Shown: piece by piece, positions 1 through 64,000 of the stretch | Layout of the letters: each line of letters opens with the position of its first letter | How positions within the stretch are numbered: the stretch's first letter is position 1 | Assembly: GCF_003670115.1 (NCBI RefSeq) | Contig: NZ_QQTY01000004.1 | Coordinates: 124,001 to 188,000, forward strand | Origin: Natronorubrum halophilum | Lineage (GTDB): Archaea > Halobacteriota > Halobacteria > Halobacteriales > Natrialbaceae | Direction: 5' to 3' | DNA length: 64,000 nt | Program-made: the position numbers and the translations under genes | Notes under the pieces: model-generated | Seen by the model: the letters and a program-made list of their open reading frames with translations, nothing else | Told to the model about the DNA's origin: nothing | Database searches by the model: none

Positions 1-75
1 CGGAGACTGTGCGGTCGGTTCCGGGAGCACCGCGACGCTGACGACGGACGATCCGTGATCCGGCCGCCGGGGCGG

Positions 76-981
76 TTACCGATTGTCGGGACAGTCCTTC
101 CACTCGCCGATTCCCGACGGATCGAGGTGGACGTGGGCGTCGCCGACGTTCTCGAGTTCGCGCAGCCGTTCCACGAGATCCGACTCGATGTCGTGGGCCT
201 GCCGGAACGGCATGTCGCCGTCGACCTCGACGTGGACTTCGACCTCGAGGACGGTGCCGTCGTAGAAGACGGTCAGATCGTGGACGCCGCGGACCTCCGG
301 GTGGGTCCGCAGGGTCTCGATGATCGTCATGCGCTTTTCGGGATCGGGAGCGGCACCGGTGAGGTAATCGACGTTCTCGCGGCCGATCTCGACGCCCTGA
401 TAGACGACCAGCAGGCTGACGAGCGCCCCGGCGAGGGGGTCAAGAATCGGCTGCCCGAACCACACGCCGGCAACGCCGACGACCGCGGCGAAGGAGGTGT
501 AGATATCGTTCAGGCAGTCCGCGGCGAGCGCCCTGAGCGCGGTCGAGTTCACGTCCTCGTTGACGAGCGTCGTGTATCGGTAGACGAGGTACATGTCCAC
601 GATCGCGAACGCGAGCGCGCCGAGCAACAGCAGGTTCGCGTCGGGCGGATCCTGCTCGACGAGCCCCTGGACGGATTCGGAGAGCAACAGCAATCCGAGC
701 AATGCGATCACCGCGCCGACGAACAGCGCCGTCAGCGGTTCGATCCGGTCGTGACCGTGCGGGTGGGTATCGTCGGGTTCGTCGTAGGAACTCCGGCCCC
801 AGATCAACACGACGACGCTCGCGACGAGGTCCGCGAGCGAGTGGGCGGCGTCGGCGACCAGGGCGACGCTCCCGAAGGCCAGCCCTGCGGCCCCCTCGAC
901 CACAATTTTGACGACGTTGCCGAGGACGTTCACCCACGACGCGCGCATGAACCCGCGGCGTTCGTCCTCGACATCGACCAT
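76..981 (-). CDS. Cation diffusion facilitator (CDF) family metal transporter
   Basis: 301 aa. Six predicted membrane segments fill the first ~200 residues, followed by a cytosolic ferredoxin-like domain ending in HVHLDPSG, the usual CDF architecture. CDF proteins export divalent metals (Zn, Fe, Mn, Co) in exchange for protons. Membrane segment 2 carries HSLAD (the H/DxxxD metal site); segment 5 carries DCLND, so the second pair is D/D rather than the H/D typical of zinc exporters. The metal therefore cannot be named. The start at 981 excludes a 25-codon upstream extension that would read through the dyad at 988-1006. That dyad, 6 nt before the ATG, suggests metal-responsive repression. Confidence 0.9.
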   Translation of the reverse strand: MVDVEDERRGFMRASWVNVLGNVVKIVVEGAAGLAFGSVALVADAAHSLADLVASVVVLIWGRSSYDEPDDTHPHGHDRIEPLTALFVGAVIALLGLLLLSESVQGLVEQDPPDANLLLLGALAFAIVDMYLVYRYTTLVNEDVNSTALRALAADCLNDIYTSFAAVVGVAGVWFGQPILDPLAGALVSLLVVYQGVEIGRENVDYLTGAAPDPEKRMTIIETLRTHPEVRGVHDLTVFYDGTVLEVEVHVEVDGDMPFRQAHDIESDLVERLRELENVGDAHVHLDPSGIGEWKDCPDNR

Positions 982-987
982 GCCGTG

Positions 988-1006
988 GTTTAGAGGGAGT
1001 CTAAAC
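988..1006 (-). promoter_or_regulatory. Perfect 7-bp dyad (operator) upstream of the CDF gene
   Basis: GTTTAGA and TCTAAAC arms are separated by 5 nt, ending 6 nt before the ATG of the metal exporter. The position matches that of the DtxR-type boxes before the iron importer genes at 56.8 and 58.8 kb, but the half-site differs (TTTAGA instead of TTAGG). It is probably the site of a metalloregulator; which one is unknown. Confidence 0.5.
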
Positions 1007-1092
1007 TTGGGTCTTTTCCTTCCGATCGAGCCGACGCGAGGCGATTTACATCGCAATTCTAATCACGCCGCTGGGAGAACCACGCCGTATCC

Positions 1093-1196
1093 GGGCGATG
1101 GGGCCCGCCCGAACCAACCGCCGGACCGCTCGTAGTCGTCGCGGGTCGTCGTGTCGACGGCCGCGTCGAACGCGAGGGCGGCTGACGGTCCCTGCC
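1093..1196 (+). promoter_or_regulatory. Candidate fluoride (crcB) riboswitch
   Basis: The segment opens with GGGCGATGGGGCCCGCCCGA, which closely matches the 5' half of known fluoride aptamers. GGGC (1093-1096) can pair with GCCC (1107-1110). CCGCC (1118-1122) pairs with GGCGG (1177-1181), extended by CTCG (1129-1132)/CGAG (1173-1176). This is followed by the conserved CTGACG (1182-1187). GGGGCC (1100-1105) then pairs with GGTCCC (1187-1192) with one G-U. The element ends about 12 nt before the ATG of two fluoride channel genes. The variable stem is longer than usual. Pairings were found by eye, not by a covariance model. Confidence 0.6.
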
Positions 1197-1208
1197 TCCC
1201 AACCAGCT

Positions 1209-1622
1209 ATGGCAGCCGACCACCCCCTCGTTCGACTCGAGACGCTCGCACTGATCGGCATCGGCGGCTTCGCCGGATCGAACCTCAGATACTTCGCGGC
1301 CGGGTTGCTCCCGGAGATACAGGCCGTAGTGCTGGTCAACGCGCTCGGCTGTTTCGCCCTCGGAGGCCTCGTCTACGAGGCCGAGTACGCGGGACTCGTC
1401 GGGAGCCGCTCGCGGATCGTCTTCACGACCGGCTTTCTCTCGTCGCTGACGACCTACAGCACGTTCGCGATCCAGTCGGCGCTGGCACCCGAGCCGCTGT
1501 CGTTCGTCGCCATCGTCGCCGGCAACTACGGACTCGGATTCGTGAGCGTTCTCGCGAGTCGGGCGCTCGCGCGCCGCCTCCGCGACGGATCCGGACCGAC
1601 CGCCGGCGGTGAGACCGCATGA
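1209..1622 (+). CDS. crcB: CrcB/Fluc fluoride channel, subunit 1
   Basis: 137 aa with four predicted membrane helices. Fluc-family motifs are visible: GGFAGSNLRY near residues 17-26, VNALGCFALGG in helix 2 and FLSSLTTYSTF in helix 3. Fluc proteins are dual-topology dimers that let fluoride leave the cytoplasm. Its last codons overlap the second crcB gene in an ATGA junction, so the two are co-translated and probably form a heterodimer. The ATG at 1209 lies just after the candidate fluoride riboswitch; longer in-frame starts would lie inside that element and encode an Arg-rich stretch unlike the family. Confidence 0.93.
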   Translation: MAADHPLVRLETLALIGIGGFAGSNLRYFAAGLLPEIQAVVLVNALGCFALGGLVYEAEYAGLVGSRSRIVFTTGFLSSLTTYSTFAIQSALAPEPLSFVAIVAGNYGLGFVSVLASRALARRLRDGSGPTAGGETA

Positions 1623-2074
1623 GCCTCGAGCCGGTGGTCTCCGCGGGCGCGCTCGAGGCGGTACTCGCCGGCGCGTCGCTGATCAGCAACGGGCTCTCGG
1701 AGTACGTTACGTTCGACCCCGAACCCGCTCACGTCGTGGGGACCGGCGGCGCGATCGGCGCGGTGTTGCGCCACTGGGTATGGCTGCGGTTCTCGAGCGA
1801 GCGATTTCCCTGGCCGACGCTGGTCGTGAACGTGCTCGGTAGTTTCGGCTTCGGACTCGCGATCTTCGCGGGCGCGAGCGAGTCGATGATGCAGCTCGTG
1901 GGAACCGGCATTTGTGGCGCGTTCACGACGTTCTCGTCGTTCTCGGTCGAAACCGTCCGGCTATACGAACGCGGTGACCGGCTGCTCGCCGTCGCGAACG
2001 CCGCGGGAAACCTCGCGCTCTCGCTCGCGGCGATCGGACTCGCCTGGGGTATCGTCGCGGTCGGTACGTTCTGA
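1619..2074 (+). CDS. crcB: CrcB/Fluc fluoride channel, subunit 2
   Basis: 151 aa. It has an extra N-terminal segment of about 40 residues before the conserved core GTGGAIGAVLRH, then VNVLGSFGFG in helix 2 and GICGAFTTFSSFS in helix 3. These are the Fluc signatures, including the Asn and the TTFS motif that line the fluoride pore. It overlaps the upstream crcB by 4 nt. Paired, diverged crcB genes usually encode obligate heterodimers in which each protomer has fixed, opposite topology. The N-terminal extension contains a second hydrophobic stretch and is not part of the minimal fold. Confidence 0.92.
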   Translation: MSLEPVVSAGALEAVLAGASLISNGLSEYVTFDPEPAHVVGTGGAIGAVLRHWVWLRFSSERFPWPTLVVNVLGSFGFGLAIFAGASESMMQLVGTGICGAFTTFSSFSVETVRLYERGDRLLAVANAAGNLALSLAAIGLAWGIVAVGTF

Positions 2075-2151
2075 GCGGCTCGAGGCGCACCTCGCGGTAC
2101 CCGAACGGGCCGAAGCGACCGGCTCTGGAGCGGTGATAAAATGAAAATCCG

Positions 2152-2184
2152 CTGTTAACGTCGCCGTGAGGCGACAGTAAACAG
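2152..2184. terminator. Hairpin between convergent crcB and cold-shock genes
   Basis: Nested inverted repeats: GTCGCC/GGCGAC (2160-2165 with 2170-2175, 4-nt loop), enclosed by CTGTT/AACAG (2152-2156 with 2180-2184). It lies just past the stop of the cold-shock gene and 78 nt past the stop of crcB. A bidirectional terminator or 3'-end stabilising hairpin is likely. Confidence 0.45.
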
Positions 2185-2188
2185 GGTC

Positions 2189-2383
2189 TTACTGTCGTTC
2201 GACGTTCGTCGCGCGCGGACCTTTGGGGGCCTGCTCGATGTCGAATTCGATTTCTGTACCTTCTTCGAGATCCGGGCCGCCAACGTCTTCCATGTGGAAG
2301 AAAACATCGTCGTCCGCGTCGTCCGTCTCAATGAAACCGTAGCCGCCTGTGTCGTTGAAGAAATCAACCTTACCTTTCGCCAT
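2189..2383 (-). CDS. cspA: Cold-shock domain protein CspA
   Basis: 64 aa, one cold-shock (OB-fold) domain covering the whole protein. The RNP1-like GGYGFIE and RNP2-like DVFFHM motifs that bind single-stranded nucleic acid are intact. It probably acts as an RNA chaperone. A near-identical copy lies at 55855-56049 (both begin MAKG and share the FFNDTGGYGFIET core), so this genome has at least two paralogues. The ATG at 2383 gives the standard length; a longer frame to 2446 is not supported by the family. Confidence 0.95.
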   Translation of the reverse strand: MAKGKVDFFNDTGGYGFIETDDADDDVFFHMEDVGGPDLEEGTEIEFDIEQAPKGPRATNVERQ

Positions 2384-2545
2384 TACAAACAAGTGTAGGG
2401 ACAGACCACGGATAACACTTGCGAGGGTCGGAGTACCACGACTCATCCGCGCGAAGAGACATCGTTCGCGCGAGTGACACCCGTCAGTGCCACCAGAACC
2501 GTCGAATACCGGGCTTCCGGTCGCCCAGTAATCACGACGGCGGCC

Positions 2546-3595
2546 TCATCGATTCGATCTACCTGTTTCGTCGCCACTGCGGAGCAGTTTGTATCCCACG
2601 TACATCGCAGTCGCGGCGATCCCGGCGGCGACGGCGATCGTACCCGGTATCTCCCGGCGTTGGCGGAGGCTCGTATACAGACTCGACTCCGCAACGTGGC
2701 CCTCGTAGCTGCCTCGCTCCTCGAGGTCGCCGGCGGGGCCGTCGAGACCGTTCCGGTCGTCGGGACGCGGCGGATCGTCCGTTCGCTGCTGGCTGAAAAA
2801 CGCCGCTTCCATGAGTCTATCCATCAGCCGCGAGGCGTTCCGGCCGAGCAGCGTCATGTTCTTTCCGCCGGCACCGACGGTCACCTCGCGCTGGGGGTGT
2901 TCCGCGGCGTGGAGGATCGACCGGGCCACCGTCTCCGGCGCGTAGACCGGTGCCGGAAGCGTCGCCGCCCGGTCCATGTGGTTTTTCGCGTGCTCCGGGA
3001 ACGGCGTATCGATCCCGCTCGGTTTGACGAGCGTCACAGCGACGGGTGCGTCTTCCTCCTCGAGTTCCGTTCGAAGCGTCTCGGTGAAGCCTTTGACGGC
3101 GTGTTTGGACGCCGAGTAGCTTCCCTGGAGTACTATCGCGCGCTCGGAGACGATACTCCCGACGTTGATGATCGCACCACCGTCGTCCCTTTCTTTCAAG
3201 TGGTCTGCGGCCTCGAGCGAGCCGTACAGGAGCCCCCAGACGTTGGTCTCGAACTGGTCGCGCATCTCCTCGATCGGAACGTCCTCGAGTTTGCCGTAGA
3301 TGGAGACGGCCGCACCGTTGACCCACGTATCGAAGCCGCCGTAGGTATCCGTCGCGACCCGTGCGATTTCGCGAACGTCTTCCCGATTGCGCACGTCGGC
3401 GACGACGTACGCCGCGTCGCCGCCCTCGTCGTTGATCTCCTCGGCCAACTCCCGTAACGCGTCTTCGCTCCGAGCGGCGAGCACCAGCGTTGCGCCCCTG
3501 TCGGCGGCCATTCGTGCGGTCGTCAATCCGATACCCGAGGACGCACCGGTGATCACGATCACCTGCTCCTCGAGGGGTTTCAGTTCTCCGTTCAT
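2546..3595 (-). CDS. Short-chain dehydrogenase/reductase with C-terminal membrane anchor
   Basis: 349 aa. The Rossmann cofactor motif TGASSGIG is near residues 17-24, the NNAG equivalent reads VNGAA, and the catalytic triad is present as the Ser in VGSIVS plus SYSASKHA (Tyr and Lys). About residues 1-245 form a classical SDR; the remainder is a polar linker and a hydrophobic stretch near residues 315-335 (TIAVAAGIAATAMYVGY), suggesting the enzyme is membrane-tethered. This resembles the SDR group annotated as YqjQ-like in many halophiles. The substrate cannot be predicted. It stands alone, with no obvious operon partners. Confidence 0.88.
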   Translation of the reverse strand: MNGELKPLEEQVIVITGASSGIGLTTARMAADRGATLVLAARSEDALRELAEEINDEGGDAAYVVADVRNREDVREIARVATDTYGGFDTWVNGAAVSIYGKLEDVPIEEMRDQFETNVWGLLYGSLEAADHLKERDDGGAIINVGSIVSERAIVLQGSYSASKHAVKGFTETLRTELEEEDAPVAVTLVKPSGIDTPFPEHAKNHMDRAATLPAPVYAPETVARSILHAAEHPQREVTVGAGGKNMTLLGRNASRLMDRLMEAAFFSQQRTDDPPRPDDRNGLDGPAGDLEERGSYEGHVAESSLYTSLRQRREIPGTIAVAAGIAATAMYVGYKLLRSGDETGRSNR

Positions 3596-3914
3596 GGGTC
3601 TCGGTTACAGCGAGGGCCACGACGCGCTTGCGCTCGACGCCTGTATGCGCATGGCCGGCCGAGTGCGCGTTCACACCGGACGCTCCGGTCCGTACTCGAT
3701 TCGAACGCAGAGTTCGGTCGTCGGAAAACGAATGCACCGATGCCGGTCGCACCGGCTCGACGGACAGAAAGGCGGCGTCTTCCCTGCGTCTGTCGAGCGT
3801 CTGACTGAGCTTCAAGTGCGAAGCGGTGGGCAGCATAGATATGGTTCCTGAAACGCGACCGCACGAACAACCGCGCCGGTCCCCGCATCACCGCACAGCA
3901 CGCGGGGGAAACAT
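3596..3914. other. Intergenic region, no gene seen
   Basis: About 320 nt between the SDR start and a small plus-strand ORF. Only frames mirroring neighbours are open. It presumably carries the SDR promoter; no clear repeat or RNA structure was seen. Confidence 0.5.
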
Positions 3915-4055
3915 ATGATCGAACTGCTTCGGACGATCCGGACTCCAGAAATCGGGCAGACGCTCGTCCCGTTCGCCCTCGCCGTCGGTATCGCCATCCT
4001 CGGCGCACTCGTCTATCTCGAACTCGTCGCGCTCCTGACCGGATACGTCGGGTAA
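3915..4055 (+). CDS. Small single-span membrane protein (46 aa), hypothetical
   Basis: ATG at 3915 preceded by a purine-rich GCGGGGGAA stretch. The product starts MIELLRTIRTPEIGQ and then has one hydrophobic helix of about 25 residues (LVPFALAVGIAILGALVYL...) ending GYVG. Polar N-terminus, membrane helix and short tail look like a genuine miniprotein rather than a chance frame. It converges on the PhoU/TrkA-C gene downstream. I do not recognise the family; a chance ORF remains possible. Confidence 0.4.
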   Translation: MIELLRTIRTPEIGQTLVPFALAVGIAILGALVYLELVALLTGYVG

Positions 4056-4104
4056 CGCGAGCGCGTGGGACGTAATCGGTACGCAGGTATCGTCGCTCCC
4101 GACG

Positions 4105-5322
4105 TCAGTCGGTATGAGCGCGCTGAGCCAGTTCTTCGAACGCGCTCGCAGCCGTCCGGGTCCCCTTCGAGATCAGGATGTCACCACCGCGGAGTTCGCC
4201 ATCCGAATCGGCCACCAGCAACCAGCCCTCGCCCGGACGGCGAATCGCGATCACCGACATCGTCGACTCCGTGTCCGGCACGCCGGCCGTGATCGCAGTC
4301 CCGTCGAGGTCGCTCTCGGGATCGATCTCGACGCGCGTGATTATCTCGTCGCTTTCCTGAACTGCCAGCTGAACGACCGGATGAACGGCGATATCCCGGA
4401 GCACGCCTTCGCTGATATCGATCGCCGCGTCGCTGATGACCTCCGTGCAGACACCCAGTCGGATCAGCCCACGGAGTACCACCGGATCCGACGCCTCGGC
4501 AGCCGCCCGCAACGTCCACGCCTCGAACCGCGACTGGAGGGCGTCGACCTCGATCTCGAGGTTGCGCACCTCCTCGGCCAGCGCCGCGCTGTCGAACAGG
4601 ACGCTGCTGTAGGCGAGATCGACCGCCAGCTCCGAGAGGTTCTTCATGTGGACGATCGTGTCCACCGCCCGCTCCAGGTCGTCGATGGCCGGGTCGTCGA
4701 TATCCGGTGTTTCGTAGGGCGTTCCGGTCAGCGTTTCGCAAACCGCACCGATCGCCGGATCGGGGCCGCGCAGGAGCGCGACGTCGGTTGCCATCACGGT
4801 CGTCGTCGGCCCGGGGTTGAGCAACCACTTGTCACCGCGCCTGAGGGCGATCACGCGCACGCCCGTCTCGGACTCGAGGTCGATGTCTTCGAGGGTTCGA
4901 TCGACGTATTCGGAACCGGGATCGACGACGCCGCGAACGAGCGTCTCGGCCGCCTCCGGCAGCGCCGCGCGCATGGCGTCGGGCAGTCCCATCTCCTCGA
5001 GGACGATCTTCGCGATGTCGCCGGCGGCGTCGCTGATGTCGTCGGCCGCGGCGACGATCCCCAGGACCGGGGCCAGCTGTTCGGCGTCGGTGGGGTTGCG
5101 GACGGCCATCATGAGGCTCATCCGCGCTCGCAGCTCGAGGACGTCCATCCGCTCCTCGAGGCGAAGCACCTCCTGTGCGAGGTCCGCGTTGCGGTGGAGG
5201 ACCGCGGAGTAGGAGAGGTCGATCAGGAGCTCCGCGGTGTCTTTCATCTCGACGAGTACCTCTTTGACGCTGACGGGTTCGTACTCGACCGATATCGACG
5301 CTTCACCCTCGAGCGGGTCCAT
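4105..5322 (-). CDS. Tandem PhoU/TrkA-C domain protein
   Basis: 405 aa made of two repeats, each a PhoU-like helical bundle followed by a TrkA-C (RCK_C) ligand-binding domain. Repeat 1 helices begin near VKEVLVEMKDTAELLIDLSY and its TrkA-C part spans roughly residues 155-205 (ETGVRVIALRRGDKWLLNPG). Repeat 2 begins near HMKNLSELAVDLAYSSVLF and its TrkA-C part lies near residues 340-395 (MSVIAIRRPGEGWLLVADS). There is no membrane segment, so it is a cytosolic protein. Such proteins are thought to gate or regulate potassium or other ion transporters by binding a nucleotide. Two other TrkA-C proteins lie at 33.8-36.3 kb. Confidence 0.88.
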   Translation of the reverse strand: MDPLEGEASISVEYEPVSVKEVLVEMKDTAELLIDLSYSAVLHRNADLAQEVLRLEERMDVLELRARMSLMMAVRNPTDAEQLAPVLGIVAAADDISDAAGDIAKIVLEEMGLPDAMRAALPEAAETLVRGVVDPGSEYVDRTLEDIDLESETGVRVIALRRGDKWLLNPGPTTTVMATDVALLRGPDPAIGAVCETLTGTPYETPDIDDPAIDDLERAVDTIVHMKNLSELAVDLAYSSVLFDSAALAEEVRNLEIEVDALQSRFEAWTLRAAAEASDPVVLRGLIRLGVCTEVISDAAIDISEGVLRDIAVHPVVQLAVQESDEIITRVEIDPESDLDGTAITAGVPDTESTMSVIAIRRPGEGWLLVADSDGELRGGDILISKGTRTAASAFEELAQRAHTD

Positions 5323-5467
5323 ACGTCAAACTCCGCCTCCCGTCGGAAAAAACGTTTCCCGCAACGTTCCGATCGGCGACTCGAAACGCGATCAGCGACG
5401 CGTTCCCGCCAACCCGCGACGCTGCCTTCCGACACGGTTTTGGCCGGGCGCAAAGAACGCACCAGCA

Positions 5468-6847
5468 ATGCACGACCGGACCTACCTGCGCGAACACGCC
5501 GAGGAGGTGCGCGACGCCCTCGACAATCGCGGTGCCGACGTCGACCTCGACGACCTCCTCGAGATCGACGAGCGGTGGCGAGAGCTGAAAGCCCGCGGCG
5601 ACGAACTGCGCCACGAGCGCAACGAGATCACCCAACGGATCGGGAAACTGGTCGCCGCGGGTAAAGACGAGGAGCGAAAGGAGGCGATCAGCGAGTCGAA
5701 AACCCTCAAATCGGAGATCGAGGACGTCGAAGCCGAGGCGACCGAACTCAAAGCGGACCTCGAGCAACGGCTGCTCGAGGTGCCCCAGATCCCCGACGAG
5801 AGCGTTCCGCTGGGGGTCGACGAGCGCCACAACGTCGAGGATCGCCGCTGGGGCTTCGACGACCTCCGCGTCGACGCCGACGAGATCACCCCCCACTACG
5901 AACTCGGCGAAGAACTGGACATTATCGACGAGGAACGCGCCGCCAAGACCAGCGGTGCCGGATTCTACTTCCTCAAAGGCGAGGGCGCACGACTCGAGCA
6001 CGCGCTGATCCAGTTCATGATGGATATCCACCGCGAACAGGGCTACGTCGACCTCTTCCCGCCGATTCCCGTCAACAGCGAATCGATGCGGGGAACCGGC
6101 CAGTTGCCCAAGTTCGCCGACGACGCCTACCGACTGGGCGGGAGCAACGAGGAGGCGTACGGTGACGACGATCTGTGGCTCTGTCCCACGGCGGAGGTTC
6201 CCGTCACCAACATGTACGCCGACGAGATCCTTCTGACCGAGGATCTCCCGCTCAAACACCAGGCCTACACGCCGAACTTCCGACGCGAGGCCGGCGAGCA
6301 CGGCACCGAAACGCGGGGCATCGTGCGCGTCCACCAGTTCAACAAGGTCGAGTTAGTGAATTTCGTTGAACCCGAGGACAGCTACGACCGACTCGAGGGC
6401 CTGCTCTCGGAAGCCGAGGAGGTCCTCCAACAACTGGGTCTTCCCTACCGCATCCTCGAGCTCTGTACCGGCGATCTCACCTTCGCGAGCGCGAAGACCT
6501 ACGACATCGAGGTCTGGGCCCCCGGCGACGACCTCGAGGACGGTCCCGAGGAAGGCGGCCGCTGGCTCGAGGTCTCGAGCGCCTCGAACTTCGAGGAGTT
6601 CCAGGCCCGCCGCGCCGGCCTGCGCTACCGACCCGAACGCCACGAGTCGGCGGAGTACCTCCACACCCTGAACGCCTCGGGGCTCGCATTGCCGCGGGTG
6701 ATGGTGGCGATCCTCGAGTACTACCAGAACGACGATGGCACGGTGGAGATTCCCGACGCCCTGCAGCCGTACATGGGCGGCAAAGATGTCATCGAGGGAC
6801 ACGAGAAAGTCGGCGAGTCGGCGCTAGGTGCCGGCGAACGGGAGTGA
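5468..6847 (+). CDS. serS: Seryl-tRNA synthetase
   Basis: 459 aa, the usual class II SerRS length. It charges tRNA-Ser with serine. Residues 1-110 form the antiparallel coiled-coil arm that contacts the long variable arm of tRNA-Ser (HERNEITQRIGKLVAAGKDEE). The catalytic core follows with motif 2 around NFRREAGEHGTETRGIVRVH and motif 3 near LNASGLALPRVMVAILEYY. This is the common (bacterial/eukaryotic-like) SerRS, not the rare methanogen type. The ATG at 5468 sets the standard MHDRTYLREH start; the frame is open upstream but not conserved. Confidence 0.97.
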   Translation: MHDRTYLREHAEEVRDALDNRGADVDLDDLLEIDERWRELKARGDELRHERNEITQRIGKLVAAGKDEERKEAISESKTLKSEIEDVEAEATELKADLEQRLLEVPQIPDESVPLGVDERHNVEDRRWGFDDLRVDADEITPHYELGEELDIIDEERAAKTSGAGFYFLKGEGARLEHALIQFMMDIHREQGYVDLFPPIPVNSESMRGTGQLPKFADDAYRLGGSNEEAYGDDDLWLCPTAEVPVTNMYADEILLTEDLPLKHQAYTPNFRREAGEHGTETRGIVRVHQFNKVELVNFVEPEDSYDRLEGLLSEAEEVLQQLGLPYRILELCTGDLTFASAKTYDIEVWAPGDDLEDGPEEGGRWLEVSSASNFEEFQARRAGLRYRPERHESAEYLHTLNASGLALPRVMVAILEYYQNDDGTVEIPDALQPYMGGKDVIEGHEKVGESALGAGERE

Positions 6848-6969
6848 ACGGCGTCGATTACTAGGTTTCGACGTCGACGCCGCTGGTTCTGTTCTCTCGG
6901 CTGTAATCGTTTCAGGTGGTACTATGGAAACTGGGATTTACCGCACCGGAAGCGTTCACCCGGTTCCGA

Positions 6970-7308
6970 TCAGCGACCCGGTTGAACGAGTTCCGTGACG
7001 ACGGTCGCAGCGATCGTGACCACTGTCAGAGAGAGGACGCCTCCAGCGAAGAAACTCAATCGCGAGGCTCGAGACGGAATCGCAGCGAACGTCGCACCGA
7101 CGAACAGTACCACGAAACAGACGAGTCCCCCGAGCCGAAGCGCGATCGGCGCTCGTTCGACGGCGTTCCACACCCTGGCGCCACGTTCGGAAACCGTGAT
7201 CGCGACGAGTGCGAGGCACACCGCGAGCGCGCCGATCACTGTCCACATCCAATCGACAGTACCGACGTCAAGCAGTGAGCTGTCCAACAAGACGAGGAGA
7301 ATTGCCAC
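6970..7308 (-). CDS. Hypothetical membrane protein (112 aa)
   Basis: Three predicted transmembrane helices: near residues 20-40 (MWTVIGALAVCLALVAITV), 57-77 (LRLGGLVCFVVLFVGATF) and 86-106 (FFAGGVLSLTVVTIAATVV). Short charged loops separate them. No catalytic motif is visible and I do not recognise the family. It lies on the opposite strand from serS, in a spacer before the EF-2 gene, with no operon partner. The in-frame start at 7308 is taken for lack of a better choice; residue 20 is a possible alternative. Confidence 0.6.
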   Translation of the reverse strand: MAILLVLLDSSLLDVGTVDWMWTVIGALAVCLALVAITVSERGARVWNAVERAPIALRLGGLVCFVVLFVGATFAAIPSRASRLSFFAGGVLSLTVVTIAATVVTELVQPGR

Positions 7309-7513
7309 AGTCAGGAGGGGCAGGGGTCGAACCTCGAGTCACTCACACGCCTTCGCAATACTGTTCATCGAGTACACCGTTTCAGTACAGCGAACAAATA
7401 CGTTAGTACCCGCGGTTCAGTCGCCGTCGAGGTCGACAACACTGCTACAGAGCGGCTCGGGAGTACGATCGGTCGGCGAAAGAAAAGATCGGCAGCGAAT
7501 ACGGAATGACCGC

Positions 7514-9700
7514 CTATATGTAGTCGATCGCCGGCGGCAGTTCGAGCTTCATGCCCTTGCGCTCGCGGATCTCCATGATCTTCTCGCGCTGGAGGGAGTC
7601 GGCCATGACCTCGAAGCCGGCGTTCTCGGTGTTCCAGGAGGCACGTCCCTCGGTCGCGGAGCGGATGTCGCTCGCGAACCCGATCATCTCGCCGACGGGC
7701 GCGATACCCTCGACGACCATGAGGTCTCCTTCCTGGTACATGTCGTCGACGCGGCCACGACGACCCTGGATCTCGCCGGAGGCGGCACCCATGTGGTCGT
7801 TCGGCACGTCGATACGAGCGTCCTGCATCGGCTCGAGCATCTTGATGCGACCGTCGATCAGCGCCTTGTGGACGGCGTTTCGGGTAGCGGGGATGACCTG
7901 TGCCGGGCCACGGTGGATGGTATCCTCGTGGAGTCGAGCGTCGTGCAGGCGGATGAGCGTCCCCTGAACCGGCTCGTTCGCCAGCGGGCCGTTGTCGAGG
8001 GCGTCCTCGAGCCCCTCGATGAACAGCTCCATCGTCTCGTTCAGGTGCTGGATACCCTTCGTCTGATCCAGCAGGATGTTCGAGCCGTGGATGTGCTCGA
8101 CGTCCTGGGAGTCGTCCTTGTCCATGCCGGCTTCTTGCAGGGCCTCACGGCGTTCCTGCTCGGGCATGTCCATCGTCGCCTCCCCTTTCTTGACCGTCTC
8201 GACGAGCTCGTCAGACAGCGGCTCGACGGAGATGTAAAAGCGGTTGTGGCGGTTCGGCGAGATTCCTTCGACCTGGTCGCTCTCTCGCTGGATGGCCTCG
8301 CGGTAGACGACGATCGGCTCACCGGTGTTGACTGGGATGCCCTGATTCTTCTCGATACGCTGAGTGATGACCTCGAGGTGGAGTTCACCCTGTCCGGAGA
8401 TCAGGTGCTCGCCGGTGTCCTCGTTGATCGTAATCTGGATCGTGGGGTCCTCCTTGGAGACCTGGCGCAGCGTCTCGATGAGCTTCGGCAGGTCGTCCAT
8501 CGTCTGGGCCTCCACGCTCTTGGTAATGACCGGCTCGGAGATGTGTTCGATCGTCTCGAACGGCGTCATCTCGGTGCTGGAGACGGTCGAACCGGCGATC
8601 GCGTCTTTGAGACCGGTCACGGCCGCGATGTTCCCGGCCGGTACCTGGTCGACTTCCTCGCGTTCGCCACCCATGTACACACCGACGGACTGGACGCGGT
8701 TTGTTCCCGCGGTCCCCGATACGTAGAGGTCCTGTCCCTTCTCGAGGGTGCCCGAGAAGACACGTCCACTGGCGACTTCGCCGGCGTGGGGATCCATCGC
8801 GATGTCGGTAACCATCAGGACGACTTCGCCGTCCTCGTCGACGAGTCGCATCGAATCCGCGAGTTCGGAGTCGGCGTCACCGCGCCAGATCCGTGGAATA
8901 CGACGGGGCTGGGCGTTGACCGGGTTCGGGAAGTGCTCACAGACCATGTCGAGCACGACGTCCGAAAGCGGCGTCCGCTCGTGGAGCTCCTGGCGCTGGT
9001 CGTTGCGCTCGAGGTCCATGATTTCGCCGAAGTCCATACCGGTTCGCTGCATCGACGGCATGGAGACACCCCACTTGTACAGGGCGGATCCGAAACCGAC
9101 GGTCCCCTCTTCGACGGAAACCGTCCAGTCGTCGATGTCGTCCATCTCCTCGGTCATGCCACGGATGAGTTCGTTGACGTCGTGGATGACCGACAGGAGT
9201 CGGTTCTGCATCTCTTCTGGTCCTTCCTGGAGTTCGGAGATCAGGCGGTCGACCTTGTTGATAAACAGGGTCGGCTTGACGCCTTCGCGAAGTGCCTGTC
9301 GCAGGACCGTCTCGGTCTGGGGCATGGCTCCTTCGACGGCGTCGACGACGACGAGCGCCCCGTCGACGGCGCGCATCGCTCGGGTGACGTCGCCACCGAA
9401 GTCGACGTGGCCCGGCGTGTCGATGAGGTTGATGAGGTGGTTGGTACCATCGTACTCGTGGGTCATCGAAACGTTCGCCGCGTCGATGGTGATCCCACGT
9501 TCCTGTTCGTCTTCCTCCGTATCCATCGCAAGCTGTTCACCGGCAGTCTCATCGGAGATCATGCCGGCACCGGCGAGGAGATTGTCAGAAAGGGTTGTTT
9601 TTCCGTGGTCGACGTGAGCGGCGATGGCGATGTTCCGGATGTTCTCCGGTTCGTCCATCAGCCGTTCACACTCTTGGACGATCTTCTTGCGTCGGCCCAT
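7514..9700 (-). CDS. fusA: Translation elongation factor EF-2
   Basis: 728 aa GTPase that drives translocation on the ribosome. Archaeal EF-2 signatures: G1 AHVDHGKTT near residue 25, DTPGHVDF (G3) and NKVDR (G4) in the G domain; then domain II and the C-terminal domains with [12 protein letters not shown], whose conserved His is the diphthamide target. The ATG at 9700 gives [16 protein letters not shown], the conserved archaeal N-terminus; the frame runs 38 codons further upstream without similarity. In other haloarchaea aef2 follows rps7 closely; here about 7 kb separates them because plus-strand genes are inserted. Confidence 0.98.
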
Positions 9701-9990
9701 ATATACCCCATTACCGCCAGCGGGGTCAAAAGGGTAGTGTTTCGTCTCCGCGCGAATCCGTCGAATTTCCCGGATTTCACGCCGGAATTTCAGGTTTGCG
9801 TGAGTGAATGCCACGCATCGGAGGCGAAACGGAAGATGACGAAACGATCAGTCCGCTCTCCTCGAGGTTTCGACTGTCGATCCGTGACACGGGTTTCATC
9901 TTCACTTCGGCTAACAACGGCGGGCACGAACTGCGACCGACGAAACTGGGCGTAAGAGACATACTCTCACAGAACCTGGTACTGGTACAC

Positions 9991-10746
9991 ATGGATATCC
10001 GAATCCAGGGCTCCGGTCCTACTTCTCCGTTCCTCAGCGCCCGGGATGTTTTCGAGACCGAACACGATATTTCGCTTCCGGTCCACGTTCATCTTCGGGA
10101 GGACCCCGACCAACGAACCTGGGCCGCCCACTACGACGACCGACACGTCCTGAACATCTCGAGACAGGCCGCCTCGAGCGCGATGGCTCGCGAACTCGCC
10201 CTCCACGAGTTCGCCCACATGGTCAGACACGAAGAAGAACACCCCTCACACACTCAATCGACGGAAGAGGTCCTCTATCTCGCATTGGCCGGCAAACGCG
10301 TCGAACGCCGAAAGCTCTCGCACTGTTACCAGATCGCGAACCACATGAAAGACATCTACGCCGACGACATCACGCTCGCGGTCGGCCCCGGAGAAAAACT
10401 CCTCTCCTTTCTTGAATCCAGCCTCGCGATGGCCGTCGCCGACCGTCCCATAACTCCCTCCCGACCGGGATTCGAACGCCTCTCCGCGAGTGCAGATCCG
10501 GAGATCACTGCTGTGAACGCGGCGTTCGCGCTCGCACTCGCCGAACGCCACGACCTCGTCGATGACGATCACCGATTGTACGACCTCGCACACGCGGCCG
10601 CGATGGACGCCCCGCAGGTGGACTTCCAGTGGTTCAAGCGCCGATTTCGAGAACTCGCCCGCGATCCCGACTCGAGTACCTACCGGCAGGTACTCGTGGA
10701 CGCGACCCGCGCGTACGTCGGCGGTGAGGGTCCAGCAGCGGAGTGA
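9991..10746 (+). CDS. Haloarchaeal conserved protein with HExxH-like motif (DUF5781-type)
   Basis: 251 aa, soluble and acidic. From memory it resembles a haloarchaeal family labelled DUF5781 that often neighbours EF-2. Residues ~72-86 contain LALHEFAHMVRHEEEHPSH: HEFAH is an HExxH zinc-protease motif and a further His follows at short distance. The helical C-terminal part has no known motif. A zinc-dependent peptidase or a structural zinc protein is possible; neither is established. The ATG at 9991 is chosen because the upstream open frame shows no conserved character. It is divergent from EF-2, sharing a ~290-nt promoter region. Confidence 0.75.
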   Translation: MDIRIQGSGPTSPFLSARDVFETEHDISLPVHVHLREDPDQRTWAAHYDDRHVLNISRQAASSAMARELALHEFAHMVRHEEEHPSHTQSTEEVLYLALAGKRVERRKLSHCYQIANHMKDIYADDITLAVGPGEKLLSFLESSLAMAVADRPITPSRPGFERLSASADPEITAVNAAFALALAERHDLVDDDHRLYDLAHAAAMDAPQVDFQWFKRRFRELARDPDSSTYRQVLVDATRAYVGGEGPAAE

Positions 10747-10948
10747 TTCGACTTCGACTACCGGTGGAGGCACCAGTCGCCACACTGTTACGCCATACAG
10801 TATTTGCTTTCGAAGGCGAGCAGAATACGCAACCCGAACCGAGCGTTGCGGTCGAAAACCAACGCGTTGATGGTAGCACGCACTGCTAACGGTTCGCTAC
10901 AATCCGAACATTTAATGTTTGATCCATGCGTGTTTATAACATATATTG

Positions 10949-11665
10949 ATGTTTTCGCGTAATGACTGGAGTAGTGGGTCGAACGAGGAACGGTTCACCG
11001 AGGAGCTCTCCCAATTGAAACGTCGCGGGGCGAGCGTTCTCGTCGTCGGCTCCGTGCGAGCCACTCAGCGACGGGACGTCTGTCGACGGCTGTTGGGGGA
11101 AGCAACCGGTCAGCCGCGCCGACGCGTTCTGGCATCGACGACTGGCGACAGCCACGATATCTCCCACCTGCTCGATGGGAACGTCGATGCGGCGGAGTCG
11201 GTCAAACTCGTGAACTACGCGACCCAGGCTCGGAGCGCTACCGCGAGTGAAACCGGTTCAAAACGCTCCATACCGTTGGACGAAGTGTCGCCGGTCGAAA
11301 CCACGACTCTCGCCGACCTCGGCATCGCCATCTCGAGTGCCATCGAATCGTTCGAAACCAGTTCGGACAGGCTCGCACCCGCAGAACTCCGCGTCGGTAT
11401 CGACTCTCTGGTTCCACTGCTCGAGGAGTACGGTACCGAGCGCGTCTTCAAATTCGTTCACCTGACGAACGGTCGAGCTAGGGCCACCGACGGCATGATC
11501 CACTACCACCTCCCGCTGGACCGCGACTCGGATGTCGTTTCGGTACTGGCTCCGCTGTTCGACATTGTCATCGAACTTCGGGAGCAAAACGGCGTCTTTC
11601 AGGAACGCTGGTCCATCCACGACGGCGACCAGACCTCCGGCTGGGTCTCGATCAGCCAGCCGTAA
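10949..11665 (+). CDS. Degenerate RecA/KaiC-like protein (HTR-like, DUF7504-type)
   Basis: 238 aa. The strand ASVLVVGSVRATQRRD aligns where KaiC-like ATPases have a P loop, but no GK[S/T] remains, so ATP binding by a classical Walker A is unlikely. The central region (GIDSLVPLLEEYGTERVFKFVHLTNGRA) and the DGMIHYHLPLD segment are shared with the protein at 62276-62995, making the two paralogues. Related families in halophiles have been linked to signalling. The gene is host-like in GC and ends 85 nt before the first CHAT protease on the same strand, so a functional link is plausible but unproven. ATG at 10949 follows an in-frame TTG. Confidence 0.7.
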   Translation: MFSRNDWSSGSNEERFTEELSQLKRRGASVLVVGSVRATQRRDVCRRLLGEATGQPRRRVLASTTGDSHDISHLLDGNVDAAESVKLVNYATQARSATASETGSKRSIPLDEVSPVETTTLADLGIAISSAIESFETSSDRLAPAELRVGIDSLVPLLEEYGTERVFKFVHLTNGRARATDGMIHYHLPLDRDSDVVSVLAPLFDIVIELREQNGVFQERWSIHDGDQTSGWVSISQP

Positions 11666-11750
11666 CGACTATTGATTTCTCGAGCATCAGGTCTGGTATC
11701 TTAGCTGGCGCGTGGTCGCCTGCACCGATCTCTCGCACCCAGTCCATTCC

Positions 11751-13826
11751 ATGAAACCGAAATTCGAAGCAACTGAAGACGGTATCGAGATCATCGATCC
11801 GATCGAGCGCCGTCGATACCGACTGACGACGCATGAACCGGTTTCGCCCGAACCGGTAGATACGGATCGGATTCAGTTTCCAGTAGCGACAGCCGTCGAA
11901 ATCACGACAAAGATGATTACGTTACCAACAAACGAGACCGTCTATGTTCGTGATAAGGATGGGGTGATGATAGCGGAGGTCCGGCCTAATAAGCAAGTTT
12001 CTCTCCCTTGTGATGAATATACTCTCGACCTATCAGGTCCGCTGAAAGTGTATGCTCAGATTAGAAGCCCGGTATATATTTATTCAGACAGTGATAGGAC
12101 ATACATTACATTCGATAAATCGACACACACTATTCTTGGATTTCGATCGTATCATCGACGGCCAGCAGGAATGATCACCACAACTGAGGAACCAACTGAC
12201 GTAATGCAAGCAGTCTCAACATTTGGATCTGCATTAAAGTCTACTACAGTCGAACGCTCCTATCCAACCCATCAAGGCCATCCGCCAGCTATCAAACTTG
12301 GGCATGAGTTACACATACCTGATGAGTTCAAGGGGCTAGATACAGGGATACGAATCGAAGTACCACCAACACTAAGCAACATATTCGTTGTTACACCGCT
12401 CGCATACTATCTGGGTGCCAAAGTCGTTCCTGGTCCAGAGCCACAGCTTGTTACGAAGAGCGAGTTTACGTATAATCTCGAGGGAAAAGAAGATTTTGAG
12501 ACGACAGTAGAGCGTATTCTAAAACAAATATTCTTCCTCGATTGTATCGTTCGGACTGAGGGGGCGACACCACTTCCACTACATGAGGAACAAGTGGTTA
12601 AATCGAAACTCGATATCGATTTTAAATCGTTATATAACAAACCATTGGCCAGTCAAATAAGACATTATCTTTCTATCTCGTTCGATACAGTAGAGGAACA
12701 TCTGCCAGATTGGCGACTGGAGGTGAAACTTAGTCCAACACGAGAGATAATAGAATTTCTTCCATTTATTGCTAATCGTCTTGCGATGGTAACAGTTCAC
12801 AGTGGGAACGGAACTTCAAGATTGGACGTACAAAACCGGGCAGAAGCTATTGAAGGATTTACCAGACATGATCCTGAACATATTGATGGAACAAATCAGT
12901 GTGAAGACACAGCCTCTAATTGTCGAGTTCAAATTTCGGCTCCAACAATCAAGCAGTCTTGGAGTAGAGATGTATCTGCAAATATCACAAGTACAACGCC
13001 ACTTGCAGCGTTCTACAATGGTCTAGGTAGAATCCCAAGGGAAGGTGCCATAGAGATCACAGTCATATGTAATGATCAGAATATGAAGGAGGAGTTAACG
13101 GCAGTAAATAATGTGTATGGAAATCGTGAAGAACTATCATTTGATGTTTCGGTTCATTATGCAGTGACGAAAAAAGATCTTGAAGAGATTCTTTCTCAAG
13201 AAAGTGATTTCGTTCACTATATCGGTCATATTGATCAAGATGGTATGCAGTGTACTGACGGGAAATTGAACGCAGCATCCATTGAAACGGTTGGTGCAAA
13301 GGCATTTTTGCTTAACGCATGTGAGTCACATAAACAAGGGTTGCATTTGGTTGAAGCAGGAAGTTTAGGTGGGATAGTAACTCTTGGTGACATTGTGAAT
13401 AATGGTGCTATCCGTGTAGGAAGTATGATTGCTAAATTGTTGAATCAAGGTTTTCCGCTCTACGCTGCACTAGATTTAACCAAGAAGCAAAATATTACTG
13501 GGGAACAGTATCAAATTGTTGGAAATGGAATAACAACAATAGCACAGTCTAAGACTGGTGCACCTAATGTGTGCATAGTAGCACAGAAAAAAGAGGGAGT
13601 AACTATTAGAATGAAAACATATATGGCTGCAGGAACAGAGAAGGGAAGCTTATTTACACCCTATATAGAATCCGTCGAAAAATATTATATACACCCAGGA
13701 GTGACAGGAGAGATTCCAATTACATACACTCATTTGAAAGAGTTTTTTGATTTGAGGAAAATTCCAGTTATAACTAATGGATCTGTAGAATGGAGCGATA
13801 ATATCAACGCTAGCGATTTTTACTAA
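11751..13826 (+). CDS. CHAT-domain protease-like protein 1
   Basis: 691 aa. The C-terminal third holds a CHAT (caspase/separase-fold) domain: DFVHYIGH with candidate catalytic His493 and LNACES with Cys524, followed by GGIVTLGD. The first ~420 residues have no TPRs and no domain I recognise; they begin with a beta-rich stretch (IIDPIERRRYRL) and include FGSALKSTTVERSYPT, shared with the paralogue. The protein at 14590-16629 is homologous over its full length. The first ~150 nt are GC-rich like the host, then the gene becomes strongly AT-rich. CHAT proteases elsewhere act in programmed death and CRISPR-linked defence; a defence or stress role here is inference. Confidence 0.82.
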   Translation: MKPKFEATEDGIEIIDPIERRRYRLTTHEPVSPEPVDTDRIQFPVATAVEITTKMITLPTNETVYVRDKDGVMIAEVRPNKQVSLPCDEYTLDLSGPLKVYAQIRSPVYIYSDSDRTYITFDKSTHTILGFRSYHRRPAGMITTTEEPTDVMQAVSTFGSALKSTTVERSYPTHQGHPPAIKLGHELHIPDEFKGLDTGIRIEVPPTLSNIFVVTPLAYYLGAKVVPGPEPQLVTKSEFTYNLEGKEDFETTVERILKQIFFLDCIVRTEGATPLPLHEEQVVKSKLDIDFKSLYNKPLASQIRHYLSISFDTVEEHLPDWRLEVKLSPTREIIEFLPFIANRLAMVTVHSGNGTSRLDVQNRAEAIEGFTRHDPEHIDGTNQCEDTASNCRVQISAPTIKQSWSRDVSANITSTTPLAAFYNGLGRIPREGAIEITVICNDQNMKEELTAVNNVYGNREELSFDVSVHYAVTKKDLEEILSQESDFVHYIGHIDQDGMQCTDGKLNAASIETVGAKAFLLNACESHKQGLHLVEAGSLGGIVTLGDIVNNGAIRVGSMIAKLLNQGFPLYAALDLTKKQNITGEQYQIVGNGITTIAQSKTGAPNVCIVAQKKEGVTIRMKTYMAAGTEKGSLFTPYIESVEKYYIHPGVTGEIPITYTHLKEFFDLRKIPVITNGSVEWSDNINASDFY

Positions 13827-13952
13827 TTAGGTACCCGAATACGTGCCGTTATTCGCGAGAACAGTTCCAGTTTGTGATAGAGCTAACATAATTGTGAACA
13901 GAACGCCGATCATTCGTGGGTGCTTCTTCAGGTACTGGGTTAGGTCGTCCAT
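13827..13952 (-). CDS. 41-aa membrane miniprotein between the CHAT genes (DUF7503-like)
   Basis: ATG at 13952, stop adjoining the stop of the first CHAT gene. The product has a polar head (MDDLTQYLKKHPRM), one hydrophobic helix (IGVLFTIMLALSQTGTVLA) and a short polar tail NNGTYSGT. The HPRMIGVLFT...SQ-G pattern matches small haloarchaeal proteins I recall as DUF7503; that match is from memory. The helix could equally be a signal peptide cleaved after VLA, freeing an 8-residue tail. It is antisense and convergent to CHAT 1 and divergent from CHAT 2. Substrate or regulator of the proteases is a testable guess. Confidence 0.6.
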   Translation of the reverse strand: MDDLTQYLKKHPRMIGVLFTIMLALSQTGTVLANNGTYSGT

Positions 13953-14589
13953 AGTACATCAAAGACATAGTGAGGCATGGATATGAATTTATTTTATTAT
14001 ATCTTTTAATTAAATAATAGTATTATAACCGGAGTTAACTGTTCAAAAGGAGAGACAATCCTCTTCGAGCGGGGCAAGTTCAGTCAACAATCGGAAAAAG
14101 GCCCATCACTTCTTCGTAAGCCTTCTGCAAAAGAAGTCATTCGACCGTCGAATGGAGAAGTTCATCTAGAAATAGACTAACAAGAAGTTCGTAGCACTAT
14201 GACCAACTGAATAATTCGAAGGAATGTCGGTAGGAAGGACAAGAACCTGCGTGTCCGGAGCGTTCTGTCGAAGTGGATCAAAAATATACAGAAGTCAGGT
14301 GATCCGAGTTCCTAATCGAGAAGTGAATTGAAATAATACCCCTATTATTCTAGAGTTATTTAATTAAGATTAATTCTATAAATATGGGAGACAATTAGTA
14401 TTTCTCAGGAAGGTACTATCAAATGCAGTCAAAAGAAAATAAGGAGAGATACATATTCATGAATGACGTACGTTACAGGATAGCAACCGAAATATCTGAT
14501 AGAACCAGAACGTATATTTCATAGACACACCTTTAACTCTATAAGATAGGTGAATTTTCCAGTGGAGATTTTAACTAGACTCATTTAGT
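13953..14589. other. AT-rich spacer between miniprotein and CHAT 2
   Basis: About 640 nt. Both flanks are extremely AT-rich (14000-14020 and 14340-14390) and carry a perfect 12-bp inverted pair, TTAATTAAATAA at 14006-14017 and TTATTTAATTAA at 14356-14367. The 14040-14330 middle is closer to host GC and has no intact frame. A 33-codon frame at 14423-14524 (MQSKENKERY...) is present but has no clear coding character. The region must hold promoters for the miniprotein and for CHAT 2. Confidence 0.4.
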
Positions 14590-16629
14590 ATGAAACCGAA
14601 GTTTAAATCAGTTCAAGATGGGTTAGTAATTGTTGATCCGATTGAACGTCAGCATTTTCAAATCAAAACACAAACACCAGTTACACCGATACCCACTGAT
14701 ACTGATAAAATCCCATACCCGATGGATGCGGCAGTAAAGATTACAACAAGTGGATTTACCTTACCAATCGATAATGTGGTTTATGTTCGTAATCCAGACA
14801 AATCGCTAATCACTGAAATCTACCAGAATGAAAAGATAATTCTTGAGCGGGCAGAATATATCCTCGATATATCAGGCTCATTGAAGGTATATGTGAAGGT
14901 TAATAGTTCAGCTCGGATTCATATTAGCGTAGATCAGACAAAAATTTCTTTTGATGGTGTGACAGAATTGATTGTTAGTGCGCGATCACATCAAACACAT
15001 CCAACAGCGACAATTACGACAACACCTGAACCAATTAATATGATGCGGGCTGTTTCTATGTTCGGGTCAGCACTGAAATCAACAACGACTGAACGGTCAT
15101 ATCCGACGCTTCGTGGACATCCACCAAGTATTAAACTAGGTGATGAGCTGGAGATTCCAGAGGAGTTAACTCGTCCAAATACAGGTGTCCAAATTAAAAT
15201 ACCACCAACATATAGGCACATATTCATTGTTGCACCACTCGTGTATTACCTCGCAGCGGAGATCGTCCCTGGTTCAACACCACAACTCGTTACAGACACA
15301 GGATATGTATACGAATTCGGGGAGGAGGAAGTGTTTGAGTCAGTAGTTGAGAAAGCTTTAAAGCAAGTTTTTTTACTTGATTGTGTCGTGCAAACTGAGG
15401 GAAAGACGCCAACAAATTTGTATGAACGGAAGAAAATTAAACCCAGACTCAAGTTTGATATTGAAACTGTGTACGAACAGACGATGGCAGAACAGCTTGA
15501 AACCTATCTCGAAGTTCCGTTTACAACAATAGAACCACTACTTCCAAAGTGGTGGCTTGAGACACAACTCGAGCCGACTGCAGAGCATGTTGAATACCTC
15601 CCATTTGCTGCTAATGACTTCTCTGCAATCACGATTACCGAAGACAACCGTTCTCTCACGCACACACAGGTAGGTGCCAAAACAAACATGGTTGGTGAAT
15701 GCAGCGGGGGAGATAACCGGTTAAATAAAATATTTTCCAATAATATTTCGATAATTAACCAATATTGGAATGACGAAGATGGATCAGTAATTCCAAGTAC
15801 CAAACCGTTATCGGCATTCCATCACCGTGTTAATCAATCACCCCGTGAGGGTTCACTCGAAATTGAAGTTATTTGTAATGACGCAAACATGAGTGAAGAG
15901 CTTGTGAAGGTTCATGAAACATACGGTGATCGAGATGATCTTCCATTTGAGGTCACGATTCACCATGACCTTTCAAAAAACGATCTTAAACAGGTACTTA
16001 CTCGGGAAAGCGACTTTGTCCACTATATTGGCCATATCAATTCAGATGGTTTTCGATGCTCGGATGGAATGTTAGATGCTGCAACTGTCGAATCGGTTGG
16101 AACGAAGGCGTTCTTTCTTAATGCGTGTCAATCTTATGAACAGGGATTCAATCTTATCAAGGCAGGTGCTATCGGTGGTATTGTAACGCTTGCAGAGGTG
16201 AAAAACAGTGATGCAGTAGATGCAGGAGAAACTATTGCTCAACTACTAAACATTGGTTTTCCGCTTTACGCTACACTAGATGTTTTTCAAAAGAAAGGAG
16301 GAAGCAGTCAACAGTATCATATCCTCGGAGATGGAATGTTAACAATAGTACAATCTGACCAGCCATCTCCAGAGATTTGCACAATAATTCGAGGAAAAAA
16401 GGAAAACCGGATTAAAATTGAGACGTATATTTCACCAGAATGTATGCATGGGAGTTTATGTATGCCCTATGTTGACTCGATTAAGACATATCGCATAATA
16501 TCGGGAAAAATACAATCATTTCCTATAACAGATGCAGAAACTATAGAATTTTTCAATTCAGGGAAATTCCCGGTTTTACTCGATAACGAACTCCGATGGA
16601 GCAACGAAATCAAGACGCACGAGTTATAA
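14590..16629 (+). CDS. CHAT-domain protease-like protein 2
   Basis: 679 aa, collinear with the upstream CHAT protein from MKPKF to the end. The CHAT dyad is conserved: DFVHYIGH with His482 and LNACQS with Cys513, the same 31-residue spacing as in paralogue 1. Shared N-terminal landmarks are DPIERQHFQIKT, MFGSALKSTTTERSYPT and PQLVTDTGYVYEF. Codon use is AT-rich throughout, unlike the flanking ribosomal genes, which argues for horizontal origin. The gene ends 62 nt from the convergent rps7 stop. It could be a catalytic partner of CHAT 1, or a specificity variant created by duplication. No membrane segment is evident. Confidence 0.82.
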   Translation: MKPKFKSVQDGLVIVDPIERQHFQIKTQTPVTPIPTDTDKIPYPMDAAVKITTSGFTLPIDNVVYVRNPDKSLITEIYQNEKIILERAEYILDISGSLKVYVKVNSSARIHISVDQTKISFDGVTELIVSARSHQTHPTATITTTPEPINMMRAVSMFGSALKSTTTERSYPTLRGHPPSIKLGDELEIPEELTRPNTGVQIKIPPTYRHIFIVAPLVYYLAAEIVPGSTPQLVTDTGYVYEFGEEEVFESVVEKALKQVFLLDCVVQTEGKTPTNLYERKKIKPRLKFDIETVYEQTMAEQLETYLEVPFTTIEPLLPKWWLETQLEPTAEHVEYLPFAANDFSAITITEDNRSLTHTQVGAKTNMVGECSGGDNRLNKIFSNNISIINQYWNDEDGSVIPSTKPLSAFHHRVNQSPREGSLEIEVICNDANMSEELVKVHETYGDRDDLPFEVTIHHDLSKNDLKQVLTRESDFVHYIGHINSDGFRCSDGMLDAATVESVGTKAFFLNACQSYEQGFNLIKAGAIGGIVTLAEVKNSDAVDAGETIAQLLNIGFPLYATLDVFQKKGGSSQQYHILGDGMLTIVQSDQPSPEICTIIRGKKENRIKIETYISPECMHGSLCMPYVDSIKTYRIISGKIQSFPITDAETIEFFNSGKFPVLLDNELRWSNEIKTHEL

Positions 16630-16630
16630 C

Positions 16631-16659
16631 CTCGAGAACCTATCGCGACCGCTCTCGAG
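16631..16659. terminator. Weak hairpin between convergent CHAT 2 and rps7
   Basis: CTCGAGA (16631-16637) and TCTCGAG (16653-16659) can form a 7-bp stem with a 15-nt loop, midway between two convergent stop codons. CTCGAG-type words are very common in this genome, so chance is a real possibility. Confidence 0.25.
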
Positions 16660-16691
16660 ACAGGATCTAGAAAACGAAAGAACTCGTAGTC

Positions 16692-17300
16692 TTAGCGGGC
16701 TGCTGCTGCGACGCGCTCTTTCTCTTCTTTCTGGCTGATTGCGTACGTCTGCACGTCGTAGTTAGATGCCCCGATAAGCTGACTGGCGATCGCTTCTTCG
16801 ACGGATGTCGCCGTCTTGAACGAAGCATTGTAGACGCCTTCGGCGAGGAACTTCAGGGCCTGGTCGACGCGACGCTGAGGAGCGACGTCGACTGCTTTGG
16901 GAACCGAAATACCACCGTATTTCAGGCGGACGGTCTCCTCACGCGGGGCGGCGTTTTCGACAGCGGTTACGAGCACCTGAATGGGGTTCTCGTCGGTGCG
17001 CTCGTGGATGAGTTCGAACGCCTCGCGGACGTGGTTGAGCGACTGCTGTTTCTTGCCCGTGTTCTCTTCGGTTTGCATCAAGCGGTTGATAAAGCGCTCG
17101 ACGATCGAGATCTGGGACTTCTGGAACTGCTTGCTGGCGTGACGCCCGGCGGTGTGAGCGACCGGCGTCACTGCAATGTAGCGTTCGGTGGAGGGATCGT
17201 TGTACGCGATCTCGTCGATCTCCCACGTGCCGAACAGTTTCGCGCCGACATCCGTGCCACCTGCTGGGGCGTCGGGGTCGGGTTGGTCTTCTGCAGCCAT
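16692..17300 (-). CDS. rps7: 30S ribosomal protein S7
   Basis: 202 aa, archaeal uS7. It nucleates assembly of the 3' domain of 16S rRNA and lines the mRNA exit/E site. Recognisable blocks are KLFGTWEIDEI, VERFINRLMQTEENTGKKQQ and PREETVRLKYGGISVPKAVD. The acidic N-terminal extension (AAEDQPDPDAPAGG) is typical of halophiles. The start at 17300 lies 2 nt after the stop of rps12, so the two are cotranscribed and probably translationally coupled. It is the last minus-strand gene of the rpo-rps block before the inserted plus-strand module. Confidence 0.97.
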   Translation of the reverse strand: MAAEDQPDPDAPAGGTDVGAKLFGTWEIDEIAYNDPSTERYIAVTPVAHTAGRHASKQFQKSQISIVERFINRLMQTEENTGKKQQSLNHVREAFELIHERTDENPIQVLVTAVENAAPREETVRLKYGGISVPKAVDVAPQRRVDQALKFLAEGVYNASFKTATSVEEAIASQLIGASNYDVQTYAISQKEEKERVAAAAR

Positions 17301-17302
17301 AG

Positions 17303-17731
17303 TTATCGCACCGGTTTCTCTGCGTTCCCGCGGACCAGTTCCTTCAGGGCGACACCGTTGACCTTGTCGACCTTGTAGTTGACACCGGAGAGGTCACCCA
17401 TCGCACGACCCTTCGCCCCACCGATTCCGGCGATGGTGACTTCGTCGTGCTCGTCGATGAAGCTGATTGCGCCGTCACCGGGACAGAACGCGGTGACCTG
17501 CTTGCCGTTTTTGATCAGCTGAACCCGGACGCACTTTCGAATTGCCGAGTTGGGCTGTTTCGCTTCGATGCCGACCTTTTCCAGTACGATACCTCGAGCC
17601 TGTGGAGCGCCCTCGAGCGGGTCGGACTTCTCGCGAAGTCCACGGGCGCGGCGCGCGTAGTCAGAGTCGGACCACCGCTGGTTCTGGCGGTCCTTTTTGA
17701 GCTTACGCGCGGCGTACTTGCCGTTTGCCAT
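17303..17731 (-). CDS. rps12: 30S ribosomal protein S12
   Basis: 142 aa, archaeal uS12, part of the decoding centre. The conserved [19 protein letters not shown] and [20 protein letters not shown] blocks are intact. The N-terminus [20 protein letters not shown] is the normal archaeal form, fixing the start at 17731. The reading frame stays open for 204 codons upstream, all the way back to the nusA stop, and includes a Cys-rich stretch (see 17882-18190); those residues are not part of S12. It is followed directly by rps7. Confidence 0.97.
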
Positions 17732-17881
17732 GGGCGTCGCTATCCGTCGAAGCCACTTAAGCGACCCGTTTCGAACCGACGTTACGGCTCGAGAGCGTTC
17801 GATCGGGGTCGATGAAGGAATCTGAGGGCGTTTCGACACCGAGTAACGGCTCTCGGGCAGTCCGCGACGGATTCGACGCGA

Positions 17882-18190
17882 GATCTCCCACTCCTCACAA
17901 CAACCGACACTGATGGGAGGACAGGCGGTCAGAAGACATGCGATACAACCGGGAACACAGCAGATATAATTGGTCGCACAGACTCTGCACCCTCCGGTTG
18001 TACACGCGAGAGTAATATCGACGCTGTCGTCCACGTCGTCGACTTCCTCCCCACTCAGCGGATGACAGGGATCGCGATCCAGGTCGGCGGTCCCTACGGA
18101 CGTGGTCGTTTGCGTACCGTTGATACTCCCATCCTCGGCTCGTAAATTCATCCCTTCGAAATCCCTTCCGCCTTCGATCCTCCAGAGTTT
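17882..18190 (-). pseudogene. Cys-rich halocin-like fragment (relic) between nusA and rps12
   Basis: An open stretch with protein-like character: [20 protein letters not shown], then an acidic linker, then a core with ten cysteines in 36 residues (17897-18004: [20 protein letters not shown] ... [11 protein letters not shown] ... CC). The hydrophobic Cys-rich core after an acidic propeptide recalls the C-terminal bacteriocin part of halocin C8 precursors; similarity is of type, not of clear alignment. There is no own stop codon before rps12 and no signal peptide, so it is probably a truncated remnant. A functional translation product cannot be excluded. Confidence 0.33.
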
Positions 18191-18343
18191 CGCCTCCGAA
18201 GGTTCTCGAGAGGGTGATAGTGGTTTGAATACGTCACTCGCAGATAACCCGCATCGAGCGACGAAGTAAGGAGACGGAGATGCGGTTCGTATCGAAACCG
18301 GCGACCGAGTCGAACAGCGATCGAAACCGAGGATCGTACTCGC

Positions 18344-18787
18344 TCAGATCAATTGAACGTCGTCGATCGCGAAGTGGCGATCGGCGAGCGTCCGCGCGGC
18401 CTCGATCGTTCGGCCGTTCGTTCCGATCGCGACGCCGCGATCGTCCTCGGCGACTTCGACGTAGGCGACGGTATCGTCGTTCTCGCTGATCGTGACGTTG
18501 TAGACCGCCGCCGGGGCGAGCGTGTTTGCAACGAATTCCTCGGGATCGGTCGCGTCTTCGACGAGTCTGACGGGGAGCCCGACGCGGTCCTCGTACTGCT
18601 GGATGGTTCGACCGCCGGGACCGATCGCCTCGCTCATGTGTCCGCTCGAGACGACGACGAGCAATCGCTCGTCCGCAGAGTCGGCGTCGGCCGGCTCCGT
18701 GACGAGACAGTCCTGTCCGTTCACGCCCGTGGTGTCCTCGAACGCGGCGAGATACTGACGGGCATCGTCGTCGAGGGTAACACCCAT
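18344..18787 (-). CDS. nusA: NusA-like transcription termination/antitermination factor
   Basis: 147 aa, the short archaeal NusA made of two KH domains without the bacterial N- and C-terminal parts. KH motifs: AIGPGGRTIQQYEDRVG near residue 54 and AIGTNGRTIEAARTLAD near residue 121. It binds RNA and associates with RNA polymerase. It starts 3 nt after the rpoA2 stop and belongs to the rpo operon. Normally rps12 follows closely; here a 612-nt gap with a Cys-rich relic intervenes. Confidence 0.95.
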   Translation of the reverse strand: MGVTLDDDARQYLAAFEDTTGVNGQDCLVTEPADADSADERLLVVVSSGHMSEAIGPGGRTIQQYEDRVGLPVRLVEDATDPEEFVANTLAPAAVYNVTISENDDTVAYVEVAEDDRGVAIGTNGRTIEAARTLADRHFAIDDVQLI

Positions 18788-18790
18788 CGA

Positions 18791-19990
18791 TCAGTCGGCC
18801 TGACCGCCGCCGGAGCCGGAGCGCGTCGATCCCATGCGGAGATCGACGTCACCGGTGCCGAGCTTGATCGGTTTCCCGACGATGACGTTCTCCGTAACGC
18901 CGTCCAGATCGTCGATCTCGCCGTGAATCGCTGCGTTGAGCAGGTGGTTGACCGTCACCTCGAACGCCGCGCGGGCGAGAACGGACTGTTTCGAACCCGA
19001 GATGCCGTGGCGACCGATCGACTCGATCTCACCGCGGTTCGTCATCATGTCCGAAACGAGCATCAGGTGACGAACGTTCACGTCGTCAAGCCCCTGCTCG
19101 GCGAGCGTGTTGTTCGTCTCTTCGATGATCGTCTCGCGGGCAGCCTCGATACCGAGGTTGCGGTGGATCTCGTGAAGGTTGTTACACGTCGTTCGCGAGG
19201 CGTCGACGCCCTCGATCTCGAGGGCGTCGCCGAAGGCAGATCCCTCGGTGTAGAGGACGAACTGCTCGCCCACGTCGAGTTCTTCGCGGCGGATAACGAC
19301 GCGCGAGACTTCCTCGATCCCCTTAAACGTGATATCACGCAGTTCCTCGACCAACTGGAGCAGATCGCGGTAGGACGGCTCCTCGGGACCGAACTGGATC
19401 TCGGTACCCTGTTGGATCGTGCTTACGCCGAGGTTGTCTTCGATGATCTCGGCGACTTCCTCGGGCGTGATCATTCGCTCCTGGAGCGTATCCCGATTGA
19501 GCGAGATCTGGACCCGCATATCCGCGACGTTCGTCGAGACGTCACCCAGCGCGAGGATCTTCGTCGCCTCGAGGTTCCAGACGACCTCGTGGGCCTTCTC
19601 CCGCTCGGTGGCGTACTCGTCTTCGAGGTAGACCGTCATCATCGGCGTGTCCGGGGTCTTCCGGGCGTCGACGAGTTCGATGAGTCGGGGAAGCCCCTGA
19701 GTCACGTCGATCTCCGCGACACCGGCGTAGTGGAACGTGTTCATCGTCAGCTGCGTTCCGGGTTCGCCGATCGATTGTGCCGAGACGGTCCCGACGGGGT
19801 CGAGCGGATCGACCCGGGTATCCATGTAGCGAGCTTCGACGACCTTCGCGATCTGATCGGCCTCCTCGACGGTGGCGTCACCGCGCTCTTCGAGCGCCTC
19901 GTAGACGTTGTCCTTGAGTCGTCGAGGGAGATTCGTGTCTTCGACCACTGCGACCGTATCGTCGTCGACGGCGTAGTCGACTTCAGTCAT
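18791..19990 (-). CDS. rpoA2: DNA-directed RNA polymerase subunit A'' (Rpo1C)
   Basis: 399 aa, the C-terminal portion of the largest subunit, which is split in archaea. The bridge-helix/trigger-loop region appears as [26 protein letters not shown], and the C-terminal jaw/cleft region includes [18 protein letters not shown]. The ATG at 19990 overlaps the end of rpoA1 by 8 nt, so translation is coupled. Longer in-frame starts upstream lie inside rpoA1 and are not conserved. Assembles with A', B', B'' and H to form the catalytic core. Confidence 0.97.
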
Positions 19991-22910
19991 CGGAGGGCAC
20001 CTCCGTTCGTTCAACCTTTCGACTATCCGCATGCTCCGAGAGGTTCGTCGCCTCCCGTTTCGTGCCGAAGAACTCCTCCCTTGCAGCCTCGGAGTCGAAC
20101 TCGGAGTCGAGTACGCGATCGGCGATGTGTTCGACGTCGATATCGTTGTCGTCGCCGGAGGAAACCTTGACCGGCGAGGTGCCGTCCTCTCCGAACTCGA
20201 ACTGGACGATGGTGTCGCTCGTGTCTCGAACGGTGCCATCGTACTGCGTCTCGAGTTCCGAAAGGGCGTTGATCAGTCGACGCTGCAGGTAGCCGGACTT
20301 CGAGGTCCGGACTGCCGTATCGACCAGTCCCTCGCGGCCACCCATAGCGTGGAAGAAGAACTCCCGCGGGGTGAGACCGCTGGTGTAGGAGTTCTCGACG
20401 AAGCCGTGAGCCTCCGCCGAGAGGTCGTTTGGCTCGTAGTGGCTGAGCGTACGGTCTTCGTAGCCGCGGTTGATTCGCTCTCCGCGAACCGCCTGCTGGC
20501 CGACGGCACCGGCCATCTGGGTCAGGTTAAGCATCGACCCACGGGCGCCGGAGTTAGCCATCACCACGGCGGGGTTGTCGTCTTCGAAGTGTTCGTCCGC
20601 GATGTTCCCCGCGTTGTCACGCGCACGCGAAAGCGTTTGCATGATCTTCATCTCGAGGGTCTCGTCGATCGTCCGACCCGGGAGGGACTCGAGTTCGCCG
20701 TTCTCGTAGGCTTCGATGAGCTCCTCGACGCGGTCGTTGGCGTCTTCGACGGTCTCGTCGATGCGTTCCTGTGCCTCGCCGGGGATGGTCTCGTCGTCGA
20801 TACCGATCGAGAATCCGAAGTGCATGATCGCCCGCATCGCGAGCGTCGAGACTTCGTTGATGAAGACTCGAGCGCGGGTGTTCCCGTAGACCTTCGTGAT
20901 GGTGTCGACGATTTCTCCGCCGAACTCGCCGACCTCGTCCTCGGCGATAGTTCCCTCGATGAGTTGGCCGTCCTCGATGACGACGTCGTCGCCGACGGTG
21001 CCGGTGAACTCGAGGTTCAGATCGTCGGGCATCAGTTCGGAGAAGACGTCGTAGCCGGTCCAGAACGGGACACCCTCGTCGTCGATGCCGCTCGGTTCCG
21101 GCAGTTCGTCGATCCGAGTCGCCCGGAGTAAATCGAGCGCCTGCGTCTCGTTGAACCGCGGATTGTCGTGCGTCAGGAGGTACGTCCCCGAGATATGGTC
21201 CTGAATGGCTCCGATGATGTTCTCACCGAAACGCGGGCTCAGGATCTGTTCTTGGACGCGCATGAGAACGCGCGCTTCGGCGCGGGCCTCCTCGTTCTGG
21301 AGGGCGTGCATGTTCATCTCGTCGCCGTCGAAGTCGGCGTTGTACGGCGGGCAGACGACGGTGTTGAGTCGGAACGTCTTGTACGGCATGACCACGACCT
21401 CGTGGGCCATGATCGACATCCGGTGGAGCGACGGCTGGCGGTTGAAGATAACGATGTCGCCGTCGATGAGGTGGCGGTTGACCTCCCAGCCGGCCTCGAC
21501 CTTCTCCGCGAGCTGTTCGCAGTTCTTCTCGGTTACCTTCAGTCGGCGGCCGTCGGGTCGGCGTACGTAGTTCGCGCCGGGATGGCCCTCCGGTCCGTTC
21601 GAAACGAACCGTCGGGCGTCCTCGAGATTGCGCTCGGTGACGTTCATCGTCTGGGTCATCTCCGTTGCGACCCGATCCGGGACGCCGACCTCGTTCAGGC
21701 TGAGCGTCGGGTCCGGCGAGATGACGGTACGCGCAGAGAAGTTCACACGCTTGCCGGACAGGGAACCACGGAAGCGACCTTCCTTCCCCTTGAGGCGCTG
21801 GGAGAGCGTCTTGAGCGGCCGTCCCGACCGATGGCGGGCCGGCGGCGTCCCCGAAATCTCGTTGTCCATGAAGGTGGTGACGTGGTACTGCAGCAGTTCC
21901 CAGAGGTCCTCGATGATCAGCTGCGGAGCTCCCGCCTCACGGTTCTCCATGAACCGCTGGTTGATCCGGATGATGTCGACCAGCTTGTGAGTCAGGTCGT
22001 CCTCGGAGCGCTGCCCGTTGTCGAGTGTGATCGACGGGCGTGCGGTAACGGGCGGAACGGGAAGCACCGTCAGGATCATCCACTCGGGGCGGGACCGGTC
22101 CGAGTCGATGCCGAGTACTTCGATATCCTCGTCCGGAATGTTCTCGAACCAATCCCGGATGTCGCTCGGCATCAGCTTGTTCGTGTCCTCCTCCGTGAGG
22201 TCGATATCGAGGGCCTTCTCGATAGCCTTCCGCTGGCTCTCGCGCGGCCGGAACGATCCCGAGAGAATCTCGTTGACTCGTGTGAGTTCGATATCGGTCT
22301 GCTCGGCGAGTTCGTCCGGCGTCGTTCGCTCGATACCCTCCTCCTCGTCGCCCTGCATCGCACTCGCGATACGCTGGGAGTACTCGCTCGTGAGGACCTG
22401 CTGGACCTCGTAGTACGTCGTTGGCTTCTCGTGATCGATGTCGTACTGAATCTCACCGCAGAACGGACAGCGATCCTTCTTTCGGGCCTGCCGGATGGCG
22501 GCCTTGGTTACGTCGTTCAGATCGCGGCCGAGCTTGCGCGATTCCGTGATGTCCGTCCGAAACTCGTCGCGTTCGTCCTCCGTCAAGAGCAGCTTCGAGC
22601 ACTCCCGGCAGGTACCTCGCAGGAGCCGTCGAATGAGCTTCGTAAAGCCGACGTGGATGACCGGCGCGGCCAGTTCGATGTGGCCGAAGTGGCCGTTACA
22701 CGAACCCGAATGCTTCCCACAGGTTTTGCACTCGAGGCCGGGGTCGATGACCCCGAGCCGCGGGTCCATCAGTCCCATGTCGATGGGGAAGCCGTCGTCG
22801 TCGTAGGTGTCGGCGGTGATGATCTTCGTCGCGCTCATCTCCCGATACTCCTCGGGCTCCATGAGCCCGAAGTTGATCGATCCGATGTCTTTTGGTGTGC
22901 TGTTTTGCAT
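19983..22910 (-). CDS. rpoA1: DNA-directed RNA polymerase subunit A' (Rpo1N)
   Basis: 975 aa, N-terminal part of the largest subunit. The catalytic Mg-binding loop NADFDGD is present in [19 protein letters not shown]. The N-terminal clamp zinc site is seen in [18 protein letters not shown], with a second Cys cluster (CRECSKLL ... CPFCGE). The length is normal for halophiles. It starts 9 nt after rpoB1 and overlaps rpoA2 by 8 nt, the standard haloarchaeal arrangement. No intein or intron interrupts the usual insertion sites. Confidence 0.98.
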
Positions 22911-22919
22911 GGTGGTGGC

Positions 22920-24749
22920 TTAGACGGCGTCTGCCAGTTCGAGTCGCGGCGCGATACCCAGCGCCTTCATCTCGTCGAGCAAGAGCTTGAACGCGTAGCT
23001 CATCTCGATCTCGTGGATATCGGTCTCCTCGTCGCAGTTCGGGCAGTAGACACGCCGTTGTTCGACGTTCTCGACCGCGCTCATCCCGCACTGCCCGCAG
23101 ACGTGGATGAACTCGCGGTCGGACTCGTCGAGCAGTCGTTCTTTCAGCGTCATCGCGGCACCGTGACCGATGAACACGTCCCGTTCCATCTCCCCGATAC
23201 GAAGTCCACCCTCGCGGGCGCGACCCTCCGTCGGCTGGCGAGTGAGAACCTGCACCGGCCCGCGCGAACGGGCGTGGAGCTTGTTCGAGACCATGTGGTA
23301 GAGCTTCTGGTAGAAAATGATCCCCACGAAGATTTCGGCCTCGATCTTCTCCCCGGAGATGCCGGAGTACATGACTTCCTTCCCCGCGGAGTTGAAGCCG
23401 GCGTCCTCGAGGCCGCCGCGGAGTTTGTCCTCGTCTTCGCCGAGGAACGGCGTCCCGTCGACGCGGCGTCCTTCCATCGCACCGAGTTTGCCGCCGATCA
23501 TTTCGAGGATGTGACCGACGGTCATCCGCGAGGGGAGTGCGTGCGGGTTGAGCACGAGGTCGGGTACGACCCCATCCTCGGTAAAGGGCATATCCTCCTG
23601 CGGGGCAAGGTGACCGACGACCCCCTTCTGACCGTGTCGGCTCGCGAACTTGTCCCCGAGTTCGGGGATCCGCTCGTCGCGCACCGAGACCTTCGAGAGC
23701 TTCGAGCCGTCCTCGCCTTCCATCAGCGTGACGGTGTCGACGACGCCGGATTCACCCGAGCGCATGGTAACGGAGGTCTCGCGTCGCTTCTGGGGCGAGA
23801 GTCCGCCCATGTCGTCGGGTTCCTCGAGGAACCGTGGCGGGGAGGTCTTGCCGAGCAGGACGGAGTTCTCGTCGACCGTCGTTTCCGGATTCACCAGGCC
23901 GTCTTCGTCGAGGTGCGCGTAGGCTTCCTCGCCGCGAGCACCGCGAACGTCCTGGGAGGGAATCTCGAATCGGTCTTCCTGACCGCCGGGATAGCGGCGT
24001 TCCTCGCCCTCGTAGGTTCGGAAGAAGTGCGAGCGCGCGAGCGCGCGTTCGACGGACGCCTTGTTCATGACGAGTGCGTCCTCGATGTTGAACCCCTCGT
24101 AGCTCATCACGGCGACGACGAAGTTCTGTGCTGCAGGACGGTCGTCGAAACCGATCTGTTCGGTCGTCTGGGTCTTCACCATCGAGAGCTGCGGGTAGTG
24201 CAGCAGGTGCTGGCGCGTATCGGGCCGGATTCGGTAGTTCGCCGACGGCAGCCCCAGCGACTGCTTGACCATCCCTGCACCCATCGTAATGCGCGGGCTG
24301 GCGTTGTGTTCGGGGTACGGAATCATCCCCGCACCGATCCCGAAGATCAGCTGCGGGTCGATCTCGAGGTGCGTGTGTTTCTCCGTGAGATCGTCCTCGT
24401 CGACGGCGACGAGGATGTCCTCTTCCTCCTCGGCGTCGATGAACTCGATGTAGCCGTGATCGACGAGATCCTCGAACTCGAGGTCCTCGTTTTGCAGCGC
24501 CTCGATCTCCTGATCGGAGATTCGTGGCTCGCCGTCCTCGACGACCAGGAGCGGTCGCCGCGCGCGGCCGGCGTCGGCGTTGACGATGACTTCGCGGGTT
24601 CGGTCTTTGACCGAGACGTTGACCATTTCGCTGACGTCGCCGATACGGCGCGCTTCGCGGATCTGTGCTGCCAGTTCGTGCGGATCGGGATGCGTCCCCA
24701 CCAGCGACCCGTTGACGTAGACTTTGGCTTCTCGTTGTTGGCTGCTCAT
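22920..24749 (-). CDS. rpoB1: DNA-directed RNA polymerase subunit B' (Rpo2C)
   Basis: 609 aa, C-terminal half of the second-largest subunit. Landmarks are [33 protein letters not shown] (active-centre loop contacting NTP and RNA) and the C-terminal zinc-binding CGQCG ... CPNC. The subunit split between B' and B'' at this point is seen in halophiles and methanogens. It lies 4 nt after rpoB2 and 9 nt before rpoA1, clearly within one operon. Confidence 0.98.
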
Positions 24750-24753
24750 TGTA

Positions 24754-26334
24754 TTAGTCGTCTGCCGTCGATGTTGATCGTTCGATGCCCTCGAGACCCG
24801 GAATGCCCTCGACGCCCATCGATGCCAGTTCGCGTTTGAGTCCCTGTTCGTCCTCGACGTTCTGTGAGAGCTCCATCGCCTGCGCGAAGTTCTTCACCAG
24901 CCCACAGTTGGGCCCCTCCGGCGTCTCGGAGGGACAGATGCGACCCCACTGGGTCGCGTGCAGGTCCCGCGCCTCGAAGTGCGGCTGGGACCGAGAGAGC
25001 GGACTACGGAGTCGGCGGAGGTGGGAAAGAACCCCCATGAAGTCCGTCCGGTCGACCAGCTGCGAGACGCCGGATCGGCCGCCGACCCAGTTCCCCGTCG
25101 CGATCGGGTGCTCGAGACGTTCCGTGAGCACGTCGGACCGAACGACGGTCGAAACCGAGAGGTTCCGGTTTCGCATGTTGGCGCGCTCGAGCTGGTACTT
25201 TACGTCCCGTGCCAGCTTGTTCAGTGCGGTCCGGAACAGGTCCTTCATGAGGTCGCCGCTGACCTTCAGGCGCTTGTTGGCGTAGTGGTCCTTGTCGTCG
25301 GACTCGCGCCGACCGAGTGCGAGTTCGAAACACGCCTCCGCCATCCGGCAGAGGTAGTGGGCCTTGTTGATCCGAACGTCTTCTTCCTCGACGCCCTCCT
25401 CGTGAAGGTGTGGCAGGAGGTAGCGGTCGATAACGTAGTTCGCCCGCTTGAGCTGGTAGTTTTTCCCCTGGCCCGAAGCGACGCGTTTTCCGAGTTCCTC
25501 GATGGCCTCCTCCTCGCTCTGGACCTCGGCTTCCTCCAAGTTCTCGAGCATGTACTTGACGACCTCGGGGTCGTTCGAGACCTTGTGGACGATCTCCTCG
25601 TCGCTCTCGAGGCCCAGCGCCCGAACGAGCGTGACGAAGTTGATCGAGCCCGAAACCGACGGGAACGACACCTCGAGCAGTCCCTCGCGGTTTCGCTCGC
25701 AGAGCACGAGCGCGCGGTAGCCACGGCGCTGGGAGAAGGTTTTGGCAACCTGAATCTCGTCGCCGTACTTGGTGTCGTACTCCGCGAGGATCTTGTTCGG
25801 TGCGAGGTCCTCGCTGGTCATCAGCACGCGCTCGGAGCCGTTAACGATGAAGTAGCCGCCGGGATCGGCGGGATCCTCACCGATCTCGATGAGTTCCTCG
25901 TCGGAGAAGCCAGCGATGTTACACTTGTCGGAGCCGACCATGATCGGCATCCGACCGATCTTCGTCTCGGTCGAATCGACGACGCGCTCGTCGCCTTCCT
26001 CGCCCTTGACGATGGACATCTCCATGAAAACGGGTGCGGAGTAGGTGATGTTCCGGAGGCGGGCCTCCTGCGGGTAGAGCAGTTCTTCCGACCCGTCGGC
26101 TTCCCGAACGCGGGGCGTGACGACGCGGACGTCGCCTAATTCGACGTGGACCGGTTCCTCGCCTTCCTTGTCGCCGATATCCGTATCGATCGTCTCCTTC
26201 TCGTCGACGACCCGCTGCATTCCCCGGTTGAGAAATGAGTTGAACGAGCGATAGTGGTGTTCGGCGAGGCGTTCCCTGGAGAAGTATTCGCGCGAAATGT
26301 CCCGTCGTTTTTCTCTGTTGAGTTCAATTGCCAT
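24754..26334 (-). CDS. rpoB2: DNA-directed RNA polymerase subunit B'' (Rpo2N)
   Basis: 526 aa, N-terminal half of the second-largest subunit. It covers the protrusion and lobe ([19 protein letters not shown] at the start; [14 protein letters not shown]) and ends in the fork region with [21 protein letters not shown]. The C-terminal tail is short and acidic. Its ATG directly abuts the rpoH stop codon. The length and split point agree with other halophilic archaea. Confidence 0.98.
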
Positions 26335-26562
26335 TTATTCCACCACGAGGCGGTATATGACTGCCTGATCGGTTGTCCGTGAGTTCCGAACGATCTTGAT
26401 GACGTCGCCGATTTCCGCCTCGTCCGGCAGGGCGGAATCGTTGCGCTTGATTTTGGGCAGGTCTGTACGGTCGATATCGTACTCGGAGAGGACCTCCTCG
26501 AGGACGTCATCGTCGAGGACGGTATGCTCCGGTACGAGTTCGTGTTGGCTTACGTCTACCAT
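26335..26562 (-). CDS. rpoH: DNA-directed RNA polymerase subunit H (Rpo5)
   Basis: 75 aa, homologous to the C-terminal domain of eukaryotic RPB5. The sequence [20 protein letters not shown] and the terminal AVIYRLVVE are diagnostic. It is the promoter-proximal gene of the polymerase operon and abuts rpoB2 with no spacer. Confidence 0.97.
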
Positions 26563-26875
26563 GTGTTGAGGTTGGTGTGCGTGTGGGCTATCGGGAGAGA
26601 AGCGGCTGTCACGAGATACTACAGGTAGTTAGCGGCGGGACGCATTTAACGGTTACTAACTCGATCCAGAAGCAGGGCTAACCGACCGGGCAAGCCTGAC
26701 CGGAAGTACCGATCACATTCGACAGTAGCCCGGTATCAGTTAAATTCCTTGTGGGTCATGACAATTTGTACCACAGGTGTGGCTCGAGGGCGGTTCGTGG
26801 CTCGATTCACCGTACCACACGGTGATCGATTGAAAAGCCTTAATACTCCCAGCGGGAAACGATGTAATGCAGGTT
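26563..26875 (-). promoter_or_regulatory. Promoter region of the rpo operon
   Basis: About 310 nt with no gene. On the minus strand a TATA-like TTAAATG (plus-strand 26643-26649) lies about 80 nt before the rpoH ATG, which would give a transcript with a ~55-nt leader instead of the usual leaderless form. The right-hand end of the region holds the tRNA-Asp promoter on the plus strand. Confidence 0.35.
26840..26845 (+). promoter_or_regulatory. TATA box of first tRNA-Asp
   Basis: TTAATA inside CCTTAATA, 31-36 nt before the first tRNA base. The second tRNA-Asp has CCTTAAGA (TTAAGA at 27063-27068) at exactly the same distance, supporting both as box A elements. Confidence 0.55.
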
Positions 26876-26948
26876 GCCCGGGTGGTGTAGTGGCCCATCA
26901 TACAACCCTGTCACGGTTGTGACGCGGGTTCAAATCCCGCCTCGGGCG
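26876..26948 (+). tRNA. tRNA-Asp (anticodon GTC), copy 1
   Basis: 73 nt cloverleaf: acceptor GCCCGGG/CTCGGGC, anticodon stem CAACC/GGTTG around loop CTGTCAC (anticodon GTC), T arm GCGGGTTCAAATCCCGC, discriminator G. No intron and no encoded CCA. An identical copy follows about 150 nt downstream. Confidence 0.97.
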
Positions 26949-27098
26949 CTTCTTCGAGGAATTAACCCCTGAGCGATCGAAATCGCCGGTCGCGAATACC
27001 CAGTAGCGGAGATCGCCAACGCGTTATCATAATCCGATTGACTGAAAGTTGGAACACAACCCTTAAGAGTTTTACCGGGAAACGAACGAGTGCAGGCA

Positions 27099-27171
27099 GC
27101 CCGGGTGGTGTAGTGGCCCATCATACAACCCTGTCACGGTTGTGACGCGGGTTCAAATCCCGCCTCGGGCG
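27099..27171 (+). tRNA. tRNA-Asp (anticodon GTC), copy 2
   Basis: Identical to copy 1 over all 73 nt. The first ~25 nt of 3' flank are also nearly identical (CTTCTTCGAGGAA versus CTTCTTCGAGGAA with one later change), showing a recent tandem duplication. It has its own promoter at 27063-27068. The sequence downstream carries an inverted T-arm fragment and a nuclease pseudogene, as expected at a tRNA used as an integration site. Confidence 0.97.
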
Positions 27172-27230
27172 CTTCTTCGAGGAACTAACCGACGAGCGAA
27201 GCGAGTCGCTATTCCTCGAAAAACGGACCA

Positions 27231-27243
27231 AGGGATTTGAACT
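27231..27243 (-). repeat. Inverted partial copy of tRNA T arm
   Basis: GGGATTTGAAC at 27232-27242 is the reverse complement of GTTCAAATCCC in the T arm of both tRNA-Asp genes. It lies about 60 nt after copy 2 and before the nuclease pseudogene. It may be a relic attachment-site fragment; 11 nt is short, so chance is possible. Confidence 0.3.
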
Positions 27244-27303
27244 AACCAGCGGTCGAAGTTCGACAGCCGACGGTTTTTATTTGATTACGGGAGCAACTGC
27301 CGT

Positions 27304-27693
27304 ATGCGTAACTCGAAGGATATCGGCGATGAAACCGAGTCGAGAGCGCTTTCGAAATTAATCGAGTCCGGGTACAGTGTCTAGATCCCCTTCGGGGATA
27401 ACGACAGGTATGACCTCGTAGTCGACGACGGTGGCGACCTCTATCGTCTACAGTGCAAGACAGGCTGGCCGAACAAGGACGAGACGATGCGCTTTAATAC
27501 TCACTCTCAAACGACGAAAGACGGTGCATATCACGAACGGACGTATCACGGAGCTATCGACGCATTTCTGGTCTACTATCCGGAGATGGAGACGTTCTAC
27601 TGGATCGACAATCCATCGATAAACTGGGCCGAAGCGTACGAGTTCGGCGGAAAGATACCTGACTCGGTCACACCGTACAACGAAGGTCACTAG
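27304..27693 (+). pseudogene. PD-(D/E)XK endonuclease pseudogene (in-frame TAG)
   Basis: A 130-codon frame starting MRNSKDIGDETESRALSKLI is interrupted by a single TAG at 27382-27384 (codon 27) and then continues IPFGDNDRYDLVVDDGG, DLYRLQCKTGW and a C-terminal half ending TPYNEGH. The D...(Q)xK pattern (RYDLVV ... LQCKTG) with an upstream Glu is the PD-(D/E)XK catalytic core, of the small type described as group I intron-associated endonucleases and common in haloarchaeal mobile regions. TCG to TAG would explain the stop. Downstream ATGs (for example 27487) would lack the catalytic core. Position beside tandem tRNA-Asp genes suggests a remnant of an integrated element. Confidence 0.7.
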
Positions 27694-27802
27694 CGACCGA
27701 ACTGTAACCACTGTCGAAAAAAAAAACGCTAATTACTTAGTGCCTACTCCATCACTCATCGACAGACGACCGACCCACCGACCGCTGCCCCGACGCTAAC
27801 CA

Positions 27803-29908
27803 ATGACGAACCCGATTACCGTCCTCATCGTGGATAACGAACCGGGTTTCGCCGACCTCGTCGGCGAGATGCTCGAGCGCCAGCGCGACTCGATCGTCGC
27901 CGAGTCGGCGACGAACGCCGAGACGGCCCTCGAGGCCATCGAGGCGCGTTCGATCGACTGTGTCGTCAGTGATTACGAGATGCCGAAGATAACGGGGCTC
28001 GAACTGCTCGAGCGAGTCCGCGAGAGCGATCCGGACCTTCCGTTTATTCTCTTTACCGGTCGCGGGTCCGAGGAAATCGCCAGCGAAGCGATCGCGGCGG
28101 GCGTGACCCAGTACCTCCAGAAGGAGTCGGGAAAGGAGCAGTACGCCCTGCTCGCAAACCAGATCACGAACGCGGTCGCCCAGTACCGGACCGAAACGGA
28201 ACTCCGCGAGAGCGAGCGCCGGTACGAACGGACGCTGGCGACGTTACACGAGACGACGCGAGATCTGATGCGAGCGGGCACGAAACGCGATATATACCAA
28301 TCGGCGGTCGATACGGCGGGCGAAATCCTCGACGTGTCCGTCGCCGTGGCGTACGCATTCAAGCCGACGGAGGGGACGCTCGAGCACGCGGCATCGACGC
28401 GAGAGTCGCAAGAGCTCGTCGATCCGAAGCTGAGCTTCGAGCACGGCGAAGGGCATATCTGGGACGTGTTTTCGGAGGGGGAAAGCGCCTACTACGAGGA
28501 CGTAACGCGGGATCCGGAGAACGCCAAGACGGTGAGTCGGAACGAGTTGATCGTCCCGCTCGGGACCCACGGCGTGTTGGTCGCGGGGACCGAAGACGAC
28601 GACGGCTTCGACGAGACAATGACGGAGTTGCTGCATATTTTGGCGGCGAACACCGAAGCAGCGCTGGATCGCGCGGAACGCGAGCAACTGCTTCGGGAAC
28701 ACGATCGGACGTTGACCCGGCAAAACGAGGAGTTGACGCGACTCAATCACACCAACGAGATCGTTCGAGAGATCAACCACGGGGTCGCACAGGCCTCGAC
28801 ACGGACCGAGATCGAAACGCATGCCTGTGAGAGACTGGCCGACACGGAGCGGTACCGTTTCGCCTGGATCGCCTCGAGCGACGACACTCCACCCGAGCCG
28901 ACGGCGTGGGCTGGCGTCGACGCGGCGTTTATCGATCGCGTTCGCGAGGACGGCGACCACGCTCCCGAAATCCGGTTGATCAGGGACACGCTCGAGGCCG
29001 AACAAGTCCAGGTCGTCCGGAACGTCCTCGAAGCCGACGGGTGGGACGGGCGTCGGAAGGAGGCGTTGACCTACGGCTACCAGACGATACTCGCGGTTCC
29101 CCTCGTCGACAGCGAGCGGCGCTATGGCGTGTTACTCGTCCACGTGGCCGGAGCTGACTCCATCGGTGACAGCGAGCGAGCGGTGCTCGGTGAACTCGGC
29201 GAGACGATCGGCCACGCGATCCGGTCGGTCGAACGTACGCGGGCGATGGTAACCGATAGCCGACTCGAACTCGAACTCGCGTGTCACGACTCGCGACTGC
29301 TGTTGAACCGGCTGGCCGAGCGGGCCGACGGACCGGTCGCTATCGAGGGGATAATCGACCGAGATGACGAAGTCGGCGTGTTCGTCAGCACCCCGCGGGA
29401 AACGGATCTCACGTCGCTGGATCAGTGGGCGTCGGTCGAAACACTCTCGGCCGTATCGGAGGGCGACGACGAAATTCTGTTCGAACTGACGGTTACCTCG
29501 TCGCCGTTCCTGGACGTTTTGCGGACCTACGATGTCCAATTGCGGAGGGCAACGGGCGAAGACGGGACGACGACGCTCGTTCTCGAGGTCCCCCAGCAGG
29601 TCGAACCCCGATCGCTGGTCGAGGCGATCAGAGAGCGATACCCCGAGACGGAACTGGAAGCGCGACGCGAGACGACCAGCACACGGACGGCCCGGCAACT
29701 CGATACGCATCTCGAGGACCGACTCACGGCCAAGCAGTTCGAAGCACTACAGGTAGCCCACTACAGTGGGTTCTTCGAGTGGCCGCGCGAGAGTACCGGA
29801 GAGGACCTCGCGGACGCCCTCGAGATATCGCCGCCGACCTATCACTACCACCTGCGAGCAGCGGAACGAAAGCTCGTCGCGTTGGCGTTCGACGGGGAGT
29901 CTGAGTAG
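27803..29908 (+). CDS. Bat-like regulator: receiver, two GAF domains, BAT domain and HTH
   Basis: 701 aa. Domains in order: response-regulator receiver (about 1-120; phospho-acceptor Asp in CVVSDYEMP, conserved FTGRGSEEIASEAI and terminal Lys), a first GAF (about 155-290), a coiled linker, a second GAF (about 315-480), a BAT (bacterio-opsin activator) domain (about 490-640), and a C-terminal HTH_10 with TAKQFEALQVAHYSGFFEWP and SPPTYHYHLRAAERKL. One acidic-pocket position reads DNE instead of DDE, which may alter phosphorylation. Such proteins are light-, oxygen- or redox-linked transcription regulators. No partner histidine kinase is adjacent. Confidence 0.92.
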   Translation: MTNPITVLIVDNEPGFADLVGEMLERQRDSIVAESATNAETALEAIEARSIDCVVSDYEMPKITGLELLERVRESDPDLPFILFTGRGSEEIASEAIAAGVTQYLQKESGKEQYALLANQITNAVAQYRTETELRESERRYERTLATLHETTRDLMRAGTKRDIYQSAVDTAGEILDVSVAVAYAFKPTEGTLEHAASTRESQELVDPKLSFEHGEGHIWDVFSEGESAYYEDVTRDPENAKTVSRNELIVPLGTHGVLVAGTEDDDGFDETMTELLHILAANTEAALDRAEREQLLREHDRTLTRQNEELTRLNHTNEIVREINHGVAQASTRTEIETHACERLADTERYRFAWIASSDDTPPEPTAWAGVDAAFIDRVREDGDHAPEIRLIRDTLEAEQVQVVRNVLEADGWDGRRKEALTYGYQTILAVPLVDSERRYGVLLVHVAGADSIGDSERAVLGELGETIGHAIRSVERTRAMVTDSRLELELACHDSRLLLNRLAERADGPVAIEGIIDRDDEVGVFVSTPRETDLTSLDQWASVETLSAVSEGDDEILFELTVTSSPFLDVLRTYDVQLRRATGEDGTTTLVLEVPQQVEPRSLVEAIRERYPETELEARRETTSTRTARQLDTHLEDRLTAKQFEALQVAHYSGFFEWPRESTGEDLADALEISPPTYHYHLRAAERKLVALAFDGESE

Positions 29909-30437
29909 AGCGGAAGCGAGTCGAACAACGGCCACACGATGAGGAGGTGTGGTTACCACATCCCTGTTCAGTAATCGACGATCCGCGATCGTTATCGCCG
30001 CCCGATTCTCCGATCGATCCACGGACGAAAACTAACTCTCCCCTGGAGTCATCGACGTATCGACACAGGAAGGGGGCGAGGCAGTTCGATCCCGTTCGGA
30101 CCTCGCGCTCTGACGACGGAGCGACTTACCGTCTACGACGATGGTTCAGCGGTCTCCGGAGGATTACTAATTGATTAGATTAGAATGTAGGCAACTACTA
30201 ATCAGTTAGTGACCATAGTTAACTCGCGCCAGTTCGTACGGGTAAGTGGCGATCTGTGATACTCTGTCGCCACCCCCAATCCCCCCACCCCCACTTTTCG
30301 TCGGCATTGTGTATCGAGCACCAGCAACCGTAGCCGGAAAACCGTCTTCAACTGGCTCGAGGGGACCGACGCAAGTCGATAGTGCCGGAACAGAACGAAC
30401 GGCAGTCGCCTGGTTCAGTAACCGAGTACGGACACGG
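29909..30437. other. Intergenic region with palindromes, no convincing gene
   Basis: About 530 nt between the Bat-like gene and the 3' end of the methyltransferase-like gene. TGTGGTTACCACA at 29948-29960 is a short perfect palindrome just after the Bat-like stop. The AT-rich operator doublet at 30166-30210 is described separately. A 66-codon proline-rich plus-strand frame at 30246-30446 is open but shows no coding signal I trust. Confidence 0.4.
30166..30210. promoter_or_regulatory. Two copies of ACTAA-N4-TTAG(T/A), operator-like doublet
   Basis: Copy 1 is ACTAATTGATTAGA (30166-30179) and copy 2 is ACTAATCAGTTAGT (30197-30210). Their centres are 31 bp apart, about three helical turns. The outer halves also form an imperfect 12-nt inverted repeat. 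The block is AT-rich in a GC-rich setting. Dimeric regulator binding sites are likely, but no gene starts close by on either strand. Confidence 0.4.
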
Positions 30438-31187
30438 TCACCGTGAATCGACCGATTCCTCCCACTCGATCCACTCGTGTTCCCATCCCCGACGGGATTC
30501 GGAACGGCGCAGTGCGTGCTCCATGTCCTCGCGGTCCGTTCGGTTGCGTTCGACGGCGCCCGCCTGTTCGCCCTCGACCAACAACGGCTCGAACGACACG
30601 GCCCCAAACCGGGTTCGGTCGCCGTCATCCGAAACCGCCTCGAGTCGTTGGCGTTGGGTTCCGCGAGGAAAGACCAGTCGACCGCCGGTCGCTAGTTGCT
30701 CGAGTAGCGCCCGCGGCGGATCGACGGCGGCAGCCTCGAGCAGGATCCGGTCGAACGGCGCGTACTCGGGGAGGCCCGTTGCCCCGTCGCGACGGTCGAC
30801 GAATACGCCGTCGTAGCCCGCTCGGGCGAGATTCTGGCGCGCTTCGAGAACGAGCGGCCGGGAGATATCGACGGCGTGGACGTTCGTTTCACCGACGAGT
30901 TCGGCCGCGACGGCGGCCGTGTAGCCGACACCAGCGCCGACGATCAGCACCTCGTCGTCGTCCTTGAGGGCGAGGGCCTGAAGCAATCGGGCGACGGTGC
31001 TCGGCGCGAGCACGCGAGTCCCGAGGGCGTCGTGCTCGCGGTCGGCGTAGGCCGAGCGTTCGTCTTCGAAGAACTCGTGGCGAGGGACGTCACGCATCGC
31101 AACGGCAACGCCCTCGTCGTGGAGGACGTCCCTGGCGGTAGACTCGAGGCCGTCGACCATGTCCTCTCGCAATACCGCGGGGTCCAT
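30438..31187 (-). CDS. Isoaspartyl methyltransferase-like protein, probably altered function
   Basis: 249 aa with the class I SAM-methyltransferase fold of PIMT: VLIVGAGVGYTAAVAAELVG (motif I), then VHAVDISRPLV and FDRILLEAAAVDPP. It is a paralogue of the pcm gene just upstream. The substrate-binding motif that in PIMT reads GQTISAPHMVA is here TRVLAPSTVARLL, losing the Ser/Ala-Pro-His pattern. A C-terminal Glu/Arg-rich tail of ~40 residues is extra. It may have another substrate or a regulatory role. It lies 65 nt after pcm, in one operon. The ATG at 31187 gives the family-like start MDPAVLREDMVDGL. Confidence 0.82.
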   Translation of the reverse strand: MDPAVLREDMVDGLESTARDVLHDEGVAVAMRDVPRHEFFEDERSAYADREHDALGTRVLAPSTVARLLQALALKDDDEVLIVGAGVGYTAAVAAELVGETNVHAVDISRPLVLEARQNLARAGYDGVFVDRRDGATGLPEYAPFDRILLEAAAVDPPRALLEQLATGGRLVFPRGTQRQRLEAVSDDGDRTRFGAVSFEPLLVEGEQAGAVERNRTDREDMEHALRRSESRRGWEHEWIEWEESVDSR

Positions 31188-31252
31188 ACTCGAGATATCG
31201 CACCGGTTGTTATCAATGACGCGCTTGCGCGGCCCGGCGTCACTGCGGGCGA

Positions 31253-31885
31253 TTATCCGCCTCGCATTTCGACGAACCGAACCCCGCCGTGCTCGGTTCG
31301 GTCGAGGTTCCCATCCTCGCGTTTCGTCGCCTCGACGAGGGTCTGGAATCCGGTCCCGATCGGTGCAAGAAGCTGTCCGCCGGAGCGGACCTGCTCGACG
31401 ACGGGGCTGGGAAAGGTCGCGGCCGCACACGTGAAGTAGACGGCGTCGTAGGGAGCGTGTTCGGCCCAGCCCTCGCGGCCGTCGCTGGCTCGGACCGACA
31501 CGCCGTCGTAGCCGACCGAGGCGAGTCGCTTCCGGGCATCCTCGGCGAGGTCATCGCTGTATTCGACGCTGTAAACGTTCTCCTCGCCGACGAGTTCGGC
31601 GGTGACTGCGGCGTGATAGCCACAGCCGGTACCGATCTCGAGGACGCTTTCGCCGGGTTCGGGGTCGAGCACGTCGGTCATGATCGCGACCATGTGGGGA
31701 GCGCTGATCGTCTGGCCGTCTCCGATCGGCAGGGGCCGGTCCTCGTAGGCCCGGTCTCGGCGAACGGGCGGGACGAAGACGTGGCGGGGGACCGACTCGA
31801 GGGCCTCGAGGACCCGATCGTCGTCGACGCGCGGTGCGACGGTCCGGACCATCCGCTCGCGTTCGGCCTCGTAGCTATCGGACAT
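31253..31885 (-). CDS. pcm: Protein-L-isoaspartate O-methyltransferase
   Basis: 210 aa. It methylates isoaspartyl residues in aged proteins so that they can revert to aspartate. All PIMT motifs are present: DGQTISAPHMVAIMTDVL (substrate loop), VLEIGTGCGYHAAVTAELVG (SAM motif I) and YDAVYFTCAA (motif II region). The start at 31885 (MSDSYEAERERMVRT) matches the family; ten further upstream codons are not conserved. The diverged paralogue follows in the same operon. Confidence 0.95.
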   Translation of the reverse strand: MSDSYEAERERMVRTVAPRVDDDRVLEALESVPRHVFVPPVRRDRAYEDRPLPIGDGQTISAPHMVAIMTDVLDPEPGESVLEIGTGCGYHAAVTAELVGEENVYSVEYSDDLAEDARKRLASVGYDGVSVRASDGREGWAEHAPYDAVYFTCAAATFPSPVVEQVRSGGQLLAPIGTGFQTLVEATKREDGNLDRTEHGGVRFVEMRGG

Positions 31886-31994
31886 GAGTGGCGAAAGGTA
31901 GCGTCTCGGCGGCAATAGCCTGTGGGCAGCGAATGCCGGGCGGTGGATCGGCGTTCGAACAGACGATCGGTCCCGGCGTAGCGAGCGGTCGGCG

Positions 31995-32654
31995 CTACCA
32001 GGCCGACCACGCGGTGCTCTGTTCGTCGTAGGCGTAGACCCGTTTGACGTCCTTCGCGAGGACCGTGTCGCCGCCTTCTTCGTAGCGATCCCGGTGATAG
32101 CCAGAGGCGTCCTTGCGCACGACGAAGGCGTCGATTTCGAACTCGTCGTCGCCGAACTCCTCGGTCGTCCCGACCTCGAACTCGTAGTCGCCGGGCACGT
32201 GGACCGTAATACTCCGACTGTCGTTTCTCGAGCCGTCCTGGGGGTGAACGGTGACGTTGACGGCGACGTTGTCGACCTCGCGCGTCCAGACGGTTTCGAT
32301 GTCGTCGACGACGGCCGCCTCTCTGCGCTTTTGTCCGTCGAGTTCGAGGCTCGTGACGCGGACCGTCGACAGAACCTCGTCGGTCTCGAGAATGAACTCG
32401 TCGCCGGTCTCGATGGTCTCGCCTTCGGGAGTCGTAACGTTCGCGGTGAAAGACTCTCCTTCCTGGGAGACGACGACGTCGAGCGTTACCTCGCGCTCTT
32501 GTTCGGGCTGAATCTTGTGAACGTGGCCGCAGTCGCTACAGCGGACTGTCACGGTGCCGCCGCCTTCCGTCACCGTCAACACTTCGTGGACCGTCTCGAG
32601 GTCCGGCGAACAGGACGGACACGGCGTGGGAACGCGGTCCGGAATATCGGTCAT
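31995..32654 (-). CDS. HVO_0476-type zinc finger protein
   Basis: 219 aa. The N-terminal ~45 residues hold a zinc ribbon: CPSC near residue 12 and CSDCGHVHK near residue 39. The rest is an acidic beta-rich region without known motif (GDEFILETDEVLSTVRVTSLELDG). I recognise the architecture as the haloarchaeal HVO_0476 family; function is unknown. It probably binds nucleic acid or protein through the ribbon. It sits between pcm and an aminopeptidase, each separated by about 110 nt, all on the minus strand. Confidence 0.8.
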   Translation of the reverse strand: MTDIPDRVPTPCPSCSPDLETVHEVLTVTEGGGTVTVRCSDCGHVHKIQPEQEREVTLDVVVSQEGESFTANVTTPEGETIETGDEFILETDEVLSTVRVTSLELDGQKRREAAVVDDIETVWTREVDNVAVNVTVHPQDGSRNDSRSITVHVPGDYEFEVGTTEEFGDDEFEIDAFVVRKDASGYHRDRYEEGGDTVLAKDVKRVYAYDEQSTAWSAW

Positions 32655-32764
32655 AACACGCTGTAAACGGTACGTGCCTAAAAGGCGATTGAACTTGGAA
32701 TCGGGCCGACACCGCGTTACACTCCGCTATCGTTCGCCCGGCGCAGACGCCGCTCGACGTCCGA

Positions 32765-33712
32765 CTACGCGTCGGGAAGGTCGATCGGGTTGCCGTCGGC
32801 GTAGACGGTCGGTTCCCGCAAAATTCCGTCGAGGTGGATCGGCGCTTCCGTCTCGCCGCCGATTCCCGCATTGTCCCCGATCGCGATGTGAACGGTTCCG
32901 GCAGCCTTCTCGTCGAGGAGGACGGAGCCGACGAGTTCGGTGACGGCCACGTTCGTTCCGATTCCCAGTTCCGCGAGGTTGTACGCCGCGTCGCCGACGT
33001 CTTCGGCTGCGCCCTCGACCGTCTCGCGAATCTCGTCGTCCGAAATGTGCGTGACGAAGCCGTCTTCGACCTCGAACGTCAGCGTTTGCCCGTCCTCGAG
33101 CAGCCCGTGGGGACGCATCGTTCCATCGACGACGAAGGTGCCGGTTGCGGTTTCGGGACTGACGAACACCTCTCCGGCAGGAAGGTTCGACATCTGCCCG
33201 GGCTCGTGAACGATCCCGGTGTCCGAGAGCCACTCCCGGTCGCCGATCCCGAACGTGATGTCGGTGCCGGCGGGGGTCGTTACGCGGATTTCGTCAGCGC
33301 CGGCAACCTGCGTACGGACGTCCTCGCAGTGGGCCGCGATCGAGTCGTAGTCGGCGTCCAGCCCAGTCGTAAAGACGGCCTCCGTGATCCCCGGAAGCGT
33401 CGCGACGCGGGCTCCCGCCTCGTTGGCCTCGGTGCGAGCGCGGGTGTGGCTCAGGCTCTTGGTCGTCGGCGCGAGGACGACGTCCGCACCGGCCATCGCT
33501 GCGGCGACGGGAGCGGGTGGCTCGCTGCCGTGGGTCTCGCCCGGCGGATACCGGACGATAGCTGCGTCGTCGGTGATATCGCGGGCGACTTCGTACAGCG
33601 CCTCGCCGATCGGTTCGCGCTTGTCGTCCGTAATGATCGCACAGGATTCGTCGCTCTCGAGGGCCAGACACTGGCGAATAGCCGTCTCGGAAGCAGCGTG
33701 AAGTTCGGACAT
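32765..33712 (-). CDS. Aminopeptidase, M29-like
   Basis: 315 aa. The C-terminal part has the metal-ligand pattern of M29 (aminopeptidase T-type) enzymes: TELVGSVLLDEKAAGTVHIAIGDN followed by APIHLDG, supplying Glu, His and His-x-Asp ligands. The N-terminal half has the family's alpha/beta domain (CAIITDDKREPIGEALYEVA). It is shorter than bacterial aminopeptidase T (about 410 aa), as is usual for the archaeal subgroup. It removes N-terminal residues from peptides in the cytosol. The start at 33712 (MSELHAASETAIRQC) is favoured over a frame extension of 16 codons. Confidence 0.85.
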   Translation of the reverse strand: MSELHAASETAIRQCLALESDESCAIITDDKREPIGEALYEVARDITDDAAIVRYPPGETHGSEPPAPVAAAMAGADVVLAPTTKSLSHTRARTEANEAGARVATLPGITEAVFTTGLDADYDSIAAHCEDVRTQVAGADEIRVTTPAGTDITFGIGDREWLSDTGIVHEPGQMSNLPAGEVFVSPETATGTFVVDGTMRPHGLLEDGQTLTFEVEDGFVTHISDDEIRETVEGAAEDVGDAAYNLAELGIGTNVAVTELVGSVLLDEKAAGTVHIAIGDNAGIGGETEAPIHLDGILREPTVYADGNPIDLPDA

Positions 33713-33809
33713 ACGTGATCTGTACGCGAGCGGCCCGAAAGTTGTTCCCTTATCGTGCAACGAGTGGTGGACCGCTGCTCATCGACGCGACAGCACCGAT
33801 CCTCCGCAG

Positions 33810-35033
33810 TTACCGGCTGTACGTCCCCGCGTCGGATACCGGCTGTGCCTCGAGCCCCGTCGAAAGTGACTCGAGTTCGAGCGGCGTTCCGAAGACGTAG
33901 ACCGTATCACCGGCCTCCAGTGGGACCTTCTCCGCCGGCAGCGAGAGCACCGCAGTGCCGCGATCGATCGCGAGGACGGTTCCGGGAACCCAGCCGACGA
34001 ACTCGCTCTCGAGCGGCCCGCCGTCCTCGACCGTGATCGCCACGACCGTCTCGTCAGCGAATCGGATCGCGGAAACGAGCGCGTTGGCGTCGCTACGCGT
34101 CTCCGGACGCGTCGTAAGCTGGTATCGTTCGCCGCGCTCGAACGCGTCCGCGTCCTCCGCATCGACGATCAGCGTTGTCACTGGGCCGGCACTCGCTCGC
34201 AGCCGCCCCGTCGCAACGAGTCGATTCGAGTCGCCGCACGTCCAGACATCGACCGGATCGCCAGCGCTCGCCGTCGGCAGAGGGGGACCCGAAATCGCGA
34301 CCGCGGCGCGGTTCGGCCCCAGCGAGGGACTGATACCGGTTCGCCGGTCGCCGACTGTGATAGTCGAGACGGTACCATCCTCAGTGAGTTCGACGCGGAC
34401 GTACCCGAGACCGTAATCGGATTCGATCCGAGCCGTCACTCTCGATCGGCGTTCCGCAATCGACAGCCCGCTCGGAAGCCGGAGTTCTTTGCCCGCCAGC
34501 TCCCGTTTGACGGAGTCGTCGACGGGCGGGTAGCCTTCGGCGTCGTCGACCGACGGCGGAAGCGTGACGGTGATGGCGAGGCCGGCCGAACGAACGAGAT
34601 CCGCGATCTGCCCGCCCGCATCGAGTTTCGCGATCTCGTACGCGCCACACGCGAGGCGATCGCCGAGACGGTGACCGCCGCTCGCAGCGACGGTGCCGGC
34701 GAACAGGACCCCGAGGAAGAACGTCCCGGACGTGTAGTGGATCAACGGCGAGTCGGCGATGACCTCGCCGTGGCGAATCGCCTCCGCGGAGAGCCACCCC
34801 GTCGGCAGCGCGAGACCGACGAGGGCGGCCGGTCCGATCGGGAGTTCGCGAACGGTCAGTGCTCGATAGGCGAACGCGACCGCCAGCGCTCCGATGCCCG
34901 CCAATAATCCGTACCCGAGAATACCGAGCAGCGCCGTTCGTGTCCACTCGAGCGTCGCGTTGCCACCGACCTCCGCGCCGTTTTGCAGCGGTTGTACCGC
35001 GCCGATCGTCTCGAGTGCGACTGCGGTCGTCAT
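33810..35033 (-). CDS. Membrane protein with TrkA-C domains, potassium-transport regulator-like
   Basis: 407 aa. The N-terminal ~145 residues have about four membrane helices (LLGILGYGLLAGIGALAVAF near 33-52; FFLGVLFAGTVAASG near 126-140). The remainder is cytosolic, ending in a TrkA-C-like fold with the signature EAGDTVYVFGTPLELESL. A motif VDDAEGYPPVDDSVKREL is shared with the next gene upstream (ELEGYPPLGPELRATL), so the two are paralogues. It starts 1 nt after the upstream stop; the two genes form an operon and probably a hetero-oligomer. Confidence 0.78.
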   Translation of the reverse strand: MTTAVALETIGAVQPLQNGAEVGGNATLEWTRTALLGILGYGLLAGIGALAVAFAYRALTVRELPIGPAALVGLALPTGWLSAEAIRHGEVIADSPLIHYTSGTFFLGVLFAGTVAASGGHRLGDRLACGAYEIAKLDAGGQIADLVRSAGLAITVTLPPSVDDAEGYPPVDDSVKRELAGKELRLPSGLSIAERRSRVTARIESDYGLGYVRVELTEDGTVSTITVGDRRTGISPSLGPNRAAVAISGPPLPTASAGDPVDVWTCGDSNRLVATGRLRASAGPVTTLIVDAEDADAFERGERYQLTTRPETRSDANALVSAIRFADETVVAITVEDGGPLESEFVGWVPGTVLAIDRGTAVLSLPAEKVPLEAGDTVYVFGTPLELESLSTGLEAQPVSDAGTYSR

Positions 35034-35034
35034 C

Positions 35035-36308
35035 TCAGTGACTCCCCTCGAGCACCGGCGGTTCCCGTTCGTCCGGTTCGGGTCCGATCCCCCCTGCGTC
35101 GGGACCGAGGAGGAACGCCTCGGTGCCGATCGGAAGCGCGTCCCGCTCCGGCTCGAACCGCCACTCGTGCTCGGACGTCAGGTCGTCGGCGCTCAGATCC
35201 GCCTTCCGGATCGCGAAGACGTCGATCTCGCCCTCGTCCGCGGAAACAGCGTCCAGCACCGCTTCGGTCACCGTCACCCGCCGAATCGACGTGCCATCTC
35301 GCTCGAGCAGCGAAATCGCAGCGAGTTCGGGGTGACTCCGCGCGGCTTGACGACGATCCGTGCTCGATCGGTCTCGAGAAGGGGTTCCGCCTCGGTTGTT
35401 GGGACGGCGAGGGTAACGCATCCATCGCCGCCGCTCGTCGCGGCATCGATCGGGAGCGAACCGCCCCTTTCTTCGGATCGATCGTCGCCCCAAGTGCTGT
35501 CTGGCGCGCTCGAGTCGATATCAACGTGACCGCCATCGGCGACCGCGTCGACGGTCTCATCGAGCACCGTTCCGGGGACCGTCTCCGAGCCGGTGGCGAC
35601 GAGAATGTCGTCACCCGGTGCCAGTCCCGTGGGGAGGAGCGCCCGGATCGAGACGGCGCGCCATCCTTCGGGCACCTGTTTCGCGATACCGTTCGCCGGC
35701 GGCGCTGCGGTGATCGTCGCTCGTCCCCGCCCGTCGATAGCGACGGATACCGCCTCGAGGTCGTGGGTCATCCGTAGTTTGTCCTCGAGACGCGTCTCGA
35801 GCGCCGACACTGGGAGATCCACGGGGAGTCGCCACGCGCCGTCCTCGAGTGTGGCTCGGAGTTCCGGACCGAGCGGCGGATATCCCTCGAGCTCCCGAAC
35901 CGCGCCGCTCGAACGGACCGTGACCTGTCCGACTGCGTCGACCGCGTCGATCGCGTCCGCCGCAAGTGGTTGCGTTCGTTCGACCGAGCCAGCGGCGGTA
36001 CGCGGCAGGTCGGCAGCAAGTCGGCTTCCCCGACTCGTCGCGTACACGCCGAGAAGGAAATTGAGCCCCGCGCCGAGGAACAGCCCGGACTGGACCGTGC
36101 TCAGGTCGACGGCGGCCGCGGCGTACAAGCCGGTGCCGGTGATCGCGAGGGTTGCCGCACCTCCCGCGGCCGGCGGGATCGTCTCGTTGCCGACGTAACG
36201 GGTTGCGAAGCCGATACAACCGACGACTGCCGCGGAGACAGTGCCGAACACGAGGGCGAGCGACACACCAGTGAGAATCTCGACGGGCGTCACGAGCGGT
36301 GGAATCAT
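35035..36308 (-). pseudogene. Membrane TrkA-C protein interrupted by a frameshift
   Basis: Two frames join into one ~424-aa protein like its downstream paralogue. The first encodes about three membrane helices and cytosolic domains to RARIVVKPRGVTP; the second continues ELAAISLLERDGTSIRRVTV and ends VLEGSH just before the next gene. The break is at the four-G run 35329-35332 (CCCC on the coding strand): one extra C would restore GTC ACC CCC GAA CTC. Without it, the protein ends 17 residues later in a non-homologous tail. The lesion could be real, a sequencing error in a homopolymer, or slippage. The ATG at 36308 is preferred to a GTG two codons earlier. Confidence 0.75.
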
Positions 36309-36556
36309 CGCCACCTCGCGCGATGCTCTCGAAACCGCTGTTCGCCCGCTCTCGAGTTCGTTACCGTCATTTCTTCCCGGGTGTTACTATCCAAACCAAA
36401 CCGAGTCCCGTTTTCGGGGTATAGCTGATTCGTCCTTCCGTCGTTCATAGCTGACTGTAAGTGTCGAAGTGGAATCGTCTCGCTCGCGTCGGTATCGGTC
36501 CCGAAGACGTAGTGTGTCCCGAGATTCTCGTGTAGTGTTGGACGGAGATTCGAGCG

Positions 36557-37093
36557 TCAATTTCGATCCTGGACGACGATGATTTCCGAGTTCGGCTGCT
36601 CGTCGATATAGCTGCTATCCGACGGCGGTACCACATCGATTTCGAGCGTCCCCTTGTCCTGATCGGCACGAAGCCCGTGTTCAGAGACGTCTTCGAACTT
36701 CGCTTCGTACTCTTCCGAGGAGTCAGCGGTATTCTGGTCTAACGTGCCTTCGAGTTGAGCGGATCCCGACGAGATGAGAACGGTCGCGTCGTCCACGTAG
36801 TTGCCGTTCTCGTCGATGACTTCGATCGTGATGTCTTCTTCTTCCCCGTTCTCTACGACCTGTCCCTTGGTTATTTCAACATCCACTTCGGTGTCGCCAA
36901 CGGAACCGATCGTCCCGAGCATATTCAGCATCAACGCCAGCGCGGCCACACCGACGACCAGTGCGATCACGAGTCGGATCGGCAGGCCTTCGATCGCACG
37001 GTCGTCCCGAGCGAACGACGACCGCGAACGGAGCGGCCTGGCGGACCGATCCGACCGATCGGAACGGTCCGGTAGCAAACTGTTCGGAAGCAT
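36557..37093 (-). CDS. Pilin-like anchored protein (RAIEGLPIRL type)
   Basis: 178 aa. An Arg/Asp-rich N-terminus of ~35 residues is followed by RAIEGLPIRLVIALVVGVAA, one hydrophobic helix and a soluble acidic ectodomain of ~115 residues (VDVEITKGQVVENGEEEDIT onward) that looks like an Ig/beta-sandwich fold. Basic head, hydrophobic H-domain and soluble tail resemble class III (pilin-type) signal peptides, and the gene stands next to a pilus-type ATPase cluster. A TATA box TTTAAGTT (plus 37118-37125, minus strand) lies 25-32 nt before the ATG, supporting this start. It diverges from the HerA-like gene. Confidence 0.65.
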   Translation of the reverse strand: MLPNSLLPDRSDRSDRSARPLRSRSSFARDDRAIEGLPIRLVIALVVGVAALALMLNMLGTIGSVGDTEVDVEITKGQVVENGEEEDITIEVIDENGNYVDDATVLISSGSAQLEGTLDQNTADSSEEYEAKFEDVSEHGLRADQDKGTLEIDVVPPSDSSYIDEQPNSEIIVVQDRN

Positions 37094-37169
37094 ACCCCCG
37101 CTTGGATCCGCCTTCCAACTTAAACGTTAGACTGAGCGTTCAAATCGAAAGGCGCGGCGAGTATCCGGT

Positions 37170-38231
37170 ATGAGTTTCGTACTCGGTCGCGGTGACGACC
37201 TCGAGAGCGGCCCCGTCGGGCGGCTCGGTGCGTATCGGGCTCGAGACGGAAGCGAGGGAGCACCACTTCACATCGATTTCGACGGCCCGCACGCGATGTT
37301 GATCGTGGGCAAGCGCGGCTACGGGAAGTCCTACACGATGGGCGTGCTGGCGGAGGGCCTCGCTCGAGCGGCCGGCGTCGCACCGGTGATAATCGACCCG
37401 ATGGGCGTGTTCGACACGCTCGCGACGTCGACCCCCGGTGAAGGCGTCCCGGCAACGATCGTCGACAATCCGGCCGTCGCACCGACGTCGCTCGATCCCC
37501 GATCGTGGTGTGCGCTGCTCGGCCTCTCACCGGAGAGCGGCGCGGGAGGGGTCCTCTGGCAGGCTTCACAGGAGGAATCGACGCTCGAGGGGATGGCGGC
37601 CCACGTCGAGTCCGCCGACGCCCCGACCGCCGACAGACGGGCGGCGGTCAACCACCTTCGGCTCGCCGACGCGTGGGCGGTCTTCGACGCGGACGGCATC
37701 GACGCCGCCGGACTCGGCGGTTCCGAAGCGACGGTCATCGACGTCTCCGGGCTCGAACCCGCGCCGATGAACGCCGTCTGTCGCGGCGTTGGTGAAGCGC
37801 TGTATCGCGCACGCGTCACCGAGGCGATCGATCGGCTCCCATGGCTGTTGATAGACGAGGCCCACACGTTCTTCGAGGGCGTCGCCGAACCGGCGCTGCG
37901 AACGATTCTGACGCGGGGTCGCGCGCCCGGCGTGAGCCTCGTCTCGGCGACGCAACGCCCGAGCGCCGTCCCGGATGTGGGGATCTCCCAGTCCGATATT
38001 TTGCTCTCCCATCGGTTGACGTCCCGAGCGGACCTCGACGCGCTCCGGGCCGCCCAGCCGACGTACATGAACGCCTCGCTGACGGATTCGGATCGGCTTC
38101 CGGAGTCGACCGGCGAGGTCGTCATCGTCGACGACGCGACGGAGACAGTCCATTCGGCGCAGATTCGTTCGCGAGATACGCCACACGGCGGTGACAGTCC
38201 CCGGGCGAGCGACGTCGTCGCGGACGACTGA
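37170..38231 (+). CDS. HerA/DUF87-type ATPase
   Basis: 353 aa. Walker A is MLIVGKRGYGKSYT near residues 44-57 and Walker B is LPWLLIDEAHTF near residue 227. An ATQRPSAVP segment follows, typical of the HerA/FtsK/VirB4 superfamily that pumps DNA or protein. The sequence between Walker motifs is degenerate compared with true HerA, and no nuclease partner (NurA) is nearby, so a role in the adjacent pilus-like system is more likely than DNA resection. A TATA-like TTCAAAT about 30 nt upstream suggests leaderless transcription. It heads the plus-strand cluster. Confidence 0.8.
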   Translation: MSFVLGRGDDLESGPVGRLGAYRARDGSEGAPLHIDFDGPHAMLIVGKRGYGKSYTMGVLAEGLARAAGVAPVIIDPMGVFDTLATSTPGEGVPATIVDNPAVAPTSLDPRSWCALLGLSPESGAGGVLWQASQEESTLEGMAAHVESADAPTADRRAAVNHLRLADAWAVFDADGIDAAGLGGSEATVIDVSGLEPAPMNAVCRGVGEALYRARVTEAIDRLPWLLIDEAHTFFEGVAEPALRTILTRGRAPGVSLVSATQRPSAVPDVGISQSDILLSHRLTSRADLDALRAAQPTYMNASLTDSDRLPESTGEVVIVDDATETVHSAQIRSRDTPHGGDSPRASDVVADD

Positions 38232-38312
38232 CGACCGACGCCACCGGTTTCGGCGACTCGAGCGCTCCCGATCGGGCCGATGTTTAAGTACGATGAGTCG
38301 GCCAAGAGCGAC

Positions 38313-38972
38313 ATGAGCGATATCGAGCGGCTCGACCGGCGGCTATCCGCGGTCGAGCGTGCGGTCGTCGACGGCGACGCCGAGATCGACCGACTCGCGA
38401 ATCTTGCTGCACTCGCGGAGGACCTCGAGCGCCTCGATTCCCGAGTCGGGAACCACGAACGACGGCTCGCGAAGCTGAACGGAGCGGTCGGTTCGATCGG
38501 CGGTTTCGTCGGGAACGTCGAGTCGATCAACGAGGACGTCGAGCGACGAGCCGATGCGGCCATCGCCGACGTCGATCGACTCGAGTACCGGATCGACGAA
38601 CTCGAGCGAGCGCTCACGGATCGAGGGAGTCGCGACGGCGGACGAGACCGCGACGACGTCAACGGTGACCGAGCGAGAACGACCCCCCGTGCACCGAACG
38701 AAGCGGGTGTCGACGGTCGGATCGCCGGATCGGGCCGCGCGTTCGGAGCCACCGCGAGCGGCGCGGATTCGACGGCTCCCGTGACGACGGAACCCACGGC
38801 CGACGACGCCCCGTTCGGAGCGCCCGGTGATGCGGAAACAACCGCCGAGACGCTCCTCGAGACGCCGGAAAACAGGGGAGAAACGAACAACAACGGATCG
38901 AGCGAGACGTCGATCCGTGGGGACGACGAGTCGAGTACCCTGTTCGCGTCGCTTCGCGCCAGACTCCCGTGA
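38313..38972 (+). CDS. Coiled-coil protein of the pilus-like cluster
   Basis: 219 aa from the ATG at 38313. I chose this start because a TATA box (TTTAAGTA, 38282-38289) lies 24-31 nt upstream and the alternative ATG at 38280 would place the box inside the gene. Residues ~1-100 form a long heptad coiled coil (IERLDRRLSAVERAVV ... VDRLEYRIDELERAL). The remaining half is low-complexity, rich in Gly, Thr, Asp and Arg. No membrane helix. Family unrecognised by function; similar proteins accompany TadA-like ATPases in halophiles. Its stop overlaps the next start by 4 nt. Confidence 0.7.
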   Translation: MSDIERLDRRLSAVERAVVDGDAEIDRLANLAALAEDLERLDSRVGNHERRLAKLNGAVGSIGGFVGNVESINEDVERRADAAIADVDRLEYRIDELERALTDRGSRDGGRDRDDVNGDRARTTPRAPNEAGVDGRIAGSGRAFGATASGADSTAPVTTEPTADDAPFGAPGDAETTAETLLETPENRGETNNNGSSETSIRGDDESSTLFASLRARLP

Positions 38973-39433
38973 TCCGATACGTGCTCGCAGTGGTGTTGAC
39001 GATCGCACTCCTCGCGATTTCTATCCCCGCCATCGACGCGGCAGCGACGATGAACAGCGAGCGGCAGGTCGACGCGAGTCTGGCGGCGATCGACAACAAG
39101 GCGACCTCGCTGATCGAAACCGAGGAGGTGACGCCCGACGGTCACCCCGATCCCCGACGCGTCGTCGAGATGACGCTTCCGCGGGACACGCTGACGACCG
39201 CTGAGGTCGACCGCTTCGAACTGGTCCCGTACGAGAGCGGAGGTTACACGCACGCCAGGTACGTTCTCGAGGACGGCACCACTCGAGAGGCGGTTCTCGA
39301 CGAGCGGATCGTCTGGAACGATCCCGAGGGGAACGAGACGACCGAACTCGGCGGGGCCGGCGAACACCGCCTCGCGCTCGTTTTGGTGGCAGACGAAGAC
39401 GGAACATCGGTGATCGTCGCCCGACGGGTGTGA
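38969..39433 (+). CDS. Membrane-anchored protein of the pilus-like cluster (154 aa)
   Basis: An N-terminal hydrophobic helix (YVLAVVLTIALLAISIPAID) serves as anchor or type IV-pilin-like helix. A ~130-residue extracytoplasmic acidic domain follows (VVEMTLPRDTLTTAEVDRFE ... RLALVLVADEDGTSVIVARR). The small hydrophobic-N/soluble-C layout recalls pseudopilins or TadE/F-like proteins, but a prepilin peptidase motif is not evident. It overlaps the coiled-coil gene by 4 nt (ATGA) and precedes the TadA-like ATPase by 31 nt. Confidence 0.7.
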   Translation: MIRYVLAVVLTIALLAISIPAIDAAATMNSERQVDASLAAIDNKATSLIETEEVTPDGHPDPRRVVEMTLPRDTLTTAEVDRFELVPYESGGYTHARYVLEDGTTREAVLDERIVWNDPEGNETTELGGAGEHRLALVLVADEDGTSVIVARRV

Positions 39434-39464
39434 GTTTAAATCACAACGCGCTGCCAGTACCGAT

Positions 39465-41375
39465 ATGTCACAGGATTGGGTCGCAAGCTCCTTTCGATCG
39501 GTTATCGACGAACTCGGACTCGGATCGCTCCTCGAGGACGAGCAGCGCGGGGCGTGTGCCTGCCGCGTCTCCTTCGAGGGCGAGGTGCTGGTAGTCGACG
39601 CGGGCGACTGTGACGGCGAACTCGCGAGTTCGGAGCCGTGTCGTCGCACCGTCGTCGACGCGCTCACCGATCGCGAGGCAGCGGGCATCGTCACTCGATC
39701 GAACGGAATCGAGCGGCGGTACGGCGATCGAAGCGTCGAACTGCTCGGTGCGGCCGGCCGGTTCGTCGAACTGCTCGGTGATCGCGACGAGCGACTGGCC
39801 GAGATCGGCGCTGTGCGTCCGCTCGAGGCCGCTGCGGAGCTGGAGACGCAGATCGGGGCGATCGCGGATATCGCCGTCGAGTCCGGTCTCATTGCCGTCT
39901 CGAGCGGGATCGATGGATACGAATCGGCGCTGACATCGACCGTCGGCCTCACCATCGGACACTACTTCGTAGATCGAGACCTCGACGACGAGGCGCGTCT
40001 GAAGGGCGTCCGGACGCTCGAGACCGGGAGCGAGGCGCGAATCTACGCGCGGCCGGATAGCGTTCCGCTGTACGTACTCGACGTGGCCGACGGAACGCTC
40101 TCCGAAACGGAGCGACGCCAGCTTCTCGAGGGGTACGAGGCTATCGCCGAGGGCGTCGTCGACGGCGATCGTGCGCCATCGCGTGCGATCGAGTACGTCA
40201 CCGACGAGCCGGCGAATCCGTTGCTGACGAGGGTCCTCTCGAAGCACACGAGCGGCTATGGGATCCTCGAGGATCTGTTCGCGGATCCGCGAGTGACGGA
40301 CGTCTACGTGACGTCGCCGGTCTCGCGGAACCCGGTCCGGATCGTCGTCGACGGGGAGTCGATGACGACGAACGTACACCTGACGCCGGACGGTGCCCGG
40401 GCGCTCGCCTCTCGAGTTCGGCGAACCAGCGGCCGGGCGTTTTCGCGGGCGAATCCGACGGTCCACGCGACGGCCGCTCTCGAGAACGGAACGGGCGTCC
40501 GCGTCGCCGGCGTGACCGATCCCGTCGCGGACGGCGTCGCGTTCGCGTTCCGCGAGGAGGCCGACGACAGGTTCACGCTGCCCGCTCTCGTCGCGAACGG
40601 CACCGTGCCGGCGGCGGTCGCGGCGTTTCTCTCGGTCGCCGTCGAGCGGAACGCGGCCGCGCTGATCGCTGGCACGCGCGGATCGGGAAAGACGACCCTG
40701 CTCTACGAACTGCCCCCGGGCACCCGAACCGTCGTAATCGAGGACACGCCCGAACTCCCGGTGGCTCCGCTGCAGGCAGTCGATCGGGACGTACAAGCGC
40801 TGCGGACCGGAACCGGCGACGGGCTGGAGATCACGCCCGACGAGGCGCTCGAGACCGCGCTCAGGCTCGGCGACGGGGCGCTCGTCGTCGGGGAGATTCG
40901 GGGCGACGAAGCGCGCGTCCTCTACGAAGCGATGCGGGTCGGTGCGAACGCGAACGCCGTCCTCGGAACGATCCACGGCGACGGTGCCGAGGACGTCTAC
41001 GAGCGGGTCGTCTCCGATCTCGATGTCGAACCGTCCTCGTTCGGAGCGACGGATCTCGTCGTGACCGTCCAGACACACCGGACGCCGAACGGACGCGAGC
41101 GCCGGGTGGCCAGAATCGAGGAGGTGATCGCCAGCGACGACGACATCTGGTTCGAGTCGCTGTACGAACTGGACGGCGAGCGGGCCGCCCCGACCGGACG
41201 AATCGATCGCGGCGAAAGCCGGATCGTCGATCGGCTCACCGGATCGAGCGAGGAGTACGCAGCGGTGCGACGGGCGATCGCAGAGCGAACGACGGTGCTC
41301 TCGAGGCTCGCCGACGACGGCCGGACGAGTCCGCGCGAAGTCGCCGCAGCGTACGCCGACCGGGGGCGTGAATGA
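39465..41375 (+). CDS. TadA/VirB11-type secretion ATPase
   Basis: 636 aa. The C-terminal half is a type II/IV secretion and pilus assembly ATPase: ITSPVSRNPVR-like entry strand, Walker A ALIAGTRGSGKTTLL near residue 403, an Asp box VIEDTPELPV and Walker B GALVVGEIRGDEA, plus the His box GTIHGDGAEDVYERV. The N-terminal ~230 residues are family-specific. A TATA box TTTAAAT (39434-39440) lies 24-31 nt before the ATG, so it has its own leaderless promoter. It energises assembly or retraction of a pilus-like filament with the TadC-like protein encoded 3 nt downstream. Confidence 0.93.
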   Translation: MSQDWVASSFRSVIDELGLGSLLEDEQRGACACRVSFEGEVLVVDAGDCDGELASSEPCRRTVVDALTDREAAGIVTRSNGIERRYGDRSVELLGAAGRFVELLGDRDERLAEIGAVRPLEAAAELETQIGAIADIAVESGLIAVSSGIDGYESALTSTVGLTIGHYFVDRDLDDEARLKGVRTLETGSEARIYARPDSVPLYVLDVADGTLSETERRQLLEGYEAIAEGVVDGDRAPSRAIEYVTDEPANPLLTRVLSKHTSGYGILEDLFADPRVTDVYVTSPVSRNPVRIVVDGESMTTNVHLTPDGARALASRVRRTSGRAFSRANPTVHATAALENGTGVRVAGVTDPVADGVAFAFREEADDRFTLPALVANGTVPAAVAAFLSVAVERNAAALIAGTRGSGKTTLLYELPPGTRTVVIEDTPELPVAPLQAVDRDVQALRTGTGDGLEITPDEALETALRLGDGALVVGEIRGDEARVLYEAMRVGANANAVLGTIHGDGAEDVYERVVSDLDVEPSSFGATDLVVTVQTHRTPNGRERRVARIEEVIASDDDIWFESLYELDGERAAPTGRIDRGESRIVDRLTGSSEEYAAVRRAIAERTTVLSRLADDGRTSPREVAAAYADRGRE

Positions 41376-41378
41376 GCG

Positions 41379-43091
41379 ATGGCGGTACTGGCAGCGCTCA
41401 TTCGGAATCTGGCCGCGCTCTACCCTTACGACGTCGACGGGAGCGACGGCCTCGTCGAGTCGCTCTCGTTTATCGACTCGCCACACGACGACGAGACGAT
41501 CGTTCGTGCGGGTTACGGGGCCGGTATCGTCGGTGCACTGCTACCCGTGGGGCTGTTGGTGACCTCGGCACCGCTTCCGTTCGTCCTGTTTTTCGTACTC
41601 GTAACGCCCGTCGCAGCGGTTCACGCGGTGCACTCGCTCCCGCATCTACAGGCGGCGTTCCGCCGAACGGAAGCGCTCGGCGACACGCCGAACCTTATCG
41701 GCCGCGCGGTGTTGCGAATGCAGGTCCAGCCGGCGCTCGAGAGCGCGGTCCGGTTCGCCGCCGAAACCGGGACGGGACCGCTGTCGGACAGTCTCGGCGC
41801 CCACGTCGACCGATCGATGGGGACCGCGGAGACGGGGCTGCTGTCGTTCGCCGACGAGTGGGCCGCGTGGTTCCCCGCGTTGCGACGGTCAGCGCACTTG
41901 CTCGCGACCGCCCAGGACGCGACGGAGGGCGAGCGAGCGCGAACACTCGACCGGGCGCTAGCGGCCGTGCTCAACGGCACCCGGAATCAGATGGCGGACT
42001 TCACCGCCTCGATCCGCGCTCCGACATCCGCGCTGTTCGCCTTCGGGATCATGATCCCGCTGGCACTGATCGCGCTCGTCCCCGCGATACCGATGGTCGG
42101 GTTCTCGATCAATATCTGGATCGTCGTCCTGCTATACAACGTCGTCCTTCCCGCGTGTCTCGTCGCCGCGAGCCTCTGGTTGCTCGTCCGTCGGCCGGTC
42201 GCGTTCCCGCCGCCGAAGGTCGGTTCCGGTCATCCGAACGTCCCCGATCGGCTCTGGCTGCGCGGGCTGTGGGGGGTGGGTGCCGGCGCGGGCACGTACG
42301 CGGTCACGACCCTGGTCGGCCCGGCCCACCTGGCTCCGATCACCGGACTCGGCGTCGGTCTCGGCGTAGGACTCCTGGCGGTCTTCAGCCCCATCCTTCG
42401 GGTTCGAAACGACGTTCGTGACGTCGAAGCGCACCTCACCGACGCCCTCTACCTCGTCGGTCGGCAGGTCGCCGAAGGCGAATCCGTCGAATCGGCGATC
42501 GAACTCGCGGCCGAGCGCGTTCCCGCCGAGACGGGCGCGGTCTTCGAGCACGCTGCCGGCGTTCAGCGACGGCTTCACGCGGGCGTCGAGGCGGCGTTTC
42601 TCGGCGAGTACGGCGCGCTCAGAGCGGTCCCGAGCCCGCGGGCGCGAGGGACGGCCGCACTGCTCGCGATCGCCGCCGACGAGGGGAAACCCGCAGGTCG
42701 AGCGATCGTCTCGATGGCCGACCACCTCGAGGAACTCGACGACGTCGAAGCCAGGACCAAACGGAGCCTGCGGGAGGTCACGGGGACGCTCGACAACACG
42801 GCAGCGTACTTCGGACCGCTGGTGGCCGGCGCAACGGTCGGGATGGCCGCGATGATGGCGAGCGAAGACATGGCGGGCGCGGACGTCGAGGCCGCCGCCT
42901 TCCCGGCCGAATCGCTCGCCATCGTCGTCGGCGTCTACCTGGTTACCCTGTGTTTCATTCTGGTTCCGCTCTCGATCGCCCTCCGGAGCGGGCTGGATCG
43001 AGCGCTCTTTGGCTACCACGTCGGACGCGCGCTCGTCACCTCGATGGTGCTGTACGCGGTTACGGTCAGCATCATCGAGCTGGCCCTGTGA
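41379..43091 (+). CDS. TadC/GspF-type pilus assembly membrane protein
   Basis: 570 aa with two GspF-type units. Hydrophobic segments lie near residues 47-92, 220-275, 300-345 and 500-565. The cytoplasmic helical parts include LHAGVEAAFLGEYGALRA and EELDDVEARTKRSLREVTGTLDNT, typical of the F-domain. As the inner-membrane platform it would couple the TadA-like ATPase to the growing filament. The duplicated architecture is the archaeal form (FlaJ/TadC-like). It begins 3 nt after the ATPase stop. Confidence 0.9.
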   Translation: MAVLAALIRNLAALYPYDVDGSDGLVESLSFIDSPHDDETIVRAGYGAGIVGALLPVGLLVTSAPLPFVLFFVLVTPVAAVHAVHSLPHLQAAFRRTEALGDTPNLIGRAVLRMQVQPALESAVRFAAETGTGPLSDSLGAHVDRSMGTAETGLLSFADEWAAWFPALRRSAHLLATAQDATEGERARTLDRALAAVLNGTRNQMADFTASIRAPTSALFAFGIMIPLALIALVPAIPMVGFSINIWIVVLLYNVVLPACLVAASLWLLVRRPVAFPPPKVGSGHPNVPDRLWLRGLWGVGAGAGTYAVTTLVGPAHLAPITGLGVGLGVGLLAVFSPILRVRNDVRDVEAHLTDALYLVGRQVAEGESVESAIELAAERVPAETGAVFEHAAGVQRRLHAGVEAAFLGEYGALRAVPSPRARGTAALLAIAADEGKPAGRAIVSMADHLEELDDVEARTKRSLREVTGTLDNTAAYFGPLVAGATVGMAAMMASEDMAGADVEAAAFPAESLAIVVGVYLVTLCFILVPLSIALRSGLDRALFGYHVGRALVTSMVLYAVTVSIIELAL

Positions 43092-43265
43092 CGGTGACCG
43101 GCCTCGAGCGAACCGTTCGACCGGGACCCGTTCCGACGGGAACTCGAGGACGGCGTATGGAGTGTGATCGGAACCGCGGCCAACGGGACCCGTAGCGGCG
43201 ACGTCGCGCGTGCAACCGCAGCCGACCGTGTCCATGTTCAAAAGGGAGGACGCGCCACTTCCGGT

Positions 43266-44558
43266 ATGATCGCCATCGCCGGTGCGAAAGGCGGGTGCGG
43301 AAAGACGGTAACGACGCTCGGACTCGCGGAGGGACTCGCACGAACCGGAACGCCAGCCGTCGCGATCGATGCCGATCGACAGCTGCCGAACCTGCACGTG
43401 GCCGGTGGCGTCGATCGCGAACCGACGCTTGCGACGCTTTCGTCGGACGAAGACGTGCGGGCTATCGCGCAGGTGAGTCCGCGAACGTCGAACGCCGGTA
43501 TCGTTCCCGCACCGGAGCCCGCCGAAAAACTCGAGATCGAATCGGCGCTCGATCGACTCGAGACCGGTTCGATACAGACGATCGTCGACTGTCCGTCCGG
43601 CGCGGGTCCGGACGTCGCCGACGCGCTGTCGGCGGCCGACGGTGTGATCGTCGTCACGACGGACAGCAATCGCAGTCTCGCCGCCGCCGAAACGACGGTG
43701 GAGATGGCCCGCCGACTCGACGTTCCGGTGCTCGGGACGGTGCTGAACAGGTGCGAAGCGGTGCCGACGGCCGTCGAATCGTGGGTCGGCGTGCCGGTAC
43801 TGGGTGTGGTTCCGGAGGCGGAGTCGCCCCTGACGGACGAGGAGACGACGGCGGCCTACGAGGGGATCATCGAGACGCTACGAACACGAAACGCAACCGC
43901 CCGGACGCCACCCGCGTACGACGAGGGCCTGCTGCCGACGGGGATCGACGTTCTCGATCGGCGGTTGGGCGGCGGGCTGGCACCCGGTTCCGTCGCGGCA
44001 CTGACCGCCGAACCGGCCAGTCAGTCGGAGCAACTGCTCTACGAGGCGACCGCCCCTCGCGGAACGCTGTATCTCTCGACCGAACGATCGGCGACGAACG
44101 TTCGGCGAGCGATCGAGACCGCGGCCGTCGAGACCGGAAACCCGACCGTTCGTCGCGTCGACGGGGCGGACGCGCTCGAGGAGGCGATGGAAAACGTCCG
44201 CAAGCTACCGGACGGAGCGACGCTCGTCGTCGATCTCGCGGACGGACTGGAGCGGCACGATCGATCGGCGTACGTCTCGTTCCTGAACGACCTGAAAGAC
44301 CGACTGATCGAGAGCGAAAGCGTCGCCCTGTTGCACTGTCTGAACGGGACGGATCGACCGGCGAATCGGACGGCGACGATCCACGCTGTCGACGCCGTTT
44401 TCGACCTTCGCACGGTCGAGTCGGGAACCGAGACGACCATCGAACACTACCTGTCGATCCCGAAGTTTCGTCCGGAGGGGGCGCTCACGGAGACGATCGA
44501 ACTCGCGTTCGACGGACCGGAGTCGGTTCCGATCGAAACGAAGCCGGATACGGAGTGA
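43266..44558 (+). CDS. MinD/ParA-like ATPase fused to degenerate RecA-like domain
   Basis: 430 aa. Residues ~1-210 are a MinD/ParA domain with deviant Walker A AGAKGGCGKTVTTLGLAEGL at residue 5 and VDCPSGAGPDVADAL as switch II. Residues ~220-430 resemble a KaiC/RecA domain (LLPTGIDVLDRRLGGGLAPG) but where the P loop should be the sequence reads AEPASQSEQL, without GK[S/T]. The first domain is therefore the likely active ATPase and membrane-targeting switch, the second a structural or sensing module. Possible role: positioning of the pilus machinery. Start at 43266; a TTCAAAAGG element lies ~25 nt upstream. Confidence 0.85.
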   Translation: MIAIAGAKGGCGKTVTTLGLAEGLARTGTPAVAIDADRQLPNLHVAGGVDREPTLATLSSDEDVRAIAQVSPRTSNAGIVPAPEPAEKLEIESALDRLETGSIQTIVDCPSGAGPDVADALSAADGVIVVTTDSNRSLAAAETTVEMARRLDVPVLGTVLNRCEAVPTAVESWVGVPVLGVVPEAESPLTDEETTAAYEGIIETLRTRNATARTPPAYDEGLLPTGIDVLDRRLGGGLAPGSVAALTAEPASQSEQLLYEATAPRGTLYLSTERSATNVRRAIETAAVETGNPTVRRVDGADALEEAMENVRKLPDGATLVVDLADGLERHDRSAYVSFLNDLKDRLIESESVALLHCLNGTDRPANRTATIHAVDAVFDLRTVESGTETTIEHYLSIPKFRPEGALTETIELAFDGPESVPIETKPDTE

Positions 44559-44616
44559 CGACGCGGACGGTCGGTCGTTCAGTGGGGTCGACTCGAGAAG
44601 AGAGGGGGATACGGCG

Positions 44617-45315
44617 TCAGCGAACGCCGATTCGATCGGGGAGACGCTGCTCACAGCGTTCGATCGATCGGGCGACGGATTCGAACGCGTCGATCGCCGC
44701 ACAGTCCGGATCGACGTCTCGGATCGGCCGCTGCTGTTCCATCGCCTCGTCGACGGCCGATAATTCCTCGATCACCGCGGTCGGGGCACCGAGTTCCCGT
44801 ACGACGCGATTTTCGAGACGATCGGTCGCGTCGCCTGTCGCCCGGTTGAGGACGATCGACGCGATCGGCGTGTCGAGCGCGAGTGCGATGCGTCAGGTCC
44901 GAACGGCGTCGACGAGCGCCGATTCGGTCGGTGCGGTGACCAACACCGACACGTGGGCGCACTCGAGTTGGACGCCGACATCGCGTGCGAGTCCCGCCGG
45001 ACAGTCGACGACGACGCGACCGCACTCGCGCTCGAGTCGATCGACCACCCGCGGGAGCCTCGCCAGGTTCGATGCGCGGGCACCGGCGAGCGTTCGGCCG
45101 CACGGGAGAAAGCGAACCGATCCGATCGGCTCGACCGCCTCGAGCGGGTCCGCCCGCCCCGCGAGAACGTCGTGGAGGTCGGGACCGCTCCCCCGCGGCA
45201 GATCCGCCGTTGCGAGATCGGCGTCAACGACGATGGCACCGAGTTCGCGTCCGAGGTTCAACGAGACCGTGGATTTCCCGACACCGCCTTTGCCGCCGCT
45301 GACGGCGACGATCAT
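44617..45315 (-). pseudogene. MinD-family ATPase with in-frame nonsense codon
   Basis: The start at 45315 gives AVSGGKGGVGKSTVSLNLGR (deviant Walker A), VVVDADLATADL and VVVDCPAGLARDVG (switch II). Codon 141 is TGA (44893-44895) directly after SALVDAVRT. Beyond it the same frame continues with typical MinD sequence (RIALALDTPIASIVLNRATG, VVRELGAPTAVIEELSAVDE) to a stop at 44617, giving 232 codons. CGA to TGA is the simplest explanation. A 140-residue truncated product would lack the last strands and the C-terminal targeting helix. It overlaps the gene at 45312-45677 by 4 nt and converges on the MinD-RecA gene. Confidence 0.8.
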
Positions 45316-45677
45316 GGCTCCGGCGTGAGGACGGCGGCGGTCGGTGACCACCCGTCTAACGCGGCGAGCACGTCGTCGGACGGCATCGTGTTCTCGTCGG
45401 AGGCGCGGGACACCTCGAGAATCTCGAGCGGTGGCTCCGTCGGCGGCGCCGGATCCGCGAAGCCGACGCCGCGACAGCGCCCCGGTTCGACGGTCCCCTC
45501 CCAGACGTCCCCGTCCCATTCGGGTTCCGTAACGCCGTCCCGCCGTGGCGGCCACGTCGGACCGTCGAGTCGGCTCTCGAGACGGACCGTCTGTCGGGTC
45601 GTCCGCGTGTTCGTGAGGACCGCCGTCACGAACGTTACCCCCGCGCGTCGATCCGTTTCACAGTCGACCTCGATCAT
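45312..45677 (-). CDS. Hypothetical protein upstream of the MinD homologue (121 aa)
   Basis: Acidic soluble protein starting MIEVDCETDRRAGVTFVTAV. The first ~85 residues look like an immunoglobulin/beta-sandwich domain (VLTNTRTTRQTVRLESRLDG), then a short acidic C-terminal stretch. No cysteine pattern, signal or membrane segment. Its last codons overlap the MinD start (ATGA), so the two were co-translated. I do not recognise a function. The ATG at 45677 is preferred because the upstream frame is not conserved-looking and crosses the promoter region. Confidence 0.65.
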   Translation of the reverse strand: MIEVDCETDRRAGVTFVTAVLTNTRTTRQTVRLESRLDGPTWPPRRDGVTEPEWDGDVWEGTVEPGRCRGVGFADPAPPTEPPLEILEVSRASDENTMPSDDVLAALDGWSPTAAVLTPEP

Positions 45678-45859
45678 GCCGGTATTTCCGGTCCCGCTAT
45701 CGTATAAAGTCCAACACGTTCGGGCCCGCGTCACCGCCCGAACGTCGATCACCGATCGGCCGAAAACTCACGATAAAGCGCGTAAAACTCACTTCTGAGT
45801 TACAATCGATCGCGAAGCCTCGAAACGGTTATCCCCCTCGGTAGTGGACTGCCGGACAC

Positions 45860-46873
45860 ATGATTCAGGTCGCGATCAACGGCTACGGCACGATCGGCAA
45901 ACGCGTTGCAGACGCCGTCGGGCAGCAACCGGACATGGAGGTACTCGGCGTCGCCAAAACGCGGCCGAACTTCGAGGCCGAGACGGCCCTCGACAAGGGG
46001 TTTGCGCTCTACGCGGCCGTCGAAGAGCGCGCCGACCGCTTCGGCGAGGCCGGCCTCGAGATCGCCGGTCCCGTCGAAGACATGATCGAGGCGGCCGACG
46101 TCGTCGTCGACGCGACGCCGTCGGGAATCGGCGCGAAGAACAAGGAGCTGTACGAGGAGTACGAGACGCCGGCGCTCTACCAGGGCGGCGAGGACGCGTC
46201 GCTCGTCGACACCAGTTTCAACGCGCGCTCGAATTTCGAGGACGCCGTCGGCGCGGACCACGTTCGCGTCGTGTCCTGTAACACGACCGGACTCTCCCGA
46301 GTGCTCGCGCCGCTGCGCGAGGCGTACGGCGTCGAAAAGGTTCGGGCGACGCTCGTCCGCCGCGGCGGCGACCCCGGCCAGACGTCCCGCGGCCCGATCA
46401 ACGACATCCTCCCGAACCCGGTCACGATCCCCTCCCACCACGGTCCCGACGTGGAGACCATCTTCGACGACCTCGACATCGACACGCTCGGGATGAAGGT
46501 GCCCGCGACGCTGATGCACATGCACAGCCTGAACGTCACGCTCGAGGAGGAAGTCGACGCCGCCGATGTCCGCGAACTCTTCGCCGAGGAGTCCCGACTC
46601 TTCCTGATCCCCGAGCGGATGGACATCGACGGCAGCGGGAAACTCAAGGAGTACGCCAACGATGTCGGGCGACCCCGCGGCGACATCTGGGAGAACTGCA
46701 TCTGGGAGGAATCGATCTCGACCGTCGGCACCGACCTCTACCTCTTCCAGGGGATCCACCAGGAGAGCGACGTCGTGCCGGAGAACGTCGACGCGATCCG
46801 GGCGGTCCTCGGTGCAGCCGACGCCCGGGAGAGTATCGAAACGACCGACGAGAGCCTCGGAATCGGCCTGTAA
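45860..46873 (+). CDS. gap: Glyceraldehyde-3-phosphate dehydrogenase, archaeal type II
   Basis: 337 aa. It oxidises glyceraldehyde-3-phosphate in glycolysis or works in reverse in gluconeogenesis. The N-terminal Rossmann motif is [15 protein letters not shown]; the active-site Cys is in [12 protein letters not shown] near residue 140; the archaeal-specific [12 protein letters not shown] and MHMHSLNV segments follow. Type II (archaeal) enzymes typically accept NAD or NADP. In haloarchaea this isoform is associated mainly with gluconeogenesis. It lies next to the pilus-like cluster but is transcribed separately. Confidence 0.96.
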
Positions 46874-46969
46874 CGGGGCCCCGATAGCGAATCCGTGCTT
46901 CGGTTTTGCGCCGTTCGAACAACTAGTGACGACAGAAAGTTTTTGGCTCGCGGTCTACTAGAGGTTCGC

Positions 46970-47371
46970 ATGCGCCGAGACGACCGCGACGAACCCTTCG
47001 ACGACCTGTTTCGCGAGATAGAACGCATGATGAACGAAATGATGAACGGCGCGGACCCCAACGTCGAGTTTAATTCCTCGAGCAACGTCGACACCGGCTT
47101 CGGGATGGATACCCACGTGGACATCCACGAGACCGACGAGGAGATCCGCGTGATCGCCGACCTGCCGGGCGTCGAGAAGGACAACATCGAACTCGAGTGC
47201 GACGGCAAGACGCTGACCATCTCCGCCTCGAGCGATCACCGGCAGTACGACGAACGCGTCTCGCTGCCCCAGCGCGTCAACGAACACACCGCGTCCGCGA
47301 CCTACAACAACGGCGTCCTGGAGGTCGTCTTCGACCTCGCAGAACAGTCGTCTGGAATCAGTCTCGAGTGA
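46970..47371 (+). CDS. Small heat-shock protein (Hsp20/alpha-crystallin family)
   Basis: 133 aa. The alpha-crystallin domain covers about residues 42-128: THVDIHETDEEIRVIADLPGV with the conserved LPGV, and ATYNNGVLEVVFD with the A-x-x-x-NGVL motif. The N-terminal ~40 residues are Met- and acid-rich (EIERMMNEMMNGADP). It acts as an ATP-independent holdase in oligomers. The C-terminal I-x-I oligomerisation motif is reduced to SGISLE. The start at 46970 is the first ATG giving a family-like N-terminus. Confidence 0.93.
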   Translation: MRRDDRDEPFDDLFREIERMMNEMMNGADPNVEFNSSSNVDTGFGMDTHVDIHETDEEIRVIADLPGVEKDNIELECDGKTLTISASSDHRQYDERVSLPQRVNEHTASATYNNGVLEVVFDLAEQSSGISLE

Positions 47372-47414
47372 GACGGCAGTCGCGGTCCCGGTCGCAGTCG
47401 TAGTCGCTTGGTTT

Positions 47415-48290
47415 TTATCGGCGGTCGGCAGTTCTGCGGATCGCAGCCGCGAGTCGATCGTAAAATCCCGGTTCGTACTTCGTCTCCGCATCGATCGTCG
47501 GTCGCGCGTTCGTCTCGTTGACTACCAGTCGATCAGCCGTCTCGAGGAGGTCGACGCCGAGGAACGGGATCTCGAGTTCGGTAGCGACGGCTTCGGCTAT
47601 CTCGCGCCAGGGTTCGGGGAGGTCGACCCCGGTCGCCTCCGCGCCGCGGTGGACGTTGTGTTTCCACTGGCCCTCCGAAACCGCACCATCCGGCAGTCGA
47701 CGCTCGACCGCACCGACGTACTCGCCCTCGAGCACCATCACCCGGTAGTCGGTCGCGTCGGGCAGGTACTCCTGGACCAGAAACGAGCGGTCGCCGGTCG
47801 CCCTGTAGTCGTGGACCAGAGAGAGGTAATCGCAGATCCCCAGAAACGAGTCGAGATCGTGAGCCTTCGCCACGCCGACGCCGCGGGTCGTCGAGTTCGG
47901 TTTGACGACGACCGGCGGCTCGAACCGCTCGAAAACGTCGGTCAGTTCCGCTTCCCCGACGTCGTTAGAGACGTACACCGAGTTCGGTACCGGCAGGCCG
48001 GCCCGGCCGAGACGCGCGATCACCTCGGCTTTGTTCCGCGAGGTCAGGACGGTCTCGTGGTCGTTGATCCACGGAATCTCGAGGAGGGCGTCGGCGACGC
48101 CGCCTTCCATCAGTCGGCCGGGATAGACGTAGCCGGCGTCGTACTCGCCGGGAGACCACGGCGCGTCCTCGCCAAGCGGCACCACGCGCTCGCTCGCGGG
48201 CACGTGGTGAACCCGAATCCCCCGCTCGGAAAGCGGCTCGCGCATCCGCTGGAACGTCTCCTGATCGTTCGCGACCGCGAGATCGATCAT
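47415..48290 (-). CDS. RimK-type ATP-grasp ligase
   Basis: 291 aa. ATP-grasp landmarks are VVVKPNSTTRGVGVAKAHDL (glycine-rich loop), RSFLVQEYLPDATDYRVMVL and the metal-binding ETNARPTIDAE near the C-terminus. The family joins an amino acid or other amine to a carboxylate through an acyl phosphate, as in RimK (glutamate addition), LysX and coenzyme gamma-F420 ligases. No pathway partners are adjacent, so the substrate is unknown. The start at 48290 (MIDLAVANDQETFQRM) is the first family-like Met. Confidence 0.85.
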   Translation of the reverse strand: MIDLAVANDQETFQRMREPLSERGIRVHHVPASERVVPLGEDAPWSPGEYDAGYVYPGRLMEGGVADALLEIPWINDHETVLTSRNKAEVIARLGRAGLPVPNSVYVSNDVGEAELTDVFERFEPPVVVKPNSTTRGVGVAKAHDLDSFLGICDYLSLVHDYRATGDRSFLVQEYLPDATDYRVMVLEGEYVGAVERRLPDGAVSEGQWKHNVHRGAEATGVDLPEPWREIAEAVATELEIPFLGVDLLETADRLVVNETNARPTIDAETKYEPGFYDRLAAAIRRTADRR

Positions 48291-48506
48291 GGTCGGAACT
48301 CGGGATGGAGGAGATAAAAAGGTGCTCGAGATCGAATCGACTCGAGTGTCCGGATTCGGCCGGGAGCGGGCTCCGAGCACCGCGAGGAGTCCGCGACTCG
48401 GGGGAGGGCAGGCTGTCGCCCCGTCACCGACCGCGAGTGAGCGAAAGCGAACGGGGGCTCGGAAGACGCGACGTGTCTTCCGGTGCTTTTCATCGAAGTG
48501 GTAGGA

Positions 48507-48527
48507 GGGTGCGCCGAAGGCGCACCC
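48507..48527 (-). terminator. Hairpin downstream of rpl10e
   Basis: A perfect 9-bp stem, GGGTGCGCC/GGCGCACCC, with a 3-nt loop, 16 nt past the rpl10e stop on its strand. It is too stable and well placed to be chance; a 3'-end or termination element is likely, although no long U-tract follows. Confidence 0.55.
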
Positions 48528-48543
48528 GCAGAATAACAGTTCG

Positions 48544-49074
48544 TTACGCGATCAGCTGCTCTTCGCCCCGCTCGATGACGACGCGACACGGCGGCGAGAT
48601 CTTGTTGTAGGCGCGGCGGAGCGCGTCCTTGGCGAACTCAGCGTCGTCGACGTCACACCAGATCGTGAAGATGCGCTCGCCGGCGTTCATTCGCGCGGCG
48701 GTACCGACGATCTTCCCGAAGGACTGGCGCATTCCGTCGGAAACACGGTCCGCACCCGCACCCGTCGCCTGCTTGTTCTCTCGGATGACCTGGTGGGGGA
48801 ACTTCCGAAGAATCATCTTGTAGTTGCCCTCGCCGGCGTTTTTAAGCATGTGACGGTTAGCCGAGAGACGCGATGCCTCGAGGCTCCCGTGGCGGAGCTG
48901 AACCTCTTCTTCGGTGATCAGACTGATCTGGATGGGGTACTCGTCAGGATCGGCGCTGATGTCGCCCATCTTGTGCTGTGCGATCTTCGAACCGGGGATT
49001 CCAGTGATGTATTCGCGGCGCGTGTACGATGGCTTATCGATAGCCCGGTACATTGAGGCGGGTTTGTCTGACAT
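48544..49074 (-). CDS. rpl10e: 50S ribosomal protein L10e (uL16 family)
   Basis: 176 aa archaeal L10e/L16, which binds near the A-site tRNA and the L7/L12 stalk base. Landmarks are [20 protein letters not shown] at the start, [22 protein letters not shown] and [16 protein letters not shown]. It is monocistronic here, with a strong hairpin after the stop. Length and sequence are those of a normal haloarchaeal L10e. Confidence 0.97.
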
Positions 49075-49357
49075 GGCTGTAGTTACTTACGAAAACGCAG
49101 GCCTACCGTGCGGATAAAGGCTTCGAAGCACGCGTTGTGGACGCCGTCGAGCGAGGGGAAACCCGGCTCCCCGACCGCGGAGCGTGAATACCGAGCGCGG
49201 TCGGAGTGAGTTCGTCGGGCGCGAGATCGAGGGCTCACACGGCGACGATGGAGTAACGGGCGTCTCGAGCGTCGAATCGGAAACTCCCCGTACCGTGTGG
49301 CCGAAGGCGGTGGCGTCAGCGGGGACACGTCGCCGGCAGGGAACAGAACGCGACGGT

Positions 49358-49588
49358 TCAGTTGCTCGGCACGTACTCGCTACCGCGCTTCTCGACGAGG
49401 TCCTGACTCGAGAGGGAGTTGAGGACGCTCAGGATCGCGATCTTCTTCATCGAGAGTATCTGTCCGAGTTCGTCGACCGTCGCGCTCCCGGCCGCCTCGA
49501 GGTAGAGGTACACGAGTTTCCCCTGCGGGGACTCGAGTTCGGTCGGAAGCTGGCTGATCTCGTTGGTGGCGTGGGTCTGTTCCATCAT
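49358..49588 (-). CDS. Small winged-helix DNA-binding protein (MarR/TrmB-like)
   Basis: 76 aa. A winged HTH spans residues ~17-72: LVYLYLEAAGSATVDELGQI (helices 1-2), KKIAILSVLNSLSSQDLVEK (recognition helix and wing), and YVPS. No ligand domain, so it is a minimal regulator. A TATA box (ATTTATAC on the minus strand, plus 49615-49622) sits 27-34 nt before the ATG at 49588, which supports this start over one 18 codons upstream. Targets unknown. Confidence 0.8.
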   Translation of the reverse strand: MMEQTHATNEISQLPTELESPQGKLVYLYLEAAGSATVDELGQILSMKKIAILSVLNSLSSQDLVEKRGSEYVPSN

Positions 49589-49614
49589 CGTACCAACACC
49601 AATGTCGAACTTCC

Positions 49615-49622
49615 GTATAAAT
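49615..49622 (-). promoter_or_regulatory. TATA box of the winged-helix regulator
   Basis: ATTTATAC on the minus strand, centred about 30 nt before the start codon at 49588. The distance fits a leaderless archaeal promoter. Confidence 0.55.
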
Positions 49623-50232
49623 CTATGGTGCAGTGAGTGCATATTGGATAACGAGTATTATTGTGATTATATGTATTGTTTTGGTGTGTCATAGCGAAGT
49701 CGAGCTGCGTGCAAGAACAGTATCGGTCATAGAGTGCATCGTTCGGGCGTTAGGAAGGGTTTTCTGAGACGGGACTGGAATTCGACAAAAGAGCAAGCGT
49801 GTGTAAGCTTTCTCACATTTTAGCTGCAGGAACTGAGAATATGCGACGACAAATAGCAGCAAGAACCGAGATATTTCACGCCCACAATACCATATAAGGT
49901 GTATTAATATCGGGGAAGGCGCTACGAGTGAGGCCTCGGTGAAACGTCGGTACTAGCCGTCTCGAGAGGAATGTCCGAATCGGACGACAGACTCGGCGAT
50001 CGATTCTCGAGAGTGGAGGTGATTTTGAACCGAGCGTAGTCGACGACCGTGTCGCGTTCGTGCGCCCTTTAGTAAGCAACGAAGGTCGAATACGCACTCG
50101 ACCGTACGTGGGCCGTGCGATCGGTGTGTCAATTGTTTCGATTGGTTGCTATCGCATGTGAGTTGCGTACTGCTACAAAGGAACCGTCGATCCAGCGGCG
50201 TGTTTAAGGCCCTTCCACAGGAAGAATAGGGC
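49623..50232. other. Intergenic region, AT-rich left half, no gene seen
   Basis: About 610 nt. The part 49640-49900 is distinctly AT-rich for this genome and rich in TATA-like words (for example CATATAAGGTGTATTAATATC near 49893-49913). No frame on either strand looks coding. It holds the promoter of the site-2 protease gene and possibly an undetected RNA. Confidence 0.4.
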
Positions 50233-51417
50233 ATGATGAAGAGTTTCCGGATCGGCTCCCTGTTCGGGATCCCGATCAAGCTGGATCTCACGTTCTTGTT
50301 GGTGCTTCCGCTGTTCGCCTACCTCATCGGCGTCCAGCTCGAGCCCGTTATCGAGATTCTCAATTCGAGTCTGGGCGCTGGAATCGACGTCGACGCGCTC
50401 ACGGCCGAGTCGTGGCTGCCGTACCTCGTCGGCCTCGTTGCGGCGATCGGGCTGTTCGTCGGCGTCGTCTTGCACGAACTCGGCCACTCGCTGACGGCAC
50501 AGCGCTACGGCTTTCCGATCGACTCGATCACGCTCTGGCTGTTCGGCGGCATCGCCGCCCTCTCGGAGATGCCCGAGGATTGGCGACAGGAGTTCACCAT
50601 CGCCATCGCCGGCCCAATCGTCTCCGTTCTCGTCGGGATCGTCTCGTTCGCGCTCTTTCTCGTGGTTCCAGAGAGCCTCGACGGCGTCCGCTTCGTCCTC
50701 GGCTACCTCGCCGTACTGAACATCGCACTCGCCGTCTTCAATATGATCCCCGCGTTCCCGATGGACGGCGGTCGCGTCCTGCGCGCGTTCCTTGCCCGCA
50801 GCCAGCCGTACGCGAAAGCCACCCAGCAGGCCGCGAGCATCGGGAAGCTCTTTGCGATTTTGATGGGACTGTTCGCGCTGATCCCCCCGTTCAACATCAT
50901 CCTGCTCGGGGTCGCCTTCTTCGTCTACATCGCCGCCTCGAGCGAAGCCCAGCAGGTGACGATGAAAGCCGCCTTCCAGGACGTTACCGTCAGCGATATC
51001 ATGACGCCGACGCGCGACCTGCAGACCGTCGAACCGGAGACGACGGTCTCCGAACTGATCAGACGGATGTTCACCGAACGCCACACGGGGTACCCGGTCA
51101 TCGAGAACAGCGCGTACGACGACGGTCGACTCGTCGGCCTCGTGACGCTGTCGGACGCTCGAGAGATCGATCCGGTCGAGCGCGACGCCTACACGGTCGA
51201 AGACGTGATGTCAACCGACCTGAAGACGATTTCGCCGGATTCGGACGCGATGACGGCGATCGAACGGATGCGCGAGAACAACATCGGTCGCCTTCTCGTC
51301 GTCGAGGACGACGATCTCATCGGCCTGATCTCGCGATCGGACGTGATGACCGCCTTCGATATCGTCCAAAAGAGCGGGTCGGTCAACCCGGCGGCCCAAC
51401 CGCGAACCGCGGACTGA
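50233..51417 (+). CDS. Site-2 protease family protein with two CBS domains
   Basis: 394 aa intramembrane zinc metalloprotease (M50). The catalytic HELGH is in VVLHELGHSLTAQRYGF near residue 80, the third ligand in NMIPAFPMDGGRVLRAFLA near residue 175. About six membrane helices precede a pair of CBS domains (residues ~255-375: VSDIMTPTRDLQTVEPETTV and VEDVMSTDLKTISPDSDAMT) that bind adenosyl ligands and probably regulate activity. It cleaves membrane-bound substrates, for example anti-regulators. No substrate gene is adjacent. The second codon is also ATG. Confidence 0.93.
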   Translation: MMKSFRIGSLFGIPIKLDLTFLLVLPLFAYLIGVQLEPVIEILNSSLGAGIDVDALTAESWLPYLVGLVAAIGLFVGVVLHELGHSLTAQRYGFPIDSITLWLFGGIAALSEMPEDWRQEFTIAIAGPIVSVLVGIVSFALFLVVPESLDGVRFVLGYLAVLNIALAVFNMIPAFPMDGGRVLRAFLARSQPYAKATQQAASIGKLFAILMGLFALIPPFNIILLGVAFFVYIAASSEAQQVTMKAAFQDVTVSDIMTPTRDLQTVEPETTVSELIRRMFTERHTGYPVIENSAYDDGRLVGLVTLSDAREIDPVERDAYTVEDVMSTDLKTISPDSDAMTAIERMRENNIGRLLVVEDDDLIGLISRSDVMTAFDIVQKSGSVNPAAQPRTAD

Positions 51418-51526
51418 TCGCCGCAGCGAATCGAACGCACGGGTGAACCGGCAAAAAGAGCCGTAACGGCCGTCTCGAGTGCCGAGACCAATATTCTTAA
51501 CCGCGGCCGGGGCTGACACTGTGTCG

Positions 51527-52573
51527 ATGCCACCGGCCATCGAGACCGTCGATCTCGTAAAGGATTACGGCGAGTTGCGCGCGCTGCAGGAACTCTCGCT
51601 GACCGTCGAGGAAGGCGAGTTCTTCGGCCTGCTCGGGCCCAACGGCGCGGGCAAGACGACGTTCATCAACACGCTGGTCGGACTGGTCCGCAAGAGCGGC
51701 GGCGAGGCGCGGGTTTTCGGCCACGACGTCGAGACGGAGTACCGCGCGGCGCGGGATGCCATCGGCGTCGCCCCGCAGGAATTCAACGTTGACAGGTTCT
51801 TCCCCATTCGGGAAGTCCTGGAGCACAAGGCGGGCTACCACGGGATCCCCGAGGACGAAGCCGCCGAGCGCGCGGACGAGGTTCTCAAGCGAGTCGGCAT
51901 TTACGACAAGCGAAACGAACGCTTCGACTGGCTCTCAGGCGGGATGAAACGCCGGCTCCTGCTCGCTCGAGCGCTCGTCACCGAGCCCGACCTGCTCATC
52001 CTCGACGAGCCCACGGCGGGCGTCGACGTGCAGTTGCGCCACGATCTCTGGGAACTGGTGACGGAGCTCAACGAGGAGGGAACGACGATCCTCCTGACGA
52101 CCCACTACATCGAGGAGGCCGAACGCCTCTGCGACAGGGTCGCGATCATGAACGAGGGCCGGAAGGTGACCGTCGCGACGCCCGACGAACTGAAGACTCG
52201 AGGCACTGATACGATCTCCGTTCGCCTCGAGTCGCCGCCGGCCGACACCGCAGTACCCGACCTCGCGGCCGATCTCGGCGCGTACGCCCACGAGGTGACG
52301 ACGGCCGGCGATCGCCTCGAGGTTCGCGTGGACGACGGCGGTTCGAGCGCACCGCAGTTGCTCAACGATCTCGAGGCCGCGGGCTACGAGATCGCGGACC
52401 TCGAGATCGCTCGAACCTCGCTCGAGGAGATCTTCGTCGACCTGACGAAAAGCGAGGATCGAACGGTAACTCGGTCCAGCGGGTCGGCGGGTGCGGACGA
52501 GGCCGAGTCGGACGCAGCGGACGAAACCGAATCGGACGCCGCGAACCAAACCGAACAGGAGGGGGTCGCCTGA
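51527..52573 (+). CDS. ABC-2 type exporter ATP-binding protein
   Basis: 348 aa. Walker A GLLGPNGAGKTTFINTL near residue 40, signature LSGGMKRRLLLAR, Walker B LLILDEPTAGVD and switch His in LLTTHYIEEAERL. Residues ~225-315 form the extra C-terminal domain of the DrrA/NatA-type exporters, followed by a low-complexity acidic tail of ~35 residues with repeated ESDAA/DE units. It pairs with the permease whose ATG overlaps its TGA by 1 nt. The substrate is unknown. The start at 51527 (MPPAIETVDLVKDYG) is family-like. Confidence 0.94.
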   Translation: MPPAIETVDLVKDYGELRALQELSLTVEEGEFFGLLGPNGAGKTTFINTLVGLVRKSGGEARVFGHDVETEYRAARDAIGVAPQEFNVDRFFPIREVLEHKAGYHGIPEDEAAERADEVLKRVGIYDKRNERFDWLSGGMKRRLLLARALVTEPDLLILDEPTAGVDVQLRHDLWELVTELNEEGTTILLTTHYIEEAERLCDRVAIMNEGRKVTVATPDELKTRGTDTISVRLESPPADTAVPDLAADLGAYAHEVTTAGDRLEVRVDDGGSSAPQLLNDLEAAGYEIADLEIARTSLEEIFVDLTKSEDRTVTRSSGSAGADEAESDAADETESDAANQTEQEGVA

Positions 52574-53370
52574 TGTTCTCCGTCGGGTTTCGAGCGCTCT
52601 TTCGACGCGAGATCCTCCGGTTCGTCCGTCGGCCCAAGAACACGTTCATGCCGCCGGCGATCACGAACGTGCTCTACTTCGCCGTCTTCGGTATGATTCT
52701 CGGCGGCCGGATCGAGGAACCCGTCGACGGAATCGGGTACATCCTCTTTCTGATCCCCGGATTGATCGTGTTGGGAACCATCTCGAACGCCTTCGAGAAC
52801 GCCTCGTTCTCCATCTTTCACGGCCGGTGGAACGAGTACATTCACGAGACGCTCACCTCGCCGCTTTCCTACGCCGAGATGGTCGTCGCCTACGTCGGTG
52901 CCAGCGCGGTCCGCGGACTGATCGTCGGCGTCATCATCGCCCTGATCGGTCGGCTGTTCGTGCCGATTTCGGTCGAACACGGCCTGTTCCTCGTCGCGAC
53001 GATGGTCGTCATCGCCGCGCTCTTTGCGGGGTTAGGGATCATCGGCGGCCTCGCCGCTCGAGACTTCGACGATCTCACTGTGATGAACCAGTTCATCCTG
53101 CGGCCGCTCGTGTTCTTCGGCGCGGTCTTTTACTCGCTGACCATGCTGGATTCGCTCTGGCAGTACGTCTCCCTGCTGAATCCGATGGTGTACATGGTCG
53201 ACAGCGTCCGGTACGGACTGCTCGGCTACTCGGATATGCTGGAGATCGCGCCGCCGGCCTACGCCGAGTTCGCGCCGTACATGTCCCTCGGGGTGCTCGC
53301 CGTCCTTGCCAGCGCCGTCATCGCGCTCGACGTCTACCTGTTCAAGATCGGTTACGGTCTGACCGACTGA
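52573..53370 (+). CDS. ABC-2 type exporter permease
   Basis: 265 aa with six predicted membrane helices (for example NVLYFAVFGMILGG, LFLIPGLIVLGTI, LIVGVIIALIGRLFV, MVVIAALFAGLGII and a C-terminal helix LAVLASAVIALDVYLFKIGY). The ABC-2 signature region LNPMVYMVDSVRYGLLGYSD is intact. It follows the ATPase with a TGATG overlap and forms a two-gene exporter of the NodJ/DrrB type, possibly moving lipids, polysaccharide or drugs. Confidence 0.92.
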   Translation: MFSVGFRALFRREILRFVRRPKNTFMPPAITNVLYFAVFGMILGGRIEEPVDGIGYILFLIPGLIVLGTISNAFENASFSIFHGRWNEYIHETLTSPLSYAEMVVAYVGASAVRGLIVGVIIALIGRLFVPISVEHGLFLVATMVVIAALFAGLGIIGGLAARDFDDLTVMNQFILRPLVFFGAVFYSLTMLDSLWQYVSLLNPMVYMVDSVRYGLLGYSDMLEIAPPAYAEFAPYMSLGVLAVLASAVIALDVYLFKIGYGLTD

Positions 53371-53422
53371 ACGCCGATCGGTCCGAGCGACCGGCACTCG
53401 AGGGTGGCGCGGATCGCGCCGA

Positions 53423-54439
53423 TCACCGCTCGTAGTCGGCGACCTTGACGAGTTGCTTGCCGATGTTTTCGCCCTCGAAGAGACCGAGGAAGGCGTCAGG
53501 GGCGTTCTCGAACCCGTCGACGACGTTCTCCCGATACTGGATCTCGCCGCTCTGGACGAACTGCGAGAGTCGCTCGAGCGCCTCGCCCCAGCGCGGCTGG
53601 TAGTCGCTAACGAGCAGCCCCTCGACCGTCGCGCGGGTCTCGATGAGTTTGGCGAGCTTTCGCGGGCCAGTCGGCACCTCGGTCTCGTTGTAGAGCGCGA
53701 TCTGACCGCAGACCGCGACGCGGGCGTCGACGTTCAGCCGTGGCCAGACGGCGTCCGTGATGGGGCCACCGACGTTGTCGAAGTAGACGTCGACGCCGTC
53801 GGGACAGGCGTCGTCGACCGCGCCGGAGAGGTCGTCGGTCTCCTTGTAGTTGATCGCGGCGTCGAAGCCGAGCTCCTCGATGAGCCACGTCGTTTTCGCC
53901 TCGCTTCCGGCGGTACCGACCACTCGAGCCCCCGAGAGGCGGGCGAGCTGACCGACGACGGAGCCGACCGCGCCCGCGGCCGCGGAGACGACGACGGTGT
54001 CGCCGGGTTTCGGATCGCCGACGTCGTTCAGCCCCCAGTACGCCGTGACGCCGGGCATCCCGAGCACACCGACGGCCGTCGAAATCGGGCCGTGGTCGGG
54101 GTTCACCCGCTGGAGTTCGTTCGCGTCCGCAACGGCGTGTTCAGCCCACAACAGATCGCCGGTAACGACATCCCTCTCCGCGAACTCGTCGGCGTTGGAC
54201 TCGAGGACTTCGCCGACGATACTGGCCGACATCGGATCGCCGACGTTCCACGGCTCGGCGTACGATTCCGCATCGCGCATGCGACCGCGCATGTACGGGT
54301 CGACGGACTGGTAGAGCGTCTTCACGAGCACCTCGCCGTCGTCGGGTTCGGGACGGTCGACGGTGACGAGTTCGAAGTTTTCCTGCGTCGGTTCCCCGAC
54401 CGGACGGCTCGCGAGGCGCCACTGTCTGGTTTCTACCAT
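53423..54439 (-). CDS. NADP-dependent oxidoreductase, leukotriene B4 dehydrogenase-like MDR
   Basis: 338 aa zinc-independent medium-chain reductase. Cofactor motif TVVVSAAAGAVGSVVGQLAR near residue 150; substrate/N-terminal landmark LYQSVDPYMRGRM; DVYFDNVGGPITDAV at ~220. These are typical of the YfmJ/CurA/prostaglandin-reductase group, which reduce activated C=C bonds with NADPH. It converges with the ABC exporter operon and appears monocistronic. Confidence 0.92.
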   Translation of the reverse strand: MVETRQWRLASRPVGEPTQENFELVTVDRPEPDDGEVLVKTLYQSVDPYMRGRMRDAESYAEPWNVGDPMSASIVGEVLESNADEFAERDVVTGDLLWAEHAVADANELQRVNPDHGPISTAVGVLGMPGVTAYWGLNDVGDPKPGDTVVVSAAAGAVGSVVGQLARLSGARVVGTAGSEAKTTWLIEELGFDAAINYKETDDLSGAVDDACPDGVDVYFDNVGGPITDAVWPRLNVDARVAVCGQIALYNETEVPTGPRKLAKLIETRATVEGLLVSDYQPRWGEALERLSQFVQSGEIQYRENVVDGFENAPDAFLGLFEGENIGKQLVKVADYER

Positions 54440-54574
54440 ACGCGTTCATCGTGATACGGGGAGGTCAATATTGGCTTCCCGGAACCGGCTCAGTCGAAGA
54501 CGGCGGCCGCCACCGGTCTCGGCACTCGGCGCCAAAGTTGGGGAAACGGAATCGTTTTACTTCTGATTTCGCGT

Positions 54575-55285
54575 ATGGATCGTATGTGCGCGGACCACGA
54601 CGTGCTACACGAGTTGCTCGCCGGAAACGAACGCCACCTCGAGGAGCTCCCGACGGAGTACTTTTCGGCCGTACAGGACGGACAACGGCCGGACGCGGTC
54701 TCCGTCTGCTGTTCTGACTCCCGAGTCCCGCAGGAACGAATGTGGGGCGTCGATCAGCCGGGAACGATCTTCACCCCCAGTAATATCGGCAATCAGGTCT
54801 GGGACGAGGACGACGGCGAGCTGATCGTCGACGGCGGGATCCTGTATCCGATCGCCCACACCGGAACCGACGTCGCGGCCGTCGTCGGCCACACCGGTTG
54901 CGGTGCCGTTACCGCGGCCTACCGGGCGGCGACCGACGGCGAACTGCCCGGCCCGCAGGGCGTCGACAAGTGGGTCGAACAGCTCGTCCCCGTCGTCGAG
55001 GCGGGCCTCGAGAGCGACCTGATCGACGCCGACGCGGCCGATGAAACGGTGATCAACCAGCTCGTCGAGTACAACGTCAACCACCAGACGCAGTTTCTGC
55101 GTGCCGCCGACGACGTCCCCGACGACGTCGACATCTACGGCTTCGTCTACGACTTTCAGGGCGTCTACGGCGACGAGAAGGGACGGACCTACCTGATCAA
55201 CGTCAACGGCGAAACGGTGCCAGAGGTGATCGCCGAGACCGTCCCGGACGAGTACGCCGGCGCGATCGGAAGTCTGCTCTACTGA
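54575..55285 (+). CDS. Beta-class carbonic anhydrase
   Basis: 236 aa. It interconverts CO2 and bicarbonate. Zinc-binding pattern: CCSDSRVP near residues 45-52 (Cys, Asp-Arg dyad) and VVGHTGCGAV near residues 105-114 (His and Cys). Acidic residues suit a high-salt cytoplasm. The ATG at 54575 has an alternative three codons later at 54584. It diverges from the MDR reductase gene. Confidence 0.93.
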   Translation: MDRMCADHDVLHELLAGNERHLEELPTEYFSAVQDGQRPDAVSVCCSDSRVPQERMWGVDQPGTIFTPSNIGNQVWDEDDGELIVDGGILYPIAHTGTDVAAVVGHTGCGAVTAAYRAATDGELPGPQGVDKWVEQLVPVVEAGLESDLIDADAADETVINQLVEYNVNHQTQFLRAADDVPDDVDIYGFVYDFQGVYGDEKGRTYLINVNGETVPEVIAETVPDEYAGAIGSLLY

Positions 55286-55445
55286 CCCACACGACCGGTA
55301 CTACCGTCCGATTCCCGGCCCGAAATGCCGGCGTTGGCGGTCCGAGCCGGACCACCGGGGTTTCGCTCCCGGTCAGGCGATCCGAGGCATCCTCGAGACA
55401 GCACGTGTCGGTATCGTTTTGCCGTTCGCAACGAGAGGACGTCCT

Positions 55446-55664
55446 ATGAGGGAGTTCTTCGACTCCGATACGGGCTTTTACTACGCGATCGGCCTCTTTA
55501 CGATCGGCGTCTTTCTCGCGGCGCTGGCGGTGCTCGCGATGACCAGTCCCGCCGATATCGGGACGCGAGAACTCGGCGGCCTCGTCGTCGGCTTTTCCGT
55601 GTTCATGCTGGTGTATTTCGTCTCGATAACGGTGTATCGACTCGAAGGACGAGAAGAGCGGTAG
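55446..55664 (+). CDS. Small two-helix membrane protein (72 aa), hypothetical
   Basis: Starts MREFFDSDTGFYY and has two membrane helices: AIGLFTIGVFLAALAVLAM and LGGLVVGFSVFMLVYFVSI, with a short acidic loop and a charged tail (YRLEGREER). No motif known to me. It stands alone between carbonic anhydrase and the second cold-shock gene. The coherent hydrophobic pattern and halophile codon use support it being real. Confidence 0.65.
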   Translation: MREFFDSDTGFYYAIGLFTIGVFLAALAVLAMTSPADIGTRELGGLVVGFSVFMLVYFVSITVYRLEGREER

Positions 55665-55854
55665 GAGCTACGGGCCGTCACTCACACCCGGCCACGCTGG
55701 TCTCGTGTGACCGGTGGGAAACTCGTTGCAATCGGTGCCGGATAACGAGGCCGAAAACCACAAATACGGCCGCGATAGCGCCTATGCGGCCGAATATCGT
55801 TCGTTCTCTCGGGGCAGAGGACTTATAACTCTCGAGAGCGTCAGTTCGGATGCA

Positions 55855-56049
55855 ATGGCGAAAGGAACCGTTGATTTCTTCAACGACACTGGCGGCTACG
55901 GATTCATCGAAACTGAGGACGCGGACGACGACGTGTTCTTCCACATGGAAGACATCGGCGGCCCGGACCTTGAGGAAGGACAGGAACTCGAGTTCGACAT
56001 CGAGCAGGCCCCCAAAGGCCCGCGCGCGACGAACGTCGAGCGCCTGTAA
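55855..56049 (+). CDS. cspA: Cold-shock domain protein CspA, second copy
   Basis: 64 aa, with a few differences from the copy at 2189-2383 (for example T5 for K, E21 for D, and a C-terminal L). RNP motifs GGYGFIE and DVFFHM are identical. A TATA box TTATAA (55823-55828) lies 27-32 nt before the ATG, so the transcript is leaderless. It is a single-strand nucleic-acid-binding chaperone. The gene context is different from that of the first copy, so it is not a local duplication. Confidence 0.95.
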   Translation: MAKGTVDFFNDTGGYGFIETEDADDDVFFHMEDIGGPDLEEGQELEFDIEQAPKGPRATNVERL

Positions 56050-56164
56050 GGCGAATTCGCGGAGGTATCGGCACTTCAGAACTGTATTTTACGTCCCCGA
56101 GCGACGGCGCTGTACCGGCGGCGATTCGCCGAACGTTTAGTAGCTCCGACGCCCAGGGAGAACC

Positions 56165-56653
56165 ATGGCAGAACGCGAGTCCGAATCCGACCCCGTACCG
56201 CTGGTCCGCCGCGGCGACGAGATCAAGTACGAGTCCGTCGACGCCGCCGAGGGCCTCGAGAAAGGCGTCCTGATCGACGAGGCAGACGGCGCGCCGACCT
56301 TCGCGATCCGGCGGTTCGTCCTTGAGCCCGGTGCGACGGTTCCGGCACACACCAACGCCGTTGAACACGAACAGTACGTTCTCGAAGGAGAGTACACGGT
56401 CGGTATCAGCGATGTGCCGGAGGCGAATCGAGCAAACGGCGATAGCGCGGAGCGGAACTCCGCGGACCGTTCGAGCGGGCGACGCCCACGAGAAGAAGCC
56501 GTCGACGGCGACGAGGAGTACGAGGTCGGGCCGGGCGACTCGTTGTTCATCCCTGCCGGTACCCGTCACTGGTACCGCAACGAGGGCAAGCAACGCGGTG
56601 CGTTCATCTGTGCCGTCCCTAACGGTGACGACGAGATCGAACTGCTCGAATGA
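56165..56653 (+). CDS. Cupin domain protein with internal low-complexity insert
   Basis: 162 aa small cupin. Cupin motif 1 appears as PAHTNAVEHEQYVLEGEYTV (metal ligands His, His, Glu) and motif 2 as GDSLFIPAGTRHWYRN. Between the motifs, residues ~85-118 are an acidic/Arg-rich insert with Asn-Gly-Asp-Ser and Ser-Ser-Gly-Arg-Arg runs, unusual for the fold. It could be a loop or a regulatory tail. The enzyme or binding activity is unknown. Confidence 0.88.
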   Translation: MAERESESDPVPLVRRGDEIKYESVDAAEGLEKGVLIDEADGAPTFAIRRFVLEPGATVPAHTNAVEHEQYVLEGEYTVGISDVPEANRANGDSAERNSADRSSGRRPREEAVDGDEEYEVGPGDSLFIPAGTRHWYRNEGKQRGAFICAVPNGDDEIELLE

Positions 56654-56764
56654 CCGCCACTCGGCCGCTTCTCACTGCCGTCTCGGAACGCCGATTCCGA
56701 TCATCCGGTATGGTAGCGTATCGTGTGATTCTGTCGGCCCGCAACCACAACTACTAAGCGTGAT

Positions 56765-56778
56765 TTAGGCCTACCTAA
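56765..56778 (+). promoter_or_regulatory. Iron box (DtxR-type operator) of the ABC importer operon
   Basis: TTAGG-CCTA-CCTAA, a 5+5 dyad with a 4-nt spacer, 6 nt before the permease ATG. It shares exactly the architecture of the box at 58780. Haloarchaeal DtxR-family regulators (Idr/SirR) recognise such sequences; which one acts here is not shown. Confidence 0.7.
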
Positions 56779-56784
56779 GTTGAG

Positions 56785-57894
56785 ATGGCAGAATCGCAGT
56801 TATCTGCGCCACACGCGAGCAATCAGGATCAGGAGGGATGGTTCACCGGAACGCTCGCTGTGTTCTGTCTGGGGAGTGTGCTCATCACCATCGTGGCTGG
56901 ACTCGTACAGGTTAGTTTCGGCGAGTACTCGCTGACGGTCGTCGAAGCCTGGAAAGCGGTGTTCAACCCGGCGGTGGTGTTCAATCTCGATGCCTGGTCG
57001 GCGTTCCTGTTCGGAACCGCGCTGCCGGAAATGAGCACTAACAGCGTCGTCGTCTGGAACCTCCGGCTCCCGCGGGTGTTCGTCGCGATCATCGCCGGGA
57101 CGACGCTCGCGATCTCCGGAGCGATCTTCCAGGCGGTGACGCGCAACGAACTCGCCAGCCCCTTCGTGCTCGGGGTCAGCTCCGGCGCCGGGTTCGCGGT
57201 CCTCGCAACGCTCGTCGTCTTCAGCGGTCTCGCACCGTTTCTCCCGCTAATCGCCGCACTGGGCGGAGCGCTCGCGTTCCTGATCGTCTACGGGATCGCC
57301 TGGAAAGGCGGAACCAGCCCCGTCCGCCTCGTGCTCGCGGGCGTGGTCGTCAACATGGTGTTCCAGTCGCTCCAGCAGGGGCTGTTCTTCTTCGCGGACG
57401 ATCTCGGGGTCGTCCAGACGGCGATCGCCTGGATCACGGGCTCGCTCACGGGGACCGGATGGGCGGAGGTTCGGATCGCGATCGTGCCGGCCATCGTTTC
57501 GATCGTGATCGCGCTCGCCGGTGCCCGGCAGTTGAACGTCTTGTTACTGGGAGAGAGCACCGCCAAGTCGCTCGGTATGCGCGTCGAACGCGTCCGCTTC
57601 GTCTTCTCCGGCGTCGCTATTCTGGCCGCGAGTGTCGCCATCGCGGTTGCGGGAATTATCAGCTTCTTCGGCCTCGTGGTGCCCCACATCGTCCGAAATA
57701 CGGTGGGTGGTGACTACCGTCGACTGATGGTCGGCTGTCTGTTCGCCGGCCCGGCGCTGATGGTCGTCGCCGACGTCGGCGCGCGGCTCGCCCTCGGCGG
57801 CACCCAGGTACCCGTCGGCGTCGTCACCGGACTGATCGGCGGGCCGTACTTCCTCTACCTGATGCGCAAGCAACAATCGATGGGTGAACTCTAA
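56785..57894 (+). CDS. FecCD-type ABC transporter permease (iron/siderophore)
   Basis: 369 aa with about nine to ten membrane helices. Characteristic blocks are LRLPRVFVAIIAGTTLAISG and AIFQAVTRNELASPFVLGVSSGAGF near residue 115, and GIISFFGLVVPHIVRN near residue 290. FecCD/BtuC permeases import Fe(III)-siderophores, haem or cobalamin. Given the iron boxes and the neighbouring binding protein, iron is likely. The stop overlaps the ATPase start by 1 nt (TAATG). A polar 20-residue N-terminus precedes the first helix. Confidence 0.93.
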   Translation: MAESQLSAPHASNQDQEGWFTGTLAVFCLGSVLITIVAGLVQVSFGEYSLTVVEAWKAVFNPAVVFNLDAWSAFLFGTALPEMSTNSVVVWNLRLPRVFVAIIAGTTLAISGAIFQAVTRNELASPFVLGVSSGAGFAVLATLVVFSGLAPFLPLIAALGGALAFLIVYGIAWKGGTSPVRLVLAGVVVNMVFQSLQQGLFFFADDLGVVQTAIAWITGSLTGTGWAEVRIAIVPAIVSIVIALAGARQLNVLLLGESTAKSLGMRVERVRFVFSGVAILAASVAIAVAGIISFFGLVVPHIVRNTVGGDYRRLMVGCLFAGPALMVVADVGARLALGGTQVPVGVVTGLIGGPYFLYLMRKQQSMGEL

Positions 57895-58745
57895 TGCCAC
57901 AACAGAACCAGAAAACGACGCACGAACAGATCACCGACAGCAACGGCGTCACGGTCGACAGCGCGCTGGTCGGGGACGGTCTCGAGTTGCGCTACCCGAG
58001 CAGCGACGAAACGATCGTCGACTGTGCACGGCTCGACATTCCCGAGGAGGCGGTGACCGCGCTCGTCGGACCGAACGGCAGCGGAAAGAGTACCCTCCTG
58101 AAGGCGCTCTCGAAGCACCTCGAGCCGGAGACGGGAACGGTCCGAATCCACGGCGAGGATCTCGACACCTTCACCCGAAAGGAACTGGCCCGCGAGATGG
58201 GCGTTCTCTCGCAGGAAAACGACTCGCTGGGCTCGATCACCATCAAGGATCTCGCCTACCACGGCCGCTATCCACACCGCGGATTCTTCGACGGCGTCAG
58301 TCAGGACGATCACGAGGCGGTCGCCCGCGCGCTCGAGCTAGCGGGAATCGAACACATACAGGACGCCGAACTCGGGCAGCTAAGCGGCGGGCAGAAACAG
58401 TTGGCCTGGATCGCCATGGTGTTAGCGCAGGACACAGACGTCCTGTTGCTCGACGAGCCGACGACGTTTCTGGACATCCACCACCAGTTCCGCGTGCTCG
58501 AGACCATTCGCCAGCTCAACGAACAGAAGGGCGTTACCGTGGCCGTCATCCTGCATGACATCGCACAGGCGGCCCGCTTCGCGGATTACCTGGTTGCCAT
58601 GCGTGACGGCGAACTGTACGACTGGGGGCCGCCGGAGGAGGTCGTGACCGAACAGCTGCTCGCCGATGTCTTCGGCGTCGAGGCCAGCGTCGCGTACGAG
58701 CCCGAACTCCAGGTGTTGCCGAAGCGAGCGCTGAGCGACCGGTAA
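57894..58745 (+). CDS. ABC transporter ATP-binding protein, FepC-type
   Basis: 283 aa. Walker A ALVGPNGSGKSTLLKAL near residue 58, signature QLSGGQKQLAWIAM, Walker B DVLLLDEPTTFLD and the switch HDIAQAARFADYL. It energises iron-complex import with the permease just upstream. The N-terminal ~25 residues (MPQQNQKTTHEQIT) are a non-conserved polar extension. It overlaps the permease by 1 nt. Confidence 0.95.
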   Translation: MPQQNQKTTHEQITDSNGVTVDSALVGDGLELRYPSSDETIVDCARLDIPEEAVTALVGPNGSGKSTLLKALSKHLEPETGTVRIHGEDLDTFTRKELAREMGVLSQENDSLGSITIKDLAYHGRYPHRGFFDGVSQDDHEAVARALELAGIEHIQDAELGQLSGGQKQLAWIAMVLAQDTDVLLLDEPTTFLDIHHQFRVLETIRQLNEQKGVTVAVILHDIAQAARFADYLVAMRDGELYDWGPPEEVVTEQLLADVFGVEASVAYEPELQVLPKRALSDR

Positions 58746-58770
58746 CCGAGCCGGTGTCAGTCGGAAGAAC

Positions 58771-58794
58771 TTTATATTTTTAGGTCGACCTAAA
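58771..58794 (+). promoter_or_regulatory. TATA box overlapped by a perfect iron box
   Basis: TATA element TTTATATT (58771-58778) is directly followed by the perfect palindrome TTTAGGTCGACCTAAA (58779-58794), four nt before the ATG. A bound repressor would block TBP/TFB and RNA polymerase. The core TTAGG-N4-CCTAA is the same as at 56765-56778. Confidence 0.75.
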
Positions 58795-58798
58795 CCTG

Positions 58799-59923
58799 AT
58801 GAGTGATCAACGAACGTGGACGCGACGAAACGTCCTTCGGACGAGTGGAACGGTCGCCGGCGTGGGTGTTATGGCCGGTTGTATCGACGGGGACGACGGG
58901 GGAGACGACACTGACGACGGGTCGAACGACGGCCCGTACACGGTGACGATGCAACCGGTCGGCGACGTCGAGTTCTCCTCCGTCCCCGAGACGTGGGCCG
59001 CCAACAACGGAAGCTGGGCCGACATGGGGATCGCGCTCGGCCAAGAACCGCCGACGGCCATGTATCTCGCGAGGCGCTATCACACGCAGTATTACGACGA
59101 CATTCCCGGTGTGAGTGTCGATCCGGCTGAAGATGATATCGAGTCGCTCTGGGACGATGAGCTGACCCGTGAGGAGTTCATCGAACTGTCCAACGCCGTG
59201 GACGTCTTCGTCATGGATCCGAATTTCCTCAAGGGTCGGGCCGACTGGAGCGACAACGACATCGAACAGGTCGAAGCGACCGGGACGCCGTTCTTCGGGA
59301 ACAGCATCTTCTCGCAGGGGTACGGATGGCACGAAGACTACGACTACCTCTCGCTGTACGAGGCGTTCGAGAAACTCGCCGAGGTGTTTCGGGAAGAAGA
59401 GCGGTACGAAGAATTCGACACGCTGCACGACGAGTTCCAGTCGAACCTCGAGGAGGTCGTTCCCTCGGACGACCCGCCGTCGGTCGCCATCGTGTGGCCA
59501 CAGGAGGGTGACTCGTTCCTCCCCTACGTCATCGGTGAGGGGACGAGTTTCAAACACCTCCGGGACCTCGGGGTCGAGGACGCGCTCGCGAACACCGGTG
59601 TCAAGGACTTCCACAGCAACCGCGGGGCGATCGATTACGAGACGCTCCTCGAAGTCGATCCGGAAAACCTCCTGCTACGCAGCGAGCGATACCAGTCCCG
59701 GGAAGCGTTCGAGCAGGATGTCGTCGAGCCGATGAAGGACCACGACGTTGCACAGCAACTGACGGCCGTCCAGAACAACGACGTCTACCGGGCCGGCCCG
59801 CTCTATCAGGGGCCGATCATCAACCTCGCCGTCACTCAGCAGTTGGCCGAACAGCTCTACGGCATCGAGGAGGAGCTGTACGATCCACAGGAAGTCAGCG
59901 ACATCGTCAACGGCGACTTCTAG
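58799..59923 (+). CDS. Iron ABC transporter substrate-binding lipoprotein
   Basis: 374 aa. N-terminus WTRRNVLRTSG is a twin-arginine signal; VMAGC at residue ~26 is a lipobox, so the protein is exported folded and lipid-anchored. The acidic linker (DGDDGGDDTDDGSND) is typical. The body is a TroA/FepB-type binding fold (VTMQPVGDVEFSSVP ... DMGIALG). It delivers the ferric complex to the FecCD/ATPase pair encoded upstream, but it has its own promoter and iron box, allowing higher expression than the membrane parts. Confidence 0.93.
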   Translation: MSDQRTWTRRNVLRTSGTVAGVGVMAGCIDGDDGGDDTDDGSNDGPYTVTMQPVGDVEFSSVPETWAANNGSWADMGIALGQEPPTAMYLARRYHTQYYDDIPGVSVDPAEDDIESLWDDELTREEFIELSNAVDVFVMDPNFLKGRADWSDNDIEQVEATGTPFFGNSIFSQGYGWHEDYDYLSLYEAFEKLAEVFREEERYEEFDTLHDEFQSNLEEVVPSDDPPSVAIVWPQEGDSFLPYVIGEGTSFKHLRDLGVEDALANTGVKDFHSNRGAIDYETLLEVDPENLLLRSERYQSREAFEQDVVEPMKDHDVAQQLTAVQNNDVYRAGPLYQGPIINLAVTQQLAEQLYGIEEELYDPQEVSDIVNGDF

Positions 59924-60029
59924 GCGACCACTCGGTCGGAACCGGTGGCGGCACGCATCCGGATCGACTCGCGCACCCGACGCACTCGAGTCCGAATCGC
60001 TCAAGTACGCCACGCTGCTATCGAGTGAT

Positions 60030-62096
60030 GTGTCGAAGCAGGTCCAGGAGGTCGAAACGATATTCTGCCACGAGATCGGCGACGATTTCCTCGTCGTCGT
60101 CGAACGTGACGGACAGCGGCTGTTCCGGGCGAAGCTCGGGCTCTCGGAAACCTCGGCCGGCCCCCGCCCCGCGAAGTTCCGCCTGAAAGACGGCTCGAGC
60201 GAAGAGCCCCGCCAGCCCGACGAGTTCGTCGAACTCGCGCGCCGAGCGCGGCGGATCCGCATCTCCGAACAGACCTCTCGTGCGAGCCGACAGAAACTGA
60301 TGGAGATGTTCAGTGGCTACCAGCTCGAGGACAAAGCCAAATCCGTCCGGACCTGTCGGTACTGCGCCTCCGCGGGCGAATACTCGCCGATAACGACCGA
60401 TACGGCGATCAAAGACGACAACGACTGGATCTGTCACGACTGCGCTCGACGGGAACTCGAGCGCCAGCTCACCTACGCCGGCGGCGGCGAGGTCAGCGGG
60501 GCAGCCAAGGACCGCCTCGAGGACCTCATGATGGAGGTTCAGGACTTAGAACGGATCGTCAACCTCCTGAAGGGGCAGCTCGATCCCGACCTGACGAAGT
60601 TCGATACCATCTCGGCGACGACCGACGAGGTCGATCCCGTCCGGGTGGACTCCCTGGACCTGCACCCCGATCTGCAGGCGCTGCTCGAAGACCGGTTCGA
60701 TACCCTCCTCCCGGTGCAGAGCCTCTCGGTCGAAAACGGCCTCCTCGAGGGCGACGACCAGCTCGTCGTCTCGGCGACGGCGACCGGGAAGACCCTCGTC
60801 GGGGAGATGACCGGTATCGACCGCGTCCTCAAGGGCGAGGGAAAGATGCTCTTTCTCGTGCCCCTGGTCGCACTGGCGAACCAGAAACACGAGGACTTCA
60901 AAGACGAGTACGGTCACCTCGTCGACGTCTCCATTCGCGTAGGCGCGAGTCGGATCGCCGACAACGGCAACCAGTTCGATCCCCACGCCGACGTCATCGT
61001 CGGCACCTACGAGGGAATCGATCACGCCCTCCGGACGGGCAAGGATATGGGCGACATCGGAACCGTCGTCATCGACGAGGTCCACACCCTCAAAGAGGAA
61101 GATCGCGGGCACCGCCTGGACGGCCTCATCTCGAGGCTTAAATACACGTGCGAGCAGCGGGCGGCGCGACGGGAGGCGTACGACGGCGCGCAGTGGGTCT
61201 ACCTCTCGGCGACCGTCGGAAACCCCGAACAGCTCACGGAAGCGCTCGAGTCGACGCTCATCGAGTTTGAGGAGCGACCGGTGCCGATCGAGCGCCACGT
61301 CAGCTTCGCCGACGGCCAGGAGAAGGTGCGAGTGGAGAACAAACTCGTCAAACGCGAGTTCGATACCGAGTCCTCCAAAGGGTATCGCGGGCAGACGATC
61401 ATCTTCACGAACTCGCGCCGGCGCTGTCACGAAATCAGCCGAAAGCTGCACTACTCGGCCGCCCCGTACCACGCCGGCCTGGACTACAGGCAGCGAAAGA
61501 AGGTCGAACGACAGTTCGGCGAGCAGGAGCTCTCCGCGGTCGTGACGACCGCCGCGCTGGCCGCAGGGGTCGACTTCCCGGCCTCGCAGGTCATCTTCGA
61601 CTCGCTCGCGATGGGGATCGAGTGGCTCTCCGTCCAGGAGTTCCACCAGATGCTCGGCCGCGCGGGTCGCCCGGACTACCACGACAAGGGGAAAGTGTAC
61701 GTCCTCGTCGAACCCGACTGCGCCTACCACAACTCCATGGAGATGAGCGAGGACGAAGTCGCCTTCAAGCTGTTGAAAGGGGAGATGGAGTCGGTGATGA
61801 CCCACTACGACGAGTCCGCGGCCATCGAGGAAACGCTGGCGAACATCACCGTCGGCGGCAAGGCCGCGAAGGCGCTCAACGACCGCATGCTCGGCAACGT
61901 GCCGACGAAACACGCCCTCGGAAAGCTCCTGCAGTACGACTTCATCGACGGCTTCGAACCCACGCCGCTCGGCCGGGTCGTGACCCGACACTTCCTCGAG
62001 CCCGGCGAGGCGTTCACGCTCGTCGACGGCATCCGGAAGGACGCCCATCCGTACGAACTCGTCGCGGATATCGAGCTCCGCGATGCCGACCTCTAG
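60030..62096 (+). CDS. Ski2-like superfamily 2 helicase with zinc motif
   Basis: 688 aa. The N-terminal ~165 residues include CRYC (near residue 110) and CHDC (near residue 136), a C2-C2 zinc site, and a helical arm. Helicase motifs: SATATGKTLVGEMTG (motif I, near residue 251), VIDEVHTL (DEVH box), YLSATVGN (motif III) and QMLGRAGRPDYHDKG (motif VI). The domain order resembles archaeal Ski2-like helicases (ASH-Ski2) linked to RNA decay; Hel308 DNA helicases are the alternative. The likely start is GTG at 60030, since the overlapping ATG at 60028 is in another frame. Confidence 0.9.
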   Translation: MSKQVQEVETIFCHEIGDDFLVVVERDGQRLFRAKLGLSETSAGPRPAKFRLKDGSSEEPRQPDEFVELARRARRIRISEQTSRASRQKLMEMFSGYQLEDKAKSVRTCRYCASAGEYSPITTDTAIKDDNDWICHDCARRELERQLTYAGGGEVSGAAKDRLEDLMMEVQDLERIVNLLKGQLDPDLTKFDTISATTDEVDPVRVDSLDLHPDLQALLEDRFDTLLPVQSLSVENGLLEGDDQLVVSATATGKTLVGEMTGIDRVLKGEGKMLFLVPLVALANQKHEDFKDEYGHLVDVSIRVGASRIADNGNQFDPHADVIVGTYEGIDHALRTGKDMGDIGTVVIDEVHTLKEEDRGHRLDGLISRLKYTCEQRAARREAYDGAQWVYLSATVGNPEQLTEALESTLIEFEERPVPIERHVSFADGQEKVRVENKLVKREFDTESSKGYRGQTIIFTNSRRRCHEISRKLHYSAAPYHAGLDYRQRKKVERQFGEQELSAVVTTAALAAGVDFPASQVIFDSLAMGIEWLSVQEFHQMLGRAGRPDYHDKGKVYVLVEPDCAYHNSMEMSEDEVAFKLLKGEMESVMTHYDESAAIEETLANITVGGKAAKALNDRMLGNVPTKHALGKLLQYDFIDGFEPTPLGRVVTRHFLEPGEAFTLVDGIRKDAHPYELVADIELRDADL

Positions 62097-62275
62097 GCAC
62101 TCCCGACCTCGAGCGGCGGATCGTCAGTTCGGCCGTGTCTTTATCGGACGGCCGGGCGTTCCTCCCTTCGCGAACGCGGCCGGAATCCTTTTACCGAACC
62201 TGTTAGCGGCCGGAACGATAAAGAACGGAGGACGCAGTGTACTATCAGTGCCGGGACCATCCCGGAGAGATCACG

Positions 62276-62995
62276 ATGGAGCCCAGAATTCCCGCCGAGA
62301 TCGAGCCACCGGCGAACGTATTGCTCGTCGACGCGAACGCTCGTGAGCCAAACGCGTGTACCGAACGCTGCTACGAGACCGACTCGACGGCAGCGCTCAC
62401 GGTCAGCTTCGTGGATGACCAGCTGGAACAGCCGGATCCGGACGAGGTAGACGGCAGGGTCGGGCTGTTGACGATCGGGAATGACCTGTTGGACGAACGC
62501 GCGGACTCGGACCCCGATTTCGCCGACTCGGTCGTCGTCGATTCGGTCTGTGATCCGACCGACCTCTCCGAAATCGGGATTGCCGTCAGCCGATTTTGCG
62601 AACACTGGTTCGACGACGGCGAGCAGATTTCAGTCTGTTTCGAATCGCTCGACGCCCTCATTCGGTACAGATCGCCGAAAGAGGTCTTCCAGTTCACCCG
62701 CATCTTGCTCGGCCGACTCGAGAGCGTCGACGCCGACGCCCACGTTCACTTCGATCCGTCGCGCCACGAAGACCGCCTCGTCTCGGCGTTCGGATCGGTC
62801 TTCGATGCCGTCATCGTCGACGAGAACGCCGATCGATCGCTTCCGGAAGCCACCGACGAGGAGGTCGAAGAACTGCTCGCGGCGTGGAGCGAGGCGTCCG
62901 AAAACGGGCTCGGGCTCGAGGCGGATCCGTCGACCGAGGCGACCGACGAAGAAATCGCCCGAATACTCGGGAATGAGTGCAATACGACGCGTTGA
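62276..62995 (+). CDS. Degenerate RecA/KaiC-like protein, second copy (DUF7504-type)
   Basis: 239 aa, paralogous to the protein at 10949-11665: CFESLDALIRYRSPKEVFQF aligns with GIDSLVPLLEEYGTERVFKF, and ADAHVHFDPSRHEDRLVSAF with GMIHYHLPLDRDSDVVSVL. The P-loop position reads LLVDANAREPNACTER, lacking GK[S/T]. The C-terminal ~45 residues are acidic (ATDEEVEELLAAW). No neighbour here suggests a role. The ATG at 62276 is preferred over an upstream GTG at 62237. Confidence 0.7.
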   Translation: MEPRIPAEIEPPANVLLVDANAREPNACTERCYETDSTAALTVSFVDDQLEQPDPDEVDGRVGLLTIGNDLLDERADSDPDFADSVVVDSVCDPTDLSEIGIAVSRFCEHWFDDGEQISVCFESLDALIRYRSPKEVFQFTRILLGRLESVDADAHVHFDPSRHEDRLVSAFGSVFDAVIVDENADRSLPEATDEEVEELLAAWSEASENGLGLEADPSTEATDEEIARILGNECNTTR

Positions 62996-63018
62996 GACGG
63001 ACGTGACGACGAGGAGGG

Positions 63019-63273
63019 TTACGGAACGAACGCGACGCCCAGCAGCGATAGCACGAGCACCACGATCGAGCCCGGGACGCCGCCGAGCGCCACGATCAGC
63101 AGGACGATCGGGGTCACTGCGATCGAAAGGCCGAACACCGCCTGCGCGAGAAACAGGATCACCAGTCCGACGACCGCGTTGATGATGAAGGGACTAACCG
63201 CACGGATGAGGCTTGCTGCGACGAGCACGCCGACGAGGACGACGATCAACAGCAGGATCTCGATGCCGGTCAT
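63019..63273 (-). CDS. BofA-like small membrane protein
   Basis: 84 aa, nearly all hydrophobic, with about three membrane helices (EILLLIVVLVGVLVAASLI, FIINAVVGLVILFLAQAVF, TPIVLLIVALGGVPGSIVVL). The PFIINAVVGLVIL segment is typical of the archaeal branch of the BofA (pro-sigma-K processing inhibitor) family. In bacteria BofA inhibits a site-2 protease; archaeal function is unknown, though this window also encodes one at 50233-51417. Confidence 0.8.
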   Translation of the reverse strand: MTGIEILLLIVVLVGVLVAASLIRAVSPFIINAVVGLVILFLAQAVFGLSIAVTPIVLLIVALGGVPGSIVVLVLSLLGVAFVP

Positions 63274-63402
63274 ACGGACGGCGGTATCACACCGACTGAC
63301 AAAACCGTTCGGGCTTGGCGCGACGCCGGCGTCAAGTCGCCGACAGAACCGTTCGACTCGTAACGAAACCCTTTATGCAGTTCACTCGTAAGATGGAGGT
63401 AC

Positions 63403-63475
63403 GGGATCGTGGGTTAGCTTGGTATACTTCGGGCCTTGGGTGCCCGTGACCCCGGTTCAAATCCGGGCGATCCCA
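63403..63475 (+). tRNA. tRNA-Pro (anticodon TGG)
   Basis: 73 nt. Acceptor GGGATCG/CGATCCC, anticodon stem CGGGC/GCCCG around loop CTTGGGT (anticodon TGG), T arm CCGGTTCAAATCCGG, discriminator A. No intron. TTTATG at 63372-63377 is a probable promoter, 26-31 nt upstream. tRNA 3' ends are common integration sites; overlapping small genes follow at once. Confidence 0.97.
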
Positions 63476-63487
63476 TACTGTATAAAA

Positions 63488-63514
63488 GTGAAGCGGCGCG
63501 TTTTGCCGCTTCAC
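63488..63514 (+). terminator. Strong hairpin just after tRNA-Pro
   Basis: GTGAAGCGGC (63488-63497) and GCCGCTTCAC (63505-63514) form a perfect 10-bp stem with a 7-nt loop containing TTTT, 12 nt after the tRNA. It is probably a terminator or processing element. A TATA-like TATAAAAG (63481-63488) directly precedes it, so it could alternatively lie in a promoter. Confidence 0.55.
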
Positions 63515-63554
63515 ACCTACCGTTCTCACATTACTTAGCGGTCGCTTTCTGGAG

Positions 63555-63797
63555 GTGGTCGGCGTGACGATCGCCCCATGGCCGTCGGCCAGCAACGAAA
63601 CGACGTGCCGTCACTGCGGTGCGTACGTCACGAGCCAGTTCTGCCGCGTCTACGGTGACAACGACGATCAGGTCCACCGTTGCGGCGACTGTGACAGCTA
63701 TCGACGGCTGACCCGCGGGTCCGCCGCCGGCGTCGACCTTTCGATTCCTGATCCGGAGACGTCGCCCGGCCGTCACGGAGGTGAGGCCGATGTGTGA
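63555..63797 (+). CDS. Small zinc-finger protein (DUF7563-type)
   Basis: Up to 80 aa. Two CxxC knuckles (CRHCG near residue 18, CGDCDS near residue 43) with the intervening AYVTSQFCRVYGDNDDQVHR and the following YRRLTRGSAAG fit a haloarchaeal single-zinc family that I recall as DUF7563 and that is frequent on plasmids and proviruses. No ATG exists in the frame; GTG at 63555 or 63564 must serve as start. Its stop overlaps the next ATG (63790), indicating an operon that leaves the window. Confidence 0.65.
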   Translation: MVGVTIAPWPSASNETTCRHCGAYVTSQFCRVYGDNDDQVHRCGDCDSYRRLTRGSAAGVDLSIPDPETSPGRHGGEADV

Positions 63798-64000
63798 CGA
63801 TTCGTTCGTCCCGGCGAGTCGGCTGTATAACGTCGATAGTCGGACGCCCATAGCCCATCCGGCCCATCAAGCGAGCGACGAGCAGGTTCGACGCGCGCTC
63901 GAGCAGCGAGAGATTCGGACTGATGGTGGTTTCTCGAGCGGTACTGACCAAGCCTCGCTATTTCGGAAGCCGGACGAGCGGGAAATCACGCGGCTCGAGC
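63790..64000 (+). CDS. Partial ORF running off the right edge
   Basis: ATG at 63790 overlaps the end of the zinc-finger gene by 8 nt. At least 70 codons, beginning MCDDSFVPASRLYNVDSRTP, polar and acidic, with DEQVRRALEQREI a probable helix. The frame is still open at the window end. Not recognised; possibly another gene of an integrated element beside tRNA-Pro. Confidence 0.5.
   Translation, partial: MCDDSFVPASRLYNVDSRTPIAHPAHQASDEQVRRALEQREIRTDGGFSSGTDQASLFRKPDEREITRLE

Follow-up and report, generated by a model that had tools for sequence, protein, structure and literature searches.

The window analysed here, a stretch of 64,000 nucleotides from Natronorubrum halophilum, carries between its EF-2 and rps7 genes a compact group made up of a DUF7504 gene, two CHAT genes, a miniprotein gene on the opposite strand and the remains of a response-regulator gene (Table 1). 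The open reading frames, strands and gene order that an earlier note had read from this DNA agree with the ORF coordinates, and the alignment supports the His/Cys dyads that it had assigned to both CHAT proteins, with the same 31-residue spacing in each, when the start of CHAT1 is taken at MKPKF, which gives a protein of 691 residues (the longest ORF begins at 11712). The stop codons of CHAT1 and of the miniprotein are separated by 0 bp in the window, and the GC content of the CHAT region is 38-44%, against 60-65% in its surroundings. In the Natrialbaceae loci examined the genes follow a fixed order: EF-2, DUF5781, DUF7504, CHAT, miniprotein, rps7.

Table 1. Features of the CHAT locus and its flanks; positions are those of the window.
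Feature	Position	Strand	Basis
Conserved left flank: EF-2 gene (-), DUF5781 gene (+)	7514..10746		Pfam; synteny in Natrialbaceae loci
DUF7504 protein, 238 aa, upstream partner of CHAT	10949..11665	+	PF24336, AlphaFold, no P-loop in alignment
CHAT1, putative caspase-fold protease, 691 aa, miniprotein-linked copy	11751..13826	+	ORF, alignment, AlphaFold, fold search
CHAT1 predicted catalytic His493 codon	13227..13229	+	Invariant 58/58; 170/175 in larger set
CHAT1 predicted catalytic Cys524 codon	13320..13322	+	Invariant 58/58; 170/175 in larger set
DUF7503 miniprotein, 41 aa: basic HPR motif, hydrophobic stretch, A-x-A, short tail	13827..13952	-	PF24335, conservation, 48/48 CHAT pairing
AT-rich gap with remnants of HalX-type response-regulator gene	13953..14589	-	Two-frame remnants, DNA similarity, domains in relatives
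CHAT2, tandem duplicate, 679 aa, without own miniprotein	14590..16629	+	ORF, alignment, tree
CHAT2 predicted catalytic His482 codon	16033..16035	+	Alignment
CHAT2 predicted catalytic Cys513 codon	16126..16128	+	Alignment
Conserved right flank: rps7 and rps12 genes	16692..18151	-	Pfam; synteny

The Pfam CHAT profile scores CHAT1 below threshold (12 bits against a cut-off of 24), CHAT2 has no Pfam match, and a PDB sequence search returned no meaningful relative. The AlphaFold model of CHAT1, built from an alignment of 58 sequences, is confident (pLDDT 87.5, pTM 0.88), and fold searches that included Foldseek matched it to CHAT, separase and gingipain structures (VIA Z up to 19.3). The best structural match, the SAVED-CHAT protein 8tl0, covers 170 residues at about 428-600 (Z 19.3), while the stretch 320-600 resembles gingipains, separase, DdvA and Craspase (Z 12-19, with Craspase at 12-14). 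Because these matches start at about residue 320, the block that precedes the active domain resembles the paired arrangement seen in separase and gingipains. In the model the C-terminal domain has the caspase-hemoglobinase fold. The His/Cys dyad is invariant in all 58 aligned sequences and kept in 170 of 175 copies of a larger set, including all 120 that are linked to a miniprotein; the five losses are confined to one genome, without miniprotein. CHAT1 is, by its predicted fold and intact dyad, a putative peptidase: model and Foldseek agree with the CHAT assignment of the earlier note, and the dyad is not routinely lost. As for the N-terminal part of the protein, its first 132 residues are mainly beta in the model, and conservation over the first 318 peaks around residues 150-180. 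Pfam sequence profiles found no TPR in this region, whose fold is seen only in the full-length model, and few fold-search rows cover residues 1-318, so that a missing match there is not evidence of a new fold.

CHAT2 is 45% identical to CHAT1, and in the tree all CHAT2 copies fall into a single clade within Natrialbaceae (20 rows, SH-aLRT 99), as expected for a single duplication specific to this family. The dedicated tandem protease pair, which had been proposed as the unit, was therefore rejected. The unit is one CHAT and one miniprotein, often together with DUF7504 and HalX. The family to which both copies belong is widespread, being present in 271 of 292 haloarchaeal genomes (93%) and in 68 of 77 genera; all 14 Haloferax genomes sampled have a single CHAT gene. 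Beyond the haloarchaeal class, among 295 genomes drawn from the whole phylum, relatives were present in only four, all of one family; by eye the dyad is retained in three of these four, and neither a miniprotein nor a DUF7504 gene was found adjoining them. Plasmid records mostly label family members as hypothetical, with single ones named CHAT domain-containing or caspase family protein, and a literature search on DUF7503, DUF7504 and haloarchaeal CHAT found nothing relevant.

The miniprotein of the window belongs to DUF7503 (PF24335; 73.5 bits against a cut-off of 27, E 1e-20). In a set of 45 genomes, in which the rows were checked individually, each of the 48 copies of DUF7503 is convergent with a CHAT gene and lies at most about 360 bp behind it, so that the recurrent linkage suspected from the window is borne out. 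Across the 292 genomes DUF7503 is present in 250, every one among the 271 with CHAT, and it is missing from all 21 CHAT-less genomes. Since the latter are spread over about a dozen genera, their absence pattern does not reduce to one loss, and the genomes are not independent of one another. For most of the 127 linked CHAT genes in the fetched loci the distance between the two stop codons is -6 to +8 bp. One exception is a Natronomonas contig, where the miniprotein is on the same strand as CHAT and follows it at a distance of about 1.4 kb. Near six diverged CHATs that the DUF7503 HMM missed there is a convergent miniprotein of [HN]P[RKQ]-hydrophobic type, with an exact GP end in five of the six; as a chance baseline, GP-ended hydrophobic segments occurred in 2.4% of random 1.24-kb regions. 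The convergent miniprotein, either DUF7503 or a diverged relative, is paired with a CHAT-fold protein with an intact dyad, and was never found without it. The dependence runs one way, as in the genomes searched the miniprotein never outlives CHAT, and the CHAT dyad is intact where the miniprotein has been lost, as in most Haloplanus genomes. An essential CHAT antitoxin is disfavoured as a role for the miniprotein, because lineages drop it and keep the dyad. We give very little credence to a chance neighbourhood, in which a compact convergent pair would have been kept by accident and by selection against breaking overlapping gene ends: the two stop codons do often abut or overlap, but the pair is kept at different sites in different families, diverged miniproteins occupy the same place, and all CHAT-less genomes are without DUF7503.

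Two further genes recur at these loci. The DUF7504 protein of the window (PF24336; 202.7 bits against a cut-off of 27, E 8.7e-60) is modelled by AlphaFold with a KaiC/RecA-like fold (pLDDT 84.8, KaiC Z 17.0). In place of the Walker A consensus G-x4-GK-[ST] it has VLVVGSVRATQRR, and none of 27 aligned sequences has a P-loop, which agrees with the degenerate RecA/KaiC-like protein seen upstream of CHAT by the earlier note. At the EF-2/rps7 site of Natrialbaceae the gene lies upstream of CHAT, and of 97 loci elsewhere 50 have it near CHAT, mostly just upstream and in the same orientation, so that the linkage to a RecA-like gene is also recurrent. However, this link is only partial, since each of the 45 genomes has DUF7504, whether or not it has CHAT, and there are several copies per genome. 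A HalX response-regulator gene precedes the miniprotein on the same strand in 38 of 132 loci. Because these loci are at EF-2/rps7 in Natrialbaceae and elsewhere in Haloferacaceae, the association goes beyond local synteny. In the window this gene has decayed: its remnants are readable in two frames, the gap shows DNA similarity to the intact HalX gene of three other loci, and intact relatives carry HalX and receiver domains. The complete four-gene module is present in H. prahovense.

CHAT evolves much faster than its surroundings. In three genera the mean identity of CHAT1 is 54-61%, against 94-96% for EF-2 (54% against 94% in the genus of the window), and third-position GC is 0.33-0.78 in CHAT1 and 0.78-0.91 in EF-2. 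Low GC is common to the CHAT genes at the EF-2/rps7 place in many species. Moreover, CHAT1 and the flanking genes give conflicting trees, the flanking-gene topology being rejected for CHAT1 by a log-likelihood difference of 429 (FastTree and AU test, with few replicates), and this conflict suggests exchange of CHAT1 alleles at a fixed site. A mobile island or a recent acquisition was rejected as the main account, given the fixed gene order in Natrialbaceae and the low GC shared by many species. A defence island was also rejected, as none of the four window proteins has a match in PADLOC-DB at E up to 1, no relative turned up in the phage collection and none was confirmed in IMG/VR. Nor is the defence module first proposed for this DNA supported in that form, the family being near-universal and its Natrialbaceae site fixed; as a candidate reading, the CHAT module may have a role as a toxin or in cell death.

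The miniprotein sequences bear on what the partner could do. Conservation, counted by column over 114 distinct DUF7503 sequences, defines Y/F-L-x-x-H/N-P-R/K-M, a hydrophobic stretch of 20 residues with L-F-T and S-Q-A-G, and then A/V-x-A/G; the P is present in 114 of 114 and the R/K in 111. The tail that follows is variable, has about 8 residues (range 7-10) and almost no charged ones, and ends in GP in 92 of the 114, as against GT in the window. A basic n-region, a hydrophobic core and small residues at -3/-1 are all present, as in Sec signal peptides, and the sequence fits either a single-pass helix with its N terminus inside or a signal peptide. In the latter case the miniprotein would be a precursor from which signal peptidase frees a short, neutral, Gly-Pro-ended peptide, acting outside the cell as a signal or self marker, with CHAT as the receiver or the response enzyme. 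The small residues before the tail in essentially all 114 sequences and the tail itself are what this predicts. We consider it quite unlikely, as conservation is higher in the leader than in the tail, the helix may simply anchor the protein in the membrane, and the locus has no linked receptor or importer. The GP end also recalls the ribosome-arrest leaders SecM and TnaC, an idea against which stands that here there is no downstream gene in cis to control.

Several known systems resemble the module in part. SAVED-CHAT of type III CRISPR, the best structural match, has the catalytic CHAT domain in common with it, but sequence search found no SAVED (cyclic oligoadenylate) domain here, and a general survey of recurrent neighbour clusters brought up no CRISPR genes. 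Craspase (TPR-CHAT, Csx29) combines, as here, a separase-like CHAT core with an adjoining gene for a dedicated partner; it differs in that Pfam found no TPR here, no gRAMP (Cas7-11) is among the recurrent neighbours, and the partner is Csx30 there and a 41-aa membrane-type miniprotein here. Separase and gingipains match from residue about 320 (Z 14-19), and the block before the active domain of CHAT1 resembles their paired subdomains, while their N-terminal region is unlike that of CHAT1. Type I toxin-antitoxin hydrophobic peptides are, like the miniprotein, single hydrophobic helices of about 40 aa; the miniprotein is instead strictly tied to a protease gene and conserved across an archaeal class. 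Bacterial gasdermin modules, which are activated by CHAT or caspase-like proteases, also place a membrane-active partner gene next to the protease. Here that partner has 41 aa, is convergent and is not a gasdermin, and its membrane role is a candidate only. Such CHAT/caspase-activated gasdermin modules are mentioned in PMC9729208, according to which CHAT substrates are commonly encoded near their protease.

Most likely, CHAT works under stress or conflict, with the membrane miniprotein as its target or its means of action. Our leading model, held tentatively and at somewhat less than even confidence, is that CHAT is a regulated cytosolic protease which the miniprotein, located at the membrane, serves as dedicated substrate or as downstream effector, with DUF7504 and HalX as recurrent extras. 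CHAT would be a cysteine protease kept inactive by its N-terminal region, perhaps aided by DUF7504. The substrate role is suggested by the neighbour-encoded substrates of other CHATs, by the one-way dependence and by the basic residue after the invariant P at the membrane edge, and a substrate or effector fits the asymmetry by which the miniprotein depends on CHAT while CHAT survives its loss. The most plausible site for a cut would be the conserved [HN]-P-[RK] motif, which borders the hydrophobic stretch on its cytosolic side, because the Arg/Lys-cutting gingipains and the Arg-cutting separase are among the nearest folds. Cleavage could then alter the membrane state of the miniprotein or lead to export of its C-terminal tail, as a response to stress or conflict, with HalX and DUF7504 setting when the parts are produced or active. 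The fast evolution of CHAT and its rejection of the flanking-gene tree fit a role in conflict. Several points weigh against the model. The HPR motif may simply be the usual positive-inside flank of a membrane segment. Should the N terminus lie inside, the terminal GP would be outside the cell, beyond the reach of a cytosolic protease. It would be unusual for a toxin or defence system to be near-universal and to sit at a fixed locus. The acidic candidate residue of the S1 pocket, equated by eye with separase D2151, is D/E in just 101 of the 120 miniprotein-linked CHATs, and DUF7504 also occurs where CHAT does not.

Alternatively, the miniprotein would remain uncut and act as an adaptor, either anchoring CHAT at the membrane or keeping it inactive there, with the true substrate elsewhere. 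We regard this as possible, if on the unlikely side. The strict pairing fits this reading, the helix and the HPR face are strongly conserved, as a binding surface would be, and separate convergent transcription would let a regulator such as HalX set the dose of the partner, but the intact dyad in lineages without miniprotein speaks against an essential inhibitor. A bolder proposal, which we hold to be doubtful, is a lineage-wide system of signalling or self-recognition. Its exchangeable cassette would combine a caspase-fold protease with a miniprotein that diversifies, is membrane-bound or secreted and mostly ends in Gly-Pro, and would be controlled by a KaiC-like pseudo-ATPase and HalX. An earlier description of such a protease-peptide circuit was found nowhere in the literature.

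Extracts of Haloferax volcanii have a strong, zVAD-sensitive caspase-like activity, high at the basal level and without a known gene, whose protein the authors asked to be identified; in haloarchaea this activity has been linked to stress, again without a gene (PMC3615174). We infer a CHAT gene in H. volcanii itself from its DUF7503 and DUF7504 and from the single CHAT gene of the sampled Haloferax genomes. CHAT could thus be a housekeeping protease behind this orphan activity, with the miniprotein as a minor accessory, and the presence of the family in most haloarchaea would fit. This is very unlikely in our view, because caspase-like activity has also been reported in Methanosarcina and Pyrococcus, outside the CHAT distribution seen; in addition, the nearest folds include Arg/Lys cutters and not Asp cutters only, and the gene evolves far faster than its neighbours.

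A caspase-fold gene can now be named in most haloarchaea, where caspase-like activity had no gene, and the single CHAT gene per Haloferax genome makes the question of the enzyme decidable by one deletion. CHAT, in turn, gains a candidate dedicated partner small enough for annotation to miss. If the miniprotein is its substrate, it would be the smallest CHAT effector known to us, and CHAT proteolysis would extend from CRISPR and gasdermin settings into core archaeal physiology.

Five matches to DUF7504, the KaiC/RecA-like protein often encoded just upstream of the CHAT protease gene, were found in the genome of Natronorubrum halophilum (G000), including a further one in the window besides the copy next to the CHAT gene. 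On a Haladaptatus plasmid (L201), this usual DUF7504 position is occupied by an annotated HalOD1 output-domain protein. DUF5781, which has weak M78/IrrE-like similarity, is a constant neighbour in Natrialbaceae, placed between EF-2 and the CHAT module.

Additional features and their positions
Feature	Window	Strand	Genome position
DUF5781	9808-10746		
Further DUF7504 match	62312-62815	+	G000:C4:186312-186815
Third CHAT paralogue (L039)			G000:C2:1008399-1010465

The third CHAT paralogue of G000 is distant (about 30% identical), carries the motif NACGSYY and belongs to a second haloarchaeal CHAT clade, some members of which (L181, L185, L194 and L195) have convergent, diverged miniproteins. Outside the haloarchaea, CHAT-core relatives are present in four genomes from one family of the same phylum (L207-L210), where the neighbouring genes encode a conserved small protein and an acetyltransferase-like product; the one at L207 has lost the His/Cys dyad.

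Both catalytic residues are also lost in the tandem CHAT copies of genome G043 (three at L189 and two at L192), and no miniprotein was found adjoining these copies. Behind the second-copy Halococcus CHATs at L081, L146 and L161 lies a frame that still has an ACTYSGP end but no HPR-helix segment. It appears to be what is left of a miniprotein gene that decayed while the adjacent CHAT kept its dyad intact.
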